Positions 1 to 64,000 of a DNA stretch of 64,000 nucleotides are shown piece by piece. Position 1 is the first letter of the stretch. Each line of letters opens with the position of its first letter. Source of the stretch: Carnobacterium pleistocenium FTR1 (GTDB lineage Bacteria; Bacillota; Bacilli; Lactobacillales; Carnobacteriaceae). The notes beneath the pieces are model-generated. The model saw only the letters and a program-made list of their open reading frames with translations. It did not search any database and was not told the origin of the DNA. The stretch is from positions 62,001 to 126,000 of the forward strand of contig NZ_JQLQ01000002.1 of the NCBI RefSeq assembly GCF_000744285.1. The letters run 5' to 3'. The position numbers and the translations under genes are program-made.

Positions 1-323
1 GTACTGGAAAAATTATCATGAACAAAAAAGATATCACTGATTACATCCCATTCCCATATTTACACGAAGTTGTTAAACAACCTTTAGCTCTTACAGAAAC
101 TTTAGGTAGCTACGACGTTCATGTAAACGTAAATGGTGGTGGATTCACTGGACAATCAGGAGCAGCCCGTCATGGGATCGCTCGTGCGTTACTACAAGTT
201 GATCCAGACTTCCGTACTGCTTTAAAAGCAGCAGGTCTGTTAACTCGTGACCCACGTATGGTTGAACGTAAAAAACCAGGTCTTAAAAAAGCTCGTAAAG
301 CTTCACAATTCTCAAAACGTTAA
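1..323 (+). CDS. rpsI: 30S ribosomal protein S9, 3' part
   Basis: Small-subunit ribosomal protein S9, whose C-terminal tail reaches the decoding site of the 30S subunit. The 5' end lies outside the window; the reading frame enters at base 3 and gives TGKII before the first in-window methionine at 18, which is internal. Family hallmarks are the glycine-rich [14 protein letters not shown] stretch and the terminal Arg/Lys-rich tail ending SQFSKR. The last 16 codons plus the stop form one copy of the attachment repeat of the element inserted directly downstream, so the gene stays intact after integration. Identification is secure. Confidence 0.97.
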
Positions 324-326
324 TAT
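274..326 (+). repeat. attL: 53-bp direct repeat at the rpsI 3' end
   Basis: This 53-bp stretch covers the last rpsI codons, the stop codon and 3 more bases. It recurs with one mismatch (gctcgt versus gcgcgt) at 9545-9597, just beyond the integrase gene. That is the expected left and right junction pair of a site-specific element using the 3' end of rpsI as its attB. Confidence 0.92.
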
Positions 327-345
327 CGTTATCATATCAACGTTT

Positions 346-384
346 AAGGCATCTTCCAATTTATTGGTGGGTGTCTTTTTTTTA
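346..384 (+). terminator. rho-independent terminator serving rpsI, carried by the element
   Basis: The arms GGCATCTTCCAAT and ATTGGTGGGTGTC form an imperfect hairpin followed by a run of eight T. It is a diverged relative of the hairpin after attR (9613-9650), which I take to be the original rpsI terminator. The element therefore appears to bring a replacement terminator for its host gene. Confidence 0.8.
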
Positions 385-606
385 TTGATTGGGACGAGGG
401 TTGGGACGGTTTTATATTTTACGCTATGTTAAAGTAGAAAAAATGAATAGTACAAAAAAATTTTACTTAGTTAAGTTGGTATAATAAATTATTAATAGGA
501 GATTAATTTATTACGCGTTCACGATTCCATTTCGATAGTAATATATGTAAATAAGAGTATAATTAAGGCTAATAAATAACTAATAAAAATAAAAAGGAGA
601 ATAGAA

Positions 607-822
607 ATGTTTTTTAAAGATAACCGAAATTTACCCCCAATGAAATATCTTAAGGAACAAGAGGTCAAGTTCAACTTTAATGGTGAAATCTTACAGGGAG
701 TTATAGAAATATTAGATTTTGGTGGATCGCTTGAAAACAACTATCATTCGTATGACATATATGTTGAGGAATCTAATACTCTATATAAGCACATTCCTGA
801 AGCAGATGTTTTTGAAATATAG
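607..822 (+). CDS. hypothetical 71-aa protein in the left end of the element
   Basis: Small acidic protein of unknown function. It starts at an ATG preceded by AAAAAGGAGAATAGAA, a good ribosome binding site. No membrane segment or known motif is visible; the middle (GEILQGVIEILDFGG) looks like a small beta barrel. It lies alone between attL and the degenerate internal att copy at 1041, so it may belong to a remnant of an earlier, separate insertion. It is probably a real gene because of the ribosome binding site and AT-rich but coding-like composition. Confidence 0.6.
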   Translation: MFFKDNRNLPPMKYLKEQEVKFNFNGEILQGVIEILDFGGSLENNYHSYDIYVEESNTLYKHIPEADVFEI

Positions 823-1040
823 AAATTTTTTTAAGGTAGAGAAAAACGGTCTTATACTATTGTTTGTTTAAAAATTATATTTTAAGTTATTATTACAAGA
901 GACTTTCTGCAGTCTGTCCAATTGATGGAAATGGAAAGTTTTTTGTGAACTTTGAGCATTCTACATCCCTTTTACGTACTTTCAAACGTTGATATGAAAG
1001 TATACAGAAGATTAAAGGTACGTCTAAAATACACTTATTT

Positions 1041-1106
1041 ATTCTCGAAACGTTAATATATCAACAACTTTAGGCACTTCTCAATTTATATTGAGGAGTG
1101 TTTTTC
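1041..1106 (+). repeat. third att-like copy plus terminator
   Basis: ATTCTCGAAACGTTAATAT at 1041-1059 matches the 19-bp att core at 308-326 with one mismatch. As at the two outer att sites, it is followed by a terminator-like hairpin (CACTTCTCAAT / ATTGAGGAGTG, 1074-1100) and a T run. The homology does not extend left into rpsI codons. This is either the junction of a tandem remnant or the left end of the main element. Confidence 0.7.
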
Positions 1107-1216
1107 GCTCCGTGTGACGGTATAGTTAAAGGTTACCTAAAATTAGTGACTGAAAAGATATGGAAATTTAGATTACGTTTATACTTGAAAATTTTAGAAG
1201 AAAATGGTATCTTAAG

Positions 1217-1742
1217 TTACGGGATAAAATTCAAACGATGAGAGGTGTTTATATGAAAAAAGAAAATATAAGAATGCGGTTATCTACAGAGTCAAAAGTA
1301 TTATTAGATAATTTGAAAAATGATTTTAAGTCAAACTTTGGGGTGGATGTTAGTTATTCAAGTCTTGTAAGTCAAGCGGTGAGGACTCAATATTCAATGA
1401 TGCATGAAATAGATTGGAAGGATATCAAAATAAAAAAATTAGAATTTAGTGATTCTGATATGAGTAATGATTGGGAATATCAGACATCATTTATGTTAGA
1501 AGAGGATGTTTTAAAAGCTCTTACTGATATGCAACTGTATTTTAAAGATGTTTTTGATGCTAAAAGGATTCATAGAGCTTTTTGTGTTCGTTTATGTATA
1601 AAATCATTTTTTTTAAAGAATAACTTGACTAAGGAATAAAATCATTATATACTCATTTTACGGGATATCTAAATCCCGTAAAAAAATAAACAGTTACGGG
1701 ATAACGAAGTCCCTCTTTTTTTATATAGTATTACGGGATAAC
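1217..1742 (+). repeat. four direct copies and one inverted copy of TTACGGGATA
   Basis: TTACGGGATA occurs at 1217, 1658, 1694 and 1731. An inverted partner (ATCCCGTAA, 1673-1681) makes a near-perfect hairpin with the second copy (arms TTTTACGGGAT and ATCCCGTAAAA). One copy sits just upstream of the gene at 1253 and the others just downstream of it. The arrangement suits operators for the encoded ribbon-helix-helix-like protein or iterons of an origin. Confidence 0.6.
1253..1639 (+). CDS. ribbon-helix-helix-like putative DNA-binding protein
   Basis: 128-aa protein of unknown exact function. The ATG at 1253 follows AGAGGTG at good spacing, so I prefer it to the upstream in-frame ATG at 1238. 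The N-terminal segment (IRMRLSTESKVLLDNLKNDF, then a Ser/Thr turn and SYSSLVSQAV) has the strand-helix-helix look of MetJ/Arc-type proteins such as relaxosome accessory factors, copy-control proteins or partition proteins. The C-terminal half is unfamiliar. The repeated TTACGGGATA motif on both sides of the gene suggests autoregulation or a role at an origin. Function is inferred from fold impression and context only. Confidence 0.6.
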   Translation: MKKENIRMRLSTESKVLLDNLKNDFKSNFGVDVSYSSLVSQAVRTQYSMMHEIDWKDIKIKKLEFSDSDMSNDWEYQTSFMLEEDVLKALTDMQLYFKDVFDAKRIHRAFCVRLCIKSFFLKNNLTKE

Positions 1743-1857
1743 ATTCAAACTTAAACGGAGTATTTGGGAGGCACAGTATTGATTAATACAAGATCACCAA
1801 CAATATTAAAAAACTCACCATATATTAAAAACTAAATTGAGAAAGAGGAGAATTTGA

Positions 1858-1911
1858 ATGGACAAAGACATTAACAGTTCAAAAGAGGTTATGGAGGATG
1901 GAACAAAATGA
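1858..1911 (+). CDS. 17-aa leader ORF overlapping the next gene
   Basis: The ATG at 1858 follows AGAGGAGAATTTGA. It encodes a 17-residue acidic peptide that stops at 1909-1911 inside an ATGA overlap with the next start at 1908. The second half of this mini-ORF contains the ribosome binding site (ATGGAGGAT) of the downstream gene, an arrangement that usually means translational coupling. Probably a coupling leader rather than a functional peptide. Confidence 0.45.
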   Translation: MDKDINSSKEVMEDGTK

Positions 1912-2198
1912 AGAAAAAACAATTTAAAGACTTGAATAAATTCGAATATACAGCATTTGAACGAGCTTTGCTAGAAAACGGAGGAGGACGTCCCGCTACT
2001 GATTACCCCGAACTGTACTGCCAGGATTTAGACACAATCAAAATTGTACACGAGCATATTGATCAGAAAGTAATGAAACATGTTGGGGAAATTTGCGCTA
2101 TTTCAATTGACTATGGTGTTTCAAGTAATGCGGCATTTGGAGAGTTTGTGTGTGAGTTAGTGGATGCTATTATGAAATACCGAAAAAATACCCAGTAA
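1908..2198 (+). CDS. hypothetical 96-aa element protein
   Basis: Soluble 96-residue protein with no recognised domain. It is preceded by ATGGAGGATGGAACAAA and translationally coupled to the 17-aa leader. It lies in the left, cargo/regulatory part of the mobilizable element, upstream of the transfer genes. The run of small co-oriented genes from here to 2675 reads as one transcription unit. No function can be assigned. Confidence 0.65.
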   Translation: MKKKQFKDLNKFEYTAFERALLENGGGRPATDYPELYCQDLDTIKIVHEHIDQKVMKHVGEICAISIDYGVSSNAAFGEFVCELVDAIMKYRKNTQ

Positions 2199-2282
2199 GT
2201 TAAATTGATGTCAGTGTAGAAGGGGAAGGCATTAAGTTTTTCTCTTCTTAAATAAAAAATTAAGAGATAGTGGGGTTTAAAA

Positions 2283-2411
2283 ATGACAGAAGAAGAGAGA
2301 GAGTTTGAAAAAGATATTGCTGAATACGCTGAAGAATGGTTCCTAGCAGTAGCAATGGGTGAAGGAAATGTATGTGAAGACGAGTTAGGTAATATTCGAG
2401 TATATGAATAG
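2283..2411 (+). CDS. hypothetical 42-aa acidic small protein
   Basis: The ATG at 2283 is followed by 42 codons very rich in Glu/Asp (begins MTEEEREFEKDIAEYAEEW). Upstream spacing contains AGTGGGG rather than a classic GGAGG. Acidic small proteins of this sort are common in conjugative and mobilizable elements, but no function is known to me. The next start (GTG 2425) follows within 14 bases. Confidence 0.5.
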   Translation: MTEEEREFEKDIAEYAEEWFLAVAMGEGNVCEDELGNIRVYE

Positions 2412-2424
2412 AGGAGGAGCAATA

Positions 2425-2493
2425 GTGACACCAGACGAACTAGAAAAATTCATCCAGTTAGTGATTGAAGAAGAACTGAAAATAGAGGAGTAA
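2425..2493 (+). CDS. hypothetical 22-aa microprotein (GTG start)
   Basis: A GTG at 2425 lies four bases after a strong GAGGAGGAGC site and opens a 22-codon frame rich in Glu (VTPDELEKFIQLVIEEEL...). The ribosome binding site is the main support. The gene overlaps nothing and sits between two other small co-oriented frames, 5 bases before the next start. Could be a coupling leader. Confidence 0.4.
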   Translation: MTPDELEKFIQLVIEEELKIEE

Positions 2494-2498
2494 AAAAT

Positions 2499-2675
2499 AT
2501 GGCTTATGAAACGCGAGAAGGTCAAGAAATAAAAGTGATTTCGATAGAGGTAAGTCGATTAACAGAGATATTTAACGACTACTCAAAAGATTTCCCGTAT
2601 GAGCTATTATCTGTATTAAATTTTCTGGAATATGACATAGTAAGAAATTCGAGGGTTCTTGAATTAGAAGGATAG
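2499..2675 (+). CDS. hypothetical 58-aa protein
   Basis: The ATG at 2499 follows GAGGAG inside the end of the previous mini-ORF and opens a 58-residue frame (MAYETREGQEIKV...). Composition is coding-like and it belongs to the same tight run of small genes. No motif recognised. Confidence 0.5.
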   Translation: MAYETREGQEIKVISIEVSRLTEIFNDYSKDFPYELLSVLNFLEYDIVRNSRVLELEG

Positions 2676-2757
2676 TGGGATTATGTTTTGTAGAGGTTCA
2701 CCTAATATACAAATGTTGATATGTTACTGAATTAAAAAATGAGAGGATGAATTAATT

Positions 2758-3327
2758 ATGAAAAAGACTATTGGAGAAATGTTGTTACTAGAGGGGATTA
2801 TCTTATCCAACTTATCTGAGGGAGTACTTCGGAAACTGCAAACTTTAAGACTAGGTAGCTCAGAGAGTTTTAGTTTTACACAAGATGATTTACTAGAAAT
2901 GAGAATACATTATACCCTTCCAACTGCAGAAAACGTCATGGATAATGTCTTAACTGCATGTCGTTTATTTAAAAATGATGGAAAAAGACTCATAGATTTG
3001 ATAATTTCTAATGACGGAAATTACAACATCTATCCTAACAATTATTTTTACTACACTGATAACGAACTGGATAAAGATATTACTTTAGAACCAATAAAAA
3101 AAGCCTTAGAAGCATTTCAAAGTAGTACACCACTTAATTATGGATATTCTGCATATCTCGCTGATGAATCTAGTGTCGAGGACATTAAAAGACTCATGCC
3201 TAAAAATTCATATTTATTCTTTAAAGTGAAGAATGAGTTCGATAAGCTAGCAGGTACTAACGCTAGTTACAATTTTATTTTAAAGGTTATTGCGGGATTG
3301 AATTTAGTAAATAAGGAGGTGAAATAG
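2758..3327 (+). CDS. hypothetical 189-aa element protein
   Basis: Soluble protein of unknown function, with AATGAGAGGATGAATTA upstream of the ATG. No transmembrane segment. It immediately precedes two small membrane proteins and the FtsK-like coupling ATPase, with only 1 base to the next start, so it is probably in the transfer operon. It may be an accessory DNA-processing or regulatory factor, but nothing in the sequence proves this. Confidence 0.65.
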   Translation: MKKTIGEMLLLEGIILSNLSEGVLRKLQTLRLGSSESFSFTQDDLLEMRIHYTLPTAENVMDNVLTACRLFKNDGKRLIDLIISNDGNYNIYPNNYFYYTDNELDKDITLEPIKKALEAFQSSTPLNYGYSAYLADESSVEDIKRLMPKNSYLFFKVKNEFDKLAGTNASYNFILKVIAGLNLVNKEVK

Positions 3328-3328
3328 C

Positions 3329-3532
3329 ATGAAAAACGACTATAACCCATGGGCGATTTCGACAGCTGTGTTGTTATTAACGATAAGCTTATTTGCTGGA
3401 ACAAGTGGTAATTTTGACTTAATACGATTTCAACCCTTAAGAGCTATCACAGCGGGGCTATCACTTGCTGCGATTACATTAATAGTACAGCTACCACAAC
3501 TAATTAAAGTTTATATAGCAAAAAAGAAATGA
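3329..3532 (+). CDS. small two-helix membrane protein
   Basis: 67 residues with two hydrophobic segments (about 9-27 and 36-55) and a basic C-terminal tail (YIAKKK). Its ribosome binding site AAGGAGGTGAAATAGC lies in the end of the preceding gene. Small membrane proteins directly upstream of TcpA-type coupling ATPases are common in Tn916/ICEBs1-like modules and may help assemble the coupling complex; that role is inferred from position. Confidence 0.65.
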   Translation: MKNDYNPWAISTAVLLLTISLFAGTSGNFDLIRFQPLRAITAGLSLAAITLIVQLPQLIKVYIAKKK

Positions 3533-3581
3533 ATTCTGAATATAAGATAAAATCATTTGATTTGAAAGGGAGTAAAAAAGA

Positions 3582-3794
3582 ATGAAAGACAATATACGGT
3601 TTTGGATTGCCACCTTCAGCACGTTTATTCTATACTTTTGTGCCTATTCATTTGCCACTACGGGAATATTTTACATGCTCTTTATGTCATTTGGCTCTGT
3701 CGCCTTATTGGCTGTAGTCTACTATTTGAGCAAGAAAAAGCTCAAAGGATTGATAACTTTTATCCGTTACTTGATTGACAAAGGTCATAGATAA
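3582..3794 (+). CDS. small two-helix membrane protein
   Basis: 70-residue protein with two hydrophobic segments (about 6-25 and 28-48) and a basic tail (SKKKLKG...). A good GAAAGGGAG site precedes the ATG. It ends 1 base before the probable ATG of the coupling ATPase. Like its neighbour at 3329 it is probably an accessory membrane component of the mobilization apparatus. Confidence 0.65.
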   Translation: MKDNIRFWIATFSTFILYFCAYSFATTGIFYMLFMSFGSVALLAVVYYLSKKKLKGLITFIRYLIDKGHR

Positions 3795-3795
3795 A

Positions 3796-5109
3796 ATGAT
3801 AAGAAAAGTTCTGGTACGGTTATCCAAGTTATGGTTGCCACAAAATGAATACATTTCATTGATGGATAATATTCCCGATTACAACGCTAGATTTAAAGCA
3901 CTAAGAGTTTCTATTAATTTTGCATTTGTGATTTTACTAATTTTTTCATTTGCAGTAAATAACGCTATTTTAATGTTGTTATTCTGGGGAACCTTAATAT
4001 ATTTGTTTATTAAATCCTTTAGATTGACAAAGAACTTTAAAAAAATTATTGCTGAAAAGAACAAATACAGGTTTGCTATATACGACTTCCTTTTAGATAA
4101 TCACTTATACGCTGAGGAAAACGGAAAATTTGTTTCTTCTGTAGTTTTCTCGTGTGAGGAAAAAGAAGAAACGTTAATCATTGCAGCTCATAAAAAAGCC
4201 AATGTGTTGGATAAGAAATTAGACAAGCTTGATGTAGAACTTGAAGCTTTTGTAGGATTACCAATTGAAGAAAAAATTAACCGTCCTACAGTAGTCGAAT
4301 ATCATTTTGCGCTTCAAAAACCTGAACGTTTAATCATGGAGCCTAGTATAGAAAAACATACAGATAAAATAGAAATAGATCTTGGATATGGCGTAATTTA
4401 TAATCCAAAAGACACGCCCCACATACTTTTAGCAGGAGGAACAGGAAGTGGGAAAAGCGTTTTCATTAGCTTTTTAATCCTTGAATTCCTAAAACAAAAT
4501 TCGACCGTATATATTATAGATCCCAAGAATAGTGACTTGAGTGCGTTAAGTCATTATATGGGAGAGGAAAAAGTTGCAACTACACCGAATAATATTGATA
4601 GAATTGTTCTTCTTGCGGTTAACGAGATGATGGAACGCTATAATTATATGAATGAAAATTTTAAGTATGGTAGCAACTTTGCAGACCATAACTATAAGCC
4701 TATTTGGGTCGTGTTTGATGAAATGGGAGCTTTTCAAGCTAGTGGAACAGACAAGGTTTCTAAAGCGCTTACGAACAAAGTTATGGACGGAATAAAACAA
4801 ATTATTTTACTTGGCAGAGCCGCAGGGGTCTTTATTCTAATCGCAGCTCAGCAAATGTCAGCCAATACTCTAAGCTCAGACCTAAGGGATAATTTAGGGC
4901 TTAGGATAGCTCTTGGATCAAATAGTAGTGAAGGTTATCGCATGATATTTGGGGGGAATACACCAGAATCTCCCCCACCTATAGAAGTGAAAGGTTCGGG
5001 CTTACTCTTCCAACAGGGAAGTGGCAAAGAGTCTGCACAGTACTATGAATCGCCATTCATTGACATGCAGAACTTTGATTTTATTGAAGAACTACAAAGA
5101 TATTGTTAA
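3796..5109 (+). CDS. FtsK/SpoIIIE-type coupling ATPase (TcpA-like)
   Basis: Predicted hexameric DNA-pumping ATPase that brings the relaxase-DNA complex to a conjugation channel. Two N-terminal membrane segments (about residues 35-52 and 54-74) anchor it. Walker A is GGTGSGKS near residue 214 and Walker B is WVVFDEM near residue 304, followed by GRAAGVFILIAAQ, the sensor-like segment usual in FtsK/TcpA proteins. I chose the ATG at 3796 rather than the in-frame TTG at 3775, which overlaps the previous gene and lacks a ribosome binding site. With the relaxase at 5646 it forms the Orf21/Orf20 pair typical of Tn916/ICEBs1/ICESt3 relatives. No VirB4-type ATPase is present, so the element must borrow a channel. 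Confidence 0.9.
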   Translation: MIRKVLVRLSKLWLPQNEYISLMDNIPDYNARFKALRVSINFAFVILLIFSFAVNNAILMLLFWGTLIYLFIKSFRLTKNFKKIIAEKNKYRFAIYDFLLDNHLYAEENGKFVSSVVFSCEEKEETLIIAAHKKANVLDKKLDKLDVELEAFVGLPIEEKINRPTVVEYHFALQKPERLIMEPSIEKHTDKIEIDLGYGVIYNPKDTPHILLAGGTGSGKSVFISFLILEFLKQNSTVYIIDPKNSDLSALSHYMGEEKVATTPNNIDRIVLLAVNEMMERYNYMNENFKYGSNFADHNYKPIWVVFDEMGAFQASGTDKVSKALTNKVMDGIKQIILLGRAAGVFILIAAQQMSANTLSSDLRDNLGLRIALGSNSSEGYRMIFGGNTPESPPPIEVKGSGLLFQQGSGKESAQYYESPFIDMQNFDFIEELQRYC

Positions 5110-5127
5110 GGAGCGATTATACAAACA

Positions 5128-5328
5128 ATGAGAAGAACACTAGATGAAATCAGAAAAGAGTTTGAAGGCTTAGAGAGCAGTTCTGTCCAATGCTTATCTA
5201 TGGTGACGCTTATGAACGAACTCGAAAGAGATTATGGTACGTTTAGAATAGATCCCTCAGAGGTGTTCTTAAGCAAGCCAGAAGTTATATTATACCGGAA
5301 AATAAGTAGTGCTCGAGTATTTGATTAG
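5128..5328 (+). CDS. hypothetical 66-aa protein between coupling ATPase and relaxase
   Basis: Small soluble protein (MRRTLDEIRKEFEGLESSS...) after TTAAGGAGCGATTATACAAACA. No motif recognised. It starts 18 bases after the ATPase gene and is followed by the hairpin-rich stretch that I propose as oriT/origin, so it may be a relaxosome accessory protein. Placement only. Confidence 0.5.
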   Translation: MRRTLDEIRKEFEGLESSSVQCLSMVTLMNELERDYGTFRIDPSEVFLSKPEVILYRKISSARVFD

Positions 5329-5369
5329 AGCTAGACAAACATGGGAGTGTTCTTTAACAAGCGTCATTT

Positions 5370-5480
5370 TTTGGGTGATTAATTTTTCTCGATGCGGGGC
5401 GCAGCCCAAAGCAAGAGAGGAAAATTAATCTCACGAAAAATTATGCCTAGCCGAGAGTGGTTTTTGCTCGGCATATCTTT
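5370..5480 (+). other. candidate oriT / replication origin (nested inverted repeats)
   Basis: Upstream of the relaxase lies a hairpin-rich, unusually GC-rich stretch. Arms GTGATTAATTTTTCTC (5375-5390) and GAGAGGAAAATTAATCTCAC (5415-5434) enclose a GGGC-gca-GCCC hairpin (5397-5407). A second hairpin follows (GCCGAG 5450-5455 / CTCGGC 5467-5472). Rep_trans/MobT relaxases nick such structured sites, usually next to their own gene. The exact nick site cannot be read from the sequence. Confidence 0.5.
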
Positions 5481-5645
5481 AGAAATCCGAGGCGCCTGCT
5501 TGTAATACCAGGCCAACAATTGCACTGTTTCACTGGAAAAACCTTATGTACCAAGGGTTTGAGGGCTGTCGCAGCGTGCCCCGTTTTGAACGGAAGAAAA
5601 TCGTGATTTTTACTGTTATTTGAAAGATAGGTTGTGGTAAATAAC

Positions 5646-6692
5646 ATGACGAGTTCTGAATTTGTCACAGGCAAAATAGACTGGATTAAAATTCGTCTGC
5701 AGGTTGAACCCGAAATGATTATTGAAGAGTTATTAGGCTTAGATATAAACGATTGTAGTTTTGCAGATGGAAATCTCATCTACTATAACTATAATAGCTA
5801 TTATGCATATGGCTTGATACATGTCTACACATACAAGGAAGCTACTTATATTGCTGATTGTGTTCTCCAAATGAGTGGTGAAGCATGCACCCAATTTTTG
5901 ATAATGTTAGAAAATCGATCTTCTTCATGGAGCGAGTTTTTCAAACTAATTTTTACCAAGTATGAGCATACCGAAATATTGCGATTAGACGTAGCTTTAG
6001 ATGATAAAAATAAGAAACCTTATTTCTTAATCAAGCAATTAATTTATAAGGCAAAAAACTCTCTTTATTGGTCAAATGGTAGAGAGTATACAATACATGA
6101 ATCTAAGTACAAATTAACTACAGGAAAAACCTTAAATGTGGGTGCAAGAACAAGTAATATGATGATAAGAATTTATGATAAAGCGATAGAACAAGCTAAA
6201 AGTAGCGGGACAGATATATCCGATTACGGTAGCTGGAATCGAGTGGAACTTGAATTAAAGAAAGAGCCGGCTAATGATATGGCTAGGCTAATAGCGCATG
6301 AAGATGAATCTCTTGAAAATATTATTAGAGGTGTTCTGAGAGAGGAACTTCGATTCTACACTGATGAAACTAAAATCAATGTTCCTAAATTTTGGGATAG
6401 ATTTTTGTTAAAAGTACCTCCGATAAAATTAAATAGGAAATATAAAGTAACAACTATGGAGAGTACTGCAAAGTGGTTAGAAGAGCAAGGACCTCTTGCA
6501 GCCTATCAAGCAATGGAATTTTTAACTAAAAATGGAGCTCTAGGCGATTTAAATGATATCACTGGTAAATACCTAGAATATTCAAGAGGATTGGCAGAAC
6601 GAATGATAGCGCACTTAGTAGGCATTGGACGTGAAGACTTAATACCTGATGTTCAGGCAAGAACAAAAAAAGAGACGAGAGAAGGAAATTAA
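5646..6692 (+). CDS. Rep_trans-family relaxase / replication initiator (MobT-like)
   Basis: Predicted DNA-nicking enzyme that starts rolling-circle transfer and replication of the element. The N-terminus (GKIDWIKIRLQVEP) and the central RLDVALDD, RIYDKAIEQ (candidate catalytic Tyr) and WNRVELELK motifs, in that order, match the Rep_trans family that includes Tn916 Orf20 and ICEBs1 NicK. About 348 aa, close to the family size. An upstream in-frame GTG at 5634 is possible, but the spacing of AGG to the ATG at 5646 is better. The structured candidate oriT lies just upstream. The family call is firm; mobilization as opposed to plasmid-like replication is inferred from the adjacent coupling ATPase. 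Confidence 0.85.
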   Translation: MTSSEFVTGKIDWIKIRLQVEPEMIIEELLGLDINDCSFADGNLIYYNYNSYYAYGLIHVYTYKEATYIADCVLQMSGEACTQFLIMLENRSSSWSEFFKLIFTKYEHTEILRLDVALDDKNKKPYFLIKQLIYKAKNSLYWSNGREYTIHESKYKLTTGKTLNVGARTSNMMIRIYDKAIEQAKSSGTDISDYGSWNRVELELKKEPANDMARLIAHEDESLENIIRGVLREELRFYTDETKINVPKFWDRFLLKVPPIKLNRKYKVTTMESTAKWLEEQGPLAAYQAMEFLTKNGALGDLNDITGKYLEYSRGLAERMIAHLVGIGREDLIPDVQARTKKETREGN

Positions 6693-6693
6693 A

Positions 6694-7065
6694 ATGGCAA
6701 AATTACTAACTTTAAGAGATTGGAATTTTAATAGTATTGGGAGCATCTTTGAATTGGACGAGGTCATCCCAGTTTTTGAGCAAGAAAATCGTGCGGATAA
6801 AAATGGCGAAATTATTCAGGATAGAGAAGGAAAACCACGTAACTTTTCGACAGATGTAATTATAGGCTATAACTATTCTGTAACAATTTTAGACGGAAAT
6901 TTCAGAAAAAAAAGTACCCAAATAAAAATTTTAAACCCAAAGCCTTTAATGACAAATCAGGACATTATGAAAAAAGACTCTGTAAAAGTCCAATTTGTTA
7001 ATTTAGAGTGCTCTATGCAAGGAAATCCAATGTATTATCGTGCAGAAATGATAGATTTTGTATAA
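6694..7065 (+). CDS. hypothetical 123-aa protein downstream of relaxase
   Basis: The start at 6694 is set by GAAGGAAATTAAA, directly after the relaxase stop; the longer frame beginning at 6649 overlaps the relaxase and is not supported. Soluble, beta-rich looking (DVIIGYNYSVTILDG, QIKILNPKPL). The NPKP stretch is faintly like DUF961/HelP helicase-processivity proteins of conjugative elements, but the resemblance is too weak to name it. Overlaps the next gene by 1 base. Confidence 0.6.
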   Translation: MAKLLTLRDWNFNSIGSIFELDEVIPVFEQENRADKNGEIIQDREGKPRNFSTDVIIGYNYSVTILDGNFRKKSTQIKILNPKPLMTNQDIMKKDSVKVQFVNLECSMQGNPMYYRAEMIDFV

Positions 7066-7439
7066 TGAATATTGATAGTATAGGATTTCTACATGAGCCG
7101 TCAATTGGCATTCTGTATTTAAATAATTTAAAACCAGAATTTGTACGAGAAAAATTCACTAAGAAAAGTTTGGTGTACTCAAGGATAGAGGAAATGAAAG
7201 AGACTGGATTTGATTATGCTTTTATGAATGGCATCTTAATGATAGAGGACACTGCAAAGAAAAGACCTGTTTATAGATGTATGGTAGAGGATTTACCATT
7301 AAGCACACAAGGAGATTTTATTGCATTCTTTCATGCGGAAATAAAAAATAATATTTGGGTAGCGAGCAGTTTGACGTTACCAAATGCAGTATATTTAAAA
7401 AGGTGTTGGAAAAATAGCAAGATTACTTTTGTGCAATGA
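7065..7439 (+). CDS. hypothetical 124-aa protein
   Basis: The ATG at 7065 shares a base with the previous stop (TAATG), so translation is probably coupled. Soluble protein with no recognised domain. Part of a three-gene set of unknown function between the relaxase and the excisionase-integrase module, the position where full conjugative elements carry their secretion genes. Confidence 0.6.
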   Translation: MNIDSIGFLHEPSIGILYLNNLKPEFVREKFTKKSLVYSRIEEMKETGFDYAFMNGILMIEDTAKKRPVYRCMVEDLPLSTQGDFIAFFHAEIKNNIWVASSLTLPNAVYLKRCWKNSKITFVQ

Positions 7440-7469
7440 CTTAAAATAATTAGGATAGGACGTGTATTT

Positions 7470-7784
7470 GTGACAATAGAAATTTACAATTTAAAATCTG
7501 GAGCAAAGCATGGAGAGTATTGGTTTTCGACTCTTAGTGGAAATGGCTATGAACTCCAAATCCACGAAAAAATTTTCTTAAAGCGCGTGCCTAGATCCGA
7601 TATAGACTATATTGTCACTTCTCCCCTTCGCGGCGATTACGAATACATTGAAGTGGTTGCAGATTTCGATATCAGTGTTGGACAGCCAGCTGTCTTCATT
7701 CTGAAAGGCTTAGGCAGCCTACCGATTACAATAAGACAAACCACAATTGTAATGACGATTCATGACCTTCAAGATATGGAATGA
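7470..7784 (+). CDS. hypothetical 104-aa protein (GTG start)
   Basis: GTG start at 7470 preceded by ATAGGATAGGACGTGTATTT. Beta-rich soluble protein; the tail (PITIRQTTIVMTIHDLQDME) suggests a small barrel. No known family recognised. Last gene before the excision/integration module. Confidence 0.55.
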   Translation: MTIEIYNLKSGAKHGEYWFSTLSGNGYELQIHEKIFLKRVPRSDIDYIVTSPLRGDYEYIEVVADFDISVGQPAVFILKGLGSLPITIRQTTIVMTIHDLQDME

Positions 7785-7827
7785 GGATATTTATGAATGA
7801 AATGAGAGAATGGAGGGTTATGAGGTT

Positions 7828-8109
7828 ATGAATGAATTGAAAATCGTTTTAGCAGATAACCAATTAAATAATTTGCGTAGTGCTGTGTATGATTCATTAA
7901 TTAAGGAAATTCAAAGAGCTCGACAAGATGCAGGCTTGGAAAGACGTTACTTAAATAAAAAAGATATTTGCGACTATCTTCATGTAGCAAACAACACTTT
8001 AGATAAGTGGATTGAAATGGGACTTCCTAGAATAAGCATTGGTGGATCAGTTCGTTACGATAAATTTGCAATAGATGATTGGATGCAGAGTTCAGTTGAG
8101 ACTGCTTAA
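7828..8109 (+). CDS. excisionase-like helix-turn-helix protein
   Basis: 93-aa protein whose C-terminal half (LNKKDICDYLHVANNTLDKWIEMGLPRISIGGSVRYDKFAIDDWM) is a MerR/excisionase-type winged helix (HTH_17 family). Such proteins bend DNA at att sites and steer the integrase towards excision. I place the start at 7828, with GGAGG 11 bases upstream; 7810 is an in-frame alternative. A 12-codon mini-ORF (7793-7831) ends in an ATGA overlap with this start, another sign of coupling. A terminator follows at once, separating it from the integrase. Confidence 0.8.
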   Translation: MNELKIVLADNQLNNLRSAVYDSLIKEIQRARQDAGLERRYLNKKDICDYLHVANNTLDKWIEMGLPRISIGGSVRYDKFAIDDWMQSSVETA

Positions 8110-8111
8110 AA

Positions 8112-8152
8112 AAGTAAGCCGGAATGTAGCTATCTATGTTTCGGTTTTTTTA
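8112..8152 (+). terminator. terminator between excisionase and integrase genes
   Basis: The arms AAGCCGGAATGTAG and CTATGTTTCGGTT pair with a 4-base loop and lead into seven T. The ATG at 8136, which would give the longest integrase frame, lies inside this hairpin and is therefore an unlikely start. Confidence 0.65.
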
Positions 8153-8168
8153 TAAGGATGTGTATGAT

Positions 8169-9413
8169 GTGGCAATTACAAAAACTAAAAACGGCACTTT
8201 TCGATTAGAAATATATTATCCAAAGGAAGTACAGCAGATAACCGGAGTAAAGGAACGATATAAGAAAACATTCTCGACATTTGATGAAGCCACTAGAGAA
8301 GAAAAAAAAATAAAAAAACAAATAGAGCAAGTACTGTATGAAAAAAATTCTAGAGCGTTAGAAATAAAAGGAAATATAAAGTTTGAGGTTTTTTACAAAG
8401 ATATTTGGTGGGAAATGTATATTTCTGGTTCTTCTGGTAGAATAAGACAAGCTCCAAGTAATGCTACTATAAAGAATACTAAAGATATTTTTAGACTGCA
8501 TATCATTCCAATATTCGGAGATTATTCAATAAAGCATTTAAATGATAATAAGGAAATTGTATTGCGTGAATTAACTAAATTATCTCAATCGTATGCTAAT
8601 ATCAAAGTAGTAAAAAGTTACGTTAATCAAATGTTTGAGATAGCCGAGCTATTGGACTATATTGAATACAATAGAGTTCAAAAAGTTATTCAATATGTTT
8701 CAGCGCCTAAAAAACAGAAACTAAAAGAAAAAAGAGAATTAGAAGGGGAGTCACTAACTGCCCCAGAGTTGATACAGTGGATTGATACAGCGAATGAAGA
8801 ATACAAAAATGGAACGATGATTATGCAAGATTATGTTTTGTTTATGTTAACTCTGAATTTAGGAGATAGAAAAAGTGAAAGTTATGCTTTGCAATGGAAA
8901 AATATTATCTTAGATACTGGATATGTATTACTAGTGCAAAATTTATCAAAAACAAAAGAATTAAAGTCAACTAAAGGGAAAAAAAATACTAAGATTGCTA
9001 TACCTCAATTTTTAATTGAATTACTTAAAGAGTGGAAAGAGTACCAAAAAGAAGAACTTAAGAAAATTGAGGTAAGGCAAACAGGAGAACAATTTTTATT
9101 TACGTATACTAACGCTAAAGGAGAAATGAATTTACCAGTTCATATTGATTATTTGAATTATAGGCTAAATTCAATACGTAGAAGGCACCCAGAGCTAGTT
9201 AAAACAAATCCTCATAAGTTGAGGCATACGTACTCTACATTAGCTCGTGAAGGTGGTGCAACGATGGCAGAAATATCAGAGTCATTGACTCATTCTGATA
9301 CCAAAATTACAGAGGCATATGTAAATACTCCAAATATCGTAAATTTGTCAACCTATGAAAAATTTGAAGGTCGGTTAAATGAAGAACGATTAAAAAATAA
9401 AGGAAATGTGTAG
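8169..9413 (+). CDS. int: tyrosine integrase of the rpsI-specific element
   Basis: Site-specific recombinase predicted to insert and excise the element at the 3' end of rpsI. It has an N-terminal AP2-like arm-binding domain (AITKTKNGTFRLEIYYPKE...), a SAM-like core-binding domain, and a C-terminal catalytic domain with the first Arg in LNLGDRKSES, HKLRHTYS, LTHSDTKITEAY and the nucleophile Tyr in EAYVN. I prefer the GTG at 8169, preceded by AAGGATG, over upstream starts in the terminator. About 414 aa, normal for Tn916/ICESt1-type integrases. The gene is read towards attR, 130 bases away, as usual for such elements. Confidence 0.9.
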   Translation: MAITKTKNGTFRLEIYYPKEVQQITGVKERYKKTFSTFDEATREEKKIKKQIEQVLYEKNSRALEIKGNIKFEVFYKDIWWEMYISGSSGRIRQAPSNATIKNTKDIFRLHIIPIFGDYSIKHLNDNKEIVLRELTKLSQSYANIKVVKSYVNQMFEIAELLDYIEYNRVQKVIQYVSAPKKQKLKEKRELEGESLTAPELIQWIDTANEEYKNGTMIMQDYVLFMLTLNLGDRKSESYALQWKNIILDTGYVLLVQNLSKTKELKSTKGKKNTKIAIPQFLIELLKEWKEYQKEELKKIEVRQTGEQFLFTYTNAKGEMNLPVHIDYLNYRLNSIRRRHPELVKTNPHKLRHTYSTLAREGGATMAEISESLTHSDTKITEAYVNTPNIVNLSTYEKFEGRLNEERLKNKGNV

Positions 9414-9544
9414 AAAATTAGGGTCGATATTGTGGGACGAGATGTTAGAAATGAATTGAAATACAGTGAAAGAAGAGGTATAAGAATATCCAAGAGATGT
9501 TGGTACTTCAAGTTTTTGAAGCTTTAACGAATTTGTTCATATCT

Positions 9545-9597
9545 AACCAGGTCTTAAAAAAGCGCGTAAAGCTTCACAATTCTCAAAACGTTAATAT
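9545..9597 (+). repeat. attR: 53-bp direct repeat
   Basis: Second copy of the rpsI 3'-end sequence (52 of 53 bases match 274-326). It carries the last 16 rpsI codons and the stop without an upstream reading frame. It marks the right boundary of the element. Confidence 0.92.
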
Positions 9598-9612
9598 TTA
9601 TATATCAATGTT

Positions 9613-9651
9613 TAAAGACACTTTCCAATTTATTGGAAGGTGTCTTTTTTG
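9613..9651 (+). terminator. displaced native rpsI terminator
   Basis: Near-perfect hairpin (AAAGACACTTTCCAAT / ATTGGAAGGTGTCTTTT) with a T run, 16 bases after the attR stop codon. It sits at the position relative to the S9 codons expected of the original chromosomal terminator, now about 9.3 kb from the gene. Confidence 0.8.
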
Positions 9652-9781
9652 CGTTGACCTTTTCCACCTAAAGGTTAGAGTATTTAGTAAATTTCTCTGC
9701 TGTATTATTTCTTGATTTTTTGGTAACGTGGGTATAGATATTTAAATTGATTTGAATACTTGCAGGGTCTAATCCTTTATA

Positions 9782-9829
9782 CTGTCATACACATGCGCCA
9801 TCCTTTAATAATAAACATGTGTATGACAG
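9782..9829. repeat. perfect 14-bp inverted repeat in a gene-free stretch
   Basis: CTGTCATACACATG and its exact complement CATGTGTATGACAG are separated by 20 bases. There is no T run, so it is not an ordinary terminator. No gene is seen between attR and 10039; otherwise this stretch of about 390 bases holds nothing I can name. Confidence 0.6.
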
Positions 9830-10038
9830 AAACCTTGAGGAAATATTTTAAGTAAATAATTATTTCAAATTATTTGATTAATCTAGTTTTTTCAAGAGTA
9901 GATTTAATACAAATTTTTCGTGAATATGATTATTTTCTTCGTTTGATAAATTGTAGAAGCATAATCACCTTCTTTTTTATCCTAATGATGTAGTACTGAT
10001 CATTTGTAGATATAAGTAGTTCTTTAAGAGCTGATAAC

Positions 10039-10081
10039 AAAGAAATAGCTCTACCCCGGAGAGGGCAGAGCTATTTCTTTA
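10039..10081 (-). terminator. strong terminator for the DUF3006/MBL gene pair
   Basis: AGAAATAGCTCT and AGAGCTATTTCTTT pair perfectly around a GC-rich loop. On the minus strand it lies 11 bases after the DUF3006 stop and is followed by TTTCTTTG. Confidence 0.8.
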
Positions 10082-10091
10082 CGGGAAAAAT

Positions 10092-10310
10092 CTATTCTTC
10101 TTCGAATAATTCTTTCATAAGATCTTCAATTTCTGTTCTTAATTTATCTGTACCAGCCTTATCAATAGTAATTGAATCACCATCGAAAATAAGTAAGTCA
10201 CCAACTTCACTACCTTCAGGTAACTTTTTTTTGGGGATATCACGCATATCAGAATCAAACTCTATTACTGCTAGGTTACCTTCGAAACGATCAATAATAC
10301 CTTTTTTCAT
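10092..10310 (-). CDS. DUF3006 small acidic protein
   Basis: 72 residues. It matches the DUF3006 pattern (MKKGIIDRFEGNLAVIEFD, then LPEGSEVGDLLIFDGDSIT, acidic helical tail). These proteins are typically encoded beside secreted ComEC/Rec2-like metallo-beta-lactamase-fold proteins, as here, where the gene follows with a 1-base gap. Biochemical role unknown; it may be a small OB-like partner or regulator of the hydrolase. Recognition of the family is good, function is not established. Confidence 0.85.
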   Translation of the reverse strand: MKKGIIDRFEGNLAVIEFDSDMRDIPKKKLPEGSEVGDLLIFDGDSITIDKAGTDKLRTEIEDLMKELFEEE

Positions 10311-10311
10311 T

Positions 10312-11151
10312 TTATTTCACCGTCTTTACCGTAATTTTTGAGCCATTAGATGTAAATATAATATTACCAAATTTATCTGTTCGATAGACAGTTGATTTTA
10401 CAGCCTTTAATCGATTTAAAGCAGTTGAAGTAGGATGTCCATAACTATTTTTACCTACAGAAATGACAGAATATGTAGGTTTTGCTTTATTTAATAAGTT
10501 TGCAGTTGTTGAATCTTTAGATCCATGATGACCAACTTTTAAAACGTCAACTTTAGAAATTAATTTTTTTGCTAGCATATCGGTTTCTGATTTTGCTTCG
10601 GAATCACCCATAAATAAGAATGCTTTTTTATTATGTTTAAGATGTAAAACAGCACTCCAGTTATTCAAATCACTTTTAGCATATGTTTTTACTGGAGCAA
10701 GAAATTTCAACGTAATATCTTTGGCTATTGTAGGGATTTCAACTCCTTGTTTAGCAACCGTAATTTTTAATTTCTTATTCTTTACTGATAAAAGAAAATC
10801 TTTATATGCTTGAGTAGTATGACTTACATTAGGTGCATAAACTTTATTCACTTTCATATTTTTAATGACATAAGCTAATCCACCGACGTGATCAGCATCC
10901 GGATGAGTGGATACAACCGCAGTTAAAGTAGAAACTTTATATTTCTTTAAGTATTTAACAACTTCGGGACCTTTACCTTTGCCTCCACCGTCGATCAATA
11001 TATTTTCATTAGGTGTTTGAATCAGGGTAGCATCACCTTGACCAATATTTAAAAAATGAACCTGAACCGAACTTGCAGCCTCAACATCTTTAATTCCAGT
11101 AAAAAATAAAGCAAATAATAGAATAAGAGTAATGACTCTTATTTTTTTCAT
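10312..11151 (-). CDS. secreted metallo-beta-lactamase-fold hydrolase (ComEC/Rec2 C-terminal-like)
   Basis: 279 aa with an N-terminal signal peptide (about residues 1-26, MKKIRVITLILLFALFFTGIK), so exported or membrane-bound. The mature part begins QVHFLNIGQGDATLIQTP, the hallmark of the ComEC-type MBL domain, with the metal motif HPDADH at 83-88 and later GDSEAKSE, GHHGSKDS and YGHPTS. Family members are proposed nucleases or phosphodiesterases acting outside the cell, and the ComEC domain is linked to DNA uptake. Gene order MBL then DUF3006 is a conserved pair. Substrate unknown. Confidence 0.85.
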   Translation of the reverse strand: MKKIRVITLILLFALFFTGIKDVEAASSVQVHFLNIGQGDATLIQTPNENILIDGGGKGKGPEVVKYLKKYKVSTLTAVVSTHPDADHVGGLAYVIKNMKVNKVYAPNVSHTTQAYKDFLLSVKNKKLKITVAKQGVEIPTIAKDITLKFLAPVKTYAKSDLNNWSAVLHLKHNKKAFLFMGDSEAKSETDMLAKKLISKVDVLKVGHHGSKDSTTANLLNKAKPTYSVISVGKNSYGHPTSTALNRLKAVKSTVYRTDKFGNIIFTSNGSKITVKTVK

Positions 11152-11254
11152 AGCTACTCCTCCAAGTAAAATAATGTATACTAATTAATACGTTTTCATT
11201 TAAAAGTATACGTTATTTTTATAAAAGAGTATAGTAAAATAACAAGCAGATTTT

Positions 11255-11488
11255 TCATAGAAGAGGAAAATTTAAATCTTCATCGAATTTGAGCATTTTT
11301 TTTAAATTTTGTAGATTTTTAGTGTAGAAATCAGCTAGTGCTTTTGATAATTCAATAGTAAAAAACTTATCAGGACAAGGATATGTTTTACATAATTCAA
11401 GAAAGCTAAATTCGACAAAATAGTGTTCTTCTAGTTCATATGCCTTTAGAACAAACCCTTCATTATAGTATAGGAATAAAATATTCAT
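11255..11488 (-). CDS. hypothetical 77-aa protein
   Basis: Starts with an ATG preceded by TAAAGGAGACTACAT on the minus strand, a strong site. Soluble, aromatic-rich N-terminus (MNILFLYYNEGFVLKAYELEEHYFVEFSFLEL); no family recognised. It stands alone, about 100 bases upstream of the MBL gene on the same strand. Confidence 0.55.
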   Translation of the reverse strand: MNILFLYYNEGFVLKAYELEEHYFVEFSFLELCKTYPCPDKFFTIELSKALADFYTKNLQNLKKMLKFDEDLNFPLL

Positions 11489-11565
11489 ATGTAGTCTCCT
11501 TTAAATGTGATACTTCTACTATACGCAGACTAAGTTGAATGATTTATAATTAGTTGTTTTTTTTA

Positions 11566-11730
11566 GAAACCTAGTCTGGAAATAAGTGAGGTCTCACTGA
11601 CTTCATCTTTCTTAATCCCGATATATTTATCTTTGGACCGAATATCTCTACCAGTGTAGTCATGTCTTCGTTTTTCTTGTAGTAGTGGTAGCCAACTATC
11701 TTCCGTAGCGTATGTGTGAAGATAATTTTT
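11566..11730 (-). pseudogene. decayed 3' fragment of a tyrosine recombinase
   Basis: The stretch aligns by eye with the 3' end of the intact recombinase at 14113-14664: same start (GAAACCTA.. on the plus strand), ..CACTGACTTCATCTT.., ..GTAGTGGTAGCCAACTATCTTCCG... Frame is broken and the catalytic HxxR region is missing. It is a fossil second copy about 2.5 kb from the intact gene, in the same orientation, so the two may once have flanked an exchanged segment. Confidence 0.75.
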
Positions 11731-11787
11731 TTCTAATAAATTTTAAGACAGATACTTTAGTTAATGGGAATTATGTCTACCTAGTTA

Positions 11788-11856
11788 TTACCATCTACAA
11801 GTAAAAACACAACCACCTGATAGCCCTCCGCCAGTAAGCCATTGCCAGAATGTCAT
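11788..11856 (-). CDS. 22-aa Trp/Gly/Cys-rich micro-ORF
   Basis: On the minus strand AAAGGAAGTAGCTTATT precedes an ATG opening 22 codons: N-terminal MTFWQWLTGGG, then LSGGCVFTCRW. Two Cys, three Trp and a GGG/GG pair make it unlike random AT-rich sequence. It lies downstream of a truncated ABC ATPase and a small membrane protein on the same strand. It could be a short secreted peptide or bacteriocin-like product; there is no direct evidence. Confidence 0.35.
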   Translation of the reverse strand: MTFWQWLTGGGLSGGCVFTCRW

Positions 11857-11934
11857 AATAAGCTACTTCCTTTTATTATGAATTTATAGAATAAAGTTTA
11901 TAACGTGTTATCAATTACTATTTGTTATTACTTC

Positions 11935-12135
11935 TTATTTGAATTTATCAACGATGTAAATAAATAGGAAGTATAGTAAAGAAAAGAAGATTGAGGTACT
12001 TATTATTAAAAGGGCCCCCTTTTTTTTACTTATGATTTCTTTTTTTTGTCCTATATAACTGATCATTATCATACATAAAAAGAGAAACAGTAAAAATAAA
12101 AGTGTACCTATACGGATGTAATTTTCAATATTCAT
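11935..12135 (-). CDS. small two-helix membrane protein
   Basis: 66 aa with hydrophobic segments at about 10-29 and 42-62. Its start overlaps the end of the truncated ABC ATPase gene by 11 bases, so they are co-transcribed. Small membrane proteins beside ABC ATPases are frequent in bacteriocin immunity/export loci. It could be a fragment of a larger permease. Confidence 0.5.
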   Translation of the reverse strand: MNIENYIRIGTLLFLLFLFLCMIMISYIGQKKEIISKKKGALLIISTSIFFSLLYFLFIYIVDKFK

Positions 12136-12490
12136 ATTCTATCCTCCCAATCTCTGTAATGAATAATTGTTCTAAACTACAACCATTAATATAATCTAAT
12201 CGTTTAATATTCTTATTAAATATTAAATATATATTATCTGCTAAATCCTCACAAAATTTTGTATTATGACTAGTTATAAGAATAGTCTTACCTTCTTTTT
12301 TTAAATTTAACAATGTTTCTTTAAAAAAAATTATTGAAAATATATCTAATCCAAGTGTTGGTTCGTCTAAGATAATAAAATCAGAATTTACAATTTCAAT
12401 AATACTCAAATTTACTTTTTGTTTCATCCCTCTTGAAAAAAACTTTACTAATTTGTTCGTTTCATTTTCAAGTTTATATTTTTTAAACAT
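12125..12490 (-). pseudogene. truncated ABC transporter ATP-binding protein
   Basis: 121 aa corresponding to the C-terminal half of an ABC ATPase: signature-like FSRGMKQK, Walker B FIILDEPTLGLD and H-loop ITSHN. Walker A and the Q-loop half are missing, so ATP hydrolysis is not expected. A ribosome binding site (AGAGGTGATTTT) precedes the ATG, so a short product could still be made. It sits between a peptide-gene remnant (12525-12713) and a small membrane gene, pointing to a deleted peptide-export locus. Confidence 0.75.
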
Positions 12491-12524
12491 AAAATCACCT
12501 CTAACCTATATAGCTACTTTATAG

Positions 12525-12713
12525 CTACTTCGTTTTGTATTTAGTCGCAACATGTTTTCCTGCTGCATTATACCCTTTGCTCATATAAAATTCTACCCAG
12601 CCATTCCCGTTTGTATCCCATTTTTTTGCAACTGCAGTTCCTGGAGCATTTCCTAATTTAGTCCATTGGGCTGAAGTCAGTAATCCTGTTACAGCAAGTA
12701 CAGGTAATCCAAT
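12525..12713 (-). pseudogene. remnant of a small secreted peptide gene
   Basis: An open frame without a start reads LPVLAVTGLLTSAQW, like the end of a signal peptide, then a 45-residue Gly/Lys/Trp-rich tail (KKWDTNGNGWVEFYMSKGY, then NAAGKHVATKY) and a stop. A stop codon directly upstream removes the N-terminus. The composition resembles a class of small secreted bacteriocin-like peptides, but I cannot name the family. Located 35 bases before the truncated ABC gene. Confidence 0.5.
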
Positions 12714-12939
12714 TTAGCATAATTCGGTTTTATGTAAACTATTGAATTATAAGTGAGCTCTTTTATTTTTTAGTCTGCTGCAAAGTTTAAGATGACGGTT
12801 GTTTAATTTTGTTTTTTGATTCAGAATATATTATATGATCGAATATTTTAGAAGGTTTTTACCAAAAAAAATTATACTTATTTTTTCAAGCAGCATGACA
12901 ATAAAAATAGACTTTTTCTTGTACAAAAGGAGTGACATA

Positions 12940-13143
12940 ATGAAAATAAACAAAAAACAATTTTGGATCTTAGCAATTTCATATGCAGCTGTAACTTTTA
13001 TTTTGAATAATGTACTTCATACGACTATAGGTAGCTTTTTAATGCAAATAAGTTACTTAGCTTTAGCCCTTGGACTAATTTTATTTACATATAAAATACT
13101 TGAAATCTTGATCAAACAATTTATCTACAATCGTAAAAAATAA
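12940..13143 (+). CDS. small membrane protein
   Basis: 67 aa. The ATG at 12940 follows AAAAGGAGTGACATA; the upstream in-frame ATG at 12835 has no such site. Two hydrophobic segments (about 9-27 and 34-52) and a basic tail. Function unknown. It is the first of a group of short plus-strand frames with good ribosome binding sites in this decayed region. Confidence 0.5.
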   Translation: MKINKKQFWILAISYAAVTFILNNVLHTTIGSFLMQISYLALALGLILFTYKILEILIKQFIYNRKK

Positions 13144-13262
13144 TACGCTACTTTTTCACTTTTAAGTTTACAGATCATTTCTTTATACTTGTCATTATCT
13201 AATCATAACTAACCTTTTTAACGGATAACAATAAAAGTAAGATAAGGAGAACTGAATTACTA

Positions 13263-13328
13263 GTGATTACTTTATTAGAAAATATCAATGAAGTAGCAAC
13301 AATCTTTTTTTATAATTTTCGTTATTAA
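13263..13328 (+). CDS. possible 21-aa micro-ORF (GTG start)
   Basis: GATAAGGAGAAC lies about 12 bases before a GTG opening 21 codons (MITLLENINEVATIF, then FYNFRY). It is short, hydrophobic and aromatic at the C-terminus. The ribosome binding site spacing is long, so this is only a candidate. Confidence 0.2.
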   Translation: MITLLENINEVATIFFYNFRY

Positions 13329-13385
13329 ATAAGGAGGAGATTATATTTCTCGAAATATTAAAGAAAATAAAAAGGAGTCATGAAT

Positions 13386-13763
13386 ATGTATTTAGTTATA
13401 ATGACGATTATATACAGTGCGATAACACAAATCTTTAATTTGAATTACGCACTTGCTTTTGGAATTTATTTGGTAGGCTTAAGTGTTGGAAAAGGAGTTC
13501 TCAGTAAAGAAGTTATTGATATTTTTAATTTAAGAAAAATGAGTTACATGTATAAAAAAATTGGGTTTAAAGATACACTGATGGAGCTAATCTCTTTAGT
13601 ATTAATCTATATTAATACATATTTGATTGATTACGAACCATTTTCTACTCTAGAATTTATTATTACATTTGTTATATTTTTACTTGTATACCGATTTTTA
13701 TTTTGGGGTATAATATTGAAATTCAAGGAGTTTTCGTTTGAAAATAGTACAAAGAGAGAATAA
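13386..13763 (+). CDS. hypothetical membrane protein
   Basis: 125 aa with about three hydrophobic segments (1-27 in two parts, 63-80, 88-110). AAAAGGAG lies 8 bases before the ATG at 13386, which I prefer to the ATG at 13380. No family recognised. A hairpin terminator follows at 13854. Could be an immunity-type membrane protein given the neighbouring peptide/ABC remnants; that is a guess from context. Confidence 0.5.
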   Translation: MYLVIMTIIYSAITQIFNLNYALAFGIYLVGLSVGKGVLSKEVIDIFNLRKMSYMYKKIGFKDTLMELISLVLIYINTYLIDYEPFSTLEFIITFVIFLLVYRFLFWGIILKFKEFSFENSTKRE

Positions 13764-13853
13764 ACTATTGCGTTAGGAGTTAGAACTGGTAAAAAAGCTA
13801 GTCTTCGCAGAAAAGAGAGGAAACGGGCTAACAAAGATTTACCAGAAAATATA

Positions 13854-13890
13854 TTTTAGAGCTTCAACCTATAGGTTAAAGCTCTAAAAC
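13854..13890 (+). terminator. rho-independent terminator
   Basis: TTTTAGAGCTTCAACC and GGTTAAAGCTCTAAAA form a long stem with a 4-base loop. It closes the small membrane gene unit at 13386. The next 220 bases up to 14113 hold nothing I can identify. Confidence 0.7.
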
Positions 13891-14112
13891 AGTGTGCTGT
13901 ATTTTACATAATATTATGGACTTGACTAACAATCTTGTTACTTTTAAGCACACTAATTTATTATAGTAGTTTACGAAGAAAGCGAAAGATCCAACCACTA
14001 ACATCATTCGAAAAAGCAATGTATATAATAACATCTATTTCAATATTTTTATACGTTTATAGTTTCTTTGCTCTCTATTTTTAGTCCTAAATAATTTTTT
14101 ATTGTTAAAATA

Positions 14113-14664
14113 TTAGAAACCTAACCTGAAATTCAACAGTGTCTCGCTGATTTCATCTTCATTGATACCAATATAACGCTTCGTAATTTTTTCGCTGCTG
14201 TGACCGAATATTTCCATCAGTGTGGCCACGTCTTTGGTTTTCTTGTAATAGTGGTAGCCGAATGTCTTACGCAGCGTGTGCGTGCCGATATCGTCTCTTC
14301 CTAACAGCTTCGCGACCTTTTGAAACATTTGATAGACCGTATTCACTTCTACATGACCACCTTTGGTGCTGGGAAACAAATAATCCTGGGGTTCTAGGTC
14401 TTTTGTATAGTCTTGGATCAAGTCCTGCAGACTACTCAAATATAAAATACGGGTTTTGCCTGTTTTTTTCTCGACGATTCGGGGGTTTTTGGAGGAAATC
14501 AGGTCTTGTTTCTTTAATTTTACAATATCTGACATACGTAAACCGCTATTAATGCCAATCAAAAACAGAAAAACATCCCGATCCGCGTTTTTATTTCTTC
14601 TTAAACAAAATAAAAAGTCGTTTATTTCTTGCTGAGTCCTTAATGGTTGGACGTTGTAACTCAT
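14113..14664 (-). CDS. short tyrosine recombinase (XerC/integrase catalytic type)
   Basis: 183 aa, essentially the catalytic domain alone: INSGLRMSDIVKLKK (first Arg), HTLRKTFGYHYYKK (HxxR), FGHSSEKITKRYIG (His and Tyr nucleophile). It lacks an arm-binding domain, as in a group of small recombinases in Lactobacillales and Listeria. No partner element or obvious att repeats are seen next to it. A 10-bp inverted repeat (ATACATGATT / AATCATGTAT, 14693-14730) lies over its promoter region and could be an operator or its own crossover site. Its fossil copy is at 11566. Confidence 0.85.
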   Translation of the reverse strand: MSYNVQPLRTQQEINDFLFCLRRNKNADRDVFLFLIGINSGLRMSDIVKLKKQDLISSKNPRIVEKKTGKTRILYLSSLQDLIQDYTKDLEPQDYLFPSTKGGHVEVNTVYQMFQKVAKLLGRDDIGTHTLRKTFGYHYYKKTKDVATLMEIFGHSSEKITKRYIGINEDEISETLLNFRLGF

Positions 14665-14692
14665 TTAAAAGCCCTCTCCTCTCACAAAAGCG

Positions 14693-14730
14693 ATACATGA
14701 TTTTGTTTATTATACCACATAATCATGTAT
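14693..14730. promoter_or_regulatory. 10-bp inverted repeat upstream of the short recombinase
   Basis: ATACATGATT (14693-14702) and AATCATGTAT (14721-14730) are exact complements spaced by 18 bases, about 30-65 bases upstream of the recombinase start. The size and spacing fit a recombinase core site or a dimeric repressor operator. Confidence 0.45.
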
Positions 14731-14915
14731 TGGAGGGTGAACTAAAAAAAGAACCCTATTGGAATAGGATTCCCGATACACGTTTTTATCTAATTTCATG
14801 TATCTTACTTTCTAAATAATGAATTCAGTAATAAAGAAATTAATAGAAAGAACTTTGTTAAATCAAGTTTCTATTTACTCTGTTTTATGTATCAATTGCT
14901 TTTATTAAATATTTT

Positions 14916-15368
14916 TTATTCTAACTCATATTCAGTGGGATTTTTTTCAGCTAAAATTTCGGCGGATAGTTCATTAAACCCAGTAAATCTATAGATTCTT
15001 TTCGTTACTTTTCTACCAGATCCAGCAGCACCTAACGAAATATTGCCTTCCTTAGCATTTAGACCTAAAGATCCATTGCCTTCTCCTTCATAATATTCCT
15101 CAATTTCTACTTCTTCAGCAGTAGCTATTCTTTGAGAAATAGCTAGTTCTTGTGCTAATTTAGCTTTGTATTCTAATGTTTGATAATATAAATCTTGTCT
15201 CCTTACTTCATCGCTTAGCTGATCAATAGTACCATGTTCTTTTATATCTTTAGCTTTATCTGACATTAGTTCTGTACCTGCTAAAATTATGGTTCCGATA
15301 GAACTCATTCCTAGCACTGCACCTGCTCCCATTTTTAAAAACTTTGCAGTTTTATCTATATCTACCAT
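14916..15368 (-). CDS. hypothetical 150-aa protein with one membrane-like segment
   Basis: One hydrophobic helix near the N-terminus (about residues 12-31, GAGAVLGMSSIGTIILAG), then a charged helical middle and a Gly-rich loop. It lies 122 bases downstream of the HNH-like gene on the same strand and is probably co-transcribed with it. No family recognised. Confidence 0.55.
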   Translation of the reverse strand: MVDIDKTAKFLKMGAGAVLGMSSIGTIILAGTELMSDKAKDIKEHGTIDQLSDEVRRQDLYYQTLEYKAKLAQELAISQRIATAEEVEIEEYYEGEGNGSLGLNAKEGNISLGAAGSGRKVTKRIYRFTGFNELSAEILAEKNPTEYELE

Positions 15369-15490
15369 TTATTTCACTCCTTTAATGCATTATCTCTTAA
15401 AAAATCATATTAATCTATATAATATTTTTTATATAAAAATACATTAAATTACATAATTTAATGTATTTAAAATTTACTGTTTATACGACA

Positions 15491-16390
15491 TTAGTTAGTT
15501 TCGTTATCAGAAATGGCTAAGTATAACTCCTCTAATAGCTCGTCTTTAATAAAAGTCTTCTTTGCTAGATCAAGTTCTTTTTTATTTTTAAAAATATTTT
15601 TATATTTAAGATCATACAACATAGATATTACTTTTTTTCTTGGACTATCGAACATTATATTCATTTTCTCGAAATTCGGATAAGCATGGTAAAATTCTTT
15701 AATTCGTTGTTTTTTTTCTTGTTCTTCTCTTAGTAACCGTTTCTCTCTCCATTTTTCCTCTTCTTTTTTATTTTCTTCTTCCCGTACCATCTTATTTTCA
15801 AGATATTTTTCATGCCTTTCTTCAGGAGAAATATATACTATTTCTCCACTATTTTGAAGGTTTTCAGGTAGAAATAAATTGATCTTGATAAGTAGATTTC
15901 TAGTTTCATCAGATGTTAAAAAAGCACGCTCATAACATTTCTTCAGCCATTCTCTTTTTTGAGGTTTTACTCCACCTATGTACCATTCTAAAATCATTGG
16001 ATATAAGTATGTATCATAACCTGGAATACCAAAATTTCCAGCTGTTTCTTTTGCTATTAAAGTATGTAAAATTAAGTGTTCAAATAGATCGCAATAAACT
16101 AGTTGTTCTTTCTTTTGTAATTCAAATGAATATTTATTTCTGGAAATATAAACCTCATCAGATATATTTAGATATTTATTTTCAGCGATATGATGACAAT
16201 ATAAACCTTCAGAAGTTCTTGTATATTTCCCTCTTGTAATCGTTCTTATTTCTTTTTTCAAGAATCTTTCGTATGAGCTTTCTCTAAAATAATCATCTTT
16301 GCTTGTTCCATATTTATTTAACAATAATATTATAGCTTCATCATATGACAAAGTCAATAAATCACTATAATATTCTAGTTTAGTTTGCAT
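15491..16390 (-). CDS. HNH-like protein with a coiled-coil middle
   Basis: 299 aa. Residues about 55-115 hold YTRTSEGLYCHHIAE... NKYSFELQKKEQLVYCDLFEHLILHTLI, a pattern seen in HNH-type nuclease-like domains of Firmicutes accessory genes (CHH...YCD..EH..LH). A strongly charged coiled coil follows (about 190-240, EERHEKYLENKMVREEENKK...). AAAAGGAGTTATTTTTAAA precedes the ATG. A toxin, mobile-element or defence nuclease is plausible; the domain call is by pattern only. Forms a pair with 14916-15368. Confidence 0.55.
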   Translation of the reverse strand: MQTKLEYYSDLLTLSYDEAIILLLNKYGTSKDDYFRESSYERFLKKEIRTITRGKYTRTSEGLYCHHIAENKYLNISDEVYISRNKYSFELQKKEQLVYCDLFEHLILHTLIAKETAGNFGIPGYDTYLYPMILEWYIGGVKPQKREWLKKCYERAFLTSDETRNLLIKINLFLPENLQNSGEIVYISPEERHEKYLENKMVREEENKKEEEKWREKRLLREEQEKKQRIKEFYHAYPNFEKMNIMFDSPRKKVISMLYDLKYKNIFKNKKELDLAKKTFIKDELLEELYLAISDNETN

Positions 16391-16672
16391 TTTAAAAATA
16401 ACTCCTTTTCGAATATCAGTATTTTGAAGAATATTAGAGTAGCATATATTAGTTAAATAATTGGTATCTTTTGTATTTTAGGCCATGAACTATTTTTTTA
16501 AATGAAGAAACAAAACAACAGAAAACACATATGAATTTTTTTCATTTCATCTACTATATTAGCATTTTTTTCTACGGTTTTGATAAATACTTTTGAGCAA
16601 AACAATGTATTTACTCTTCACAAAACACCTTAACCTATTCGTCTTTTTAATAACTTTTTCAGGGTTTATAAA

Positions 16673-16706
16673 TTAAGTAACAAGTAACTTATTACTTGTT
16701 ACTTAA
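16673..16706. repeat. perfect 15-bp inverted repeat
   Basis: TTAAGTAACAAGTAA and TTACTTGTTACTTAA with a 4-base loop, in the 510-base gap between the divergent genes at 16390 and 16903. It has no T run. It could be an operator for either gene. The rest of the gap shows nothing else. Confidence 0.5.
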
Positions 16707-16902
16707 CATTATGGTTTTATTTATAAATATCTTTTTCTAACTATTATTTTTTGAACTCTAACTTATATATCCTTTGAACTCTATTTTGAGTTGATTCAAG
16801 ATAAATATTATGGTGTTAAATACTATTTGTTATGTTAAATTTGAATCTAGAATTACATTAATAACTAAAATGGTACTATTATTTTTTATTTGGAGGAAAA
16901 AA

Positions 16903-17829
16903 ATGAAAAAGTTGAGTAAGAAATTAGTAATATTTATTGGAATAATTGTTCTTGCTTTAGGGGGATTAAGTCTATACTTGATAAATACTCCTAGAGAAAT
17001 GACTAGAACGGAAGAATTAAAAGCTGAAAAAGAAAAAACTGAGAGTAAACCAGTACTTACAACAAACATAGAAAATGAGAAAATTAATATTGAAGATAAA
17101 GAAGATCTTTTTTTAGAAAAAACATTGATTCCATTAATTAATAATATCATTAATTATGAATATATATCCTATGATACAGAATCAGGAATTATACATTATT
17201 ATATCTCTGCTGATATGGTATCTAAATATGGAACAAATGGAGATATGTGGGCAGAATTAGCAGATAAACTAAATGGCGTATTAAAGAAAAATGAAGAAGA
17301 AAACTCGGATGGAAATAAATATAATCTATTAGTTAAGGAACTTAACAAAGATGAGAAAGTTTTTCTTTACCTCAGACAAAATGGAGAAACATCCGGTGTT
17401 TATGCCCCAGGGTATTATGTCCCTAAAACTGAAGAAAAGGAATCAGAAGAACTAAATGAGAAAGTCTATTTAGAAAAAAGAGTTACATTTAATCAAGAAT
17501 TAAATTCAGCATTATTATTGATAGGACAAAACCTTGAAAACAGTACTGAATATACCGATGATTTATCTCAAAATATTACTGATTTAGGTTTAGTAATAGG
17601 AGATTATTTATTAGAAAACACTCCAACTGAAAAATATACAGAGAGCGAAAAAATATTAAGATCTACTTTAAATATATACAGTAATGTTAGATTAAACCTA
17701 TTTTATGCTATGCGAGATAAAGATACAGAAACAATATTAGAACTCCAAAAAAAAATGGATGGGGCTAATCAAATGATGGAAGTATCAAATTATTTGCTAA
17801 ATGACGAGGCAATAGAAGAAATAGAATAA
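16903..17829 (+). CDS. membrane-anchored extracellular protein, unknown function
   Basis: 308 aa. The ATG at 16903 follows TTTGGAGGAAAAAA; the longer frame from 16810 has no such site. One N-terminal hydrophobic segment (about residues 8-26) after KKLSKK acts as signal anchor, and there is no lipobox Cys. The rest is acidic, helical and rich in Glu/Lys/Asn. Monocistronic. Likely surface-exposed; nothing suggests an enzyme. Confidence 0.6.
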   Translation: MKKLSKKLVIFIGIIVLALGGLSLYLINTPREMTRTEELKAEKEKTESKPVLTTNIENEKINIEDKEDLFLEKTLIPLINNIINYEYISYDTESGIIHYYISADMVSKYGTNGDMWAELADKLNGVLKKNEEENSDGNKYNLLVKELNKDEKVFLYLRQNGETSGVYAPGYYVPKTEEKESEELNEKVYLEKRVTFNQELNSALLLIGQNLENSTEYTDDLSQNITDLGLVIGDYLLENTPTEKYTESEKILRSTLNIYSNVRLNLFYAMRDKDTETILELQKKMDGANQMMEVSNYLLNDEAIEEIE

Positions 17830-18194
17830 TTATTATAAATTATACTATTTTCTATGTAATTCATGTACACACTTATACTATACTTTCTATATTAGATTTT
17901 TAAAATTAGAAAGTGGTTTTATCATCATTCAGATTAGCAATTAAGCGATAACTTCTACTGTTTTATTTTTAAAAGATGCTTTAACTATTTATTTTCAGGG
18001 TTTTATGCTTAATAAGATTAGAAGTGTTTTTTCCATTAAACTCTTTTCTATCTCGTAAATCATATAAATGAAAATTAAAAGAATTATTCATCTAACTCAA
18101 AAGCTATTTCAAATTTTTTGTATTGGTATAATCATCTATACAATATGGTATTGAATCTTAAAATTGAAAATTGTTTGTTAAGGAGAAGATAGAA

Positions 18195-19238
18195 ATGTTG
18201 CAAAAAATGGTATCGAAAAGAAATGCATTACCGACAGTATTTGGATTTGAGTTTCAAGTTATTGCTGGACTGATAATAACATTGAGAAACTTAAAAAATG
18301 TAAAAAAAATTGCTATTGAAGGACCACTTGAAGACATAGAGTTGGAATTGAATAATGGGAAATACATATATGCTCAAGCTAAGTCTGTTGTGGAGCCTTT
18401 GGAAGAAAAAGGAAATTCTGATAAATTTAAAGAAGGGTTAGTTACATTAGATGAAGACTCTAGTCAAAAGGATGTAGAGAAAATAATTTATGTATCTAAT
18501 ACTTATTATCCATTTGGAAAACGTGAGAGTAATAGCAAGGCTTATTGGCCTTTAGGTGCAACGTCCTCCATATATTCTTATGAAGAACTTAAGGATTCAA
18601 CCTTGATAGACAGTTTTGTCCTAAGTCACGCAAAAAATAATCCAGACTTTGATTTAAATAAACTTGAAATTCATTTCCATAAATTTCTTAATACTCAAGA
18701 TGAAGAAACCCGTTACTCTCTTGTATATAATGAGATAAATAAATTTCTTGGGAAAATTAATATAAGTTATACGCCTTTTCGTGGAGATGTATATAGAATT
18801 TGGCATTCTAGGTTTCATCAAACTCAAATAAACAGACAATCTTTAACAAAAGAAATGTTTTTATGGCCCTTGATTGTAGAACTTACAGAAAAAACTAAAG
18901 ATCAATCGGAATTTGTTGATTATTTTGAACTTGAAGATGAGCTAGTCTTAGAGGTCAGTGAGGCTTACCACTCATTAATAGACAGTTTAGCTAATACTTT
19001 TGAAATCTCAAACTTGATTATTAATGACTATAATAAACTAGTAAGAAGGGGAGATCTTTCGAATTATAAAGCAAACAAAAGAATCTTTACGTATATTGAC
19101 TCATACTGGGAAGTATTTCAGCCAAAAATATTTATTGGTAATTTAGAAATTCAAGAGTTAGTTGTAAAACTTGTAATGTGGAGAATATTAATAAGTAAAA
19201 GATTAATTACTAAAGTTAAGGAGGAGAGTGGCTTATGA
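18195..19238 (+). CDS. DUF4297/Cap4-like nuclease-domain effector (candidate defence protein)
   Basis: 347 aa. The N-terminal domain reads GFEFQVIAGLII (17-28), IEGPLEDIEL (41-50) and YAQAKS (59-64). The order Gln-rich helix, Glu-Asp and Q-x-K is that of the restriction-endonuclease-like Cap4/DUF4297 domain found in CBASS, Lamassu and ABC-3C defence effectors. The C-terminal 200 residues are helical and unrecognised, perhaps the contact to the ATPase. The start at 18195 follows AAGGAGAAGATAGAA. Stop and next start overlap (ATGA, 19235), so effector and ATPase are made together. Domain assignment is by motif; nuclease activity is inferred. Confidence 0.65.
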   Translation: MLQKMVSKRNALPTVFGFEFQVIAGLIITLRNLKNVKKIAIEGPLEDIELELNNGKYIYAQAKSVVEPLEEKGNSDKFKEGLVTLDEDSSQKDVEKIIYVSNTYYPFGKRESNSKAYWPLGATSSIYSYEELKDSTLIDSFVLSHAKNNPDFDLNKLEIHFHKFLNTQDEETRYSLVYNEINKFLGKINISYTPFRGDVYRIWHSRFHQTQINRQSLTKEMFLWPLIVELTEKTKDQSEFVDYFELEDELVLEVSEAYHSLIDSLANTFEISNLIINDYNKLVRRGDLSNYKANKRIFTYIDSYWEVFQPKIFIGNLEIQELVVKLVMWRILISKRLITKVKEESGL

Positions 19239-20716
19239 AATTTATCAGTTTAAAAATTGAATATAAGGAGAAAGTAAGACGATTTGATTTCCATGAGAGT
19301 ACAACACTTATTTATTCAAAAGATAATAGTGTAGGTAAGTCAACTCTACTTCGTATGCTTTTCTACAGCATAGGGTATCCAATTCCAGGAACTGAATCAA
19401 TCCAATTCAAAAATTTACACTTAGAATTAGAAATAAATTCCTTAAAAGGTCCAATTATTATTCAGAGACATAATAGTAAGATGAGCATGCTAACTGGTGA
19501 CAAAACTTTAAGTTATTTCCTACCACTAGAACATGAACATGCATTAGCCTATATTTTTGGAACCGATGACTTAAGAGTCTTAAATAATATTATCGGATCA
19601 ATATATTTAGATCAAGATAAAGGTTGGACATTATTAAATCGAGGAAAAGTCATTGGCAATATTCAGTTTAATATTGAGACACTAATTGAAGGTCTAACAA
19701 ATTCTGATGTTGAAATTCTGAAGCAACAACTTAAGTATAAGAAACAGCAAAAAGAAAAGTACAAAGGTTTGAAAATAATTAGTTCATATAAATCAGTATA
19801 TTTAGAATCAGAATTACAAGTACCAAGAAGTGAAGTTAAAATATTGACTGATGAGCTATCAATTCTTGGAAGTGAAAAAAAAATTATCGAAAATCAACTT
19901 AAAGAAGTGAATAAGTCTATTAAGCAAAATAAAGATTTAATGAAAATTATTGAAAAAATGGAGCTAGAAGTCAGTGCCGAAGTGAGTGGTGAAAATATTT
20001 CTGTTAATAAAAATACTATTATAAACTATAATTCTTCTTATAATTTTTTAGATGCAAGGAAATGGCTACTAAAGGAAAAACTGGCAAATATTGATAAAGA
20101 TATAGAAAAAGACCAAGTTCAACTAATGAACTTAAGTGGACAAGGAGAAATTTTAAATACAGAATATAATTCTAAAAAAGCTGATACTTTAATTGAACAA
20201 ATTGAGATAAATGAAGAAGATGTTAATTATCATATCGAGTTACTTAAAAATGAAATTAAATCACTGCAAGTACAAATCGATAGTATCTTATCAAACAACT
20301 CAGAAGTTATCGATAAGATGAACGAGCTTGTTCTTGTTTATTCAGAACGTTTAGGAGTGGAAAAATATATTAAAGACAGAAAGAATTTCCTTTTCACTAA
20401 TAAATTGAAAGGATTTTCAGGTACGGTTCTTCATAAATTAGTTGTAAGTTATAAATTAGCTTATATTAAAGTCTTGCAAGAATATTTAGGTTTTCAACTT
20501 CCCATCGTCTTGGATTCACCAAGTGGTAGAGAAATGACAAATAAGAATATTGAGAAAATATTCTCATTAATTCATGAAGAGTTTCCAAAAAACCAAATAA
20601 TCATTGCTTCAATCTATAAAAGCAAGGTGTTTGAGACCGATAAAATAATTGAACTTACTGAGAAAGAAAAAATATTTGAAGGAACAAATGAAATTGATAT
20701 GTTCATGATTGATTAA
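19235..20716 (+). CDS. SMC/Rad50-like ABC ATPase of a two-gene defence candidate
   Basis: 493 aa with the split-ATPase layout. A Walker A variant KDNSVGKST sits at 29-37 (Lys where the first Gly is usual), followed by LLRMLFYSIGYPIPGTESI. A long coiled coil (about 160-350) follows, then Walker B LPIVLDSPSGRE near 422-433. Such ATPases partner a nuclease effector in Lamassu (LmuB) and ABC-three-component systems. Here only one partner gene is present and no third component is seen. It probably senses foreign DNA or RNA ends and licenses the nuclease at 18195. Confidence 0.7.
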   Translation: MKFISLKIEYKEKVRRFDFHESTTLIYSKDNSVGKSTLLRMLFYSIGYPIPGTESIQFKNLHLELEINSLKGPIIIQRHNSKMSMLTGDKTLSYFLPLEHEHALAYIFGTDDLRVLNNIIGSIYLDQDKGWTLLNRGKVIGNIQFNIETLIEGLTNSDVEILKQQLKYKKQQKEKYKGLKIISSYKSVYLESELQVPRSEVKILTDELSILGSEKKIIENQLKEVNKSIKQNKDLMKIIEKMELEVSAEVSGENISVNKNTIINYNSSYNFLDARKWLLKEKLANIDKDIEKDQVQLMNLSGQGEILNTEYNSKKADTLIEQIEINEEDVNYHIELLKNEIKSLQVQIDSILSNNSEVIDKMNELVLVYSERLGVEKYIKDRKNFLFTNKLKGFSGTVLHKLVVSYKLAYIKVLQEYLGFQLPIVLDSPSGREMTNKNIEKIFSLIHEEFPKNQIIIASIYKSKVFETDKIIELTEKEKIFEGTNEIDMFMID

Positions 20717-20817
20717 GGAAGAAAATTTAACCTCTAGTATAAATTTCATATATTTAGGACCTTAATAAATATTTTTTTCTTATAGATTATAAGTGTCTGA
20801 CAAATTTTTAGACGGTT

Positions 20818-20868
20818 AAAAAAAGTATGGGCAAGTTAGTTCTATCCCTAGTGTCCATACTTTTTAGT
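20818..20868. terminator. bidirectional terminator
   Basis: AAAAAGTATGG and CCATACTTTTT pair perfectly around a 26-base loop, between the convergent ATPase gene and the 60-aa gene at 20878. Confidence 0.7.
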
Positions 20869-20877
20869 TTAAATTAT

Positions 20878-21060
20878 TTAAATTTTACCATGGGAAATAT
20901 TCTCGTCTGTTTCATCTTCAATGAATTTGTTAATGCGATCTTTTTGAGCTTGATCTCCTTTTTGATATATGTCATCTATCATATCTGAAAATTCTTCTGT
21001 AGACATGTTATCGACGTAATTTTTAATTTCTGGTGACCATTCTTTTTTATATTTACTCAT
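20878..21060 (-). CDS. hypothetical 60-aa acidic protein
   Basis: The minus-strand ATG is preceded by AGGGGGGAACATAT, a strong site. Acidic, helical (DNMSTEEFSDMIDDIYQKG). No family recognised. It stands alone, convergent to the defence pair with which it shares a terminator. Confidence 0.55.
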   Translation of the reverse strand: MSKYKKEWSPEIKNYVDNMSTEEFSDMIDDIYQKGDQAQKDRINKFIEDETDENISHGKI

Positions 21061-21794
21061 ATATGTTCCCCCCTGTTTTTTATGTGATATTAGTGTTGAC
21101 TCCTAAAATATATACCTTTTTAATTGTGTCGGGTTATCTGTATTTTTAATCGCTATGTCCGGCTTACATATACTAGGTCTTCGATTTAAGCATTGCTGTC
21201 TATAATTATTATGTACCCTCAATATATAACATATACACTTAAAGTACTCATATAATAAATAAAGATAATATATGTGAAGATAAAAGTAAGCGTTATTAAG
21301 ATAGTTCTATTTTAAAGTTTGACTCTACGTAGTTATAACTCAAGGTTATTGACTATAATTTTATGAAAAATTAAAACAGTGTAAAGATGAGGATCCAGTG
21401 TATTATGGAGTATGTGGTATAGAACAGAATATAGTAAATCAGCTATGCAAGGTGGGAAACTGACTACTAGAATGTAAAGGATGCTAGCTATCAATACAAG
21501 TACAGTTTCAACATAAAAAGCTATACAACAACCATGATTGATTGTTGTATAGCTCTTTTTTACTTACTACTATGTCATGTTAAACTGGATAATAATTTAA
21601 AGATACTTAGAGATATATTTAGAAATCGATGATTCACTTGTTTAATAATTTAATAAAGGAATCTTAACAGTTAAAGAATATTGATAGTCAAAATTATAAA
21701 GTAATCAACTTATGTAATAAAATTTTTTTAGTCGAAGTATAGATTATTGTATATTAATGTAAGTTGGTTTGATACTATTATAATTATAAAATTA
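21061..21794. other. 734-base stretch without an intact gene
   Basis: Holds a clear hairpin terminator at 21523-21567 (AGCTATACAACA / TGTTGTATAGCT, then six T) with no intact gene in front of it. Short coding-like scraps (for example around 21385-21450) suggest a deleted gene. Nothing else is identifiable. Confidence 0.5.
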
Positions 21795-22501
21795 TTAAAA
21801 TCGACTGTATTCATTAGTCTCTAACGTACAACCGGCATAGTAGTATTTAACATCTTCTAAATAAAGAAAAATTTGCTTTTTATTTGAATAAGTTGATGTT
21901 CTGATTATAGGCATAACTATGATAAGTAGGGCTATTACAGTAATCGTAACAGTCAATAATGATACTATAATGAGGAACAAATCGTTCTCATATAAAATTT
22001 CGTTTTGCTGAGAGAAAAATAGGTTTAAAAGGAAGCCTGCAGGAACCCAAAATAAAAAGAAAAAAACTTTTGATATAAAATTAAAAGAAGTAAGAATAGC
22101 ATTTTTTTCTTCAGTTAAATATTTTTCAATTTGATTTTGTAGCATTTCTATATCTTCTTTTTGATTAAATCCTTGTTTTTCTAATAACTGTTTGAAAAGG
22201 ATAAGTTCATTATGAGGAGTAATCAAATTTCTTTCTAACTTATTCGTTTTGTAATATAGAAATAATAAACAAATTATTGCTATAAGAGGAAGACCCCAGA
22301 TAAAATTATCTAATTGCTTGTCAAACATTATTAATACAAGCATTATTATTAATGACAGCTCCATAAGGATAAAAATACTAGAAACTAATTTGTTGTTTTT
22401 TATAAAATAAGTAAACTTATTTAATGTTAATTTGTTACTTTGAAAACTTTGTTTAGCAATTCTTTCAACTAAATAGTAATAATTATTGATACTTAAAACA
22501 T
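21795..22501 (-). pseudogene. membrane protein gene with a probable 5' frameshift
   Basis: An intact frame from the ATG at 22364 gives 189 aa with about four membrane segments, but that ATG has no ribosome binding site. The same frame stays open upstream for 46 more codons (ERIAKQSFQSNKLTLNKF...) without a start. An ATG at 22499-22501 with AAAAAGG in front is one base out of frame. A single T lost from the run just after it (ATGTTTTAA) would explain the break. Function unknown; divergent neighbour of the AlbA_2 gene. Confidence 0.55.
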
Positions 22502-22673
22502 CCTTTTTAATTCAAGATAGTTAATAATACCGACCTCATATATATGATAATATAAAAAACATGCATTATATAATAATAATATCGGTAATAATATTGAAAT
22601 ATTTAATAAACAAACCATTCACAATTTAATACATATGATGTAAAGAGTATTTGAAGGAAAGGAGATTTTTATT

Positions 22674-23873
22674 ATGTATGAATTAATTAATCGAGAGGTG
22701 GTTATTAAATTAATTAATTCACCTGAAGATGACCGGCATGATTTTAAACAAGAATGGTATAAAGAGGGACAAAAATCTGAAATGGTGAGAGATATTTTCA
22801 GTTTTGTAAATACAGTACATAATGAATCATGTTATCTAATATTAGGAGTAACTGATCAGCAAACAATTATTGGAGTAGAAGAAGATTTTAATCGAATGAA
22901 TCAACAAAATATGATTGATTTTATCAGCCACTTGCCTATTGCGAATGATGCTATTCCTAAAATTTATGTTCAAAGTATAGAATTAGAAGGACATGAGATT
23001 GACATTATAGTGATTCCGAACACAAATGACGTTCCTGTTTATTTGTCTTCAAAATATCCTCGAAAAGGGCAAGGTAAGCCTCTTACTCCAGGACAGATTT
23101 TTTCTCGGATAGGAGATGTAAATACCCCAGTTAATGAAACTACAAACTTTTATCAAGTTCAATATTTATGGCGAAAACAATTTCATTTGAATGTTCCTAT
23201 CCAGGAGCAATATAAATATGTGCTAAAGGATATAACTAATTGGTCTTATATAGAACAAGAAGAAAATATGGGTTTTGTATATAATTTAAATCCAGATTTT
23301 TTTATTTCGATGGAGGATGATGATCAAAATCGAAATGAGGTAGAAGCATTAAGTATTGATCAAATTAAAGTAAGAATGGGATGGAATTACTTAAAATTAA
23401 AATATAGAAATCTAACGATTATTTCTATATTGATAGTATCTCTTGATGAAGCTAGACACCATACTGTTGTTCCCAATTATAGGTTTATTAAAAATAGCAG
23501 TGGTAACCAACGTCCTTTATCATATTACGGAATGTTAGAAGATACATTTGAATACTTAGTTGACTATATGATTAACACTGCTCCGAATTCTTTTACTAGT
23601 TATGACAATTACTCAAGTGAACATGCTAAAAAAAACATAGTGATTTATCAAAGTGAGAAAGAAGAAACAATAGTACAAAATAAAATAATAAAAGACTATC
23701 CAGAATTATCAAAATTAATAGAACCAACTTCAGAAGAAATAGAGTTATTTTCTCGAAAAGTAAGATCTGAAATTAATATAAAAACAGAATATGATAAAGA
23801 AAACATCCAATATATTCTTCGTCAAAGAAATTTAGCTCAGTTAATCAATAATGATATAATCAATCAAAAATGA
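22674..23873 (+). CDS. AlbA_2 (Schlafen-like) domain protein
   Basis: 399 aa. The N-terminus matches the AlbA_2/Schlafen core: EDDRHDFKQEWY (about 18-29), DIFSFVNTVHNESCYLILGVTDQQTIIGV (40-68), and later SRIGDVNTPVN. The remaining ~240 residues are unrecognised and may form the sensor or effector part. AAGGAAAGGAGATTTTTATT precedes the ATG. Prokaryotic AlbA_2 proteins are variously annotated as transcription regulators or putative nucleases, and several occur in defence islands. Its location between two defence candidates fits the latter. Exact function unknown. Confidence 0.75.
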   Translation: MYELINREVVIKLINSPEDDRHDFKQEWYKEGQKSEMVRDIFSFVNTVHNESCYLILGVTDQQTIIGVEEDFNRMNQQNMIDFISHLPIANDAIPKIYVQSIELEGHEIDIIVIPNTNDVPVYLSSKYPRKGQGKPLTPGQIFSRIGDVNTPVNETTNFYQVQYLWRKQFHLNVPIQEQYKYVLKDITNWSYIEQEENMGFVYNLNPDFFISMEDDDQNRNEVEALSIDQIKVRMGWNYLKLKYRNLTIISILIVSLDEARHHTVVPNYRFIKNSSGNQRPLSYYGMLEDTFEYLVDYMINTAPNSFTSYDNYSSEHAKKNIVIYQSEKEETIVQNKIIKDYPELSKLIEPTSEEIELFSRKVRSEINIKTEYDKENIQYILRQRNLAQLINNDIINQK

Positions 23874-24174
23874 AATAGTTGTTTTGTATTGTAATGAAAA
23901 TTTCCAAATATATATTTAAATGTACCACTTTGACTAAATAATAGTCTTTTATCAATAAAGACAGTATTCATAAATATCTTTATTGTGTGAATTAAATGGA
24001 TTATAAATATATGCGTTTCGAACTCCATACAATTATTGATAGCATTTTTGTTTTCATTTTTTTTTAATAAATACTTCATCTAAAAATTTAGGCTCTAATT
24101 GAAAAATCAAAATATTAATGTAATCCATAGTATTCTGATTTTTTTAATCTCCAGTTTAAAGAACCGCATAAATA

Positions 24175-24864
24175 TTATCTTGTGGTCTCTAAGTAAGAGT
24201 CGCAACGAATTGCCTCATTTATTATTTTACGAATATTATTCATTAGTTCTTTAACATTAGATTCTAACCCTTCGTAATCAGGTTCAGTTATTCCCCGCTT
24301 TCTTGATCCATGAGAAATTGCATTTCTATAGCCAAGAAGCTTATTAATAGTGTTTTCTGAAATATCTAGTTCTTCAAAAGGAAATCCTAAGCGATATAAA
24401 ATTTTTTTCAATACAACAGCCTTTAAGTTTGATTCAGTATCTACAATACTTTCGGGTATATTTACAGTTTCAGTTAAAAAATTAGTAAACTCATTAACAA
24501 AAGTTGCTTGACGTGAATATTTGTGTAATTTACTGTCTTCAGGTAATTCCTTTTTGAATCTAGAGTCTCTTTTTGAATCATTTCCAACAGCTAAAAAAAC
24601 TTCATGAAGTGAAGATGTTCTAATAGATAAATTGACATCAGCTCTAGTTACTTGTTCTAAATTAATAGTCTGGATATATATCTGGAAAGCAGATTTACAG
24701 AATCCTTCATAATAAGAGTAGAGCATTACTACTAATGATTTTCTATATCTATTTTGTTCTTCTTCTTTTTCTATTAGTGAAAGCTGATTTTTGAAAAAAA
24801 CTAGCTCCTCAAATCTCCAGGTGAGTTCCTCCTCTATTTGACTAATAATATCAATTTTGTCCAT
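24175..24864 (-). CDS. HEPN-domain putative RNase (MAE_28990-like)
   Basis: 229 aa all-helical protein. The HEPN catalytic signature R-N-x-x-x-H occurs as RNAISH (residues 180-185). An N-terminal helix pair (RKSLVVMLYSYYEGFCKSAF) is typical of MAE_28990/MAE_18760-type HEPN proteins, which are usually encoded beside DUF262 proteins. HEPN RNases cut cellular or viral RNA and stop growth when triggered. The start overlaps the DUF262 gene by 14 bases. It is the last gene of a three-gene operon with a methyltransferase, so it is the likely toxic effector. Confidence 0.8.
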   Translation of the reverse strand: MDKIDIISQIEEELTWRFEELVFFKNQLSLIEKEEEQNRYRKSLVVMLYSYYEGFCKSAFQIYIQTINLEQVTRADVNLSIRTSSLHEVFLAVGNDSKRDSRFKKELPEDSKLHKYSRQATFVNEFTNFLTETVNIPESIVDTESNLKAVVLKKILYRLGFPFEELDISENTINKLLGYRNAISHGSRKRGITEPDYEGLESNVKELMNNIRKIINEAIRCDSYLETTR

Positions 24865-25963
24865 ATAATTTTTTTACCTTTGATTCTACGAAACCAATCC
24901 TATCATTTAAAGGATTAATAGCATTTTTACCTCCACCTGTTGTTAATCGTCGAAACTCTTCGTCAGCTTTAATTTCCATAAATAGTATTTTTAGATTATT
25001 TATTTCATCGTCATTTTCATCATTAATTAAGTCAAGTGACGATTGTATTCCAAGTGAGAATGACTCAAAATTATACACTGAAAATCCACTAGTAGCATTA
25101 CCATTTGCAGAGAGTCTTCCAAAAACTTGATTACCCATAGTTTTATTAAGAATTCTAAATGTTTTATTGAATATTTCTCTTTCTTTACTGATATCGTAAT
25201 TCTTTTCTAGTAATTCTGTAGTTGCGTATTCCATGTATTCAGTTAAAAAATCACTTACGTCATGAAGATAGTTACCAATGTTATTTTTTAATGATAAAAA
25301 TCTTAAAGCTAATTCCTCATTGTATTTACTGTTTAATTTTGTAAGGCTTATATTTTTGATGGTCTCTTTAAAAGATTCGTTATTACTTAAGGTAATTAAA
25401 AATTCATTAAATTCAGAATCTAATAATCTAATTGTACTATTTCTTAACTCTTGATCACTTAAAACTTCTCCACCAGTATTGAGTCTTTTAAACATATAAT
25501 ATCTTAAACGAGAATCACTTTCTTTTCTCAAAATTTCTACCCGAATAAAATTTCTTTTTAATTTTATTTCTAAAGGCTTAGGCAGTGTATCATATGTTAA
25601 TCCATTTAAGTCTTCAACAATATCACAATCAACCAAAGTTAACTGTGTACCCTCTTCTAATTTACCACGAAAGTTAAGGTATGATGATATACGCTGTAAT
25701 CCGTCTATTAACTCATAGATTCCTTCCTCCAATTCAATAACAAATATTGGTGGGATAGGTAGCTCTAACAAAAGAGACTCAATAAAGCGAGATTGTTTCC
25801 CCACTGACCATCTAAAAAGTCTTTGAAATTCTGGTTGAATAATTAATTCTCCATTAGAATGCATATCTAGTAATTCGTTAAAAGAAAGATCTAGAGATCT
25901 TGTTCGTATAGAATTAATATTTTCCTCAACCTTCTTAATTAAATCTATTCCTTCAATTGTCAT
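24851..25963 (-). CDS. DUF262 (GmrS/ParB-like) protein
   Basis: 370 aa. The N-terminal DUF262 domain has QPEFQRLFRW (43-52), PIPPIFVIE and DGLQR (87-91), the motifs of the GmrSD/SspE-type nucleotidase domain. Family members bind or hydrolyse NTP to control an attached or partner nuclease and recognise modified DNA. Here the usual DUF1524 nuclease domain is absent. The C-terminal half is helical, and the effector is probably the adjacent HEPN protein. The gene overlaps both neighbours (methyltransferase by 1 base, HEPN by 14), implying stoichiometric expression. Confidence 0.8.
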   Translation of the reverse strand: MTIEGIDLIKKVEENINSIRTRSLDLSFNELLDMHSNGELIIQPEFQRLFRWSVGKQSRFIESLLLELPIPPIFVIELEEGIYELIDGLQRISSYLNFRGKLEEGTQLTLVDCDIVEDLNGLTYDTLPKPLEIKLKRNFIRVEILRKESDSRLRYYMFKRLNTGGEVLSDQELRNSTIRLLDSEFNEFLITLSNNESFKETIKNISLTKLNSKYNEELALRFLSLKNNIGNYLHDVSDFLTEYMEYATTELLEKNYDISKEREIFNKTFRILNKTMGNQVFGRLSANGNATSGFSVYNFESFSLGIQSSLDLINDENDDEINNLKILFMEIKADEEFRRLTTGGGKNAINPLNDRIGFVESKVKKLYGQN

Positions 25964-27243
25964 TATATACTCCTCTCAAAAACAAGCACAGTTTCTTTTG
26001 GTTTAGTAATATTCCTATAATTTTTAGTATTTTTATTTATGCTAACCATGGTATTTTTCTTTTCAAAGTCTTTCTTTAACAAAAGACTCCAGTTGTAGTT
26101 TTCAAAAATTTCTTTGAAAACTAAAGCTAAATCTAAATAAATATCTTTATAGAAAGAGTCTTGTACGACAATGTAAACTTTTGCATTAGTTTTGCTCACT
26201 CTATTAATTTCAGAAATAGAATGATTGATGCCTTCAAAATACTGCATGTATTGACGCCTGTAATACGTTTTAGAAGCTTTAGATTGATGAAGATTAACAG
26301 AATAAATAAATTTTTGTGCTGTTATACTAAAATTTAACATATCTTGATTAGATTCACTTAATATTTTTGTTGTACCAATCATTTTTTTTCTTAGTTCTTC
26401 AAACTGGCTATCGTTACTAATACCTAAAATAGCTAATTCTAGTCTTGTGCTAATCGTATAATCAATTCTTGTACAATATGGAGGAGAAGTGATTATCAAA
26501 TCAATACTGCTATCCTCTAGAGGTATGTTTCTTGAATCTGCAACTTTTAGATTAATATTTTTTGATATAATTTTTGGTCTATTCTTTAAAATTTTTGTTT
26601 TTTCTCTGAGTTCTTTTACAAAATAATTTTCAAATTCTTTTTGGGATATTTTTATTTTCTCGTCTTGTTTTTTTGCAACTTTAATCCATGTAGGATTTGA
26701 AGACCTAAATTTTCCAGAGATTTTTTTTACTGTCTCAAAAAGAATAAGATAATAGAATGCTAGCAATCTATTATTTACTGAATTATCAAAACAAAAATTT
26801 TTTTTTAAAATAAAATAATTTGATGAGGATTTATTTTTATGGGATAAGCTATTACGAAACTCCATTTCAAGATTTCGAATATTTCTAACAGAAGTTCTAG
26901 TAAACCAACTTTCTAATGGGTCTCCTATAATATCTTTATTGCTAAAATGACGGGTAGCATTGAAACTAATTTCTTTGTATTCATTGAACTCCAACATTTC
27001 AGCAGCAGAGATAACTGCCATAGCAGGATTAATATCAAACCCATAAATATAATTCTCTCCCAAAGATGCTGCAACTCTGGAAGTTGTTCCACTACCATTC
27101 CATGGATCAAGTATGTTCATATTCTTAACAGGGTAATTTAATAAAATATTTGTTACAAATTCTGTAGAAAAACCAGCATAATATTTATATAATAATGAAA
27201 CATCGTTTGATCTGTACCTAGGGTTTATAACTTCTCTATTCAT
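25963..27243 (-). CDS. DNA methyltransferase (SAM-dependent, N4-C/N6-A type)
   Basis: 426 aa. Motif I is ILDPWNGSGTTSRVAASLGENYIYGFDINP (about 44-73), the SAM-binding FxGxG-like loop with the acidic residue after strand 2. The catalytic motif IV is ITSPPYCTRIDYT (about 237-249). Motif I precedes motif IV by roughly 190 residues, which may include the target recognition region. First gene of the minus-strand operon methyltransferase-DUF262-HEPN. No classic restriction endonuclease gene is nearby, so modification probably informs the DUF262/HEPN pair. Target sequence unknown. Confidence 0.85.
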   Translation of the reverse strand: MNREVINPRYRSNDVSLLYKYYAGFSTEFVTNILLNYPVKNMNILDPWNGSGTTSRVAASLGENYIYGFDINPAMAVISAAEMLEFNEYKEISFNATRHFSNKDIIGDPLESWFTRTSVRNIRNLEMEFRNSLSHKNKSSSNYFILKKNFCFDNSVNNRLLAFYYLILFETVKKISGKFRSSNPTWIKVAKKQDEKIKISQKEFENYFVKELREKTKILKNRPKIISKNINLKVADSRNIPLEDSSIDLIITSPPYCTRIDYTISTRLELAILGISNDSQFEELRKKMIGTTKILSESNQDMLNFSITAQKFIYSVNLHQSKASKTYYRRQYMQYFEGINHSISEINRVSKTNAKVYIVVQDSFYKDIYLDLALVFKEIFENYNWSLLLKKDFEKKNTMVSINKNTKNYRNITKPKETVLVFERSI

Positions 27244-27395
27244 ATTTATTTTTCTCTACTCTCTTTTATCTCTATAAGCATAGTATAACATTTTTAATGT
27301 GTGCCTTAAAAAATAATTTATTTTAAATAAATGGAAATATTCTAACTGCAGTTTTGTTGGTATTAAAATTTTTTTATTCAGTTAATTTAATTAGT

Positions 27396-27962
27396 TTAAT
27401 TGAAATTTTTCAATTCTCTCTCTTTTATCTTTCTATATAATGATCCTTGAGAGATACCAGTGATCCGTATAATGTCTTTAACCGAATAATGTCCCGAATC
27501 ATATAAGCGTAAAGCATCTTTTACCTTTTGTTTGTCCATTAGTGGTCTACCAAGCTTCACTCCACGTGCTTTAGCGGATGCTAAGCCTTCATTCACTCGC
27601 TGTACCGTCAAATCACGTTCCAATTGAGCAATTACGGCCATCATCTGAAACATAGCTTGACCTGTTGGAGTAGAGGTATCTAAATTCTCTTTTAACGAAA
27701 TAACTTCTACTCCTTGTTCTTTAAGTTCTTCAACCGTAGACAGAATATCTAGCGTTTTTCTACCTAAACGACTAATCGATTCAATAATAACGATATCCCC
27801 TAATCGAACTGTATTAAATAAGCTATCTAAACCTGCGCGTTTTTTTTGTGTACCTGTAAATTTCTCTTGAATGAGTTTATCATATCCAACTCTTTCTAAT
27901 GCGTCTAATTGACGGTAGAGTTCTTGTTTATCTGTTGATACTCGAGCATAAGCAATCCGCAT
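27396..27962 (-). CDS. serine recombinase (resolvase/invertase family)
   Basis: 188 aa. N-terminal catalytic domain with nucleophile Ser9 in YARVSTDKQ, then SRLGRKTLDIL and QLERDLTVQRVNEGLASAKARG; the C-terminal helix-turn-helix is DIIRITGISQGSLYRKI. Typical size of Tn3-type resolvases and DNA invertases. AAAGAGGTGGAATT precedes the start. No transposase accompanies it. It lies next to the defence operon at the edge of the AT-rich island and may be the last trace of the element that delivered it, or of a plasmid. Confidence 0.9.
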   Translation of the reverse strand: MRIAYARVSTDKQELYRQLDALERVGYDKLIQEKFTGTQKKRAGLDSLFNTVRLGDIVIIESISRLGRKTLDILSTVEELKEQGVEVISLKENLDTSTPTGQAMFQMMAVIAQLERDLTVQRVNEGLASAKARGVKLGRPLMDKQKVKDALRLYDSGHYSVKDIIRITGISQGSLYRKIKERELKNFN

Positions 27963-28280
27963 AATTCCACCTCTTTAAAAAGTTTCTTCTATTAATATAT
28001 GTAAATATATTTAACAAAAAAAGATAACACTGTATCCTTTTAAGTATATCATTAAACGTCTTATTTGTAATGGTATTTGGTAATCATTATGGGAACGTAT
28101 TTTGGTAATGTTAAAAAAGCTGATTTTAAAAGAGTTTTTATTGTTTTTGTTTTTGTATAAACTCAGTTCCCAAAAACACTTGTTTTTAGTAATAATAATT
28201 ATGACAAAATATTGTAATTAAATAAACGAGTTTACTCTTTTTTCATCTATATTAATAATAGACAAGGAAGGGGTCGAGAA

Positions 28281-28445
28281 ATGTATACAAATGGACAAGT
28301 CATTATAGAAAAAAATTTTTTTGAAATTAAATTAGTTACAGCGCGTACTGAAATTATTTATATATTAGACACGGAAGAAAAAGCATATGAACTTTTTATA
28401 AAACTCATTTTAGATACTGAAAGAAATAGAGATTCATTAAAATAG
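28281..28445 (+). CDS. hypothetical 54-aa protein
   Basis: The ATG at 28281 follows AGGAAGGGGTCGAGAA. The frame gives 54 residues (MYTNGQVIIEKNFFEIKLV...). No family recognised. Possibly real because of the ribosome binding site; it stands alone between the resolvase and a region of gene scraps (28446-28810) in which I identify nothing intact. Confidence 0.4.
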   Translation: MYTNGQVIIEKNFFEIKLVTARTEIIYILDTEEKAYELFIKLILDTERNRDSLK

Positions 28446-28812
28446 TATTGGTATGGAAAAAAATCTAAAATAAAAATACTTAGTAGATATTCTTACAGCG
28501 GTTCGTTCGACAATAACAGTTTTTATAATAAAATAATGCAGTTACTGATTAAAACTGTAGAATGTTTAAGAGAATTTACTGAATTTAATTTATATCTAAG
28601 AATACTGTTAATGATCATTGAAGGCACAACATGGTATAACAAAACAAGGTGCTCCATATGATAAGTGTGCTTTTTGCATATAAAGCAATAATTGTCAAAA
28701 AAGAACAAAAGTATAAAGTTAGCTATTAGCACACTAATATTATAGGAAAAACTAGCATAGGATGGTTAGTAAATATCAGAATAAACAACGCATATTTTTT
28801 TAATATGAAATA

Positions 28813-28959
28813 GTCGTTATCGATGGAGAAGAGATTACAAATTTAGTTAAAAAGTATCAACTGTATATTAATAAAGAACAAACGTATAATTCAAAAGCAT
28901 ATCGTTATTTAGAAAGTAACAATAGTTTAGGAAAAGTTGTTGTAATGAATGGAGAATAG
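28813..28959 (+). pseudogene. 3' remnant of an oxidoreductase-like gene
   Basis: A 48-codon open frame without a start ends AYRYLESNNSLGKVVVMNGE. The (A/H)RYLES..xxGKVV pattern is the usual C-terminus of zinc-type or quinone-type medium-chain alcohol dehydrogenases. A stop codon lies just upstream of the open stretch. Its end supplies the ribosome binding site (GGAGAATAG) for the next gene. Family assignment is tentative. Confidence 0.35.
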
Positions 28960-28964
28960 ACGAA

Positions 28965-30260
28965 ATGAAAAGACGGTTAATTGTATTGGCTTTAGGATTA
29001 TCCTTCTTTTTGACAGCCTGTCAATCTGATATTGAAACTGAAATGAACGAGCAGGTCGTCCCTCATGATGATATTTCTATAGTGATTACCAGTGATTTAC
29101 ACTATTTATCACCGGAACTGACAGACTATGGCGACTACTTTATGAATCTAATCCAGAATTCTGACGGGAAGCTGACCCATTATACTCCAGCAATCACAGA
29201 AGCTTTTGTTGCGGATGTAGTGGCAATGAACCCGAATTCCGTGATATTGAGTGGAGATCTGACATTGAATGGACATAAAAAGAGTCATGAAGGGTTGATT
29301 GAATTACTTGAACCTATCGTTGAGGCTAATATCCCAGTATTCGTTATCCCTGGTAATCATGATATCGGTGGAAAGGCTTATAGCTTCGATAATGAAGGTA
29401 TTTACGAGTCTGCAGCAGTAGACAGTGAAGAATTTTTAGAACTGTATGACGAATTTGGCTATAAGCAGGCGTTATCGAAAGACACATCTTCTTTGAGTTA
29501 TGTTGCGCAAATGACTGATAAAGTATGGGTGCTGATGCTTGACGTGAATGGATATAATTTAAACGGAGAAATTCCCGAAAAGACGCTCGAGTGGGTTGAG
29601 GAACAATTAGTTCTCGCGGAGGAATCTTCTGCTACCGTTTTGGGTGTTAGTCACCAGAACTTAAACATTCATAATCGTCTTTTTCAGTCTGGTTATAAAA
29701 TGGGAAGAGCAGATGAACTAGCTGCATTATATCAGAAATATAATGTTCAGCTGCATCTAAGCGGTCACTTGCACTTGCAAAATATTATTGAAAATGAAGG
29801 CGTAACTGAAATAGCTACGTCCAGTATGGCGATCACACCCAATCGATTTGCCACGCTTCAAATTAATAAAGATTTATCAATGGCCTATTCGACACAACCG
29901 GTCGATGTCTCGTTATGGGCAGAAAATAAAGGCAGTACAGATGAGAATTTATTGAATTTCTCATCCTACTCCAAAACATTTTTTGAAGAGACAACTGAGT
30001 TGAAATTTCTTGAAAGCATAGAATCTCTTGATATAGACACCACAGAAAAGAAACGGATGATTGCATTCGCCATTGATTTCAATACACATTACTTTAATGG
30101 GACACTTACTGAAGAAGTATACGATGAGCAGATTATAGCATCATGGGAGAAACATCTTCCAAATGAGTTCTTAACCAGATATTTCAATAGTATCGACGAA
30201 AGTGAGCTTGGTGATAAAACCAACTGGAAATTGCCTGCAGATAATCTTGTTAACAATTAA
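28965..30260 (+). CDS. lipoprotein metallophosphoesterase
   Basis: 431 aa. Signal peptide with lipobox LTAC (Cys19), so anchored to the outer face of the membrane. Calcineurin-like phosphoesterase motifs in order: SDLHYL (DxH), SGDLTLNG (GDxxxxG), PGNHD (GNHD), GVSHQN and SGHLHL (GHxH), all metal ligands present. Such proteins release phosphate from external phosphomonoesters or phosphodiesters. Monocistronic, followed by a small hairpin (30277-30308) and a stronger one at 30363. Confidence 0.9.
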   Translation: MKRRLIVLALGLSFFLTACQSDIETEMNEQVVPHDDISIVITSDLHYLSPELTDYGDYFMNLIQNSDGKLTHYTPAITEAFVADVVAMNPNSVILSGDLTLNGHKKSHEGLIELLEPIVEANIPVFVIPGNHDIGGKAYSFDNEGIYESAAVDSEEFLELYDEFGYKQALSKDTSSLSYVAQMTDKVWVLMLDVNGYNLNGEIPEKTLEWVEEQLVLAEESSATVLGVSHQNLNIHNRLFQSGYKMGRADELAALYQKYNVQLHLSGHLHLQNIIENEGVTEIATSSMAITPNRFATLQINKDLSMAYSTQPVDVSLWAENKGSTDENLLNFSSYSKTFFEETTELKFLESIESLDIDTTEKKRMIAFAIDFNTHYFNGTLTEEVYDEQIIASWEKHLPNEFLTRYFNSIDESELGDKTNWKLPADNLVNN

Positions 30261-30362
30261 TACATTCGTTGCCTAGAAGATGTCAGTTGAAAAACATCGA
30301 TTTTTTCTCAAACGTAAAAAGTTCGGTTAGCAATTCAAATAACTAATAGAGCATGTCAAATA

Positions 30363-30410
30363 TGGCCACCGAAAATACAGAATACAAACTGCGTTTTCGG
30401 TGGCTTGATT
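30363..30410. terminator. terminator after the phosphoesterase gene
   Basis: GCCACCGAAAA and TTTTCGGTGGC form an 11-bp perfect stem around a 23-base loop. It lies between the convergent phosphoesterase and ABC permease genes, so it may serve both. Confidence 0.65.
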
Positions 30411-30611
30411 TAATTTTATAATTGAAAAAAGGTCTGATTTGTCAAATTAAGCTAGATAAAAATTGTTTGCTGGTACTAACGGATGCTAACTTTCTATCGA
30501 ATCCAAGTTTTAACCTGCATCCCTGACTAGTCTTTTTCTTATCTGTTCTTTTCTTTATAAACCACTGAATTCCTGAAGAAGCCCGCTCACGGTAAGAGAA
30601 AAAATTTCTCT

Positions 30612-31436
30612 TTATCTTCCACCTAATGGACTACGCGATATCTTATTGAAGTCTGCTCGAACAAAGGAGTTCGTCGCCAAAAATAAGAATAACGTGCCAA
30701 AAGCTGTAATGATGATTCCACTCATCCAAGGTGTTACTATGAAGCCATTGAAATCAAAGGCCAAACCCAGTTCCACCCATTCTGTTTGTGTCAATCCGCC
30801 TTTTTCTAGCATGATGGTTCTAAAGAAAGCTGTCGTATAGGTCATGGGATTGAAATACGCAATAAATCGAAGAACGTCAGGTAAAAAGGCAAGTGGGATA
30901 TATGCTCCGGATAAGAAAGTAAATGGAAGGACGACAGCTTGTTGTACGACTTGAAAAGTGGAAGAGCTTTTGACCATTGAAGCTAAGAATAAGCCTAATC
31001 CTGAAAAAACTAATCCGACTAGCATCAAGGACAATAAGACATAAATGATGGTATACCAATAGTCAAAGCTCAAGCCAGTAAAGAAACCGAGTATCAGTAT
31101 CAAAATCCCTTGTGTGGTCGCTATTGTAGCCGCTGATAAAATTTGTCCCAGGGCTACTTGAAAACGACTGGTCGGACTCACTAAGATTTCTTTCATATAA
31201 CCTGAAACAGTATCATCGATTGTCGAAGTCGCAATATTCAAAGAGGTTTGGAATACCGTTGCTACAATAATCCCTGCAAGTAAGAAAGCGGTTGGATCTT
31301 CTACTTGATCTGTTTGAAAAATAGACTTGAAAACATAAAGGAAAAAAAAGGGAATGACTAATGATGTGATGAGTTTGACTCGATCACGAACGAATCCTCT
31401 GATGTTTCTGAGCCATAGTGCAGTGATTGTTCTCAT
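30612..31436 (-). CDS. ABC-2 type exporter permease
   Basis: 274 aa with six hydrophobic segments. It has the ABC-2 signature region (YMKEILVSPTSRFQVALGQILSA) and LPFTFLSGAYIPLAFLPDVLRFIAYFNPMTYTTAFFR, typical of DrrB-like drug/antibiotic or polymer exporters. It follows the ATPase gene with an ATGA overlap. Substrate cannot be told from sequence; self-resistance or lipid/drug efflux is usual. Confidence 0.88.
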   Translation of the reverse strand: MRTITALWLRNIRGFVRDRVKLITSLVIPFFFLYVFKSIFQTDQVEDPTAFLLAGIIVATVFQTSLNIATSTIDDTVSGYMKEILVSPTSRFQVALGQILSAATIATTQGILILILGFFTGLSFDYWYTIIYVLLSLMLVGLVFSGLGLFLASMVKSSSTFQVVQQAVVLPFTFLSGAYIPLAFLPDVLRFIAYFNPMTYTTAFFRTIMLEKGGLTQTEWVELGLAFDFNGFIVTPWMSGIIITAFGTLFLFLATNSFVRADFNKISRSPLGGR

Positions 31437-32365
31437 TCTGTGGCCTCCTCTCTAATTTCTTTACCTGTGATTTCTAAGAAGACGTCATTCAGTGTCCCTT
31501 TTTTGATTTCCAGATCTTTTAATTCATTTTTGAACTGTCCGACAAACTGCAGAAAATGTTGAACTGTATCTACATCTATATCGATATAAAAAGTTTCTTT
31601 TTCTTTTTTATACGTGTAGCCATCCCTTTTCAACGCTGCTTCAAAAACATCCAGATTACTCACTTTTACGATGGCTTTATCTTTCGTGTAAAGCCGTTTC
31701 AAGTTTTCAGGTGTATCGTTTACCATTATTTTTCCATTATCCATAATGGCTACATGATCACAAATTTCTGCTTCATCCATATAATGTGTAGTCAGAAAAA
31801 TAGTGATATTTTTTTCCTTTTGTAGCCTGGTAATGTATTCCCACATCCTATTTCGCGTTTGCGGATCCAGGCCGCTTGTTGGTTCATCTAAAAATAAAAC
31901 TTTTGGATAATGCAACAACGCGCGAGCTATTTCTACTCGTCGTTTCATTCCGCCTGAAAGACTAGACACACTTTTATTCTGCCAATCGAGTAGATCAATA
32001 AGGGTTAATACAAAATTGATTCGATCCTTTACCTCCTGTTTAGGTACCCCGTAAAAAGCACAGTGCATTTTCAAGTTCTCATTCACCGTCATTTTTTCGT
32101 CTAATGTTTGCGATTGGAACACTACTCCGATTGCTTCACGTACGGCATCTTTTTCGGTTGAGACATCTTTTCCGTCAATCAACAATGTTCCCGCTGTTTT
32201 TTCCATCATCGTACATAATGTATTGATCGTTGTACTTTTCCCCGCTCCATTTGGTCCCAGAAAGGCAAATATACTGCCTTCTTCTACTTCAAACGAGACA
32301 TCATCTACTGCTGTAAAATCCCCATATTTTTTAGTGTAATTCTTCACTTCAATAATTGGTTTCAT
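31433..32365 (-). CDS. ABC exporter ATP-binding protein (DrrA-like)
   Basis: 310 aa. Walker A GPNGAGKST (about 35-43), Q-loop VFQSQTLDEKMTV, signature LSGGMKRRVEIARALL, Walker B VLFLDEPTSGLD, H-loop LTTHYMDEAE, and a C-terminal extension as in DrrA/CcmA-type exporters. AAAAGGAGAAAAAATC precedes the ATG. Forms a two-gene operon with the permease. An IS1380 transposase fossil lies 35 bases upstream, so the promoter may be partly derived from the insertion. Confidence 0.92.
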   Translation of the reverse strand: MKPIIEVKNYTKKYGDFTAVDDVSFEVEEGSIFAFLGPNGAGKSTTINTLCTMMEKTAGTLLIDGKDVSTEKDAVREAIGVVFQSQTLDEKMTVNENLKMHCAFYGVPKQEVKDRINFVLTLIDLLDWQNKSVSSLSGGMKRRVEIARALLHYPKVLFLDEPTSGLDPQTRNRMWEYITRLQKEKNITIFLTTHYMDEAEICDHVAIMDNGKIMVNDTPENLKRLYTKDKAIVKVSNLDVFEAALKRDGYTYKKEKETFYIDIDVDTVQHFLQFVGQFKNELKDLEIKKGTLNDVFLEITGKEIREEATE

Positions 32366-32399
32366 GATTTTTTCTCCTTTTTATTTTTCACCTTACCTA

Positions 32400-32617
32400 T
32401 CAAATTTGATCCAAAATCGGCTTATTCAAAAAAATTCTATTATCAGGCGTATGATAGGTTTGATTATCCTTGATATGGAGCAGTCGATCCGCTGTATCAG
32501 AAAAACCGAAGGTATTCATCAGTTCTTTGACTAAAACGAGACCTGAGTCACTCGATATTTGACCCCGGTGTGAGAAATAGTGATGGGTAAATTGATATTA
32601 ATTTGGGTTTTGTGCAA
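32400..32617 (-). pseudogene. IS1380-family transposase N-terminal remnant
   Basis: On the minus strand a TTG-led stretch reads LHKTQININLPITISHTG. After a one-base frame change near GGGGTC it reads ISSDSGLVLVKELMNTFGFS, then a run ending RIFLNKPILDQI and a stop. This matches the start of IS1380-type DDE transposases (..SSDAGLLLLREL..). The catalytic part is gone, so it is a dead end fragment. Confidence 0.7.
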
Positions 32618-32629
32618 GCTAATTATTAA

Positions 32630-33167
32630 GAGAACTCCTTTCTTTTGGTTGGTTTAGACACCTTAACCATAGCAGAAAGGGGCTCTTTTTTATCACGTAA
32701 TAGATGTGAAAACGGCGTAATTTATAAATCCTGCCGTGAAGCAATTTTTACAAGATTCAAACAATAGTATGAATCTTTCAGGTTCATAGCTATGTTATAA
32801 CATCGAGTTTTTGATTGGTCAAATTTAAACTAGACAACTGAAAAATCAATTAACAGATCAGATATTAAATCCACCAAATTTCAGTACTTTTATTATATTT
32901 TTGTGGTTAGTTTGTTCACAGAATTCTATTTTATTTTTCAATCACATCGTATTTAGTTGATTCTTGCTAATAATTCACGATATTAACTAGGTTTATAAAT
33001 TGACACCTAAATAAGTAGCTATTAAAATTTGGGTAAGAGTGATCACAGTAAAAATGATACGTTAAAAAGGAAGACACGTAAAGAAATCAACTTAGTAAAT
33101 TTCAAAAAGCAGGTTAACTCACTGAAGTGTTACTTATAAGACAATATGAGCTGAACGGAGGGAGAAA
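32630..33167. other. gene-free stretch upstream of the FNR-like gene
   Basis: Contains an imperfect inverted repeat at 32630-32697 (AGAACTCCTTTCT / AGAAAGGGGCTCT, then six T), which could be a terminator or an insertion-sequence end. Beyond it I see nothing identifiable up to the ribosome binding site of the next gene. Confidence 0.4.
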
Positions 33168-33872
33168 ATGAAATTTAAGGATGTTAAAGGTGTGATTAAA
33201 AAAGGAGAATTTTCAGTTGAGAGTATTGAAAATTTATATGGGGATTATTATACGGTCAAACTCAAAAATGATGCTGGCATAACCTGGATACCAGGAGAGC
33301 ACGGTGTTTTTACTTTGCCAGGTAAAAAGATTGAAGGAAGAAAGTACCGGTTGTTTTCAGTAGCGTCTGTGCCAGAAGAAGGCTTTATATTAGTTGGTAC
33401 ACGGACTGGAAAAGAAAGTAGTAGTTTTAAAAAAGCCTGGTTGACGATGAAACCTAATGAAAAAGTGGCATTACGTGGTCCATTCGGCTGGCTTAAGATT
33501 CAAGACGAAACCTCTCCAATCGTCATGTTCGCAAGTGGCGTCGGTATAACACCAATCCGAGCATTGTTAAAGCAAGTAGAGTTCACTACTAATCGACCAA
33601 TAGAAGTTGTTTACTCATCATCAGGATACTATTTATTTGGAGTTGAAATCGAGAATATAGCCAGTAAAAATCCAGTGATCCAGTTATATAAAATGACTTC
33701 ACGAAAAGAAACAGCTGCAAAATTGGATGAACTAGCTGATCATTATGGTAATGCAGCTTATTACTATAATTCAGGGGCCACTGCTGTAATGAGGTCAGTA
33801 AAAAAACAATACAGTAAAAAAGGAATCAATAAAAATCGCATTATTTCGGATTTATTCCTAGGCGCTAAGTGA
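33168..33872 (+). CDS. FNR-like FAD/NAD(P)-binding reductase
   Basis: 234 aa ferredoxin-NADP+-reductase-type module. FAD domain with GEHGVFTLPG and RKYRLFSVAS (the RxYS-type flavin motif, 58-67). NAD(P) domain with GPFGWL and FASGVGITPIRALLKQ (GxGxTP). No iron-sulphur or globin domain is attached, so the electron partner is unknown. A strong GGAGGGAGAAA site precedes the ATG. Monocistronic. Followed by 700 bases of gene remnants. Confidence 0.85.
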   Translation: MKFKDVKGVIKKGEFSVESIENLYGDYYTVKLKNDAGITWIPGEHGVFTLPGKKIEGRKYRLFSVASVPEEGFILVGTRTGKESSSFKKAWLTMKPNEKVALRGPFGWLKIQDETSPIVMFASGVGITPIRALLKQVEFTTNRPIEVVYSSSGYYLFGVEIENIASKNPVIQLYKMTSRKETAAKLDELADHYGNAAYYYNSGATAVMRSVKKQYSKKGINKNRIISDLFLGAK

Positions 33873-34137
33873 AAGTTAATAAAAGTACCAATATATTTAA
33901 AGGTAATGTATTTTCGTTATTTTTTAATCGTAAGCACTCAGCATTGCTATTGAAGGCTGTGATGAGTCAGAGCGTTCGATTGTTGTAACTTTGACCATTA
34001 ATGAACGAACAAGACAAGCAGTCTTTAAAGCACTGAGAAAAGCTTATATCACAAGATATTTTCTATTGATTATAGGGCATTATATTTGTTTTACACCGTC
34101 TTCTAATTGAAAAATACCTCTTTCGCATATAGTACGG

Positions 34138-34390
34138 AAATATCATTGAAGACCGTACTTACGGTTCTTTGGCTATTCGTACAAATGTGAGGGAATACGA
34201 TGCGACCTACACCATTTCACCAAATAAGAATATGAAAGAACCTTGGAATATCGACTGGAGATTGTACAAGGAACAACATTTGGTGGAGTGTTTTTCAATA
34301 AATAAAAAATCTTTCGTCATATTTGCCACTCGTTAAGATAAACTTGCAACGTCGCACTTAGCTTTTGTTTATATAATAGCTATTTTTACT
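34138..34390 (+). pseudogene. IS5-family transposase C-terminal remnant
   Basis: Reads EDRTYGSLAIR, ATYTISPNKNMKEPWNIDW and LYKEQHLVECF, matching the C-terminal part of IS5-group transposases (..KEPWDvDW.lYKERHLVECFFNKLK..). After ECF the frame shifts and continues as ..FRHICHSLR.. in another frame. Inactive. The 33,873-34,137 stretch in front of it holds no other recognisable gene. Confidence 0.75.
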
Positions 34391-34584
34391 TTAAGGAAAT
34401 GTTTTTTAAACTACCTCTAGTTGGATTATTAAAAATAGTCTTTCTAAAAATAGAAGTATAAACACAAAAAAAGCAATTTGATTGAATGAAATTGTATTTT
34501 TATAAAAAATTAATTCCTTTTTGTTTACAAATCATTTTTTATATGATAAATTAAATAACAATTAGAAAATGAATAGAAATACAT

Positions 34585-34855
34585 AAGCTTTGAAAAGAAA
34601 GAGTAAGTACAGGATGTTATTAGAGAGTGTGCGGTTGGTGAGAGCACATAAACAAAATGTATTGAACACATCTTTGAGCTAATCGGTGAAACCATTCTTG
34701 GGAATAGCTGGATTCGGGAATCGCACCCGTTACAGTGCAAAAGTATGATAGTACTTTCTGAGATTGATGCTGTGAAGTATCAATAAATTGAGGTGGAACC
34801 ACGTGAGAAAACTCCCGTCCTCTAGCATTATTGCTAGAGGACGGGAGTTTTTTTG
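34585..34855 (+). promoter_or_regulatory. T-box leader with a histidine (CAC) specifier
   Basis: Stem I can be drawn with lower arms AAAGA / TCTTT, the S-turn pair AGTA (34602) and GAA (34664-34666), then specifier CAC (34667-34669) followed by A, and upper stem AGTACA / TGTATT. The T-box GAGGTGGAACCACG is at 34790-34803 and the terminator ACTCCCGTCCTCTAGC / GCTAGAGGACGGGAGT at 34811-34848 with seven T. Uncharged tRNA-His should prevent termination. No intact co-oriented gene follows until hisZ at 36251; hisK in between is on the other strand. Confidence 0.88.
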
Positions 34856-34906
34856 TTTTCTATTGAAGTTTTGTAAGATAAATTAGTTCTATTACTTTTT
34901 AATATT

Positions 34907-35217
34907 GATAAATCAGTTGGATCACTTACCTGAAATTACTGGAGGAATAGGGTTGCTTGTAGCCGTGTATTGGATTCAATGAGAATTATAAAACGTTAAC
35001 GCTTCAGCGATTACGATTTGTTTGAAGCTTGAAAGCTTGAAGACTTCTTTTTAGGCTTCAAGTGTTCCCATGGCTTCACGAGCAAACCCGTCCATTCCAG
35101 AAGAAATTTCTTTTAAAACACCACTACCATTTTTAAGCAATCGATATGAGGCTATGATCTTTAGCGTTGATAGATTTTATTTTGAAGCATCCAAATCTTT
35201 TGACCTAGAGCCAATAA
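34907..35217. repeat. MITE-like palindromic repeat, copy A (longest)
   Basis: Left end GAAATTACTGGAGGAATAGG (34932) and right end CCATTCCAGAAGAAATTTC (to 35110) are imperfect inverted repeats of about 35 bases. Shared outer sequence extends to TTTGACCTAGAGCCAATA (35199-35217). Related copies are at 49127-49226 (left half) and 53741-53873 (short form). It lies directly after the T-box terminator. Confidence 0.7.
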
Positions 35218-35259
35218 ATTGTGGATTTGGAATTTTGAAAAATAAAGGAGGCATACAAA

Positions 35260-35320
35260 ATGAAGAAAAAATCAATGAGTTTCTGGATAGTTGCAACAGA
35301 AACTCACTTCTCTCGAACCT
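35260..35320 (+). pseudogene. 5' fragment of a permease-like gene
   Basis: AAATAAAGGAGGCATACAAA precedes an ATG whose product begins MKKKSMSFWIVATETHFSRT. This is the usual start of ABC-2 permeases of the YhaP/NatB kind (..FWIVA.E.Y..). The homology stops after about 20 codons, where the sequence runs into the 3' end of hisK; the longer open frame is antisense to hisK. Possibly the gene once controlled by the T-box. Confidence 0.45.
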
Positions 35321-36103
35321 TTAAAATTCTTCAAGGGATGAAAAGTAACGTCCGATGTCTTTTGCTTGATGAGCATCAGAACCTGTTTCATAATGCAGTC
35401 CAATTTTTTTGGCATATGTCATCATGTCGGCGTCTGGATAAGTCTTCTGATAAAGGGGCTTGTCCATCCCGGCAAAGTTATAGTCTAATCGGTAATGGTT
35501 CATGTTAGCTAAATCCATTAAGGCTTCCCATTGGATAGGATCTTCAACGCTATACGCTTTCTGGAATTTATGAATCAAGTTTAGATGGCCAATCTTTTTA
35601 GGTGTCCATTCGCCAAAAGGAAGAGACAGTGCCTTGGTGAGCGTTTCTTCATAACGACGGTACATTGTTTCAAAATCGATAGATGTTCCCATTTGGACAA
35701 AAGAATCACTGTCATAGTCGATGCAGAAATAGTCATTGGGTCTCAATTGAAGAAAGTGAACACTCAGTATGGAATGGTCAATGCATTCTGGATACTTCTT
35801 CAAAAACTCGATTGTCTCTTTTTCATGACCTTCAATATAGTCTACTTCGAATCCAATATGGATACGGATCCTTTCCGCATACTTGTGTTGCAAGTCTTTC
35901 AAAGTACTGATATAGCGTTCCACATCTTCCATTCTCATAGCGCTGTCCTTTTTAGGAACAGGGTCTTTGATTGGCAAAGGAGCGTGTTCGGTAAAGGTCA
36001 ATTCTTTTAATCCTTTTACTAGCGCTTCTTCGATATACATTTCTATCGAATCAGACGAAGCATGTGGACAATAATTTGTATGGATATGAGTGTCTCTTTT
36101 CAT
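35321..36103 (-). CDS. hisK: histidinol-phosphatase, PHP family
   Basis: 260 aa. Hydrolyses histidinol phosphate to histidinol, the penultimate step group of histidine synthesis. The PHP metal motifs are DTHIHTNYCPHAS (N-terminus), GFEVDYIEG, SVHFL and the C-terminal TGSDAHQAKDIG. I start it at the ATG at 36103, preceded by AAAAAAGGAGAAAAAA; the longer frame reaching 36274 overlaps hisZ and is not supported. It supplies the phosphatase activity absent from the neighbouring operon. Divergent from hisZ with a 147-base shared promoter region. Confidence 0.92.
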   Translation of the reverse strand: MKRDTHIHTNYCPHASSDSIEMYIEEALVKGLKELTFTEHAPLPIKDPVPKKDSAMRMEDVERYISTLKDLQHKYAERIRIHIGFEVDYIEGHEKETIEFLKKYPECIDHSILSVHFLQLRPNDYFCIDYDSDSFVQMGTSIDFETMYRRYEETLTKALSLPFGEWTPKKIGHLNLIHKFQKAYSVEDPIQWEALMDLANMNHYRLDYNFAGMDKPLYQKTYPDADMMTYAKKIGLHYETGSDAHQAKDIGRYFSSLEEF

Positions 36104-36250
36104 TTTTTTCTCCTTTTTTAAAAAGTAAATTAAAAAATTTAGGCTATTCCTATCTTTATAGTAACATGCCTTTAAAATTGGATGAAATAGTTTCTTATTT
36201 AGAGAAGAGAATAGGTAAAACCAATTAAACAAACTAGGAGTGAGACAACA

Positions 36251-37081
36251 ATGAATCAAATTCGAATGAACCAAGATTTAATGAAAATAAAGCAGAAAGA
36301 GATGGAATTTCTGAATCATTTTCAGCAACGTAGCTATGAGTTGATTGATTTAGGAATGGTAGAATCTTTTCAATGGAAAGACTTGTCTCAGGACGATTTA
36401 CATTTGATGGAACGTCGGCATAAATGGGAAAGAAACGGGACCTTGTTTGCTTTACGTAGCGATTGGACGAATGCCATTGTGCGCTACCGTAAGAAGTACC
36501 AGCTGCATGCTGATAAAATTGCTTATGTTGGATCGGTTTATACCGTTGATAGTGAAAGCAAGCAAATGGGAGTCGAAATTTTCTCAGCGGATGTGAAGCA
36601 GCAGTTTAAGGTCTTGGAAGATATGATTTCTTTCTTACAACAGGAGCTGCATACGACACTTTCAGTAGGCGTCATCAGTCATAATATGTTGTTAAAGAAA
36701 CTGTTAACCAAAGAGGAACAGGAGGATGACTTGGTTCAGCAATACATTAAGGACAGAAACTATGATGCATTGGGTTCCCGTTTAGGAAAAGAGCATCTGT
36801 TAGTTAGAGTGATGAAAGAAGCCCCTGCTGATCAAGCGGACTATTTGAAAAAACACTTTCCTGAATTAGCAGATCAATTAAAGGAAATTGAGCAGTGGCA
36901 AGATCGACTAGATGCATTGGGAGTTGAGTATGTTTATGCTGATTTATTAGCCGTCCCTATGCAATCGTATTACAAAGGAATTTTCATTCACGTTTATGAA
37001 AAAAATACAGTGAATCCCATTGTATCTGGCGGACAATATACAAGTTCTTCAAAAGCTTTCGGAATGGCAATAACAATATAA
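36251..37081 (+). CDS. hisZ: ATP phosphoribosyltransferase regulatory subunit
   Basis: 276 aa catalytically inactive relative of histidyl-tRNA synthetase that completes the short-form ATP phosphoribosyltransferase. It keeps the class II fold elements (LFALRSDWTNAIVRYRKKYQ; SGGQYTSSSKAFGMAITI) and lacks the anticodon-binding domain. AGGAGTGAGACAACA precedes the ATG. First gene of the his operon. Its presence explains why hisG next door is short. Confidence 0.9.
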   Translation: MNQIRMNQDLMKIKQKEMEFLNHFQQRSYELIDLGMVESFQWKDLSQDDLHLMERRHKWERNGTLFALRSDWTNAIVRYRKKYQLHADKIAYVGSVYTVDSESKQMGVEIFSADVKQQFKVLEDMISFLQQELHTTLSVGVISHNMLLKKLLTKEEQEDDLVQQYIKDRNYDALGSRLGKEHLLVRVMKEAPADQADYLKKHFPELADQLKEIEQWQDRLDALGVEYVYADLLAVPMQSYYKGIFIHVYEKNTVNPIVSGGQYTSSSKAFGMAITI

Positions 37082-37093
37082 GGGAGTGTCAGT

Positions 37094-37696
37094 ATGATAA
37101 CAATTGCTTTATCAAAAGGAAGACAACTGAAAGATTTCATCGATTACCTTGATTCCATTCAATTGACTGAATGGTCAACGGCATTGAAATCAGTATCAAG
37201 GGAGCTAGTCGTCCTTATAGAAGATATTCGATTTTTACTTGTTAAAGGAGAAGACGTTCCGGTCTATGTGGAAGAGGGGATAGCCGATTTAGGAATAACT
37301 GGGAGCGATGTCTTGTTTGAACAAAATCGAACGCTGAATAACCTAATGAACTTACCCTTTGGTTATTGTCATTTTGCTTTGGCCAGTAAGCAACCTCAAA
37401 AAGAGTACCCAATTGTGGCAACTAAATATGTACACTACACCCAGCGTTATTTTAATACCATCATGCAACCGGTCAAAATTATTGCCTTGAAAGGTTCGGT
37501 TGAATTGGCTGCAACAATCGACATGGCGGATGCCATCATGGATATTGTTCAATCCGGGACCACTTTACGTGAAAACGGGTTGAGCGAACAAGTAAGACTA
37601 GACGAGATCAACGCGCGCCTCATTTCCAATAAACATGCTTATTTTTCAAAGTATGAAGAAATTCAAAAAATTATCAATGTATTGAAGGTGAATTGA
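37094..37696 (+). CDS. hisG: ATP phosphoribosyltransferase, short form
   Basis: 200 aa. Joins ATP and PRPP, the first committed step of histidine synthesis. N-terminal ITIALSKGR, DLGITGSDVLFE, and the PRPP loop DAIMDIVQSGTTLRENGL. It lacks the C-terminal ACT-like regulatory domain of long HisG, so it needs HisZ. GGGAGTGTCAGT precedes the ATG. The stop overlaps the hisD start by one base. Confidence 0.95.
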   Translation: MITIALSKGRQLKDFIDYLDSIQLTEWSTALKSVSRELVVLIEDIRFLLVKGEDVPVYVEEGIADLGITGSDVLFEQNRTLNNLMNLPFGYCHFALASKQPQKEYPIVATKYVHYTQRYFNTIMQPVKIIALKGSVELAATIDMADAIMDIVQSGTTLRENGLSEQVRLDEINARLISNKHAYFSKYEEIQKIINVLKVN

Positions 37697-38955
37697 TGTA
37701 TACAGCAGAAGAATTTAAAAAACAGTATAAGTCTGCAAATCAGACCGATCTTTCCAAGGCCAAATCAGTAATGGATATCATCCAAACAGTTCAAGAAAGA
37801 GGAGATGATGCCCTGATTAATTATGCGAGACAATTTGATGGAGTGGAATTGGATGCGGATCAGTTGGAAGTTCCAATAGCGGAAATGAAGAAAGCCTACG
37901 ATGAATTGGACAGCGAACTGCGCGATGCATTGGAAGAAGCGTATAAAAACATTTATAAGTATCAAACGTCCATTAAATGGTCCACCATGCCGAAGTCAGA
38001 ACTTTATCAAAATATTCAGCCTTTAAATCGAATAGGGATTTATGTGCCTGGTGGAAAAGCAAGTTATCCGTCAACGGTCTTGATGACAGCCACTTTAGCC
38101 AATGTAGCTGGAGTAAAAGAAACCATCATTGTCACTCCTCCTCAACCGGGCGGAATCAATCAGACCACATTAGCCGCCTGCTTTATTGCTCAAGTCGATC
38201 ACGTCTATCAATCAGGCGGAGCACAAGGCATAGCCGCAATGGCTTATGGAACAGAAACGATTCCAAAGGTTGATAAGATAGTAGGACCTGGAAACCAGTA
38301 CGTGGCATTGGCAAAGAAACTGGTCTATGGGGATGTTGGAATTGATTCTATTGCCGGACCTTCCGAAATAGTTTTGGTGGTGGATGAGACGGCCAACGCA
38401 GAATGGGTAGCCTTAGATGTGTTGGCTCAAGCTGAACACGATGAGATGGCTCGTACCTTTTTAATCAGCTCCAATAAAGAAATGTTGGCTGCTGTTGAAG
38501 CAGAAATCGACAAGCAAAAAATGAAGCAAAGCCGGTTAAGTGTGATCAACGGAAGCTTGAAAGACCATCATTATCCAATTTTGACTAGTAGCCAAGGAGA
38601 AACCATTGAAATCGTGAATTTGATTGCTGGAGAGCATGTATCCATCCAGACAGAGAATGCTGAAGAGTACATTCCTGAAATAAAAACAGCAGGAGCTCTT
38701 TTCATTGGCCCCTATTCTCCAGAAGCAATCGGGGACTACGTGGCAGGTCCAAGTCATGTTCTGCCAACCAATGGGAATGCGCGATTTGCCAATGGATTGA
38801 CGGTAAACGACTTTCTGCGAACCAATTCTGTGATCCAGTTGAAAAAAGAAACGTTCCAACAAATGGCCCCTTTCGGCATGCGCATTGCAAAAGAAGAAGC
38901 ATTACAAGCACACCATGATTCTCTTGCTGTTAGGTTGAAGGAGGAAGAAAAATGA
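37696..38955 (+). CDS. hisD: histidinol dehydrogenase
   Basis: 419 aa NAD-dependent enzyme oxidising histidinol to histidine in two steps. Signature PKVDKIVGPGNQYVALAKKLVYGDVGIDSIAGPSE and zinc/catalytic residues in LAQAEHDEMAR and AGPSHVLPT. GAAGGTGAATT precedes the ATG; an in-frame TTG one codon upstream is less likely. The stop and hisC start overlap (ATGA). Confidence 0.96.
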   Translation: MYTAEEFKKQYKSANQTDLSKAKSVMDIIQTVQERGDDALINYARQFDGVELDADQLEVPIAEMKKAYDELDSELRDALEEAYKNIYKYQTSIKWSTMPKSELYQNIQPLNRIGIYVPGGKASYPSTVLMTATLANVAGVKETIIVTPPQPGGINQTTLAACFIAQVDHVYQSGGAQGIAAMAYGTETIPKVDKIVGPGNQYVALAKKLVYGDVGIDSIAGPSEIVLVVDETANAEWVALDVLAQAEHDEMARTFLISSNKEMLAAVEAEIDKQKMKQSRLSVINGSLKDHHYPILTSSQGETIEIVNLIAGEHVSIQTENAEEYIPEIKTAGALFIGPYSPEAIGDYVAGPSHVLPTNGNARFANGLTVNDFLRTNSVIQLKKETFQQMAPFGMRIAKEEALQAHHDSLAVRLKEEEK

Positions 38956-39950
38956 TTCGTATCCACAAAAATGAAAGCCCGTATCGTTCATTGACCGATG
39001 AAGAATTGCAAGAAATTGTATTAAAAACGCCTTTCAATCAATATGGAGATGATGAGTACAAACAGCTGGCGAAAGTGTACGGAGCATTCAATGGACTGGA
39101 CCCTGAATTGGTCAGTTTTGCCAACGGTTCAGATGAATGGATCCAAAAATGCATGATGGTTTTAGGAACGGGTCCGGTAATGACTTTTGAGCCAGATTTT
39201 TCAATGTATGAAGAATACGCCAATCAATTGAAGCGTCCTATATTTAAAGTGAAGTGTAACGAGGATGGAGCCTTTGATTATGCCAGTACACTTGTCCAGA
39301 TAGAAACCATTAAACCCTCATTCTTCATCTTTTCTCAGCCGAACAATCCGCTTGGGATGCTTCATCCAGAAGGATTTGTCCAAGCTGCGGCCGATTTGAT
39401 GCAAGAACTGAATGGGTATTTGATCATCGATGAAGCGTATATGGACTTCGCGGAGCAAAAAGCTATTCGTCCAGCAGGGGAACACGTTATTATTCTGCAG
39501 ACACTTTCTAAAATATATGGTTTGGCAGGCTTACGTATCGGAATAGTGACCAGTAGTGCAGCAACGATGGCTTTGTTGAATTCAATCGCTCATCCTTATC
39601 CAATAAATACGTTATCGATTAATATAGCTGCATCTTTATTCGGAAATCCAACGAAGCTGGCAACCTTTATGCATCAGCAAAGAAAGTTAGCTGAGAAATT
39701 AAAAGACATTTTTAAGAAAGAAGTCAGTGATGTGATGACTGTCTTGCCAAGTCAAGCGAACTTCGTTTTTACTTACGGTGAAGGTGCTTTGGCATTAGGG
39801 AAGTACATCCAACAAAGGGGCTTTCAGCCAAGAACGTACCCTGATTCGTCCCATCCCTTACTGCAAAAAGCGGTCCGTTATTCAATAGCGACAGATGAAC
39901 AATTAACGCAACTAGAATCAATTGTAAAAGAATGGAGAGGAAGACAATGA
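38952..39950 (+). CDS. hisC: histidinol-phosphate aminotransferase
   Basis: 332 aa PLP enzyme of fold type I, converting imidazole-acetol phosphate to histidinol phosphate with glutamate. It has the SQPNNPLG loop, IIDEAYMDF, and the PLP lysine in LQTLSKIYGLAGLRIG. It is a little shorter than the usual 350-360 aa, mainly at the N-terminus. Overlaps hisD and hisB by 4 bases each. Confidence 0.93.
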   Translation: MIRIHKNESPYRSLTDEELQEIVLKTPFNQYGDDEYKQLAKVYGAFNGLDPELVSFANGSDEWIQKCMMVLGTGPVMTFEPDFSMYEEYANQLKRPIFKVKCNEDGAFDYASTLVQIETIKPSFFIFSQPNNPLGMLHPEGFVQAAADLMQELNGYLIIDEAYMDFAEQKAIRPAGEHVIILQTLSKIYGLAGLRIGIVTSSAATMALLNSIAHPYPINTLSINIAASLFGNPTKLATFMHQQRKLAEKLKDIFKKEVSDVMTVLPSQANFVFTYGEGALALGKYIQQRGFQPRTYPDSSHPLLQKAVRYSIATDEQLTQLESIVKEWRGRQ

Positions 39951-40525
39951 CCGTATCGATCGAACGCATTACCAAAGAAACGAAAATTCGCATGTCCTTG
40001 AAACAAGGTTTTGAACCGTCTAGCATTGAAACAGGGGTTGGTTTTTTGAACCATATGCTCAATCTATTTGCTTTTCATGGCCATTTTGTCCTAGATCTGA
40101 TAGTTGAGGGTGATACAGATGTGGATGCTCATCATACGACTGAAGATGTTGGCATCGTATTGGGCCAATTGTTGGCTGAATTAAGTAAAGAAAAAGGAAG
40201 CATAACCCGCTACGGTACAGCCTATGTACCGATGGACGAAACATTGGCTCGCTCAGTAACGGATATTAGCGGACGCCCTTATTTGCACTTGGATGCAACG
40301 TTCTCAAAAGCGACTGTTGGAACGTTTGATGTGGAACTGGTTAGAGAGTTTTTCTATGCGGTCGTCATTCATGCCCGTTACACGACCCATCTAGATTTAA
40401 TCAGGGGAGGAAATACGCACCATGAGATTGAGGCTTTATTCAAAGCATTTGCTCAAAGTGTTCGAATAGCGCTGAGTGATTCAGGTGTCAACCGTCTGCC
40501 TTCTTCCAAAGGAGTGATTGAATGA
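39947..40525 (+). CDS. hisB: imidazoleglycerol-phosphate dehydratase
   Basis: 192 aa monofunctional enzyme (no phosphatase domain; HisK does that step). Metal-binding motifs GFLNHMLNLFAFHG, DAHHTTEDVG and the second set HARYTTH and NTHHEIEALFKAF. The start at 39947 follows GAGAGGAAGACA; the longer frame from 39932 is within hisC. Overlaps hisH by 4 bases. Confidence 0.96.
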   Translation: MTVSIERITKETKIRMSLKQGFEPSSIETGVGFLNHMLNLFAFHGHFVLDLIVEGDTDVDAHHTTEDVGIVLGQLLAELSKEKGSITRYGTAYVPMDETLARSVTDISGRPYLHLDATFSKATVGTFDVELVREFFYAVVIHARYTTHLDLIRGGNTHHEIEALFKAFAQSVRIALSDSGVNRLPSSKGVIE

Positions 40526-41097
40526 TCGCGATTATGGATTATGGTTTGGGAAACATTGCCAATTTGACTAATGCCATCCGGTTTCTGGGCTATGAGGTAG
40601 AAGTAACCAAAGACGAAGAGGCCCTTCGACAAGCAGATACTATTATCCTGCCAGGTGTCGGACATTTCAAAGATGCCATGGAACGAATTCAGGCACAAGA
40701 CCTGGTTCCTTTATTGAATGAGTTGAAAGAAACCAAACTAGTGGTGGGGATTTGCCTGGGCATGCAGTTATTGTTTGAGCACAGTGAAGAAGGGGATGTC
40801 GACGGTCTTGGCTATTTGCCTGGTACAGTTGAAAAAATCATTAGCTCGCACCCTGTACCGCATCTAGGATGGAATGCGTTGCACTCAACTCTTCCAAGTT
40901 TGAATGGAGATGTGTATTTCATTCATTCTTATAAAGCAGTCACCAACGAAAACATTGTCGCTACAGCTGATTATGGGCAAGATGTGGTAGCAATTGTGCA
41001 AAAAAAGAACATTTTAGGTATTCAATTCCATCCTGAAAAAAGCGGAGAAATAGGATTGGCAATTTTAAATCAAGCACTCCAAGGAGGATTTAAATGA
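40522..41097 (+). CDS. hisH: imidazole glycerol phosphate synthase, glutaminase subunit
   Basis: 191 aa class I glutamine amidotransferase that supplies ammonia to HisF. LPGVGHF oxyanion strand, nucleophile Cys in VGICLGMQLLFE, and the His-Glu pair in GIQFHPEKS. Overlaps both neighbours (ATGA at each junction), consistent with a fixed HisH:HisF complex. Confidence 0.96.
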   Translation: MIAIMDYGLGNIANLTNAIRFLGYEVEVTKDEEALRQADTIILPGVGHFKDAMERIQAQDLVPLLNELKETKLVVGICLGMQLLFEHSEEGDVDGLGYLPGTVEKIISSHPVPHLGWNALHSTLPSLNGDVYFIHSYKAVTNENIVATADYGQDVVAIVQKKNILGIQFHPEKSGEIGLAILNQALQGGFK

Positions 41098-41804
41098 TTG
41101 AGATATGGCCAGCAATCGATTTGATCGACAATAAAAGTGTCCGCCTGACAGAAGGGGATTACGCAACCAAAGAAGAAATGAAGCGCACACCTGAAGAAGC
41201 GATTGCTTTTTATACTCGCTACCCGCAAGTCACACGTATTCATATTGTTGATTTGATGGGAGCAATCGAGAAAAAGCCAACTTCTAGCGCTTATATCGAA
41301 ACACTCTTGAAAAAAAGTACCGTTCCGATTGAAATCGGTGGGGGAATCCGTTCTGAAAAGACGATCCAGCATTACCTTGAAGCAGGAGCTTCTTATGTCA
41401 TTGTTGGAACCAAGGGTCTTCAGGATCGAGAATGGCTCGCTGAAATGACCACACGCTATCCTGGAAAGATTTACTTGGGACTTGATGCGAAAGACGAGAA
41501 AGTCGCATTGAATGGCTGGACAGAAGTCAGTGAACAGACCATTTACGAGGTAGCCGAAGCGGTAAACGAGTTGCCTTTAGGCGGGATCATTTACACAGAT
41601 ATTACAAAAGATGGAAAAATGGGGGGTCCAAATGTGGAAGTGACCGGTGCATTAGCCAGGTTATCCAAACACCCTATCACGGCTTCAGGCGGCATACGCA
41701 GTTTCGAAGACATTCAAAAATTAGAGAAAGCTGGCGTTACTGCAGCGATTGTTGGGAAAGCAGCCAACACACATGCTTTCTGGGAGGGACTAGACAATGA
41801 TTAA
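41094..41804 (+). CDS. hisA: ProFAR isomerase
   Basis: 236 aa TIM barrel. The catalytic Asp residues are in PAIDLIDNKSVRL and YTDITKDGKMGGPN, with phosphate loops EIGGGIRS and ASGGIRSFED. Acts between HisI/E and HisFH. Overlaps hisF by 8 bases. Confidence 0.96.
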   Translation: MIEIWPAIDLIDNKSVRLTEGDYATKEEMKRTPEEAIAFYTRYPQVTRIHIVDLMGAIEKKPTSSAYIETLLKKSTVPIEIGGGIRSEKTIQHYLEAGASYVIVGTKGLQDREWLAEMTTRYPGKIYLGLDAKDEKVALNGWTEVSEQTIYEVAEAVNELPLGGIIYTDITKDGKMGGPNVEVTGALARLSKHPITASGGIRSFEDIQKLEKAGVTAAIVGKAANTHAFWEGLDND

Positions 41805-42561
41805 AAAACGGATCATTCCCTGCTTGGATGTTAAAGACGGCCAAGTGGTCAAGGGCATTCAATTTAAACAATTAAGAATAATTGGCGATCCGGTTAAGAT
41901 GGCGAAACAATACAATGCTCTCGGAGCGGATGAACTGGTTTTTTTAGATATTTCTGCAACAGAAACCGGACATGCACTCATGCTTGATGTCATCCGCAAG
42001 ACAGCTAAGGAATTGTTTATTCCTTTAACTATCGGAGGGGGCATTAAAAATCTGGCAGACATCTCCCAACTACTCAATGCAGGAGCGGATAAAGTCAGCT
42101 TGAATTCTGCTGCACTGGCAAATCCTGCGTTCATTAAAGAGGCTAGTGAGAAGTTTGGCTCGCAATGCATCTGTATCGCGATTGATGCACAATGGGAACC
42201 CGAAGAAGAGGACTGGTTCTGCTATACTCATGGTGGGAAAAAGCGAACAGCTAAGCGAACGCTCGAGTGGGTAAAAGAAGTTGAGGCATTAGGTGCTGGA
42301 GAATTATTGGTCACCAGTATGGATTATGATGGAATGAAACAAGGGTTTGATCATCGGTTATTAAAGCTAATTGAACAAGCGGTTCATATTCCGGTCATTG
42401 CTTCTGGAGGTGGCGGGAACGCCCGACACTTTGCAGACTTATTTAAGGAGACCAATGTATCTGCCGGATTGGCCGCTTCTATTTTCCATGATGAAGAAAT
42501 CTTGATTGCTGAAGTAAAAGATAGCTGTTCTACGAAAGGAGTACCGATGCGTTATGTCTAA
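41797..42561 (+). CDS. hisF: imidazole glycerol phosphate synthase, cyclase subunit
   Basis: 254 aa TIM barrel related to HisA. It begins MIKKRIIPCLDVKDGQVVKGIQF, with TIGGGIKNL, AIDAQWE, LVTSMDYDGMKQGFD and IASGGGGNARHF. Makes imidazole glycerol phosphate and the purine precursor AICAR, which links this operon to the pur genes further along. Overlaps hisI by 8 bases. Confidence 0.97.
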   Translation: MIKKRIIPCLDVKDGQVVKGIQFKQLRIIGDPVKMAKQYNALGADELVFLDISATETGHALMLDVIRKTAKELFIPLTIGGGIKNLADISQLLNAGADKVSLNSAALANPAFIKEASEKFGSQCICIAIDAQWEPEEEDWFCYTHGGKKRTAKRTLEWVKEVEALGAGELLVTSMDYDGMKQGFDHRLLKLIEQAVHIPVIASGGGGNARHFADLFKETNVSAGLAASIFHDEEILIAEVKDSCSTKGVPMRYV

Positions 42562-43195
42562 TTATGATGATTTGAAGCCTGATTTTTCCAAAGGGTTGTT
42601 GACGGTTATTTTGCAACACTTCACGAATAAAAACGTACTAATGGTTGGGTACATGAATGAAGAGGCTTTTGAAAGTACAAAAAAAGAAGAAGTGGTTTGG
42701 TTTTATTCCAGAAGCAAAGAAAGGTTATGGAAAAAAGGCGAAAGCAGTCAGAATGTCCAATATGTAAAAGAAATGTATTTGGACTGCGATCAAGATGCGT
42801 TGCTCATATTGGTAAACCCAGCAGGCCCAACGTGTCACCGAAATACGGAAAGCTGTTTTGATGTCGCTCCAGCATTTACGCTGAAAGATATCGAGCAAAC
42901 GATTCAAGATCGGGTAAAGGAAAAAGTAGGGGATTCCTATACAAATTACCTGTTAACAGAAGGAACCGATAAAATAGCCAAAAAATTTGGTGAAGAAGCA
43001 GTTGAAGTCATCATTGCCGCAAAAAATGCAGACAAAAAAGAGACTGCCAATGAAACAGCTGACTTGCTCTACCACCTTGGAGTATTGCTGCATGATCAAG
43101 GCGTTGCCGTTGATGATGTTGCTGCAGTGTTGGCTGAACGTCATCAAAAGAATAACAATTTCAAAGGTGAACGAAAAAGTATAGATGTCTGGTAG
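42554..43195 (+). CDS. hisIE: bifunctional phosphoribosyl-AMP cyclohydrolase / phosphoribosyl-ATP pyrophosphatase
   Basis: 213 aa fusion. Residues about 1-110 are the HisI cyclohydrolase (VGYMNEEAFE, FYSRSKERLWKKGESS, zinc ligands in LDCDQDALL and GPTCHRNTESCF). Residues about 115-213 are HisE (LLTEGTDKIAKKFGEEAVEVIIAAKN, ADLLYHLGVLL). It performs steps 2 and 3 of the pathway and completes the set in this operon. A terminator follows. Confidence 0.95.
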   Translation: MSNYDDLKPDFSKGLLTVILQHFTNKNVLMVGYMNEEAFESTKKEEVVWFYSRSKERLWKKGESSQNVQYVKEMYLDCDQDALLILVNPAGPTCHRNTESCFDVAPAFTLKDIEQTIQDRVKEKVGDSYTNYLLTEGTDKIAKKFGEEAVEVIIAAKNADKKETANETADLLYHLGVLLHDQGVAVDDVAAVLAERHQKNNNFKGERKSIDVW

Positions 43196-43253
43196 ATAGT
43201 AAGTACACAGCAAAAATCGGATAGTCTTTAAATCATTAACTAGTTAGAAGGTA

Positions 43254-43300
43254 AGGAAAAACGCTATTTTGCCAAAAAATAGCGTTTTTCCTTTTTTAAT
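43254..43300 (+). terminator. his operon terminator
   Basis: GGAAAAACGCTATTTT and AAAATAGCGTTTTTCC pair perfectly with a short loop, then CTTTTTT. It lies about 60 bases after the hisIE stop. Confidence 0.9.
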
Positions 43301-43419
43301 GGATAAATATAACAAAAATTTGGTAAAAGAAGATAAACAAGCTTAATTCAATACGCATAAGAACCAACCAATTACAGGCTTTTATTTCGTAATAGCAGAT
43401 AGCTAGAGGTCTGAAACGT

Positions 43420-43448
43420 AAAAAAACGGAGTAAACTAAATTACTCCG
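43420..43448 (-). terminator. probable terminator of the malolactic operon
   Basis: CGGAGTAA and TTACTCCG (43427-43448) form a hairpin. Read on the minus strand it is followed by TTTTTTT. It lies about 230 bases downstream of the mleP stop. The gap from there to mleP otherwise holds only a 10-bp inverted repeat (43484-43493 / 43588-43597). Confidence 0.6.
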
Positions 43449-43680
43449 AAAAATTTAATTTTTAAAGTCACTATAGTAATGTAATAACCTATTGGAAAAA
43501 CAAATGATTGTTATCAATTTAAAAGAGTAAATAGTAGTTTGTAAAGTAATATAGCCTATAAGGTAGACGATTTAAAGTGTCTGCATTATAGGTTATTGTA
43601 ATAATTTAAAAAATTATTTGTTAATTACTACTATATATTTATAATAACAAGTGAATCTTTAGAAACTCGTACAAGTACAG

Positions 43681-45009
43681 TTAAGCTAGTACACGTATTA
43701 AAATACTTCCTAAAATTAATACAACGGCACCACCTAATCTATTTCCCATTTGAGCAAATGCAATTAATTCCATACGATCGGCAGCTGAAAGCACGGCTAC
43801 ATTTCCAGTACCACCCATGCTATTATTGCACAATCCTGCAGTAATCATAGATTCAACAGGATATAGTCCGAATAGTTTTCCTACAAATCCTGAAACAATG
43901 GATATTGTTATAATACTTGTCAAGCAGAGAACAACAAATTGCCAAGTAAATGATTGAGCTAACACATTTAAATTAAGTAAAGCAATTCCGATCGCACATA
44001 ATACAGCAGGAGTCAGATTTTTCATAATTAATTTATTAAACATAACTGCACAATCCTCATAATATTGAGGAACAACCTTGGTGATTTTACAAATTAGTAC
44101 AATAATAACCATAAATGCATATGCGGCAACTTGTGGGACAAAATAATTAAAAATACTTCCTAAAATAAAAAAGGAAATTGAAACAAGCAAACCAACACCA
44201 AGCTTAACAACATCTAATTTGAGCTCTCTCTCATCCTCTTTTATTTCTTCTGTATTTTCTTTCATAATTGCTCCATGCCCATTATATTTTGGGAAAGATA
44301 CTCCTATTTTAGCAATTAAAGCAGCAGCAATAATTGCAAGTATATTTCCAAAAGCAGATGCTGGGATTAATTGTGATATAATTTCTGATGAAGGCTCTCC
44401 TAACGCAGAAGCATAAATTTCAGATAAAGGGACACTACCAGCGCCTATGCCACCTGCCATCATAGGTAGTGAAACATATAATACAGATTTTCCAAAGCCA
44501 TGACCAATTAATATGCCGACAAGTCCCACCATTAATAGTGATGCGGCCATTGAAATGAATGCTACAGGTATGAAACGGATAGATGCTTTCATTAGTAAAT
44601 CACGTTTCATTCCTAAAATGCTTCCCGTAATTAGCGCTGCAATGTAGAAATCAAGAAAGCCCATATCATTTACGAAAGTTACAACTGTTTCAACTGGTCC
44701 ACTAGGTAAAATACCAAACGTTGAAATAATTGCAGAGGCAAAAATACAGAATACTGCTCCCCCTCCTAAGTAAGATTTAAATATAGGTAGATGATTTCCA
44801 ATGTAGTAGAATAAATTTCCCAACAACACTAATACAGCAAGAGCTCCCAAAATGCCACCTGGTAGTCTATCTAATTTAATTGCGATAATTAAAATAGCAA
44901 TCATAATTAAGTAAAATGGAAGACTCACCCCACTAATCTCTGTTGACCAAAAGCCATTTTTTTCTTTATTAGCTTGAATCACTTTTGAATTGTCTAATTT
45001 CTGAATCAT
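43681..45009 (-). CDS. mleP: malate (2-hydroxycarboxylate) transporter, 2HCT family
   Basis: 442 aa with about eleven membrane segments. It has the two 2HCT family signatures MMAGGIGAGSVPLSEIYA and NNSMGGTGNVAVLSAADRMELIAFAQMGNRLGGA, whose GGxG loops line the substrate pathway. Family members (MleP, CitP, CimH) take up malate or citrate, often exchanging malate for lactate. The adjacent malolactic enzyme argues for malate. It follows mleS on the minus strand after 171 bases containing a hairpin (45098-45128). Confidence 0.9.
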   Translation of the reverse strand: MIQKLDNSKVIQANKEKNGFWSTEISGVSLPFYLIMIAILIIAIKLDRLPGGILGALAVLVLLGNLFYYIGNHLPIFKSYLGGGAVFCIFASAIISTFGILPSGPVETVVTFVNDMGFLDFYIAALITGSILGMKRDLLMKASIRFIPVAFISMAASLLMVGLVGILIGHGFGKSVLYVSLPMMAGGIGAGSVPLSEIYASALGEPSSEIISQLIPASAFGNILAIIAAALIAKIGVSFPKYNGHGAIMKENTEEIKEDERELKLDVVKLGVGLLVSISFFILGSIFNYFVPQVAAYAFMVIIVLICKITKVVPQYYEDCAVMFNKLIMKNLTPAVLCAIGIALLNLNVLAQSFTWQFVVLCLTSIITISIVSGFVGKLFGLYPVESMITAGLCNNSMGGTGNVAVLSAADRMELIAFAQMGNRLGGAVVLILGSILIRVLA

Positions 45010-45097
45010 AAATGCTGCTCCTTTCTTTTTTTACATTCCATCACAAAACAACTAAGAATTTTTCTGATTTAATTTTCTAGTCTTGTGATAATTATAT

Positions 45098-45128
45098 AAT
45101 CGAGATCTTTATTGAACGAGACCTCGAT
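45098..45128 (-). other. intercistronic hairpin between mleS and mleP
   Basis: AATCGAGATC and GACCTCGATT pair with one wobble. There is no T run on either strand, so it is more likely an RNA processing or stability element than a terminator, which could set a higher level for mleS than for mleP. Confidence 0.4.
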
Positions 45129-45180
45129 TACATGCAATCATATTTACTTAAAATGAAATATTGTTATATTTTTTTTACTT

Positions 45181-46821
45181 CTATTTAATATTTAATGGAA
45201 CATATTTAGGAATCCATTTAGCATCTGAAACTGCCTTTTTTATATCTGAAATTGGTTCGCGATTTAACTTTTGATCTAATACACTTTGACCAACAACTTC
45301 AGCTATTATTTGTGAAAATTCAGCTAATTTAGCTACTGGTGGTAATATTGCTGCACCTGGTTTATTAGAATCAACAATTCCTCCTAAAGCATGGCTTGCT
45401 TGTGATAATATCTCACTATTCACGCGCCTAGTAGTTGAAGCAATAATTCCAAGACCTAGACCCGGATACATTAACGCATTGTTTCCTTGACCAATGTTAT
45501 ACGTAACTCCTTTATATTCAACATCTGCAGAAGGAATTCCTGTTCCAATTAAAGCCTTACCATCTGTCCATTTAATCAAATTTTCTGCTGTTGCTTCAGC
45601 AAGGTTTGTAGGATTTGATAATGGAAAAATAATTGGGCGAGCTGTATGAACTGCCATCTCTTTAATAATTGTTTCAGTAAATGTACCTGGTTGAGTAGAA
45701 GTACCAACAAGAATTGTAGGATGAATTGCTTTAACTGCTGCTTCCAAGTTAGTTAATTCATCAGCATTTTCAAATTCTGAACGACTTCTAACAAATAATT
45801 TCTGACCAGGAGTTAAATCTTCTGTATCATCAAATAACACACCTTGTTTGTCTACCATATAGAAATGCTTGCGAGCCTTTTCTTCTGGTATACCTTGACG
45901 AATCATTTCATCTAGTAATTGAGTTGCAATTCCAACTCCTGCAGTACCTGCACCATAGGTCATTACAACTTGGTCAGTAAATTTTTCTTTAGAAATATTC
46001 AATGCACCCAATACACCTGCTAAAACAACAATACCTGTTCCTTGGATATCATCATTGAATGTTGTAATCTTATCTTGATATTTTTCTAAGATAGTAGCAG
46101 CATTTGAACGGCCAAAATCTTCCCAATGAATTAGTAATTCAGGGAATAGTTCTGTAGAAACGTTAACAAACTGGTCAATAAAATCATAATATTTTTCACC
46201 ATAAATTCTTTCATGACGGTTTCCTAAATAAAGTGGATTATTGAGTAATTTTTTATTATTTGTTCCGTTATCAATAGAAACAGGCAACACCTGGCTAGGA
46301 TCTATACCAGCAGCGGCAGTATACACCATCAATTTACCAATAGCTATATCAACACCATTAACTCCACAATCGCCCATACCTAATATTCCCTCAGAATCTG
46401 TCACTACGATTAAACGAATATCACGACCACTTGCAGCATTTTTTATACTTTCTTTAATATTTTCTGGTTCATTAATGGATAAGAAAGCTGCCTCTTGTGG
46501 TTTTACAAATAGTTCATTGTATTGTTCAATGGACTCTGCAACAGTTGGATCATAAACGATTGGCATAAATTCAGCAACATGGTCACACATTAATTTATAA
46601 AATAGCGTACGATTTGTATTAAAAATATTCATTAAGAAAATTCTTTTTTCTAAATCAGTTGTTTTACTTAAATATTGTCCATAGGTTTGTGCCTCTTGTT
46701 GTTCTAATGTTTGTACCTGTGTTGGTAATGTTCCAGTCAAACAGAATTGTTTTCTTTCTTCTTTAGTAAATGCTGTTCCTTTGTTAAGGAATGGATTGTT
46801 TAAAATTTCTGCAGCTAACAT
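45181..46821 (-). CDS. mleS: malolactic enzyme
   Basis: 546 aa. Decarboxylates L-malate to L-lactate with NAD+ and Mn2+, raising pH and helping to make a proton motive force with MleP. Malic-enzyme-family motifs include [60 protein letters not shown] and [10 protein letters not shown] (NAD site). The N-terminus ([15 protein letters not shown]) is typical of malolactic rather than malic enzymes. An ordinary malic enzyme cannot be fully excluded, but the gene context with mleP and mleR is classical. Confidence 0.9.
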
Positions 46822-47029
46822 AAATTATTCCTCCTGTGATATCTTTATTTTGTGTGTTTTACTTAAGAATAATTGATAAATAAAGATTATATAAATCAGT
46901 AAGCATAATAATAGACTTATCTAGTATGTTTATAGATATACACGGAAAACAAATCATTATTCATAATTAAACTTTTTTTATCTTTATCATTAGTATATGT
47001 TCATATTTTTTAATAACAAATATAGATTA

Positions 47030-47066
47030 TTTATTAGGTTATAAGAAAAAATTATAACCTAATAAA
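47030..47066. repeat. perfect 15-bp inverted repeat upstream of mleS
   Basis: TTTATTAGGTTATAA and TTATAACCTAATAAA are separated by GAAAAAA. It lies about 210 bases before mleS and 390 bases after mleR on the minus strand. No T run follows on that strand. It may be a regulator-binding site or a weak terminator of mleR. Confidence 0.5.
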
Positions 47067-47455
47067 TAAAAATTCAGAATTAATGAAAACAATATTTTTA
47101 GCAGACTTATGAGAAAATATAAGGCAGCTACATATTCAAATAAAACCTAAATAGCTCCCAAGCTATTAAACAGAACTTTAATGTTGAAGTACTTAATAAA
47201 TTTTGTTTAGACGGTATTACTGTACAGATAAATAAATCCATGACAGAGGCTTTAAATAGTAGCCACTGTCATGAATTTATTTAATTTAAAATATAAAGTG
47301 TTGGTTTGATCAATGGATTCGTTCAAAGCATGAAATCTAAGGGTTACTGCTATCTAATTAAAATATTAAGAAAATCAATAAAAGTTAGTTATACCTATCA
47401 TGTGTCTATTCTACACAGACAACCCTAATCGACTTAAATACGGTAGTAGTATTGT

Positions 47456-48325
47456 TTAATGAGTAAGCATTATTTCCATTATTTTTTTTTCCCTTGAAGT
47501 CATATATTGTTCTTTTCTTACAGCAATAGATATATAAAAATTTATAGCAGGAACTAGAGATATTGCTTTTATTGATAGCATATTTTTTACTGCCATATTA
47601 ACCATTATTCCTATACCAATTCCAGAAGATATTAGAGATTTTGCAGTTTGTATTTCATCTGTATAATAGAAATTTTTCGTGGAAATTTCATTCTTTAAAC
47701 AAAGATCTTTTAGTATTTTATTGTGAACATATGAATCACCTAAGACTATAAAACGTTCATCTTTAAGCTCCTTAAATTTAACTCTATGCTTATTTGAAAG
47801 TAGATGATTATTACTTGTACAAACCATAAATTGATCTGTTTTTAAAATAGTAGAATTGAGAACATCATCATTAATAGGTGTAAGCGAACCGATTAATGCA
47901 ATATCAACTTCTCCAGAGATTAATAAATCTTTCATTACTGAGGAACCCGTCTCAACCAGTTCTATATATTCAACAAGACCATTTTCATCTAATTTCTTCA
48001 TAAATGACGGCAAAAAATAAGCACCCAAAATTGGAGGAACCCCTAATTTTATTTTTGCTCCACTTATTTTTGATATTTCAAGTTTTGCTTCTTTTATTTC
48101 ATGAAGTGCGTTGTGTGCTCGTTTCTCAAAGATTTTTCCAGCTTCAGTTAATGAGAGTTGTGTTTTAGAATGATCTCTAATTACAAGCTTTTCTCCTAAC
48201 TCCTTTTCAATCTTATTTAATGACATTGTTATTGAAGGCTGAGAAACAAACAGCATTTCTGCAGTTTTTGTAAAACTTTTATTTTGGCATAAATAATAAA
48301 AATATTCTAAATCTCTTATGTTCAT
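47456..48325 (-). CDS. mleR: LysR-type regulator of the malolactic genes
   Basis: 289 aa. N-terminal winged helix (LEYFYYLCQNKSFTKTAEMLFVSQPSITMSLNKIEKELGEKL) and a C-terminal periplasmic-binding-protein-like effector domain (KIKLGVPPILGAYFLPSFM..). Size and position upstream of mleS-mleP in the same orientation match MleR, which activates malolactic genes with malate as inducer. A LysR protein for another pathway is possible but less likely here. Confidence 0.85.
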   Translation of the reverse strand: MNIRDLEYFYYLCQNKSFTKTAEMLFVSQPSITMSLNKIEKELGEKLVIRDHSKTQLSLTEAGKIFEKRAHNALHEIKEAKLEISKISGAKIKLGVPPILGAYFLPSFMKKLDENGLVEYIELVETGSSVMKDLLISGEVDIALIGSLTPINDDVLNSTILKTDQFMVCTSNNHLLSNKHRVKFKELKDERFIVLGDSYVHNKILKDLCLKNEISTKNFYYTDEIQTAKSLISSGIGIGIMVNMAVKNMLSIKAISLVPAINFYISIAVRKEQYMTSREKKIMEIMLTH

Positions 48326-48480
48326 TTATCACAACTCCTTTAAAAACAAAATAGTGGGAATATATATATGTTGGGTTTTACATTAATCGCCGATTGTAAA
48401 ATTAAGCTAAACAAATAAAGAAGCCATTCATGATACACTCCCTATATTTCCGACTAAAGAAAACAGGAGAGTTATCACGA

Positions 48481-48930
48481 ATGACCTACACGCATCTTAC
48501 CACTGATAAGCTAGTGATGATAGAATCTTATTCCCACCGAAATATCTCAGTTACCCAAATAATCAAATTTTTAAACCGAACGCGAACGCCTATTTACACT
48601 GGCATTAACTTCTTGAAAGAAGGCTATACGGACATTAAGTATTACCAACAATATAAGAAAAATAAAAGACATTGTGGGTGTCACAGAATCGTTCTCTTAA
48701 AGAAACAACAGTACTACATCAAAGAGAAAGTCGTTCAAGCTTGTAACCTGACGTTATTATTGGTCGGGCAGAAGAGTCTTTTCAATGCTCTGTTTGTATG
48801 ATTTAACGCCAATCCAAAGAAAAAATCTTTGATGAACCCACACTTTCGATGGAAGTGAAAAGAAAACCCAGTGGACGTTAGGCCAGCGACAACGAACCAG
48901 CTATGAATAACTGGTTTCACGTTTTTCTTA
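48481..48930 (+). pseudogene. IS30-family transposase remnant
   Basis: Begins MTYTHLTTDKLVMIESYSHRNIS.. and continues RTRTPIYTGINFLKEGYTDI, YYQQYKKNKRHCG and YIKEKVVQ, the N-terminal HTH region of IS30 transposases. Several substitutions and frameshifts follow (..IFDEPTLSME..KRKPSGR..), and the DDE core is missing. Dead copy, immediately upstream of mleR in divergent orientation. Confidence 0.8.
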
Positions 48931-49126
48931 GAAAATTATTCCACTCCATCACGTTTAATTGTAGAAAATAATTTTCGAACTGGAAATCATTAGGCAACCA
49001 GCACGATGTCACTATTTATTTTGTCTAACTTAATTTGACAAATCAGATGAGATAAAAAGGTTTAGGAAAGTTAAAAAAGGGGTCTATAATTTTTAGTGAT
49101 GACAGATTCAATCTGATTACTTATCC

Positions 49127-49226
49127 AAAATTTCTGGTGGTCTAGGGTTGCTTGTAGGCATGCATTGAACTCAATGAGAATGACAAAACGTTGGTGCTTT
49201 AGGGCGATTACGATTTGTTGGAAGCG
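49127..49226. repeat. MITE-like repeat, copy B (left half)
   Basis: AAATTTCTGGTGGTCTAGGG, GTTGCTTGTAGGCATGCATT and TCAATGAGAATGACAAAACG parallel copy A at 34932-35028, including the interior GCGATTACGATTTGTT. The right half with the complementary end is missing. The flanking 48,930-49,340 region contains nothing else recognisable. Confidence 0.65.
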
Positions 49227-49337
49227 AGTACCTTAGCGAATGACAACTATTTCCATACTCTCTTGATTATAAATCAATCTTTCAACGAAAGGTATTTCAT
49301 CGCGTATTTTTGGAACTTTTTTTGATTTAATTAAAAT

Positions 49338-49382
49338 ACACGAGGTGGAATCGAACCACCACAAGGCCCTTAGCCGTGCACT
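49338..49382 (-). other. tRNA-like 3' fragment (T-arm)
   Basis: On the minus strand the stretch reads ..GGTGG-TTCGATT-CCACC.. followed by TCGTGTA, the form of a tRNA T-stem, T-loop and 3' acceptor strand. It is preceded by GGCTAAGGGCC, which could be a variable arm. No matching 5' half is visible, and no CCA follows. It may be the leftover of an att site in a tRNA gene. Confidence 0.35.
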
Positions 49383-49399
49383 AATAGGTATTTCAATGA

Positions 49400-50875
49400 T
49401 TATTTTGAATCATCTGTGACGATTGGTTCTTCAGCCACGAGGGTTGTTTTAGCGAACGTTTCGTTTAAATTACTGATTTGACGACCCACATTCTTTGTGC
49501 CAGCAAATGAACTAATTAAATTGTTGATGTCTAAGCCCGTTGCATCTTTAAAGGCTTCTTGAGAAGCAGCCAATGTGTTTAAGGCTGTTTTGGTAATAGC
49601 TGACGCGCCATTTCCGTTTCCGCTATCGACAACTGTGATTTTATCAATGTTGCTCAATGGTTCAGCGGCAGCACGAACAATTGCAGGATAAGCTTCAATT
49701 AGTAAGGTTGCAATGGCTTCATCACCGTATTGTTTCAATGCTTCCGCCCAGGCTGTCTTGCTATCTGCTTCAGCTTGACCGATTAAACGAATACTTTCGG
49801 CTTGAGCCATACCGTTTAATTCGATTTCTTTAGCTCTCGCTTCAGATTCAGCAATGGCTTTGTTTTTATCAGCTTCGGCACGTTGCTCAACAGAGTAACG
49901 TTCAGCATCAGCTTTTTTACGGACAGTTGCGTCGTATTCGCGTTCTTGTTTAATGGTTTCTTTTTCTTGCAATTCGATTTGTTTTTCACGTTCAATAATT
50001 TGAGCGTTACCTTCTTCGATGATAACTTTTTTCTTTAACTCAGCTTTCTTTAAGTCATATGCACTCTCAGCTTCAGCTTTTGCAATATTTTGTTCTCTAC
50101 CGTATTCAGATATGCGAAGACTTTTTACTTTTTCAGCTTCGGCAATCTGTGTTTGTCGTTGCAATTCAGCTTCTTGAGATAATTGTTCAGCTAACGCACG
50201 TTGAATACGTGTTTCTTTATCCGCATTTGCTGTTTTGATATCTGCATCTCGTTTAACTTCGGCAATACGGCCTTGACCTAATGAATCTAGGTAACCGTTT
50301 TTGTCCGTTACTTCTTTTACTGTAAAAGATAAAATAACCAATCCCATTTTAGCTAAATCGCCAGATGCTTCATCTTGAACATTTTGGTTGAATTTGTCAC
50401 GGTTTTGATAAATATCTTCAACAGTCATGCGGCCTAAAATCGAGCGTAAATGTCCTTCTAAGACTTCTTTTGCTTCACTTTCTAATTGTTCGGTTGATTT
50501 ACCAAGGTATTGTTCAGCAGCTGTTGCGATATCTTCTGATGTGGATCCGATTTTAATAATAACGGTTCCGTCAACTGCGACCGGAACACCTTCTTCGGTA
50601 TACACTTCGGGTGTACGAACGTCTAATTTAGATGACAACAATGACAACTTATGAACGGATTGAATAATTGGCCAAACGAATGTACCGCCTCCGCTAACAA
50701 TTTTCATTTTATTGCCTGTATTGGGATCGATATACACATTTTTATCACCTAAAGCTGTACCACTGATAATTAAGGCTTCCGCTGGAGAAGCTGTACGGTA
50801 ACGACTGACCAATGCGACTAGCAAAACAATTGCGATGACGACGGCGCCAGCGGTTGCAAATAATGTTGGATTCAT
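49400..50875 (-). CDS. floT: flotillin-like SPFH/band-7 membrane scaffold protein
   Basis: 491 aa. An N-terminal membrane hairpin/helix (about 8-26) is followed by the SPFH domain (to about 200) and a long Ala/Glu-rich coiled-coil flotillin domain with many EA/AE repeats (AEKVKSLRISEYGREQNIAKAEAE..). Flotillins organise rigid membrane microdomains and influence signalling, secretion and fluidity. Located 42 bases downstream of an NfeD-like gene, the same arrangement as yuaF-yuaG of Bacillus. Confidence 0.9.
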   Translation of the reverse strand: MNPTLFATAGAVVIAIVLLVALVSRYRTASPAEALIISGTALGDKNVYIDPNTGNKMKIVSGGGTFVWPIIQSVHKLSLLSSKLDVRTPEVYTEEGVPVAVDGTVIIKIGSTSEDIATAAEQYLGKSTEQLESEAKEVLEGHLRSILGRMTVEDIYQNRDKFNQNVQDEASGDLAKMGLVILSFTVKEVTDKNGYLDSLGQGRIAEVKRDADIKTANADKETRIQRALAEQLSQEAELQRQTQIAEAEKVKSLRISEYGREQNIAKAEAESAYDLKKAELKKKVIIEEGNAQIIEREKQIELQEKETIKQEREYDATVRKKADAERYSVEQRAEADKNKAIAESEARAKEIELNGMAQAESIRLIGQAEADSKTAWAEALKQYGDEAIATLLIEAYPAIVRAAAEPLSNIDKITVVDSGNGNGASAITKTALNTLAASQEAFKDATGLDINNLISSFAGTKNVGRQISNLNETFAKTTLVAEEPIVTDDSK

Positions 50876-50917
50876 ATGTAAATTCCTACTTTCTGGTATC
50901 TATTTTTGATGGTGCGG

Positions 50918-51496
50918 TTAGTTTTTTTGCTTCTTATTCCATGTCGGCGTTGGTTTGCCGATTGTTTTAATGCTGTTTGTATAGGGAAGTACATAAAGGA
51001 TATTGTCTCTTACATCCATGATCAATACGTTTTCATTTTTTGGAATATCAGTAATGTCATCGGTATTGTCATAGATTCTAGCCATCTTATTAACTCTGGT
51101 AAAACCAGTAGAGACGACAACTTCGCCTGTTCCGTTAAGTGTGATCGGAATGGAAACTTTCGCTTCTTTGCCTTCTAATTCATAGATTGAAGTAATGTTG
51201 GAATTTTCTGCACGATTCTTAAAAGGTAGGATAACAAGAATATTCATAAGCATAATGAAAATCATAATGACAAAAAAGATACCTACAAACAACCAGATAG
51301 ATACGGTTAAGCGATCGGTCACGAGAATGCCGTATGTAATGAAAAAAGCAATCATACCCGTGACAAAAAAATCGCTGATATCATAAAAACCGACACTGAT
51401 AATATCTTTTAGCGGTAATGTCAAAATGGCCAGAGCTATACAGCCTGCAAAAGCAAATTGTAAGTACAGTGGGTCTTGTAAGATAGTGTTTAACAC
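50918..51496 (-). CDS. NfeD-like membrane protein
   Basis: 192 aa. I start it at the GTG at 51494-51496, preceded by AAAGGAGGTGAAAACAAC, rather than at the frame start at 51538. It has three to four hydrophobic segments (LQFAFAGCIALAILTL; FFVTGMIAFFITYGIL; IWLFVGIFFVIMIFIMLMNILVIL), then a C-terminal small beta barrel (EGKEAKVSIPITLNGTGEVVVS), the NfeD OB-fold. NfeD proteins partner flotillins; YuaF/FloT is the known pair. In a two-gene operon with floT. Confidence 0.8.
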   Translation of the reverse strand: MLNTILQDPLYLQFAFAGCIALAILTLPLKDIISVGFYDISDFFVTGMIAFFITYGILVTDRLTVSIWLFVGIFFVIMIFIMLMNILVILPFKNRAENSNITSIYELEGKEAKVSIPITLNGTGEVVVSTGFTRVNKMARIYDNTDDITDIPKNENVLIMDVRDNILYVLPYTNSIKTIGKPTPTWNKKQKN

Positions 51497-51771
51497 GTTG
51501 TTTTCACCTCCTTTCACTGATGAATTATCTTGTGACACCTATCGAAGAAAAGTCCAAAACAGGGGATCATTCATCGCTTTAACTGTCTATCATAGTCACA
51601 CTTATTGGCTTAATTCAGACCTAGAGTGTGGACTAGATTTGTATAAGGAAACGTTACTATCTTAACCATCTTATTGGACTAATCAATGGCTACAATAATT
51701 GTTTTTTCCTATACGACAATTTCTTTTGAGGTCTTGATGATACCGTCCATTTTTAACGTGAATAGATGAAC

Positions 51772-51951
51772 TTCCTGCTAATATAGATGATACTCTAATT
51801 GGAGGGATAAAAGAAGAGTGTAATATAAAAGTCAAAGATATTCATCTTGTTTTTTTTACAAAAAAACTGTTGTTTGTTTTTCAACATCAAAGAATCAAAT
51901 GGGTTGTCTTTTTGCGGATTATCAATCGAAATCGCACAATAAAATTAATTT
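51772..51951 (+). pseudogene. possible NUDIX hydrolase fragment
   Basis: An open stretch without start reads ..NIDDTLIGGIKEECNIKVKDIHLVFF.., which resembles the end of a NUDIX box (..TLIREIKEECNI..). The GxxxxxE half and the rest of the domain are absent. It lies in the 570-base gap between the NfeD-like gene and purE. Confidence 0.35.
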
Positions 51952-51969
51952 AAAAACTCAAATCAGGTT

Positions 51970-52036
51970 TAATAACGAATGAAAACAATAAAATATGATA
52001 AAACGTTTGTAAAAGTTTGGCGTGTTGTGCTATATT
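51970..52036 (+). promoter_or_regulatory. purE promoter with paired PurBox-like sites
   Basis: A forward CGAA core (51976-51979, in AACGAATGA) and an inverted TTTG core (52006-52009, in ACGTTTGTAA) are separated by 26 bases, as in the purC region. The likely promoter is TTTGTA with TATATT (52031-52036). This is the arrangement expected for a PurR dimer-of-dimers site controlled by PRPP. Confidence 0.55.
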
Positions 52037-52067
52037 GAACGTGAGAAAATAGAGCGGAGGAAACTGC

Positions 52068-52556
52068 ATGAATACCATTATCTCTGTTGTTATGGGGAGC
52101 ACTTCTGATTGGGAAACGATGAAAGACTGTTGTATGATTTTAGATGAATTTGAAATAGCGTATGAAAAAAAAGTGGTGTCAGCTCATCGGACGCCAGATT
52201 TGATGTTTAGCTTTGCTGAACAAGCCAGAGGATCCGGAACAAAAATAATCATTGCAGGAGCTGGCGGTGCCGCTCATTTACCAGGGATGATTGCAGCGAA
52301 AACAACGTTGCCAGTCATAGGCGTGCCGATACAATCTCGCGCTCTTAATGGGATGGATTCATTATTGTCCATTGTACAAATGCCGGCGGGTATACCTGTT
52401 GCTACTGTGGCAATCGGGAAAGCAGGAGCTACGAATGCGGGGCTGCTTGCTGTTCAAATTCTGGCTATTGAAGATGAAAAATTAGCAAAAAAATTGGAAG
52501 ACAGACGCGATAGACTTAAAAAAAATGTAATAGAAAGTAGTGAAGGACTTGTATAA
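52068..52556 (+). CDS. purE: N5-carboxyaminoimidazole ribonucleotide mutase
   Basis: 162 aa class I PurE. Moves the carboxyl group of N5-CAIR to carbon 4. Motifs [23 protein letters not shown] and [13 protein letters not shown], with [45 protein letters not shown] precedes the ATG. It overlaps purK by 17 bases. Confidence 0.96.
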
Positions 52557-53676
52557 AGCGCTCAAACCAGGAGATACTATTGGAATCATTGGTGGCGGAC
52601 AATTAGGAAAAATGATGGCTCAATCAGCAAAAAAGATGGGATTTATTGTGGGTATTTTGGATCCTAATCAAAATTGTCCAGCAGCTCAAGTGTCTGATTG
52701 GATTATTTGTGCTGAATACGCAGATAAAGAAGCTTTACGTGAATTCGCGAGAAAAGTAACGGTTTTAACATTTGAATTTGAAAATATTGATGCAGCAGCA
52801 TTGCGAGAGATGGAAGATTTGTCAGCTATCCCACAAGGGAGTGAAGTCATCAGCATTACGCAAGACCGGATCAAAGAAAAACGATTTTTAGAGTCTATTG
52901 GAGTTTCTGTTGCAGCTTTTGAGCTCGTGGAAACAACGGATCAACTGACTGCTGCACTGGAAAAAATTGGCTATCCCTGCGTCTTGAAAACAACGCGGTT
53001 TGGATATGATGGTAAAGGGCAAGTTGTCTTGAAATCTGAGGCAGACAAAGAATGGGCAGCCGCTTTGATTGCTGAGAATAGTTGTATTCTGGAAGCTTGG
53101 GTACCTTTTTCGAAAGAACTTTCGGTCATGATCGTTCGCAATCAAAGAGGAGAAGCGACCATTTTTCCAGTTTCTGAAAATATCCACGTAAATAATATTT
53201 TACATGAGAGCATTGTACCCGCAAGGATCTCTCCAATAGTGAGCGAAAAAGCCTTGGAGGCGGCTCAACAGATTGCGGATGCTTTGCAATTAGTTGGAAC
53301 GTTAGGAATTGAATTTTTTTTAACAAAAGACGATAACATTTTTATCAATGAATTGGCCCCTCGTCCGCATAATTCAGGGCATTACACGATTGAAGCCGTG
53401 TCTCTTTCGCAATTTGATGCCCATATCCGAGCAGTAGCTGGGCTGCCGATGCCAAAGCCACGCTTGCTTTCGGCCGTTGTTATGGTCAACATTCTAGGGC
53501 AACAGATGGAAGACAGTTTAGCACTGCGTGAAAAAAAAGCGGAATGGTCGTTTCATTACTATGGCAAAGAAGGAAATTATCCAAATAGAAAAATTGGACA
53601 CATCACCATTTTGACAAACGATGTAGAAGAGACATTAAAAGAAATAGAGGATACCGGAATCTGGAGTAAATCGTGA
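52540..53676 (+). CDS. purK: N5-carboxyaminoimidazole ribonucleotide synthetase
   Basis: 378 aa ATP-grasp enzyme that carboxylates AIR with ATP and bicarbonate. [18 protein letters not shown] at the N-terminus, then [25 protein letters not shown] and [19 protein letters not shown]. Starts at a GTG (52540) inside the purE end; the ribosome binding site is weak, so coupling to purE translation is likely. Completes the PurE/PurK pair. Confidence 0.94.
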
Positions 53677-53740
53677 AAAACGTCTGACTCGATATAACTT
53701 CAACGGGAATAGTGGGATTATCAGCTGAAATTTTGGTGTG

Positions 53741-53873
53741 GATAAATTAATTGAAATACTTACTCGTAATTTCTGGAGGAATGGAGTTGCTTGTAGTCAT
53801 GCATAGCTTCACAAGCAACCTTACCCATTCCAGAAGAAATTTTATCAACCATTATTTGACCTAGAGTCAATAT
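53741..53873. repeat. MITE-like repeat, copy C (short form)
   Basis: AATTTCTGGAGGAATGGAG (53768) and CCCATTCCAGAAGAAATTTT (53825) are inverted ends with GTTGCTTGTAG / GCTTCACAAGCAAC inside. The outer sequence TTTGACCTAGAGTCAATA (53855-53872) matches copy A. It looks like copy A with its interior deleted and can fold into one long hairpin between purK and purC. Confidence 0.75.
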
Positions 53874-53883
53874 CCGTATATAG

Positions 53884-53920
53884 AGCAGAAGCTGGATTAA
53901 TATTCCAGCTTCTTTTTTTA
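53884..53920 (+). terminator. purEK terminator
   Basis: AGAAGCTGGA and TCCAGCTTCT form a 10-bp stem followed by seven T. It lies about 210 bases after purK and downstream of the MITE-like repeat. Confidence 0.85.
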
Positions 53921-53976
53921 GTGAAGTTAGATAGGTTTAGTTATCTTATCATTTAAAAGAAATAGCGATTATTCCA

Positions 53977-54048
53977 TTGACAAACAAAGGTTGAGTGATA
54001 CAATTAAGACGAATGATTAAAGAGGTTGTAATGGTAATGTTCGTTAAT
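53977..54048 (+). promoter_or_regulatory. purC promoter with two inverted PurBoxes
   Basis: The promoter is TTGACA (53977), 16 bases, TACAAT (53999). Just downstream lie AAGACGAATGATT (54006-54018) and, inverted, AATGTTCGTTAAT (54036-54048). The second is ATTAACGAACATT on the minus strand, 12 of 13 to the AWWWCCGAACWWT PurBox. The CGAA and TTCG cores are 26 bases apart, the PurR spacing known in Bacillus. Position downstream of the -10 suggests repression. Confidence 0.75.
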
Positions 54049-54063
54049 GGGAAGGGTGTAATA

Positions 54064-54774
54064 ATGGAAAGAAAAGAATTGATCTATACTGGGAAAGCTA
54101 AAAAGATGTATGCAACAGATCAAGAAACGGTTCTTTTAGCAGAATACTTAAACCAAGTAACTTCACTAAATGGCGCAAAAAAAGAAACTGTTGAAGGTAA
54201 GGGAGAATTGAACAATCAAATCACTGGACTGATATTCAACTACTTAGCTGGAAAAGGCATTGCAAGCCATTACATTCAAGAAGTGTCAAAAACCGAACAA
54301 TTGATAAAACGGGTTGAAATGATTCCTTTAGAGGTCGTTGTCCGTAATACGTCAGCCGGCAGCTTTGCAAAACGGTTCGGTATGGAAGAGGGAATCGATT
54401 TACCTTTTCCAATTCTTGAGTTTTATTACAAGAAGGACGAGCTGGATGATCCGTTTATCAATGACGCACACGTTAAAATGCTAAACGTCGCGACAGACGA
54501 AGAAGTCAGAGCAATAAAAAAACAAGCACTCGAAATTAACGCTGCTTTAGTAGAAATGTTCAAAAAAAGCGCGATTCGCTTAATTGATTTTAAAATTGAA
54601 TTTGGCAAAACAGCTGATGGAGAAATCGTCCTCGCTGATGAAATATCTCCAGATACTTGCCGTTTATGGGATATGACTACAAAGGAACATTTGGACAAAG
54701 ATATTTATCGCCGTGATTTAGGAGATATTATTCCGGTTTATGTAGAAGTATTGGAACGACTGAAGAATATCTGA
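54064..54774 (+). CDS. purC: SAICAR synthetase
   Basis: 236 aa. Ligates aspartate to CAIR with ATP. YTGKAKKMYATD, VRNTSAGSFAKRFG, FKIEFGK and LADEISPDTCRLWD are family motifs. I choose the ATG at 54064 (AAGGGTGTAATA in front) over the upstream frame start at 53995, which lies in the promoter/operator region. First gene of the main pur operon. Confidence 0.95.
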   Translation: MERKELIYTGKAKKMYATDQETVLLAEYLNQVTSLNGAKKETVEGKGELNNQITGLIFNYLAGKGIASHYIQEVSKTEQLIKRVEMIPLEVVVRNTSAGSFAKRFGMEEGIDLPFPILEFYYKKDELDDPFINDAHVKMLNVATDEEVRAIKKQALEINAALVEMFKKSAIRLIDFKIEFGKTADGEIVLADEISPDTCRLWDMTTKEHLDKDIYRRDLGDIIPVYVEVLERLKNI

Positions 54775-54860
54775 TTAAACGGATCATTCCTTTGAAAAGA
54801 GAGAGAATAACGAAAAATTTGACCAATATAAATTAAAAGAGAAAAGTGAGGCGTTTCAGC

Positions 54861-55112
54861 GTGTATAAAGTAACAGTTTATGTAACTTATAAAGACTCAG
54901 TTCTGGATCCACAAGGGGAAGCAGTCAAAGGTGCGGTTCATCGTATGGGATATGAGTCGGTTGAAAATATTCGTATTGGGAAATATTTTGAAATTCAAGT
55001 TTCTAAGGATGAAAAGGATGTCGAGCAAGTAATTGAAGAAATTTGTGACAAACTTTTAGCAAATGTCGTAATGGAAACATACCGGTATGTTATTCAGGAG
55101 GTTGAAGTTTAA
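54861..55112 (+). CDS. purS: FGAM synthase subunit PurS
   Basis: 83 aa. The GTG at 54861 follows GAGG at 9-base spacing; the frame itself opens at 54846. [21 protein letters not shown] and [16 protein letters not shown] are typical. PurS bridges PurL and PurQ in the Gram-positive three-part FGAM synthase. The stop overlaps the purQ start by 1 base. Confidence 0.94.
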
Positions 55113-55792
55113 TGAAATTCGCAGTCATTGTTTTTCCTGGATCAAATTGTGACTTAGACATGTATGCAGCTGTAAAAGATATTCTAGGGGTAGATGCGGA
55201 ATATGTTCAGCATTATGAAAAAAGTTTGCAAGGGTTCGATGCAGTATTACTCCCAGGAGGATTCTCATACGGTGATTACCTACGTACGGGAGCTATTGCT
55301 CGATTTTCCAATATTATGGATGAAGTCATCCGGTTTGCTCAAGAGGGAAAACCTGTTTTTGGAACGTGTAATGGATTTCAAATTTTGACAGAAGCCGGGT
55401 TATTGCCAGGAGCATTACGGCGCAATGATTCATTAAAATTCATCTCTAAGCAACAAAGTCTAAAGGTGGAAAACACTCAGACACTATTTACAACAGATTA
55501 TGAAGAAGGAGAAGTCCTAACCTTCCCTATCGCACATGGTGAAGGGAATTACTACTGTGATAAAGAAACGTTGCAACAATTGAAAGAAAACAATCAAATC
55601 GTTTTTAGTTATGCAGGTGATAACCCAAATGGAAGTGTCGAAAATATAGCGGGTATTGTCAATAAGCAAGGGAATGTATTAGGTATGATGCCTCATCCTG
55701 AACGAGCTGTTGAAGCATTACTGGGTTCAGATGATGGATTAAAATTATTCCAGTCCATGTATAAAAATTATCAGAAGGAGCTGTGCAAATAA
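55112..55792 (+). CDS. purQ: FGAM synthase glutaminase subunit
   Basis: 226 aa class I amidotransferase. [10 protein letters not shown] at the start, [12 protein letters not shown], catalytic Cys in GTCNGFQIL, and MMPHPERA with the His-Glu pair. Supplies ammonia to PurL. The stop and purL start overlap (TAATG). Confidence 0.96.
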
Positions 55793-58020
55793 TGGTTTTC
55801 TTGGAACCGACACCTGAACAAGTAAAAGAGTTGGAAGTCTATCGTGAATGGGGCTTAACTGACGAAGAGTACACAACTATCAGCGAGGATATTTTGCATC
55901 GGTTACCGAACTACACCGAAACAGGCCTGTTTTCTGTTATGTGGAGCGAACATTGCTCTTATAAAAACTCAAAATCGACGTTACGAAAATTTCCTACTTC
56001 AGGGGCACAAGTGTTACAAGGACCCGGTGAAGGTGCTGGTATTGTTGATATCGGTGACGGTCAAGCGGTGGTTTTTAAGGTAGAAAGCCATAATCATCCC
56101 TCAGCGGTTGAGCCATATGAAGGAGCAGCTACTGGTGTCGGAGGTATTATTCGCGATATTTTTAGTATGGGAGCCCGTCCAATAGCAATTCTTGACTCTT
56201 TGCGTTTTGGTGAGTTAGACAACGAACGCACAAAATATATCTTCGAAGAAGTGGTAGCTGGCGTTAGTGGTTACGGGAACTGTATCGGAATTCCAACGGT
56301 TGGTGGAGAAACGGTTTTTGACCCTTGTTACAAAGGAAATCCTTTGGTAAATGTGATGTGTGTCGGCTTGATCGACCAAAAAGATATTCAAAAAGGGCAA
56401 GCTAAAGGGGCCGGGAACACCATTATGTATGTGGGAGCAAAAACGGGACGTGATGGTATTCATGGAGCGACTTTTGCTTCGGTTGAATTCAAAGAGGAAG
56501 AAGAATCACAACGTTCAGCTGTCCAAGTAGGCGATCCATTTATGGAAAAACTATTGATGGAAGCTTGTCTAGAATGTATTTATGATTATTCTGATGCGTT
56601 GATCGGAATCCAAGATATGGGAGCTGCAGGGCTTGTTTCATCAAGTGCTGAAATGGCTTCAAAAGCGGGTAGTGGATTGATTTTGAATTTGGATAATGTC
56701 CCACAACGTGAAACACATATGACGCCATATGAAATTATGCTTTCTGAATCGCAGGAGCGGATGCTGTTGTGTATCAAGAAGGGCGAAGAACAACGTGTTA
56801 TCGATTTGTTTGAAAAATATGAATTAGAAGCGGTTAACATCGGTGAAGTTACAAATGATGGGTTGTACCGTCTGTTTCATGATGGAAAAGAAGTAGCTAA
56901 TTTACCCGTTGATGCTTTAGCAGAGGATGCACCAGAGTACATTAAACCGATGCAAGAGCCTGCTCGTATGGCTTTGTTTTCTGCAATGGCAGACTATCAA
57001 CCAACCTTTATGTCTGCTGCGGAAACGTTAGTAAGCTTGTTGCAACAAGCAACGCTTGCTTCAAAGAAAAATATTTACCAAACCTATGATTCGATGGTTC
57101 GTACGAGCACTGTGGTTGGACCAGGAAGTGATGCAGCTGTTATTCGCATACGTGGAACGGAAAAAGCACTTGCCATGACGACTGATTGCAATAGCCGTTA
57201 CATCTATTTGAATCCTGAGATTGGTGGGAAAATCGCTGTATCAGAAGCTGCTCGTAATATCGTGGCTAGTGGTGGGAAACCATTGGCGATCACCAATTGT
57301 TTGAATTACGGGAATCCTGACAAACCAGAGATTTTCTGGGAATTAAGCACTTCGGCAGATGGTATAGCAGAAGCTTGTCGTTTATTGGATACCCCTGTTA
57401 TCTCGGGTAATGTATCGCTTTACAATGAAATGGATGGCGAAGCGATTTATCCGACCCCGTTGATTGGAATGGTTGGTCTGATTGAAGATAGTAAACATAT
57501 CACAACCCAAGCATTTAAAAATGCCAATGATCGCATTTTCTTGATTGGCGATACAAAAGCAGACTTTAATGGGTCTGAATTGCAAAAATTAGAATTAGGA
57601 AAAATTGAAGGGAAACTAATGGACTTCGATTTAAAAATTGAAAAAGAAAACCAAGACGCCGTTTTGAAAGCCATTAAAGCTGGACTGATAGAAAGTGCAC
57701 ACGATTTATCAGAAGGTGGTTTAGCCGTTGGTTTGATGGAGAGTGTCTTTGATACGACACTAGGATTTGATGTAACAGTTGCGATGGATAAAAAATGGTT
57801 GTTCAGTGAAACGCAATCGCGGTTTATTTTAACAGTGAAACCTGAAAATGTTCTTGCATTCAAAGCGTTAGTCAAATCTAGTACAACAGATATCGGAACA
57901 GTAGAGAATAATGGGCAAGCAAAAATAGTCACGAATAATGAAACGATTCATTTAGCGGTAAAAGAAGTAGAAATGAAATGGCAGGAGGCTATCCCATGTT
58001 TGCTGAAACAAAAAGCTTAA
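55792..58020 (+). CDS. purL: FGAM synthase large subunit, short form
   Basis: 742 aa. Converts FGAR to FGAM using ATP and PurQ-derived ammonia. [48 protein letters not shown] and the second half [12 protein letters not shown] identify the PurM/PurL fold. The ATG at 55792 is preceded by AAGGAGCTGTGCAAATA; an in-frame GTG three codons earlier is too close to that site. The small size fits the PurSQL type rather than the fused proteobacterial form. Confidence 0.96.
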
Positions 58021-59450
58021 ACGAAGAGTGCGGAGTATTTGGCATTTGGGGCGATCCAGAAGCTAGCCAATTGACTTATTTTGGATTGCATAGTTTACAG
58101 CATCGCGGTCAAGAAGGTGCTGGAATAGTATCTTGTGATGATGGGGAATTATTGGTTCATCGTAATCTTGGCTTGATTAGTGAAGTCTTCAAAAATGGAG
58201 ACGATCTTAAACGATTGTCAGGAGATCGTGCTATTGGACATGTACGCTATTCCACATCTGGACAGAATAGCATCGAAAACGTACAGCCGTTCTTGTATCA
58301 TTTCTATGACTTAGATATCGCTATCTGTCACAATGGAAACTTGGTTAACGCCAAGAGCTTACGACGTAGTTTAGAAGAAGATGGAGCGATTTTTCATTCC
58401 ACTTCTGACACAGAAGTATTGATCCATCTCATCAGACGCAGCCAAAAAGGCACGTTGATCGATAAAATAAAGGAAAGTCTGAACCTTGTTAAAGGCGGCT
58501 TTACTTATGTTCTTATGACGGATAAAAGAATGTTCGGTGCGGTTGATGCGAACTCGTTACGCCCACTTGTTATTGGGAAACTGCCAAATGGAGCTTATGT
58601 GATGGCGAGTGAAACGTGTGCCATCGATACCATTGGGGCAGAGTTTGTCCGTAATGTTAATGCCGGAGAATTGGCCATTATTGATGCCAATGGCTTAACG
58701 ATTGAAAAATACACCGAAGATACAACCATCTCCATTGCTGCAATGGAATATATCTATTTTGCTCGACCAGATTCAAACATAGCCGGTGTGAATGTGCATA
58801 CGGCTCGTAAAAGAATGGGGAAATGTTTGGCGGTAGAATCCCCTATGGTGAATGCGGATATTGTTATTGGCGTTCCTAACTCGTCATTGTCTGCAGCTAG
58901 TGGTTTTGCTGAAGAAAGTGGCACACCCTATGAGATGGGCCTGATTAAAAATCAATATGTAGGACGTACGTTCATCCAACCGACCCAAGAATTGCGCGAA
59001 TTAGGCGCAAAAATGAAATTATCAGCTGTTAAAGGCGTAGTACAAGGGAAAATTGTGGTCATGGTAGATGATTCGATTGTCAGAGGGACAACAAGCAAAC
59101 GCATCGTCACATTATTGAAAGAAGCTGGAGCGAAAGAAGTCCATGTTCGCATCTCTTCGCCACCGTTAATTTATCCGAGTTTTTATGGAATCGATATTAG
59201 CAAGTCAGCGGAATTGATTGCCGCAAGAATGACCGTTCCTCAAATATGTGAATATATTGGAGCGGACAGTTTGTCATTTCTTAGCCAAGAAGGTTTAATC
59301 GATTCAATCGGATTGAAATTTGATAGTCCTTACTCAGGCTTATGTATGGATAGTTTCAATGGGGATTATCCAGCAGGATTGTACGACTATGAAGAAGATT
59401 ATGTGACGAATATGACCGAAATTCAAAAAGAAAATCTTAGGGGAGGCTAA
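57996..59450 (+). CDS. purF: amidophosphoribosyltransferase
   Basis: 484 aa. First committed step of purine synthesis, from PRPP and glutamine. Starts at the ATG at 57996 (AGGAGGCTATCCC in front), within the purL end. A short propeptide ([11 protein letters not shown]) precedes the catalytic Cys of CGVFG, exposed after processing as in Bacillus PurF. PRPP loop [17 protein letters not shown]. The C-terminus has several Cys ([15 protein letters not shown]) in the position of the iron-sulphur ligands of that subtype. Feedback inhibition by AMP/GMP is a family property. Confidence 0.96.
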
Positions 59451-59452
59451 CA

Positions 59453-60502
59453 ATGGAAAATGCCTATGCGAAAGCTGGTGTGGATGTCACTGCTGGTTAT
59501 GAAACCGTCAAGCGCATCAAAAAACATGTCGAACGGACTAAACGACCGGGTGTTTTTGGAGAAATCGGTGGATTCGGCGGTCATTTTGATCTTTGTGAAC
59601 TCAACTATAAAAAACCGGTTCTGATATCAGGGACAGACGGTGTGGGTACAAAACTAATGTTAGCCATTGAGTCTAGAAAATGGGATACTATTGGCATCGA
59701 TTGTGTTGCGATGTGTGTCAATGATATTGTGGCGCAAGGAGCAGAACCCCTTTACTTCTTAGATTATATTGCGATTGGAAAAAATCATCCTGAAAAAATC
59801 GAGCAAATTGTAGCCGGTATTGCCGAAGGATGTGTTCAAGCGGGAGCCGCTTTAATTGGTGGTGAAACAGCTGAAATGCCAGATATGTACGATCCTGAAG
59901 ATTTTGATTTAGCGGGATTCACAGTAGGTATTGCAGAAAAAGAAGCCTTATTATCTGCTTCATTAGTTAAAGAAGGCGACAGTTTGATTGGACTACCTTC
60001 AACAGGTATCCATTCAAATGGGTATTCCTTAGTACGAAAAATCTTCTTTAAAGATAACGCATATAACTTGACGGATAAAGTGCCTAGATTGGATAATCAA
60101 GAGTTGGGGGATGTTTTATTGACGCCAACGAAAATTTACGTAAATGCTTTACTGCCTTTGATAAAAAAACAATTGCTTCATAGTGTTGCCCATATCACAG
60201 GAGGCGGATTTATTGAAAATATCCCACGGATGCTTCCTGAAAATGTACAAGCTCAGATTCAATTAGGCAGTTGGCCAGTATTGCCAATTTTTCAAACGAT
60301 GAAAACGGTTGGTAAGATTCCAGAGTCTGAAATGTATGAAATATTCAACATGGGAATCGGCATGGTCCTTGCTGTTGCTCCTGAAAAAGTAGCTGAAGTA
60401 CTCGCTATTCTTGCAGAGAATAATGAAAAAGGCTATGTGATTGGTTCGGTAGTTTCAAACGAATCAGAAGAAAAGGTTATTTTGAAAGAGCAGCAACTAT
60501 GA
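59453..60502 (+). CDS. purM: AIR synthetase
   Basis: 349 aa. Closes the imidazole ring of AIR with [19 protein letters not shown] start, [33 protein letters not shown] and [14 protein letters not shown] are family hallmarks. A GGGGAGGCTAACA site lies in the purF end. It overlaps purN by 4 bases. Confidence 0.97.
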
Positions 60503-61089
60503 GAATAGCCGTATTTGCTTCAGGAAATGGGTCTAATTTCCAAGCAATAGCAGAAGCCATTGCCTCCAAACAAGTCGAGGCGACCATTTGTTTCCTATTT
60601 TGCGATAATCCGAAAGCTTATGCCATAGAGCGTGCAAAAAAATTGGGTATCCCTTTTACGGTGTTCAGTCCGAAAAATTATATTGATCGCGTAGCCTATG
60701 AGACTGAACTATTGAAACAACTTGAACTGAATCAGGTTGATTTGGTTGTATTAGCAGGATACATGAGAATTATTGGACCGACATTGCTAAGGGCATATGT
60801 GAATCGTATCTTGAACATCCATCCATCGTTATTGCCTTATTTTCCTGGCAGAAGTAGCATTAAAGATGCATTTGAAGCAAATGAAAAGCAAACAGGTGTA
60901 ACGGTGCACATTGTTGACGAAGGGGTAGACACTGGACCAATTATCGCACAAGAAAAAGTGGCTATTTTACCTGAAGATACTTTAGACTCTTTGGAGGCAA
61001 AAATCCATCAGGTAGAGCACCGTCTTTATCCGCAAGTCATTCAAAAATTGATTGAAAATAAAACCATAAAAAAAGCGAATAAAAATTGA
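60499..61089 (+). CDS. purN: GAR formyltransferase, folate-dependent
   Basis: 196 aa. Transfers formyl from 10-formyl-THF to [34 protein letters not shown], catalytic region [12 protein letters not shown] and [14 protein letters not shown]. Slightly unusual: after FPG the usual GxxAxxxA helix reads [11 protein letters not shown], still consistent. It is followed by purH after 13 bases. Confidence 0.95.
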
Positions 61090-61102
61090 GGAGTGGCGTA
61101 TA

Positions 61103-62644
61103 GTGACAAGAGCATTGATCAGCGTTTCAGACAAAGCAGGTATTGTACCATTCGCACAAGCATTAGTGGCACAAGATATCGAAATTATTTCAACTGGTGG
61201 AACCAAGAAAGTATTGGAAGAGGCAGGTGTCCCCACAATTTCTGTTGAAGAAGTGACTGGATTCCCAGAAATGATGGACGGTCGGGTCAAAACATTGCAT
61301 CCCCTTATCCATGGTGGTTTATTGGGGAGACGTGATTTACCCGAACACATGCTAGCAATGGAAAAACACCAAATCATTCCGATTGATTTTGTTGTGGTCA
61401 ATCTTTATCCATTCAAAGAAACCATCAGTAAAAAGGATGTTACTTTAGAAGAAGCCATTGAAAATATCGATATCGGTGGCCCAAGCATGTTACGCAGTGC
61501 GGCTAAAAACTATGCAAGTGTGACTGTTCTGACGGATCCAGCTGATTATAGTAATGTCATCAGTGAATTGGAAGAAACAGGAGCAACGACTCTTAAAACA
61601 CGTCAAGCTTTAGCTGCAAAAGTCTTCCGCCACACTGCGAGTTATGACGCCTTGATCGCGAACTATTTGACTGCCAGTGTTGGAGAAGCAGAACCTGAAA
61701 AATTGACATTGACTTATGATTTGAAACAAAAGTTACGCTACGGTGAAAACGGACATCAAGTGGCTAATTTCTACCAAGAAGCGCTCATTGTACCCTTCTC
61801 GATTGCCAATGCTCATCAATTACATGGAAAAGAATTATCATACAATAACATTAAAGATGCGGATGCGGCTATTCGTATCATTCGTGAATTCGATGAACCA
61901 GCAGTGGTTGCAGTCAAGCACATGAATCCATGTGGGGTAGGTATTGCTGAAACGATTGAAGAGGCTTTTGATCGCTGTTATGCAGCTGATTCCATCTCTA
62001 TCTTTGGCGGGATCGTAGTTGCAAATCGTCCATTAGATATTGTGACAGCTGAAAAATTGAGTAAGATGTTCTTAGAGATCGTTCTTGCACCAAGCTATAC
62101 AGAAGAAGCCTTAGCTATTTTATCAAAGAAAAAAAATATTCGGATCATGACCTTGGATTTCTCAACGGCAAAAGTAGGCGGCAAAGAAGTTGTTTCTGTA
62201 TTGGGTGGTATATTGGAACAAACACAAGATATCAGTACCGAAGACATACCAGCTAATTGGGAAGTTATGACGGACCGTAAACCAACTGAAGAGGAAATGA
62301 ACGCTATGGACTTTGCCTGGAAAATCGTTAAGCACGTAAAGAGCAATGCGATCGTGTTGGCAAATAGCAAACAAACTGTTGGAATCGGGGCCGGTCAAAT
62401 GAACCGTGTCGGATCCGTTAAGATTGCAATCGATCAGGCCGAAGCAAGCAATGCTATCGAAGGTGCTGTATTGGCTAGTGATGCGTTCTTTCCTATGAAT
62501 GATAGTGTTGAATTCGCAGCGCAACATGGCATCAAAGCAATCATTCAGCCAGGTGGAAGTATCAAAGATAAAGATTCTATTGAAATGGCAAATAAATATG
62601 GAATGACCATGATAAAAACAGGTGTGCGTCATTTCAGACATTAA
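61103..62644 (+). CDS. purH: AICAR transformylase / IMP cyclohydrolase
   Basis: 513 aa bifunctional enzyme making IMP. The N-terminal cyclohydrolase has [39 protein letters not shown] and [16 protein letters not shown]. The C-terminal transformylase has [19 protein letters not shown] and [21 protein letters not shown]-type start replaced by GTG at 61103 after GAGGAGTGGCGTATA. A terminator follows, so it ends this transcription unit. Confidence 0.96.
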
Positions 62645-62667
62645 GAAATAAACGAGCATGAGCACAG

Positions 62668-62705
62668 TTGAAATGCGTATTAGTACGCATTTCATTTGTT
62701 TTTAC
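62668..62705 (+). terminator. purH terminator
   Basis: GAAATGCGTA-ttag-TACGCATTTC with ATTTGTTTTT, 25 bases after the purH stop. It separates purCSQLFMNH from purD. Confidence 0.85.
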
Positions 62706-62800
62706 TGGATTTAGTTTCTGGATGCAAATCGGTACTAAACTAAGCCTAAATACAGCAGAAAATGACTAAGGTGTGGTTTGAAACAAGCTTGTTAAGAGTC

Positions 62801-62990
62801 GAGTAGCCGCAACGAGGGTAGTTCGAGTAACTCAAAGTCGATTTTCCATTTGAGTAACTACAACGAGCGGTAGTTCGAGTAACTCAAAGTGATTTTCCGT
62901 TTGAGTAGCTGTAACGAGCGGTAGTTCGAGTAACTCAAAGTCGATTTTTCGTTTCAGTAGCCGCAACGAGCGCTAGTTCGAGTAACTTCG
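62801..62990. repeat. 51-bp tandem repeat, about 3.7 copies
   Basis: Units start at 62801, 62852, 62903 and 62955, each beginning GAGTAGCCGCAACGAGCGGT or a close variant, continuing AGTTCGAGTAACTCAAAGTC and GATTTTCCGTTT. Units are 51, 51, 52 and about 36 bases with roughly 85-95% identity. The stretch is non-coding, GC-richer than its surroundings, and fills the purH-purD gap. Confidence 0.85.
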
Positions 62991-63053
62991 AAATAGAAAA
63001 TCATTTTGTTTTACTCTATTCTCAGATAGCTTAAAAATCAGACTAGTTATTAG

Positions 63054-64000
<947 letters not shown>

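Follow-up and report, generated by a model that had tools for sequence, protein, structure and literature searches.

Histidine T-boxes situated ahead of his operons or of hisYZX transporters are well known in the Lactobacillales (PMC9413887). Noncontiguous operons have also been described, for example for the men genes of S. aureus (reviewed in PMC7154746), as have riboswitches which act in antisense, including the ubiG-mccBA S-box and rli39/aspocR (PMC9943018, PMC7154746), and antisense-acting SAM and B12 riboswitches from C. acetobutylicum and L. monocytogenes, respectively (PMC9943018). A survey of antisense-acting riboswitches found 107 of 15,851 T-boxes in antisense orientation, which is not an enrichment, and explained a transposase group by insertion ahead of an older target (PMC9943018). 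The locus described here, in Carnobacterium pleistocenium FTR1 (G000), lies within a 64,000-nucleotide stretch of DNA (hereafter the window, from whose first letter all positions are counted) and combines elements of each of these systems. The best single reading, which we hold at a little under an even chance, is that an orphaned histidine T-box is being co-opted to drive hisZGDCBHAFIE by transcription passing through hisK in antisense.

The T-box leader is located at 34581–34825 on the plus strand and spans the whole of the RF00230 covariance model (125.8 bits, E 1.7e-27, model 1–219 of 219), with a fold stability of z −6.8 relative to shuffled sequences. Near-equal RF00230 scores were obtained for the corresponding leaders of a second genome of the same genus (G001; 126.7 bits) and of a genome from another genus of the same family (G007; 125.0 bits). 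The specifier codon, CAC (His), occupies the Stem I loop at 34667–34669; its register, calibrated on those T-boxes of G000 whose downstream genes reveal the amino acid, is the same as in the leaders of tyrS (UAC), pheS (UUC), glyQ (GGC) and thrS (ACC), and the codon is identical in G001, G007 and a further genome, G014. The T-box motif, GGUGGAACCACG, is at 34792–34803 and is accompanied by both an antiterminator half and a competing terminator, as is characteristic of the class. The model score and the register check bear out the first-pass annotation, which had proposed a complete T-box with a CAC specifier in the right place. The very strong intrinsic terminator (34807–34853, plus strand; −40.9 kcal/mol, 23 pairs, T7 tail) is present in G001 and G007, and deleted in G014. 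A promoter region matching the consensus (TTTACA-17-TAAATT; 34519–34560, plus strand) precedes the leader and, like it, diverges slowly. The region upstream of the T-box (33920–34340) is non-coding; it includes a 55-residue frame (34169–34336) that reads like the end of an IS5-type transposase, for which a Pfam search gave no matches.

Directly downstream of the T-box there is no live co-oriented histidine gene, only the truncated remnant of the former target (35260–35320, plus strand), which a deletion has fused with the 3′ flank of hisK. The fragment at 35260 had been annotated from the sequence as the start of a permease; the better-preserved homologues of the remnant in G001 and G007 rule this out, since they read as a binding protein (MKKKLISFWIVAALMAVLMGVTVCGTS*DSS...RLEEIQERGKFDVATEPYF) and match PDB 4i62 (E 1.2e-6), such that the fragment corresponds to the first dozen codons of a binding-protein gene. 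Pfam alone gave no matches to the remnants. The comparison identifies the former target of the T-box as the gene for a solute-binding lipoprotein of an amino-acid ABC transporter, now decayed. A close intact orthologue of the lost protein was not found among 395 genomes of the order, the best intact homologue having 44% identity; T-boxes near binding-protein homologues were found at one locus only, where neither leader was judged on reading to carry a CAC specifier. In G007 a second gene remnant (L053, 9400–9640) lies beside that of the binding protein; it resembles the terminal part of a protein from the endonuclease/exonuclease/phosphatase family (PF03372, E 0.006).

The suggestion that the T-box had lost its gene is thus upheld by the truncated remnant and by a deletion junction held in common: both G000 and G001 have the gene truncated at the identical position and fused to the hisK 3′ flank, the roughly 400 bases between the two deletion points being kept in G007 and missing from both. 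Since the junction is shared, loss of the target gene predates the split between G000 and G001. None of the four genomes carrying the orphan T-box retains a live target gene. A TAG stop shared by the remnants was considered as proof of early gene death and rejected, because G014 has CAG where the others have TAG, even though its adjacent T-box sequence places it with G007. Comparison of the G001 and G007 remnants (dN 0.104, dS 0.196 over 53 codons) indicates partial relaxation only, and the dating therefore relies on the deletion common to G000 and G001.

Between the T-box and the former gene lies a copy (34888–35132, plus strand) of an interspersed repeat of approximately 230 bp, which is missing from this site in G007. 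At least 41 copies are present in G000, and many in other genera of the family. Paired changes occur in its hairpin at alignment columns 141/170 (AT 10, CG 5, GC 5, TG 1), and the repeat has the appearance of a family of structured RNAs or MITE-like elements; no Rfam match to it was found in the window, and searches of plasmid and phage collections were negative.

The orphan T-box has changed little in the time over which the surrounding DNA has diverged. In the comparison of G000 with G001, leader and terminator (34561–34855) differ at 7 of 293 sites (2.4%), versus 47 of 368 (12.8%) in the DNA lying 3′, where the alignment was trimmed to the homologous part (Fisher p 3e-7); at the latter rate, 37 changes would be expected in the T-box. 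The 5′ flank differs at 18 of 57 sites from G001 and at 17 of 58 from G007, and the fourfold sites of ten his genes at 219 of 940 (23%; G000 versus G001). Slow change extends to all parts of the switch, antiterminator and terminator among them (2 of 68 sites changed), and to the promoter region (3 of 42 differences from G001 and 1 of 42 from G007). Relative to fourfold sites, the rate of the orphan T-box is 0.10 (G000–G001), 0.18 (G001–G007) and 0.23 (G000–G007); for the working His T-box of G000 it is 0.15 (15 of 290 sites, with 67 of 196 at fourfold sites; G000–G001). By these ratios, the orphan evolves as slowly as its working counterpart. As this slow rate follows a loss older than the G000–G001 split, we infer that the T-box is still selected and that purifying selection has maintained the switch after gene loss, an inference from few genomes, three of which have the arrangement intact and have likely recombined with one another.

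These rates bear on the view that the T-box is a relic which lost its gene, serves nothing now and has not yet decayed. The death of the target gene in every genome with the orphan speaks for this view, as does the presence elsewhere in G000 of a second His T-box (L003; G000:C2:1770819-1771073), with a CAC specifier and a similar leader, by which the function would be covered; 96 nt separate it from an intact binding-protein gene (SBP_bac_3), after which comes a permease-like gene. A relic is nonetheless difficult to reconcile with a substitution rate far below that of flanks and synonymous sites after a loss which predates the G000–G001 split, or with the retention of specifier, antiterminator and terminator in three genomes; we regard it as unlikely, albeit deserving of serious weight.

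The only intact co-oriented genes downstream of the T-box in G000, G001 and G007 are those of the his operon, comprising hisZ (36251–37081, plus strand; NF008947, E 2.3e-65) and hisG-hisD-hisC-hisB-hisH-hisA-hisF-hisIE (37094–43195, plus strand; assigned by NCBIfam matches). As the first-pass annotation had it, hisK lies between T-box and hisZ on the opposite strand; it encodes a histidinol-phosphatase of the PHP type (35321–36103, minus strand; NF005996, TIGR01856, PF02811). HisB is of the short monofunctional IGPD form (197 residues), and hisK is therefore required by the pathway; a HisK scan of the genome contigs returned a single distant locus only. The divergent hisK–hisZ spacer is 147 bp long (36104–36250). 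A promoter-like site facing hisK (TTCATC-17-TGn.TACTAT) is common to G000, G001 and G007, whilst facing hisZ nothing convincing was found in the G000 spacer by a consensus scan (score 4.4, p 0.79), a method in which a low score is no proof of promoter absence; in the hisZ direction, weak candidates are present in G001 and G007. Just 5′ of hisZ, a 20-codon frame (36165–36227; MPLKLDEIVSYLEKRIGKTN) is open in all three genomes; it may be non-coding, its 5′ part overlapping the likely hisK promoter.

The divergent hisK/hisZ layout was found in 18 relatives from two other families, none of which has a T-box closer than 1.5 kb to hisK; five wider stretches contained one T-box only, which faces away from hisZ. 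The first-pass annotation had proposed looking in related genomes for a T-box directly 5′ of hisZ; none was found in any relative examined. Many of the relatives without a T-box (families f4 and f6) have an extended −10 site facing hisZ, beside which several have palindromes. Because relatives have the same layout without a T-box, the link of the T-box to hisK and hisZ would be late and local; judged by this distribution, the layout is the older of the two and the link is not ancestral. In G014 (L054, 4944–8680) the his operon is decaying: hisK, hisZ, hisG and hisD are missing, hisC and hisB are truncated, hisA is frameshifted, and the T-box terminator hairpin is deleted. We take G014 as a natural contrast, with damage to the his operon and loss of the T-box terminator occurring together, and count it in favour of capture by the his operon.

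With the T-box under selection and the his operon its only intact co-oriented downstream genes, the his operon is the best candidate target. Originally the T-box controlled an amino-acid ABC transporter, the binding-protein gene of which later decayed. Our proposal is that promoter and switch, kept by selection, now serve the his operon, this being the most likely reason for their retention. When histidine is short, uncharged tRNA-His would disrupt the terminator at 34807–34853; RNA polymerase would then read through the gene remnant and hisK, the latter in antisense, and a starvation-induced transcript would be added to hisZGDCBHAFIE. A strong plus-strand terminator between 34,860 and 36,250 had been named beforehand as an observation incompatible with such read-through. 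It was looked for and none was found: over 34,856–36,250 on the plus strand there is no hairpin beyond −10.6 kcal/mol, and a simple terminator scan returned one five-pair site. The product of these steps, a T-box-gated noncontiguous operon in the making, in which a captured switch would supply the his operon by read-through crossing hisK, is put forward tentatively, as a possibility somewhat short of even. The first-pass annotation had posed gene loss and action at a distance as alternatives. The sequence suggests that both may hold, with the gene lost first and action at a distance following; gene loss stands, with a binding protein in place of the permease, and the continued selection on the T-box fits action at a distance.

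Several considerations speak against capture by the his operon. A starvation-induced antisense transcript would be apt to reduce the required hisK, which looks costly; the same hisK/hisZ layout functions with no T-box in relatives from other families; and Rho, which often terminates untranslated antisense RNA, is encoded in G000, G001, G007 and G014 and could end the transcript. Termination by Rho inside hisK would be in keeping with a switch for hisK only, whereby an RNA made under histidine starvation lowers hisK and stops short of hisZ. The T-box lies 3′ of hisK and convergent to it, which is the geometry of the antisense-acting riboswitches (PMC9943018). The sign of such regulation would, however, be odd, as a biosynthetic phosphatase would be lowered when histidine is scarce, and T-boxes were not enriched in antisense orientation in the survey cited above (p 1.00; PMC9943018). 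We consider a switch for hisK only improbable.

Less probable again is a role for the leader as a free-standing RNA, by binding tRNA-His or in trans, or for its hairpin as a back-side terminator of hisK. The hairpin is nearly symmetric, with −32 kcal/mol and a TTTT tail on the minus strand in G000; the minus-strand T-run is nonetheless not kept (TTTT in G000, TTT in G001, TTG in G007), and a plain terminator would not need Stem I, specifier and antiterminator, all of which are conserved. Hypomutation or a short recombination tract mimicking conservation without selection is very improbable, for although exchange is evident in the uneven rates along the his genes of G000, G001 and G007, with hisC/hisB of G001 and G007 unusually close, the slow stretch coincides with promoter, T-box and terminator in all three genome pairs and has fast DNA on both sides. 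The low divergence of hisC–hisB relative to neighbouring his genes (L052 and L053; G001 and G007) itself suggests gene exchange between genera.

Capture by the his operon remains our favoured reading, with which continued selection on the T-box is compatible. Should it be correct, and read-through reach hisZ, a tRNA-sensing switch would work across an opposite gene, a relationship missed by searches of adjacent genes. The locus itself is an instance, and one that can be dated, of a regulatory RNA that outlives its gene and stays selected, through which moves of riboswitches between targets become directly testable. In the open-access literature searched, we found no precedent for a T-box selected after gene loss with an opposite gene before an operon of the same pathway.

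When set against known systems, the locus shares with the His T-boxes of the Lactobacillales (PMC9413887) a CAC specifier, predicted antitermination by uncharged tRNA-His, and transporter or his-operon targets; those T-boxes adjoin a live co-oriented gene, as does the L003 T-box of G000, whereas here the adjoining gene has died and the his operon is preceded by one on the opposite strand. Loss of the target at the orphan T-box resembles the displacement of targets in the transposase group (PMC9943018). As in the antisense riboswitches, the switch converges on a same-pathway gene and putatively controls RNA antisense to it; here, however, a T-box takes the place of the riboswitch, and its antisense RNA would extend into an operon of the same pathway. 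The arrangement is that of a noncontiguous operon such as the S. aureus men genes, with an opposite-strand gene, hisK, inside a co-oriented set and any read-through antisense to it, except that the entry point to the predicted transcript across hisK would be a tRNA-sensing switch.
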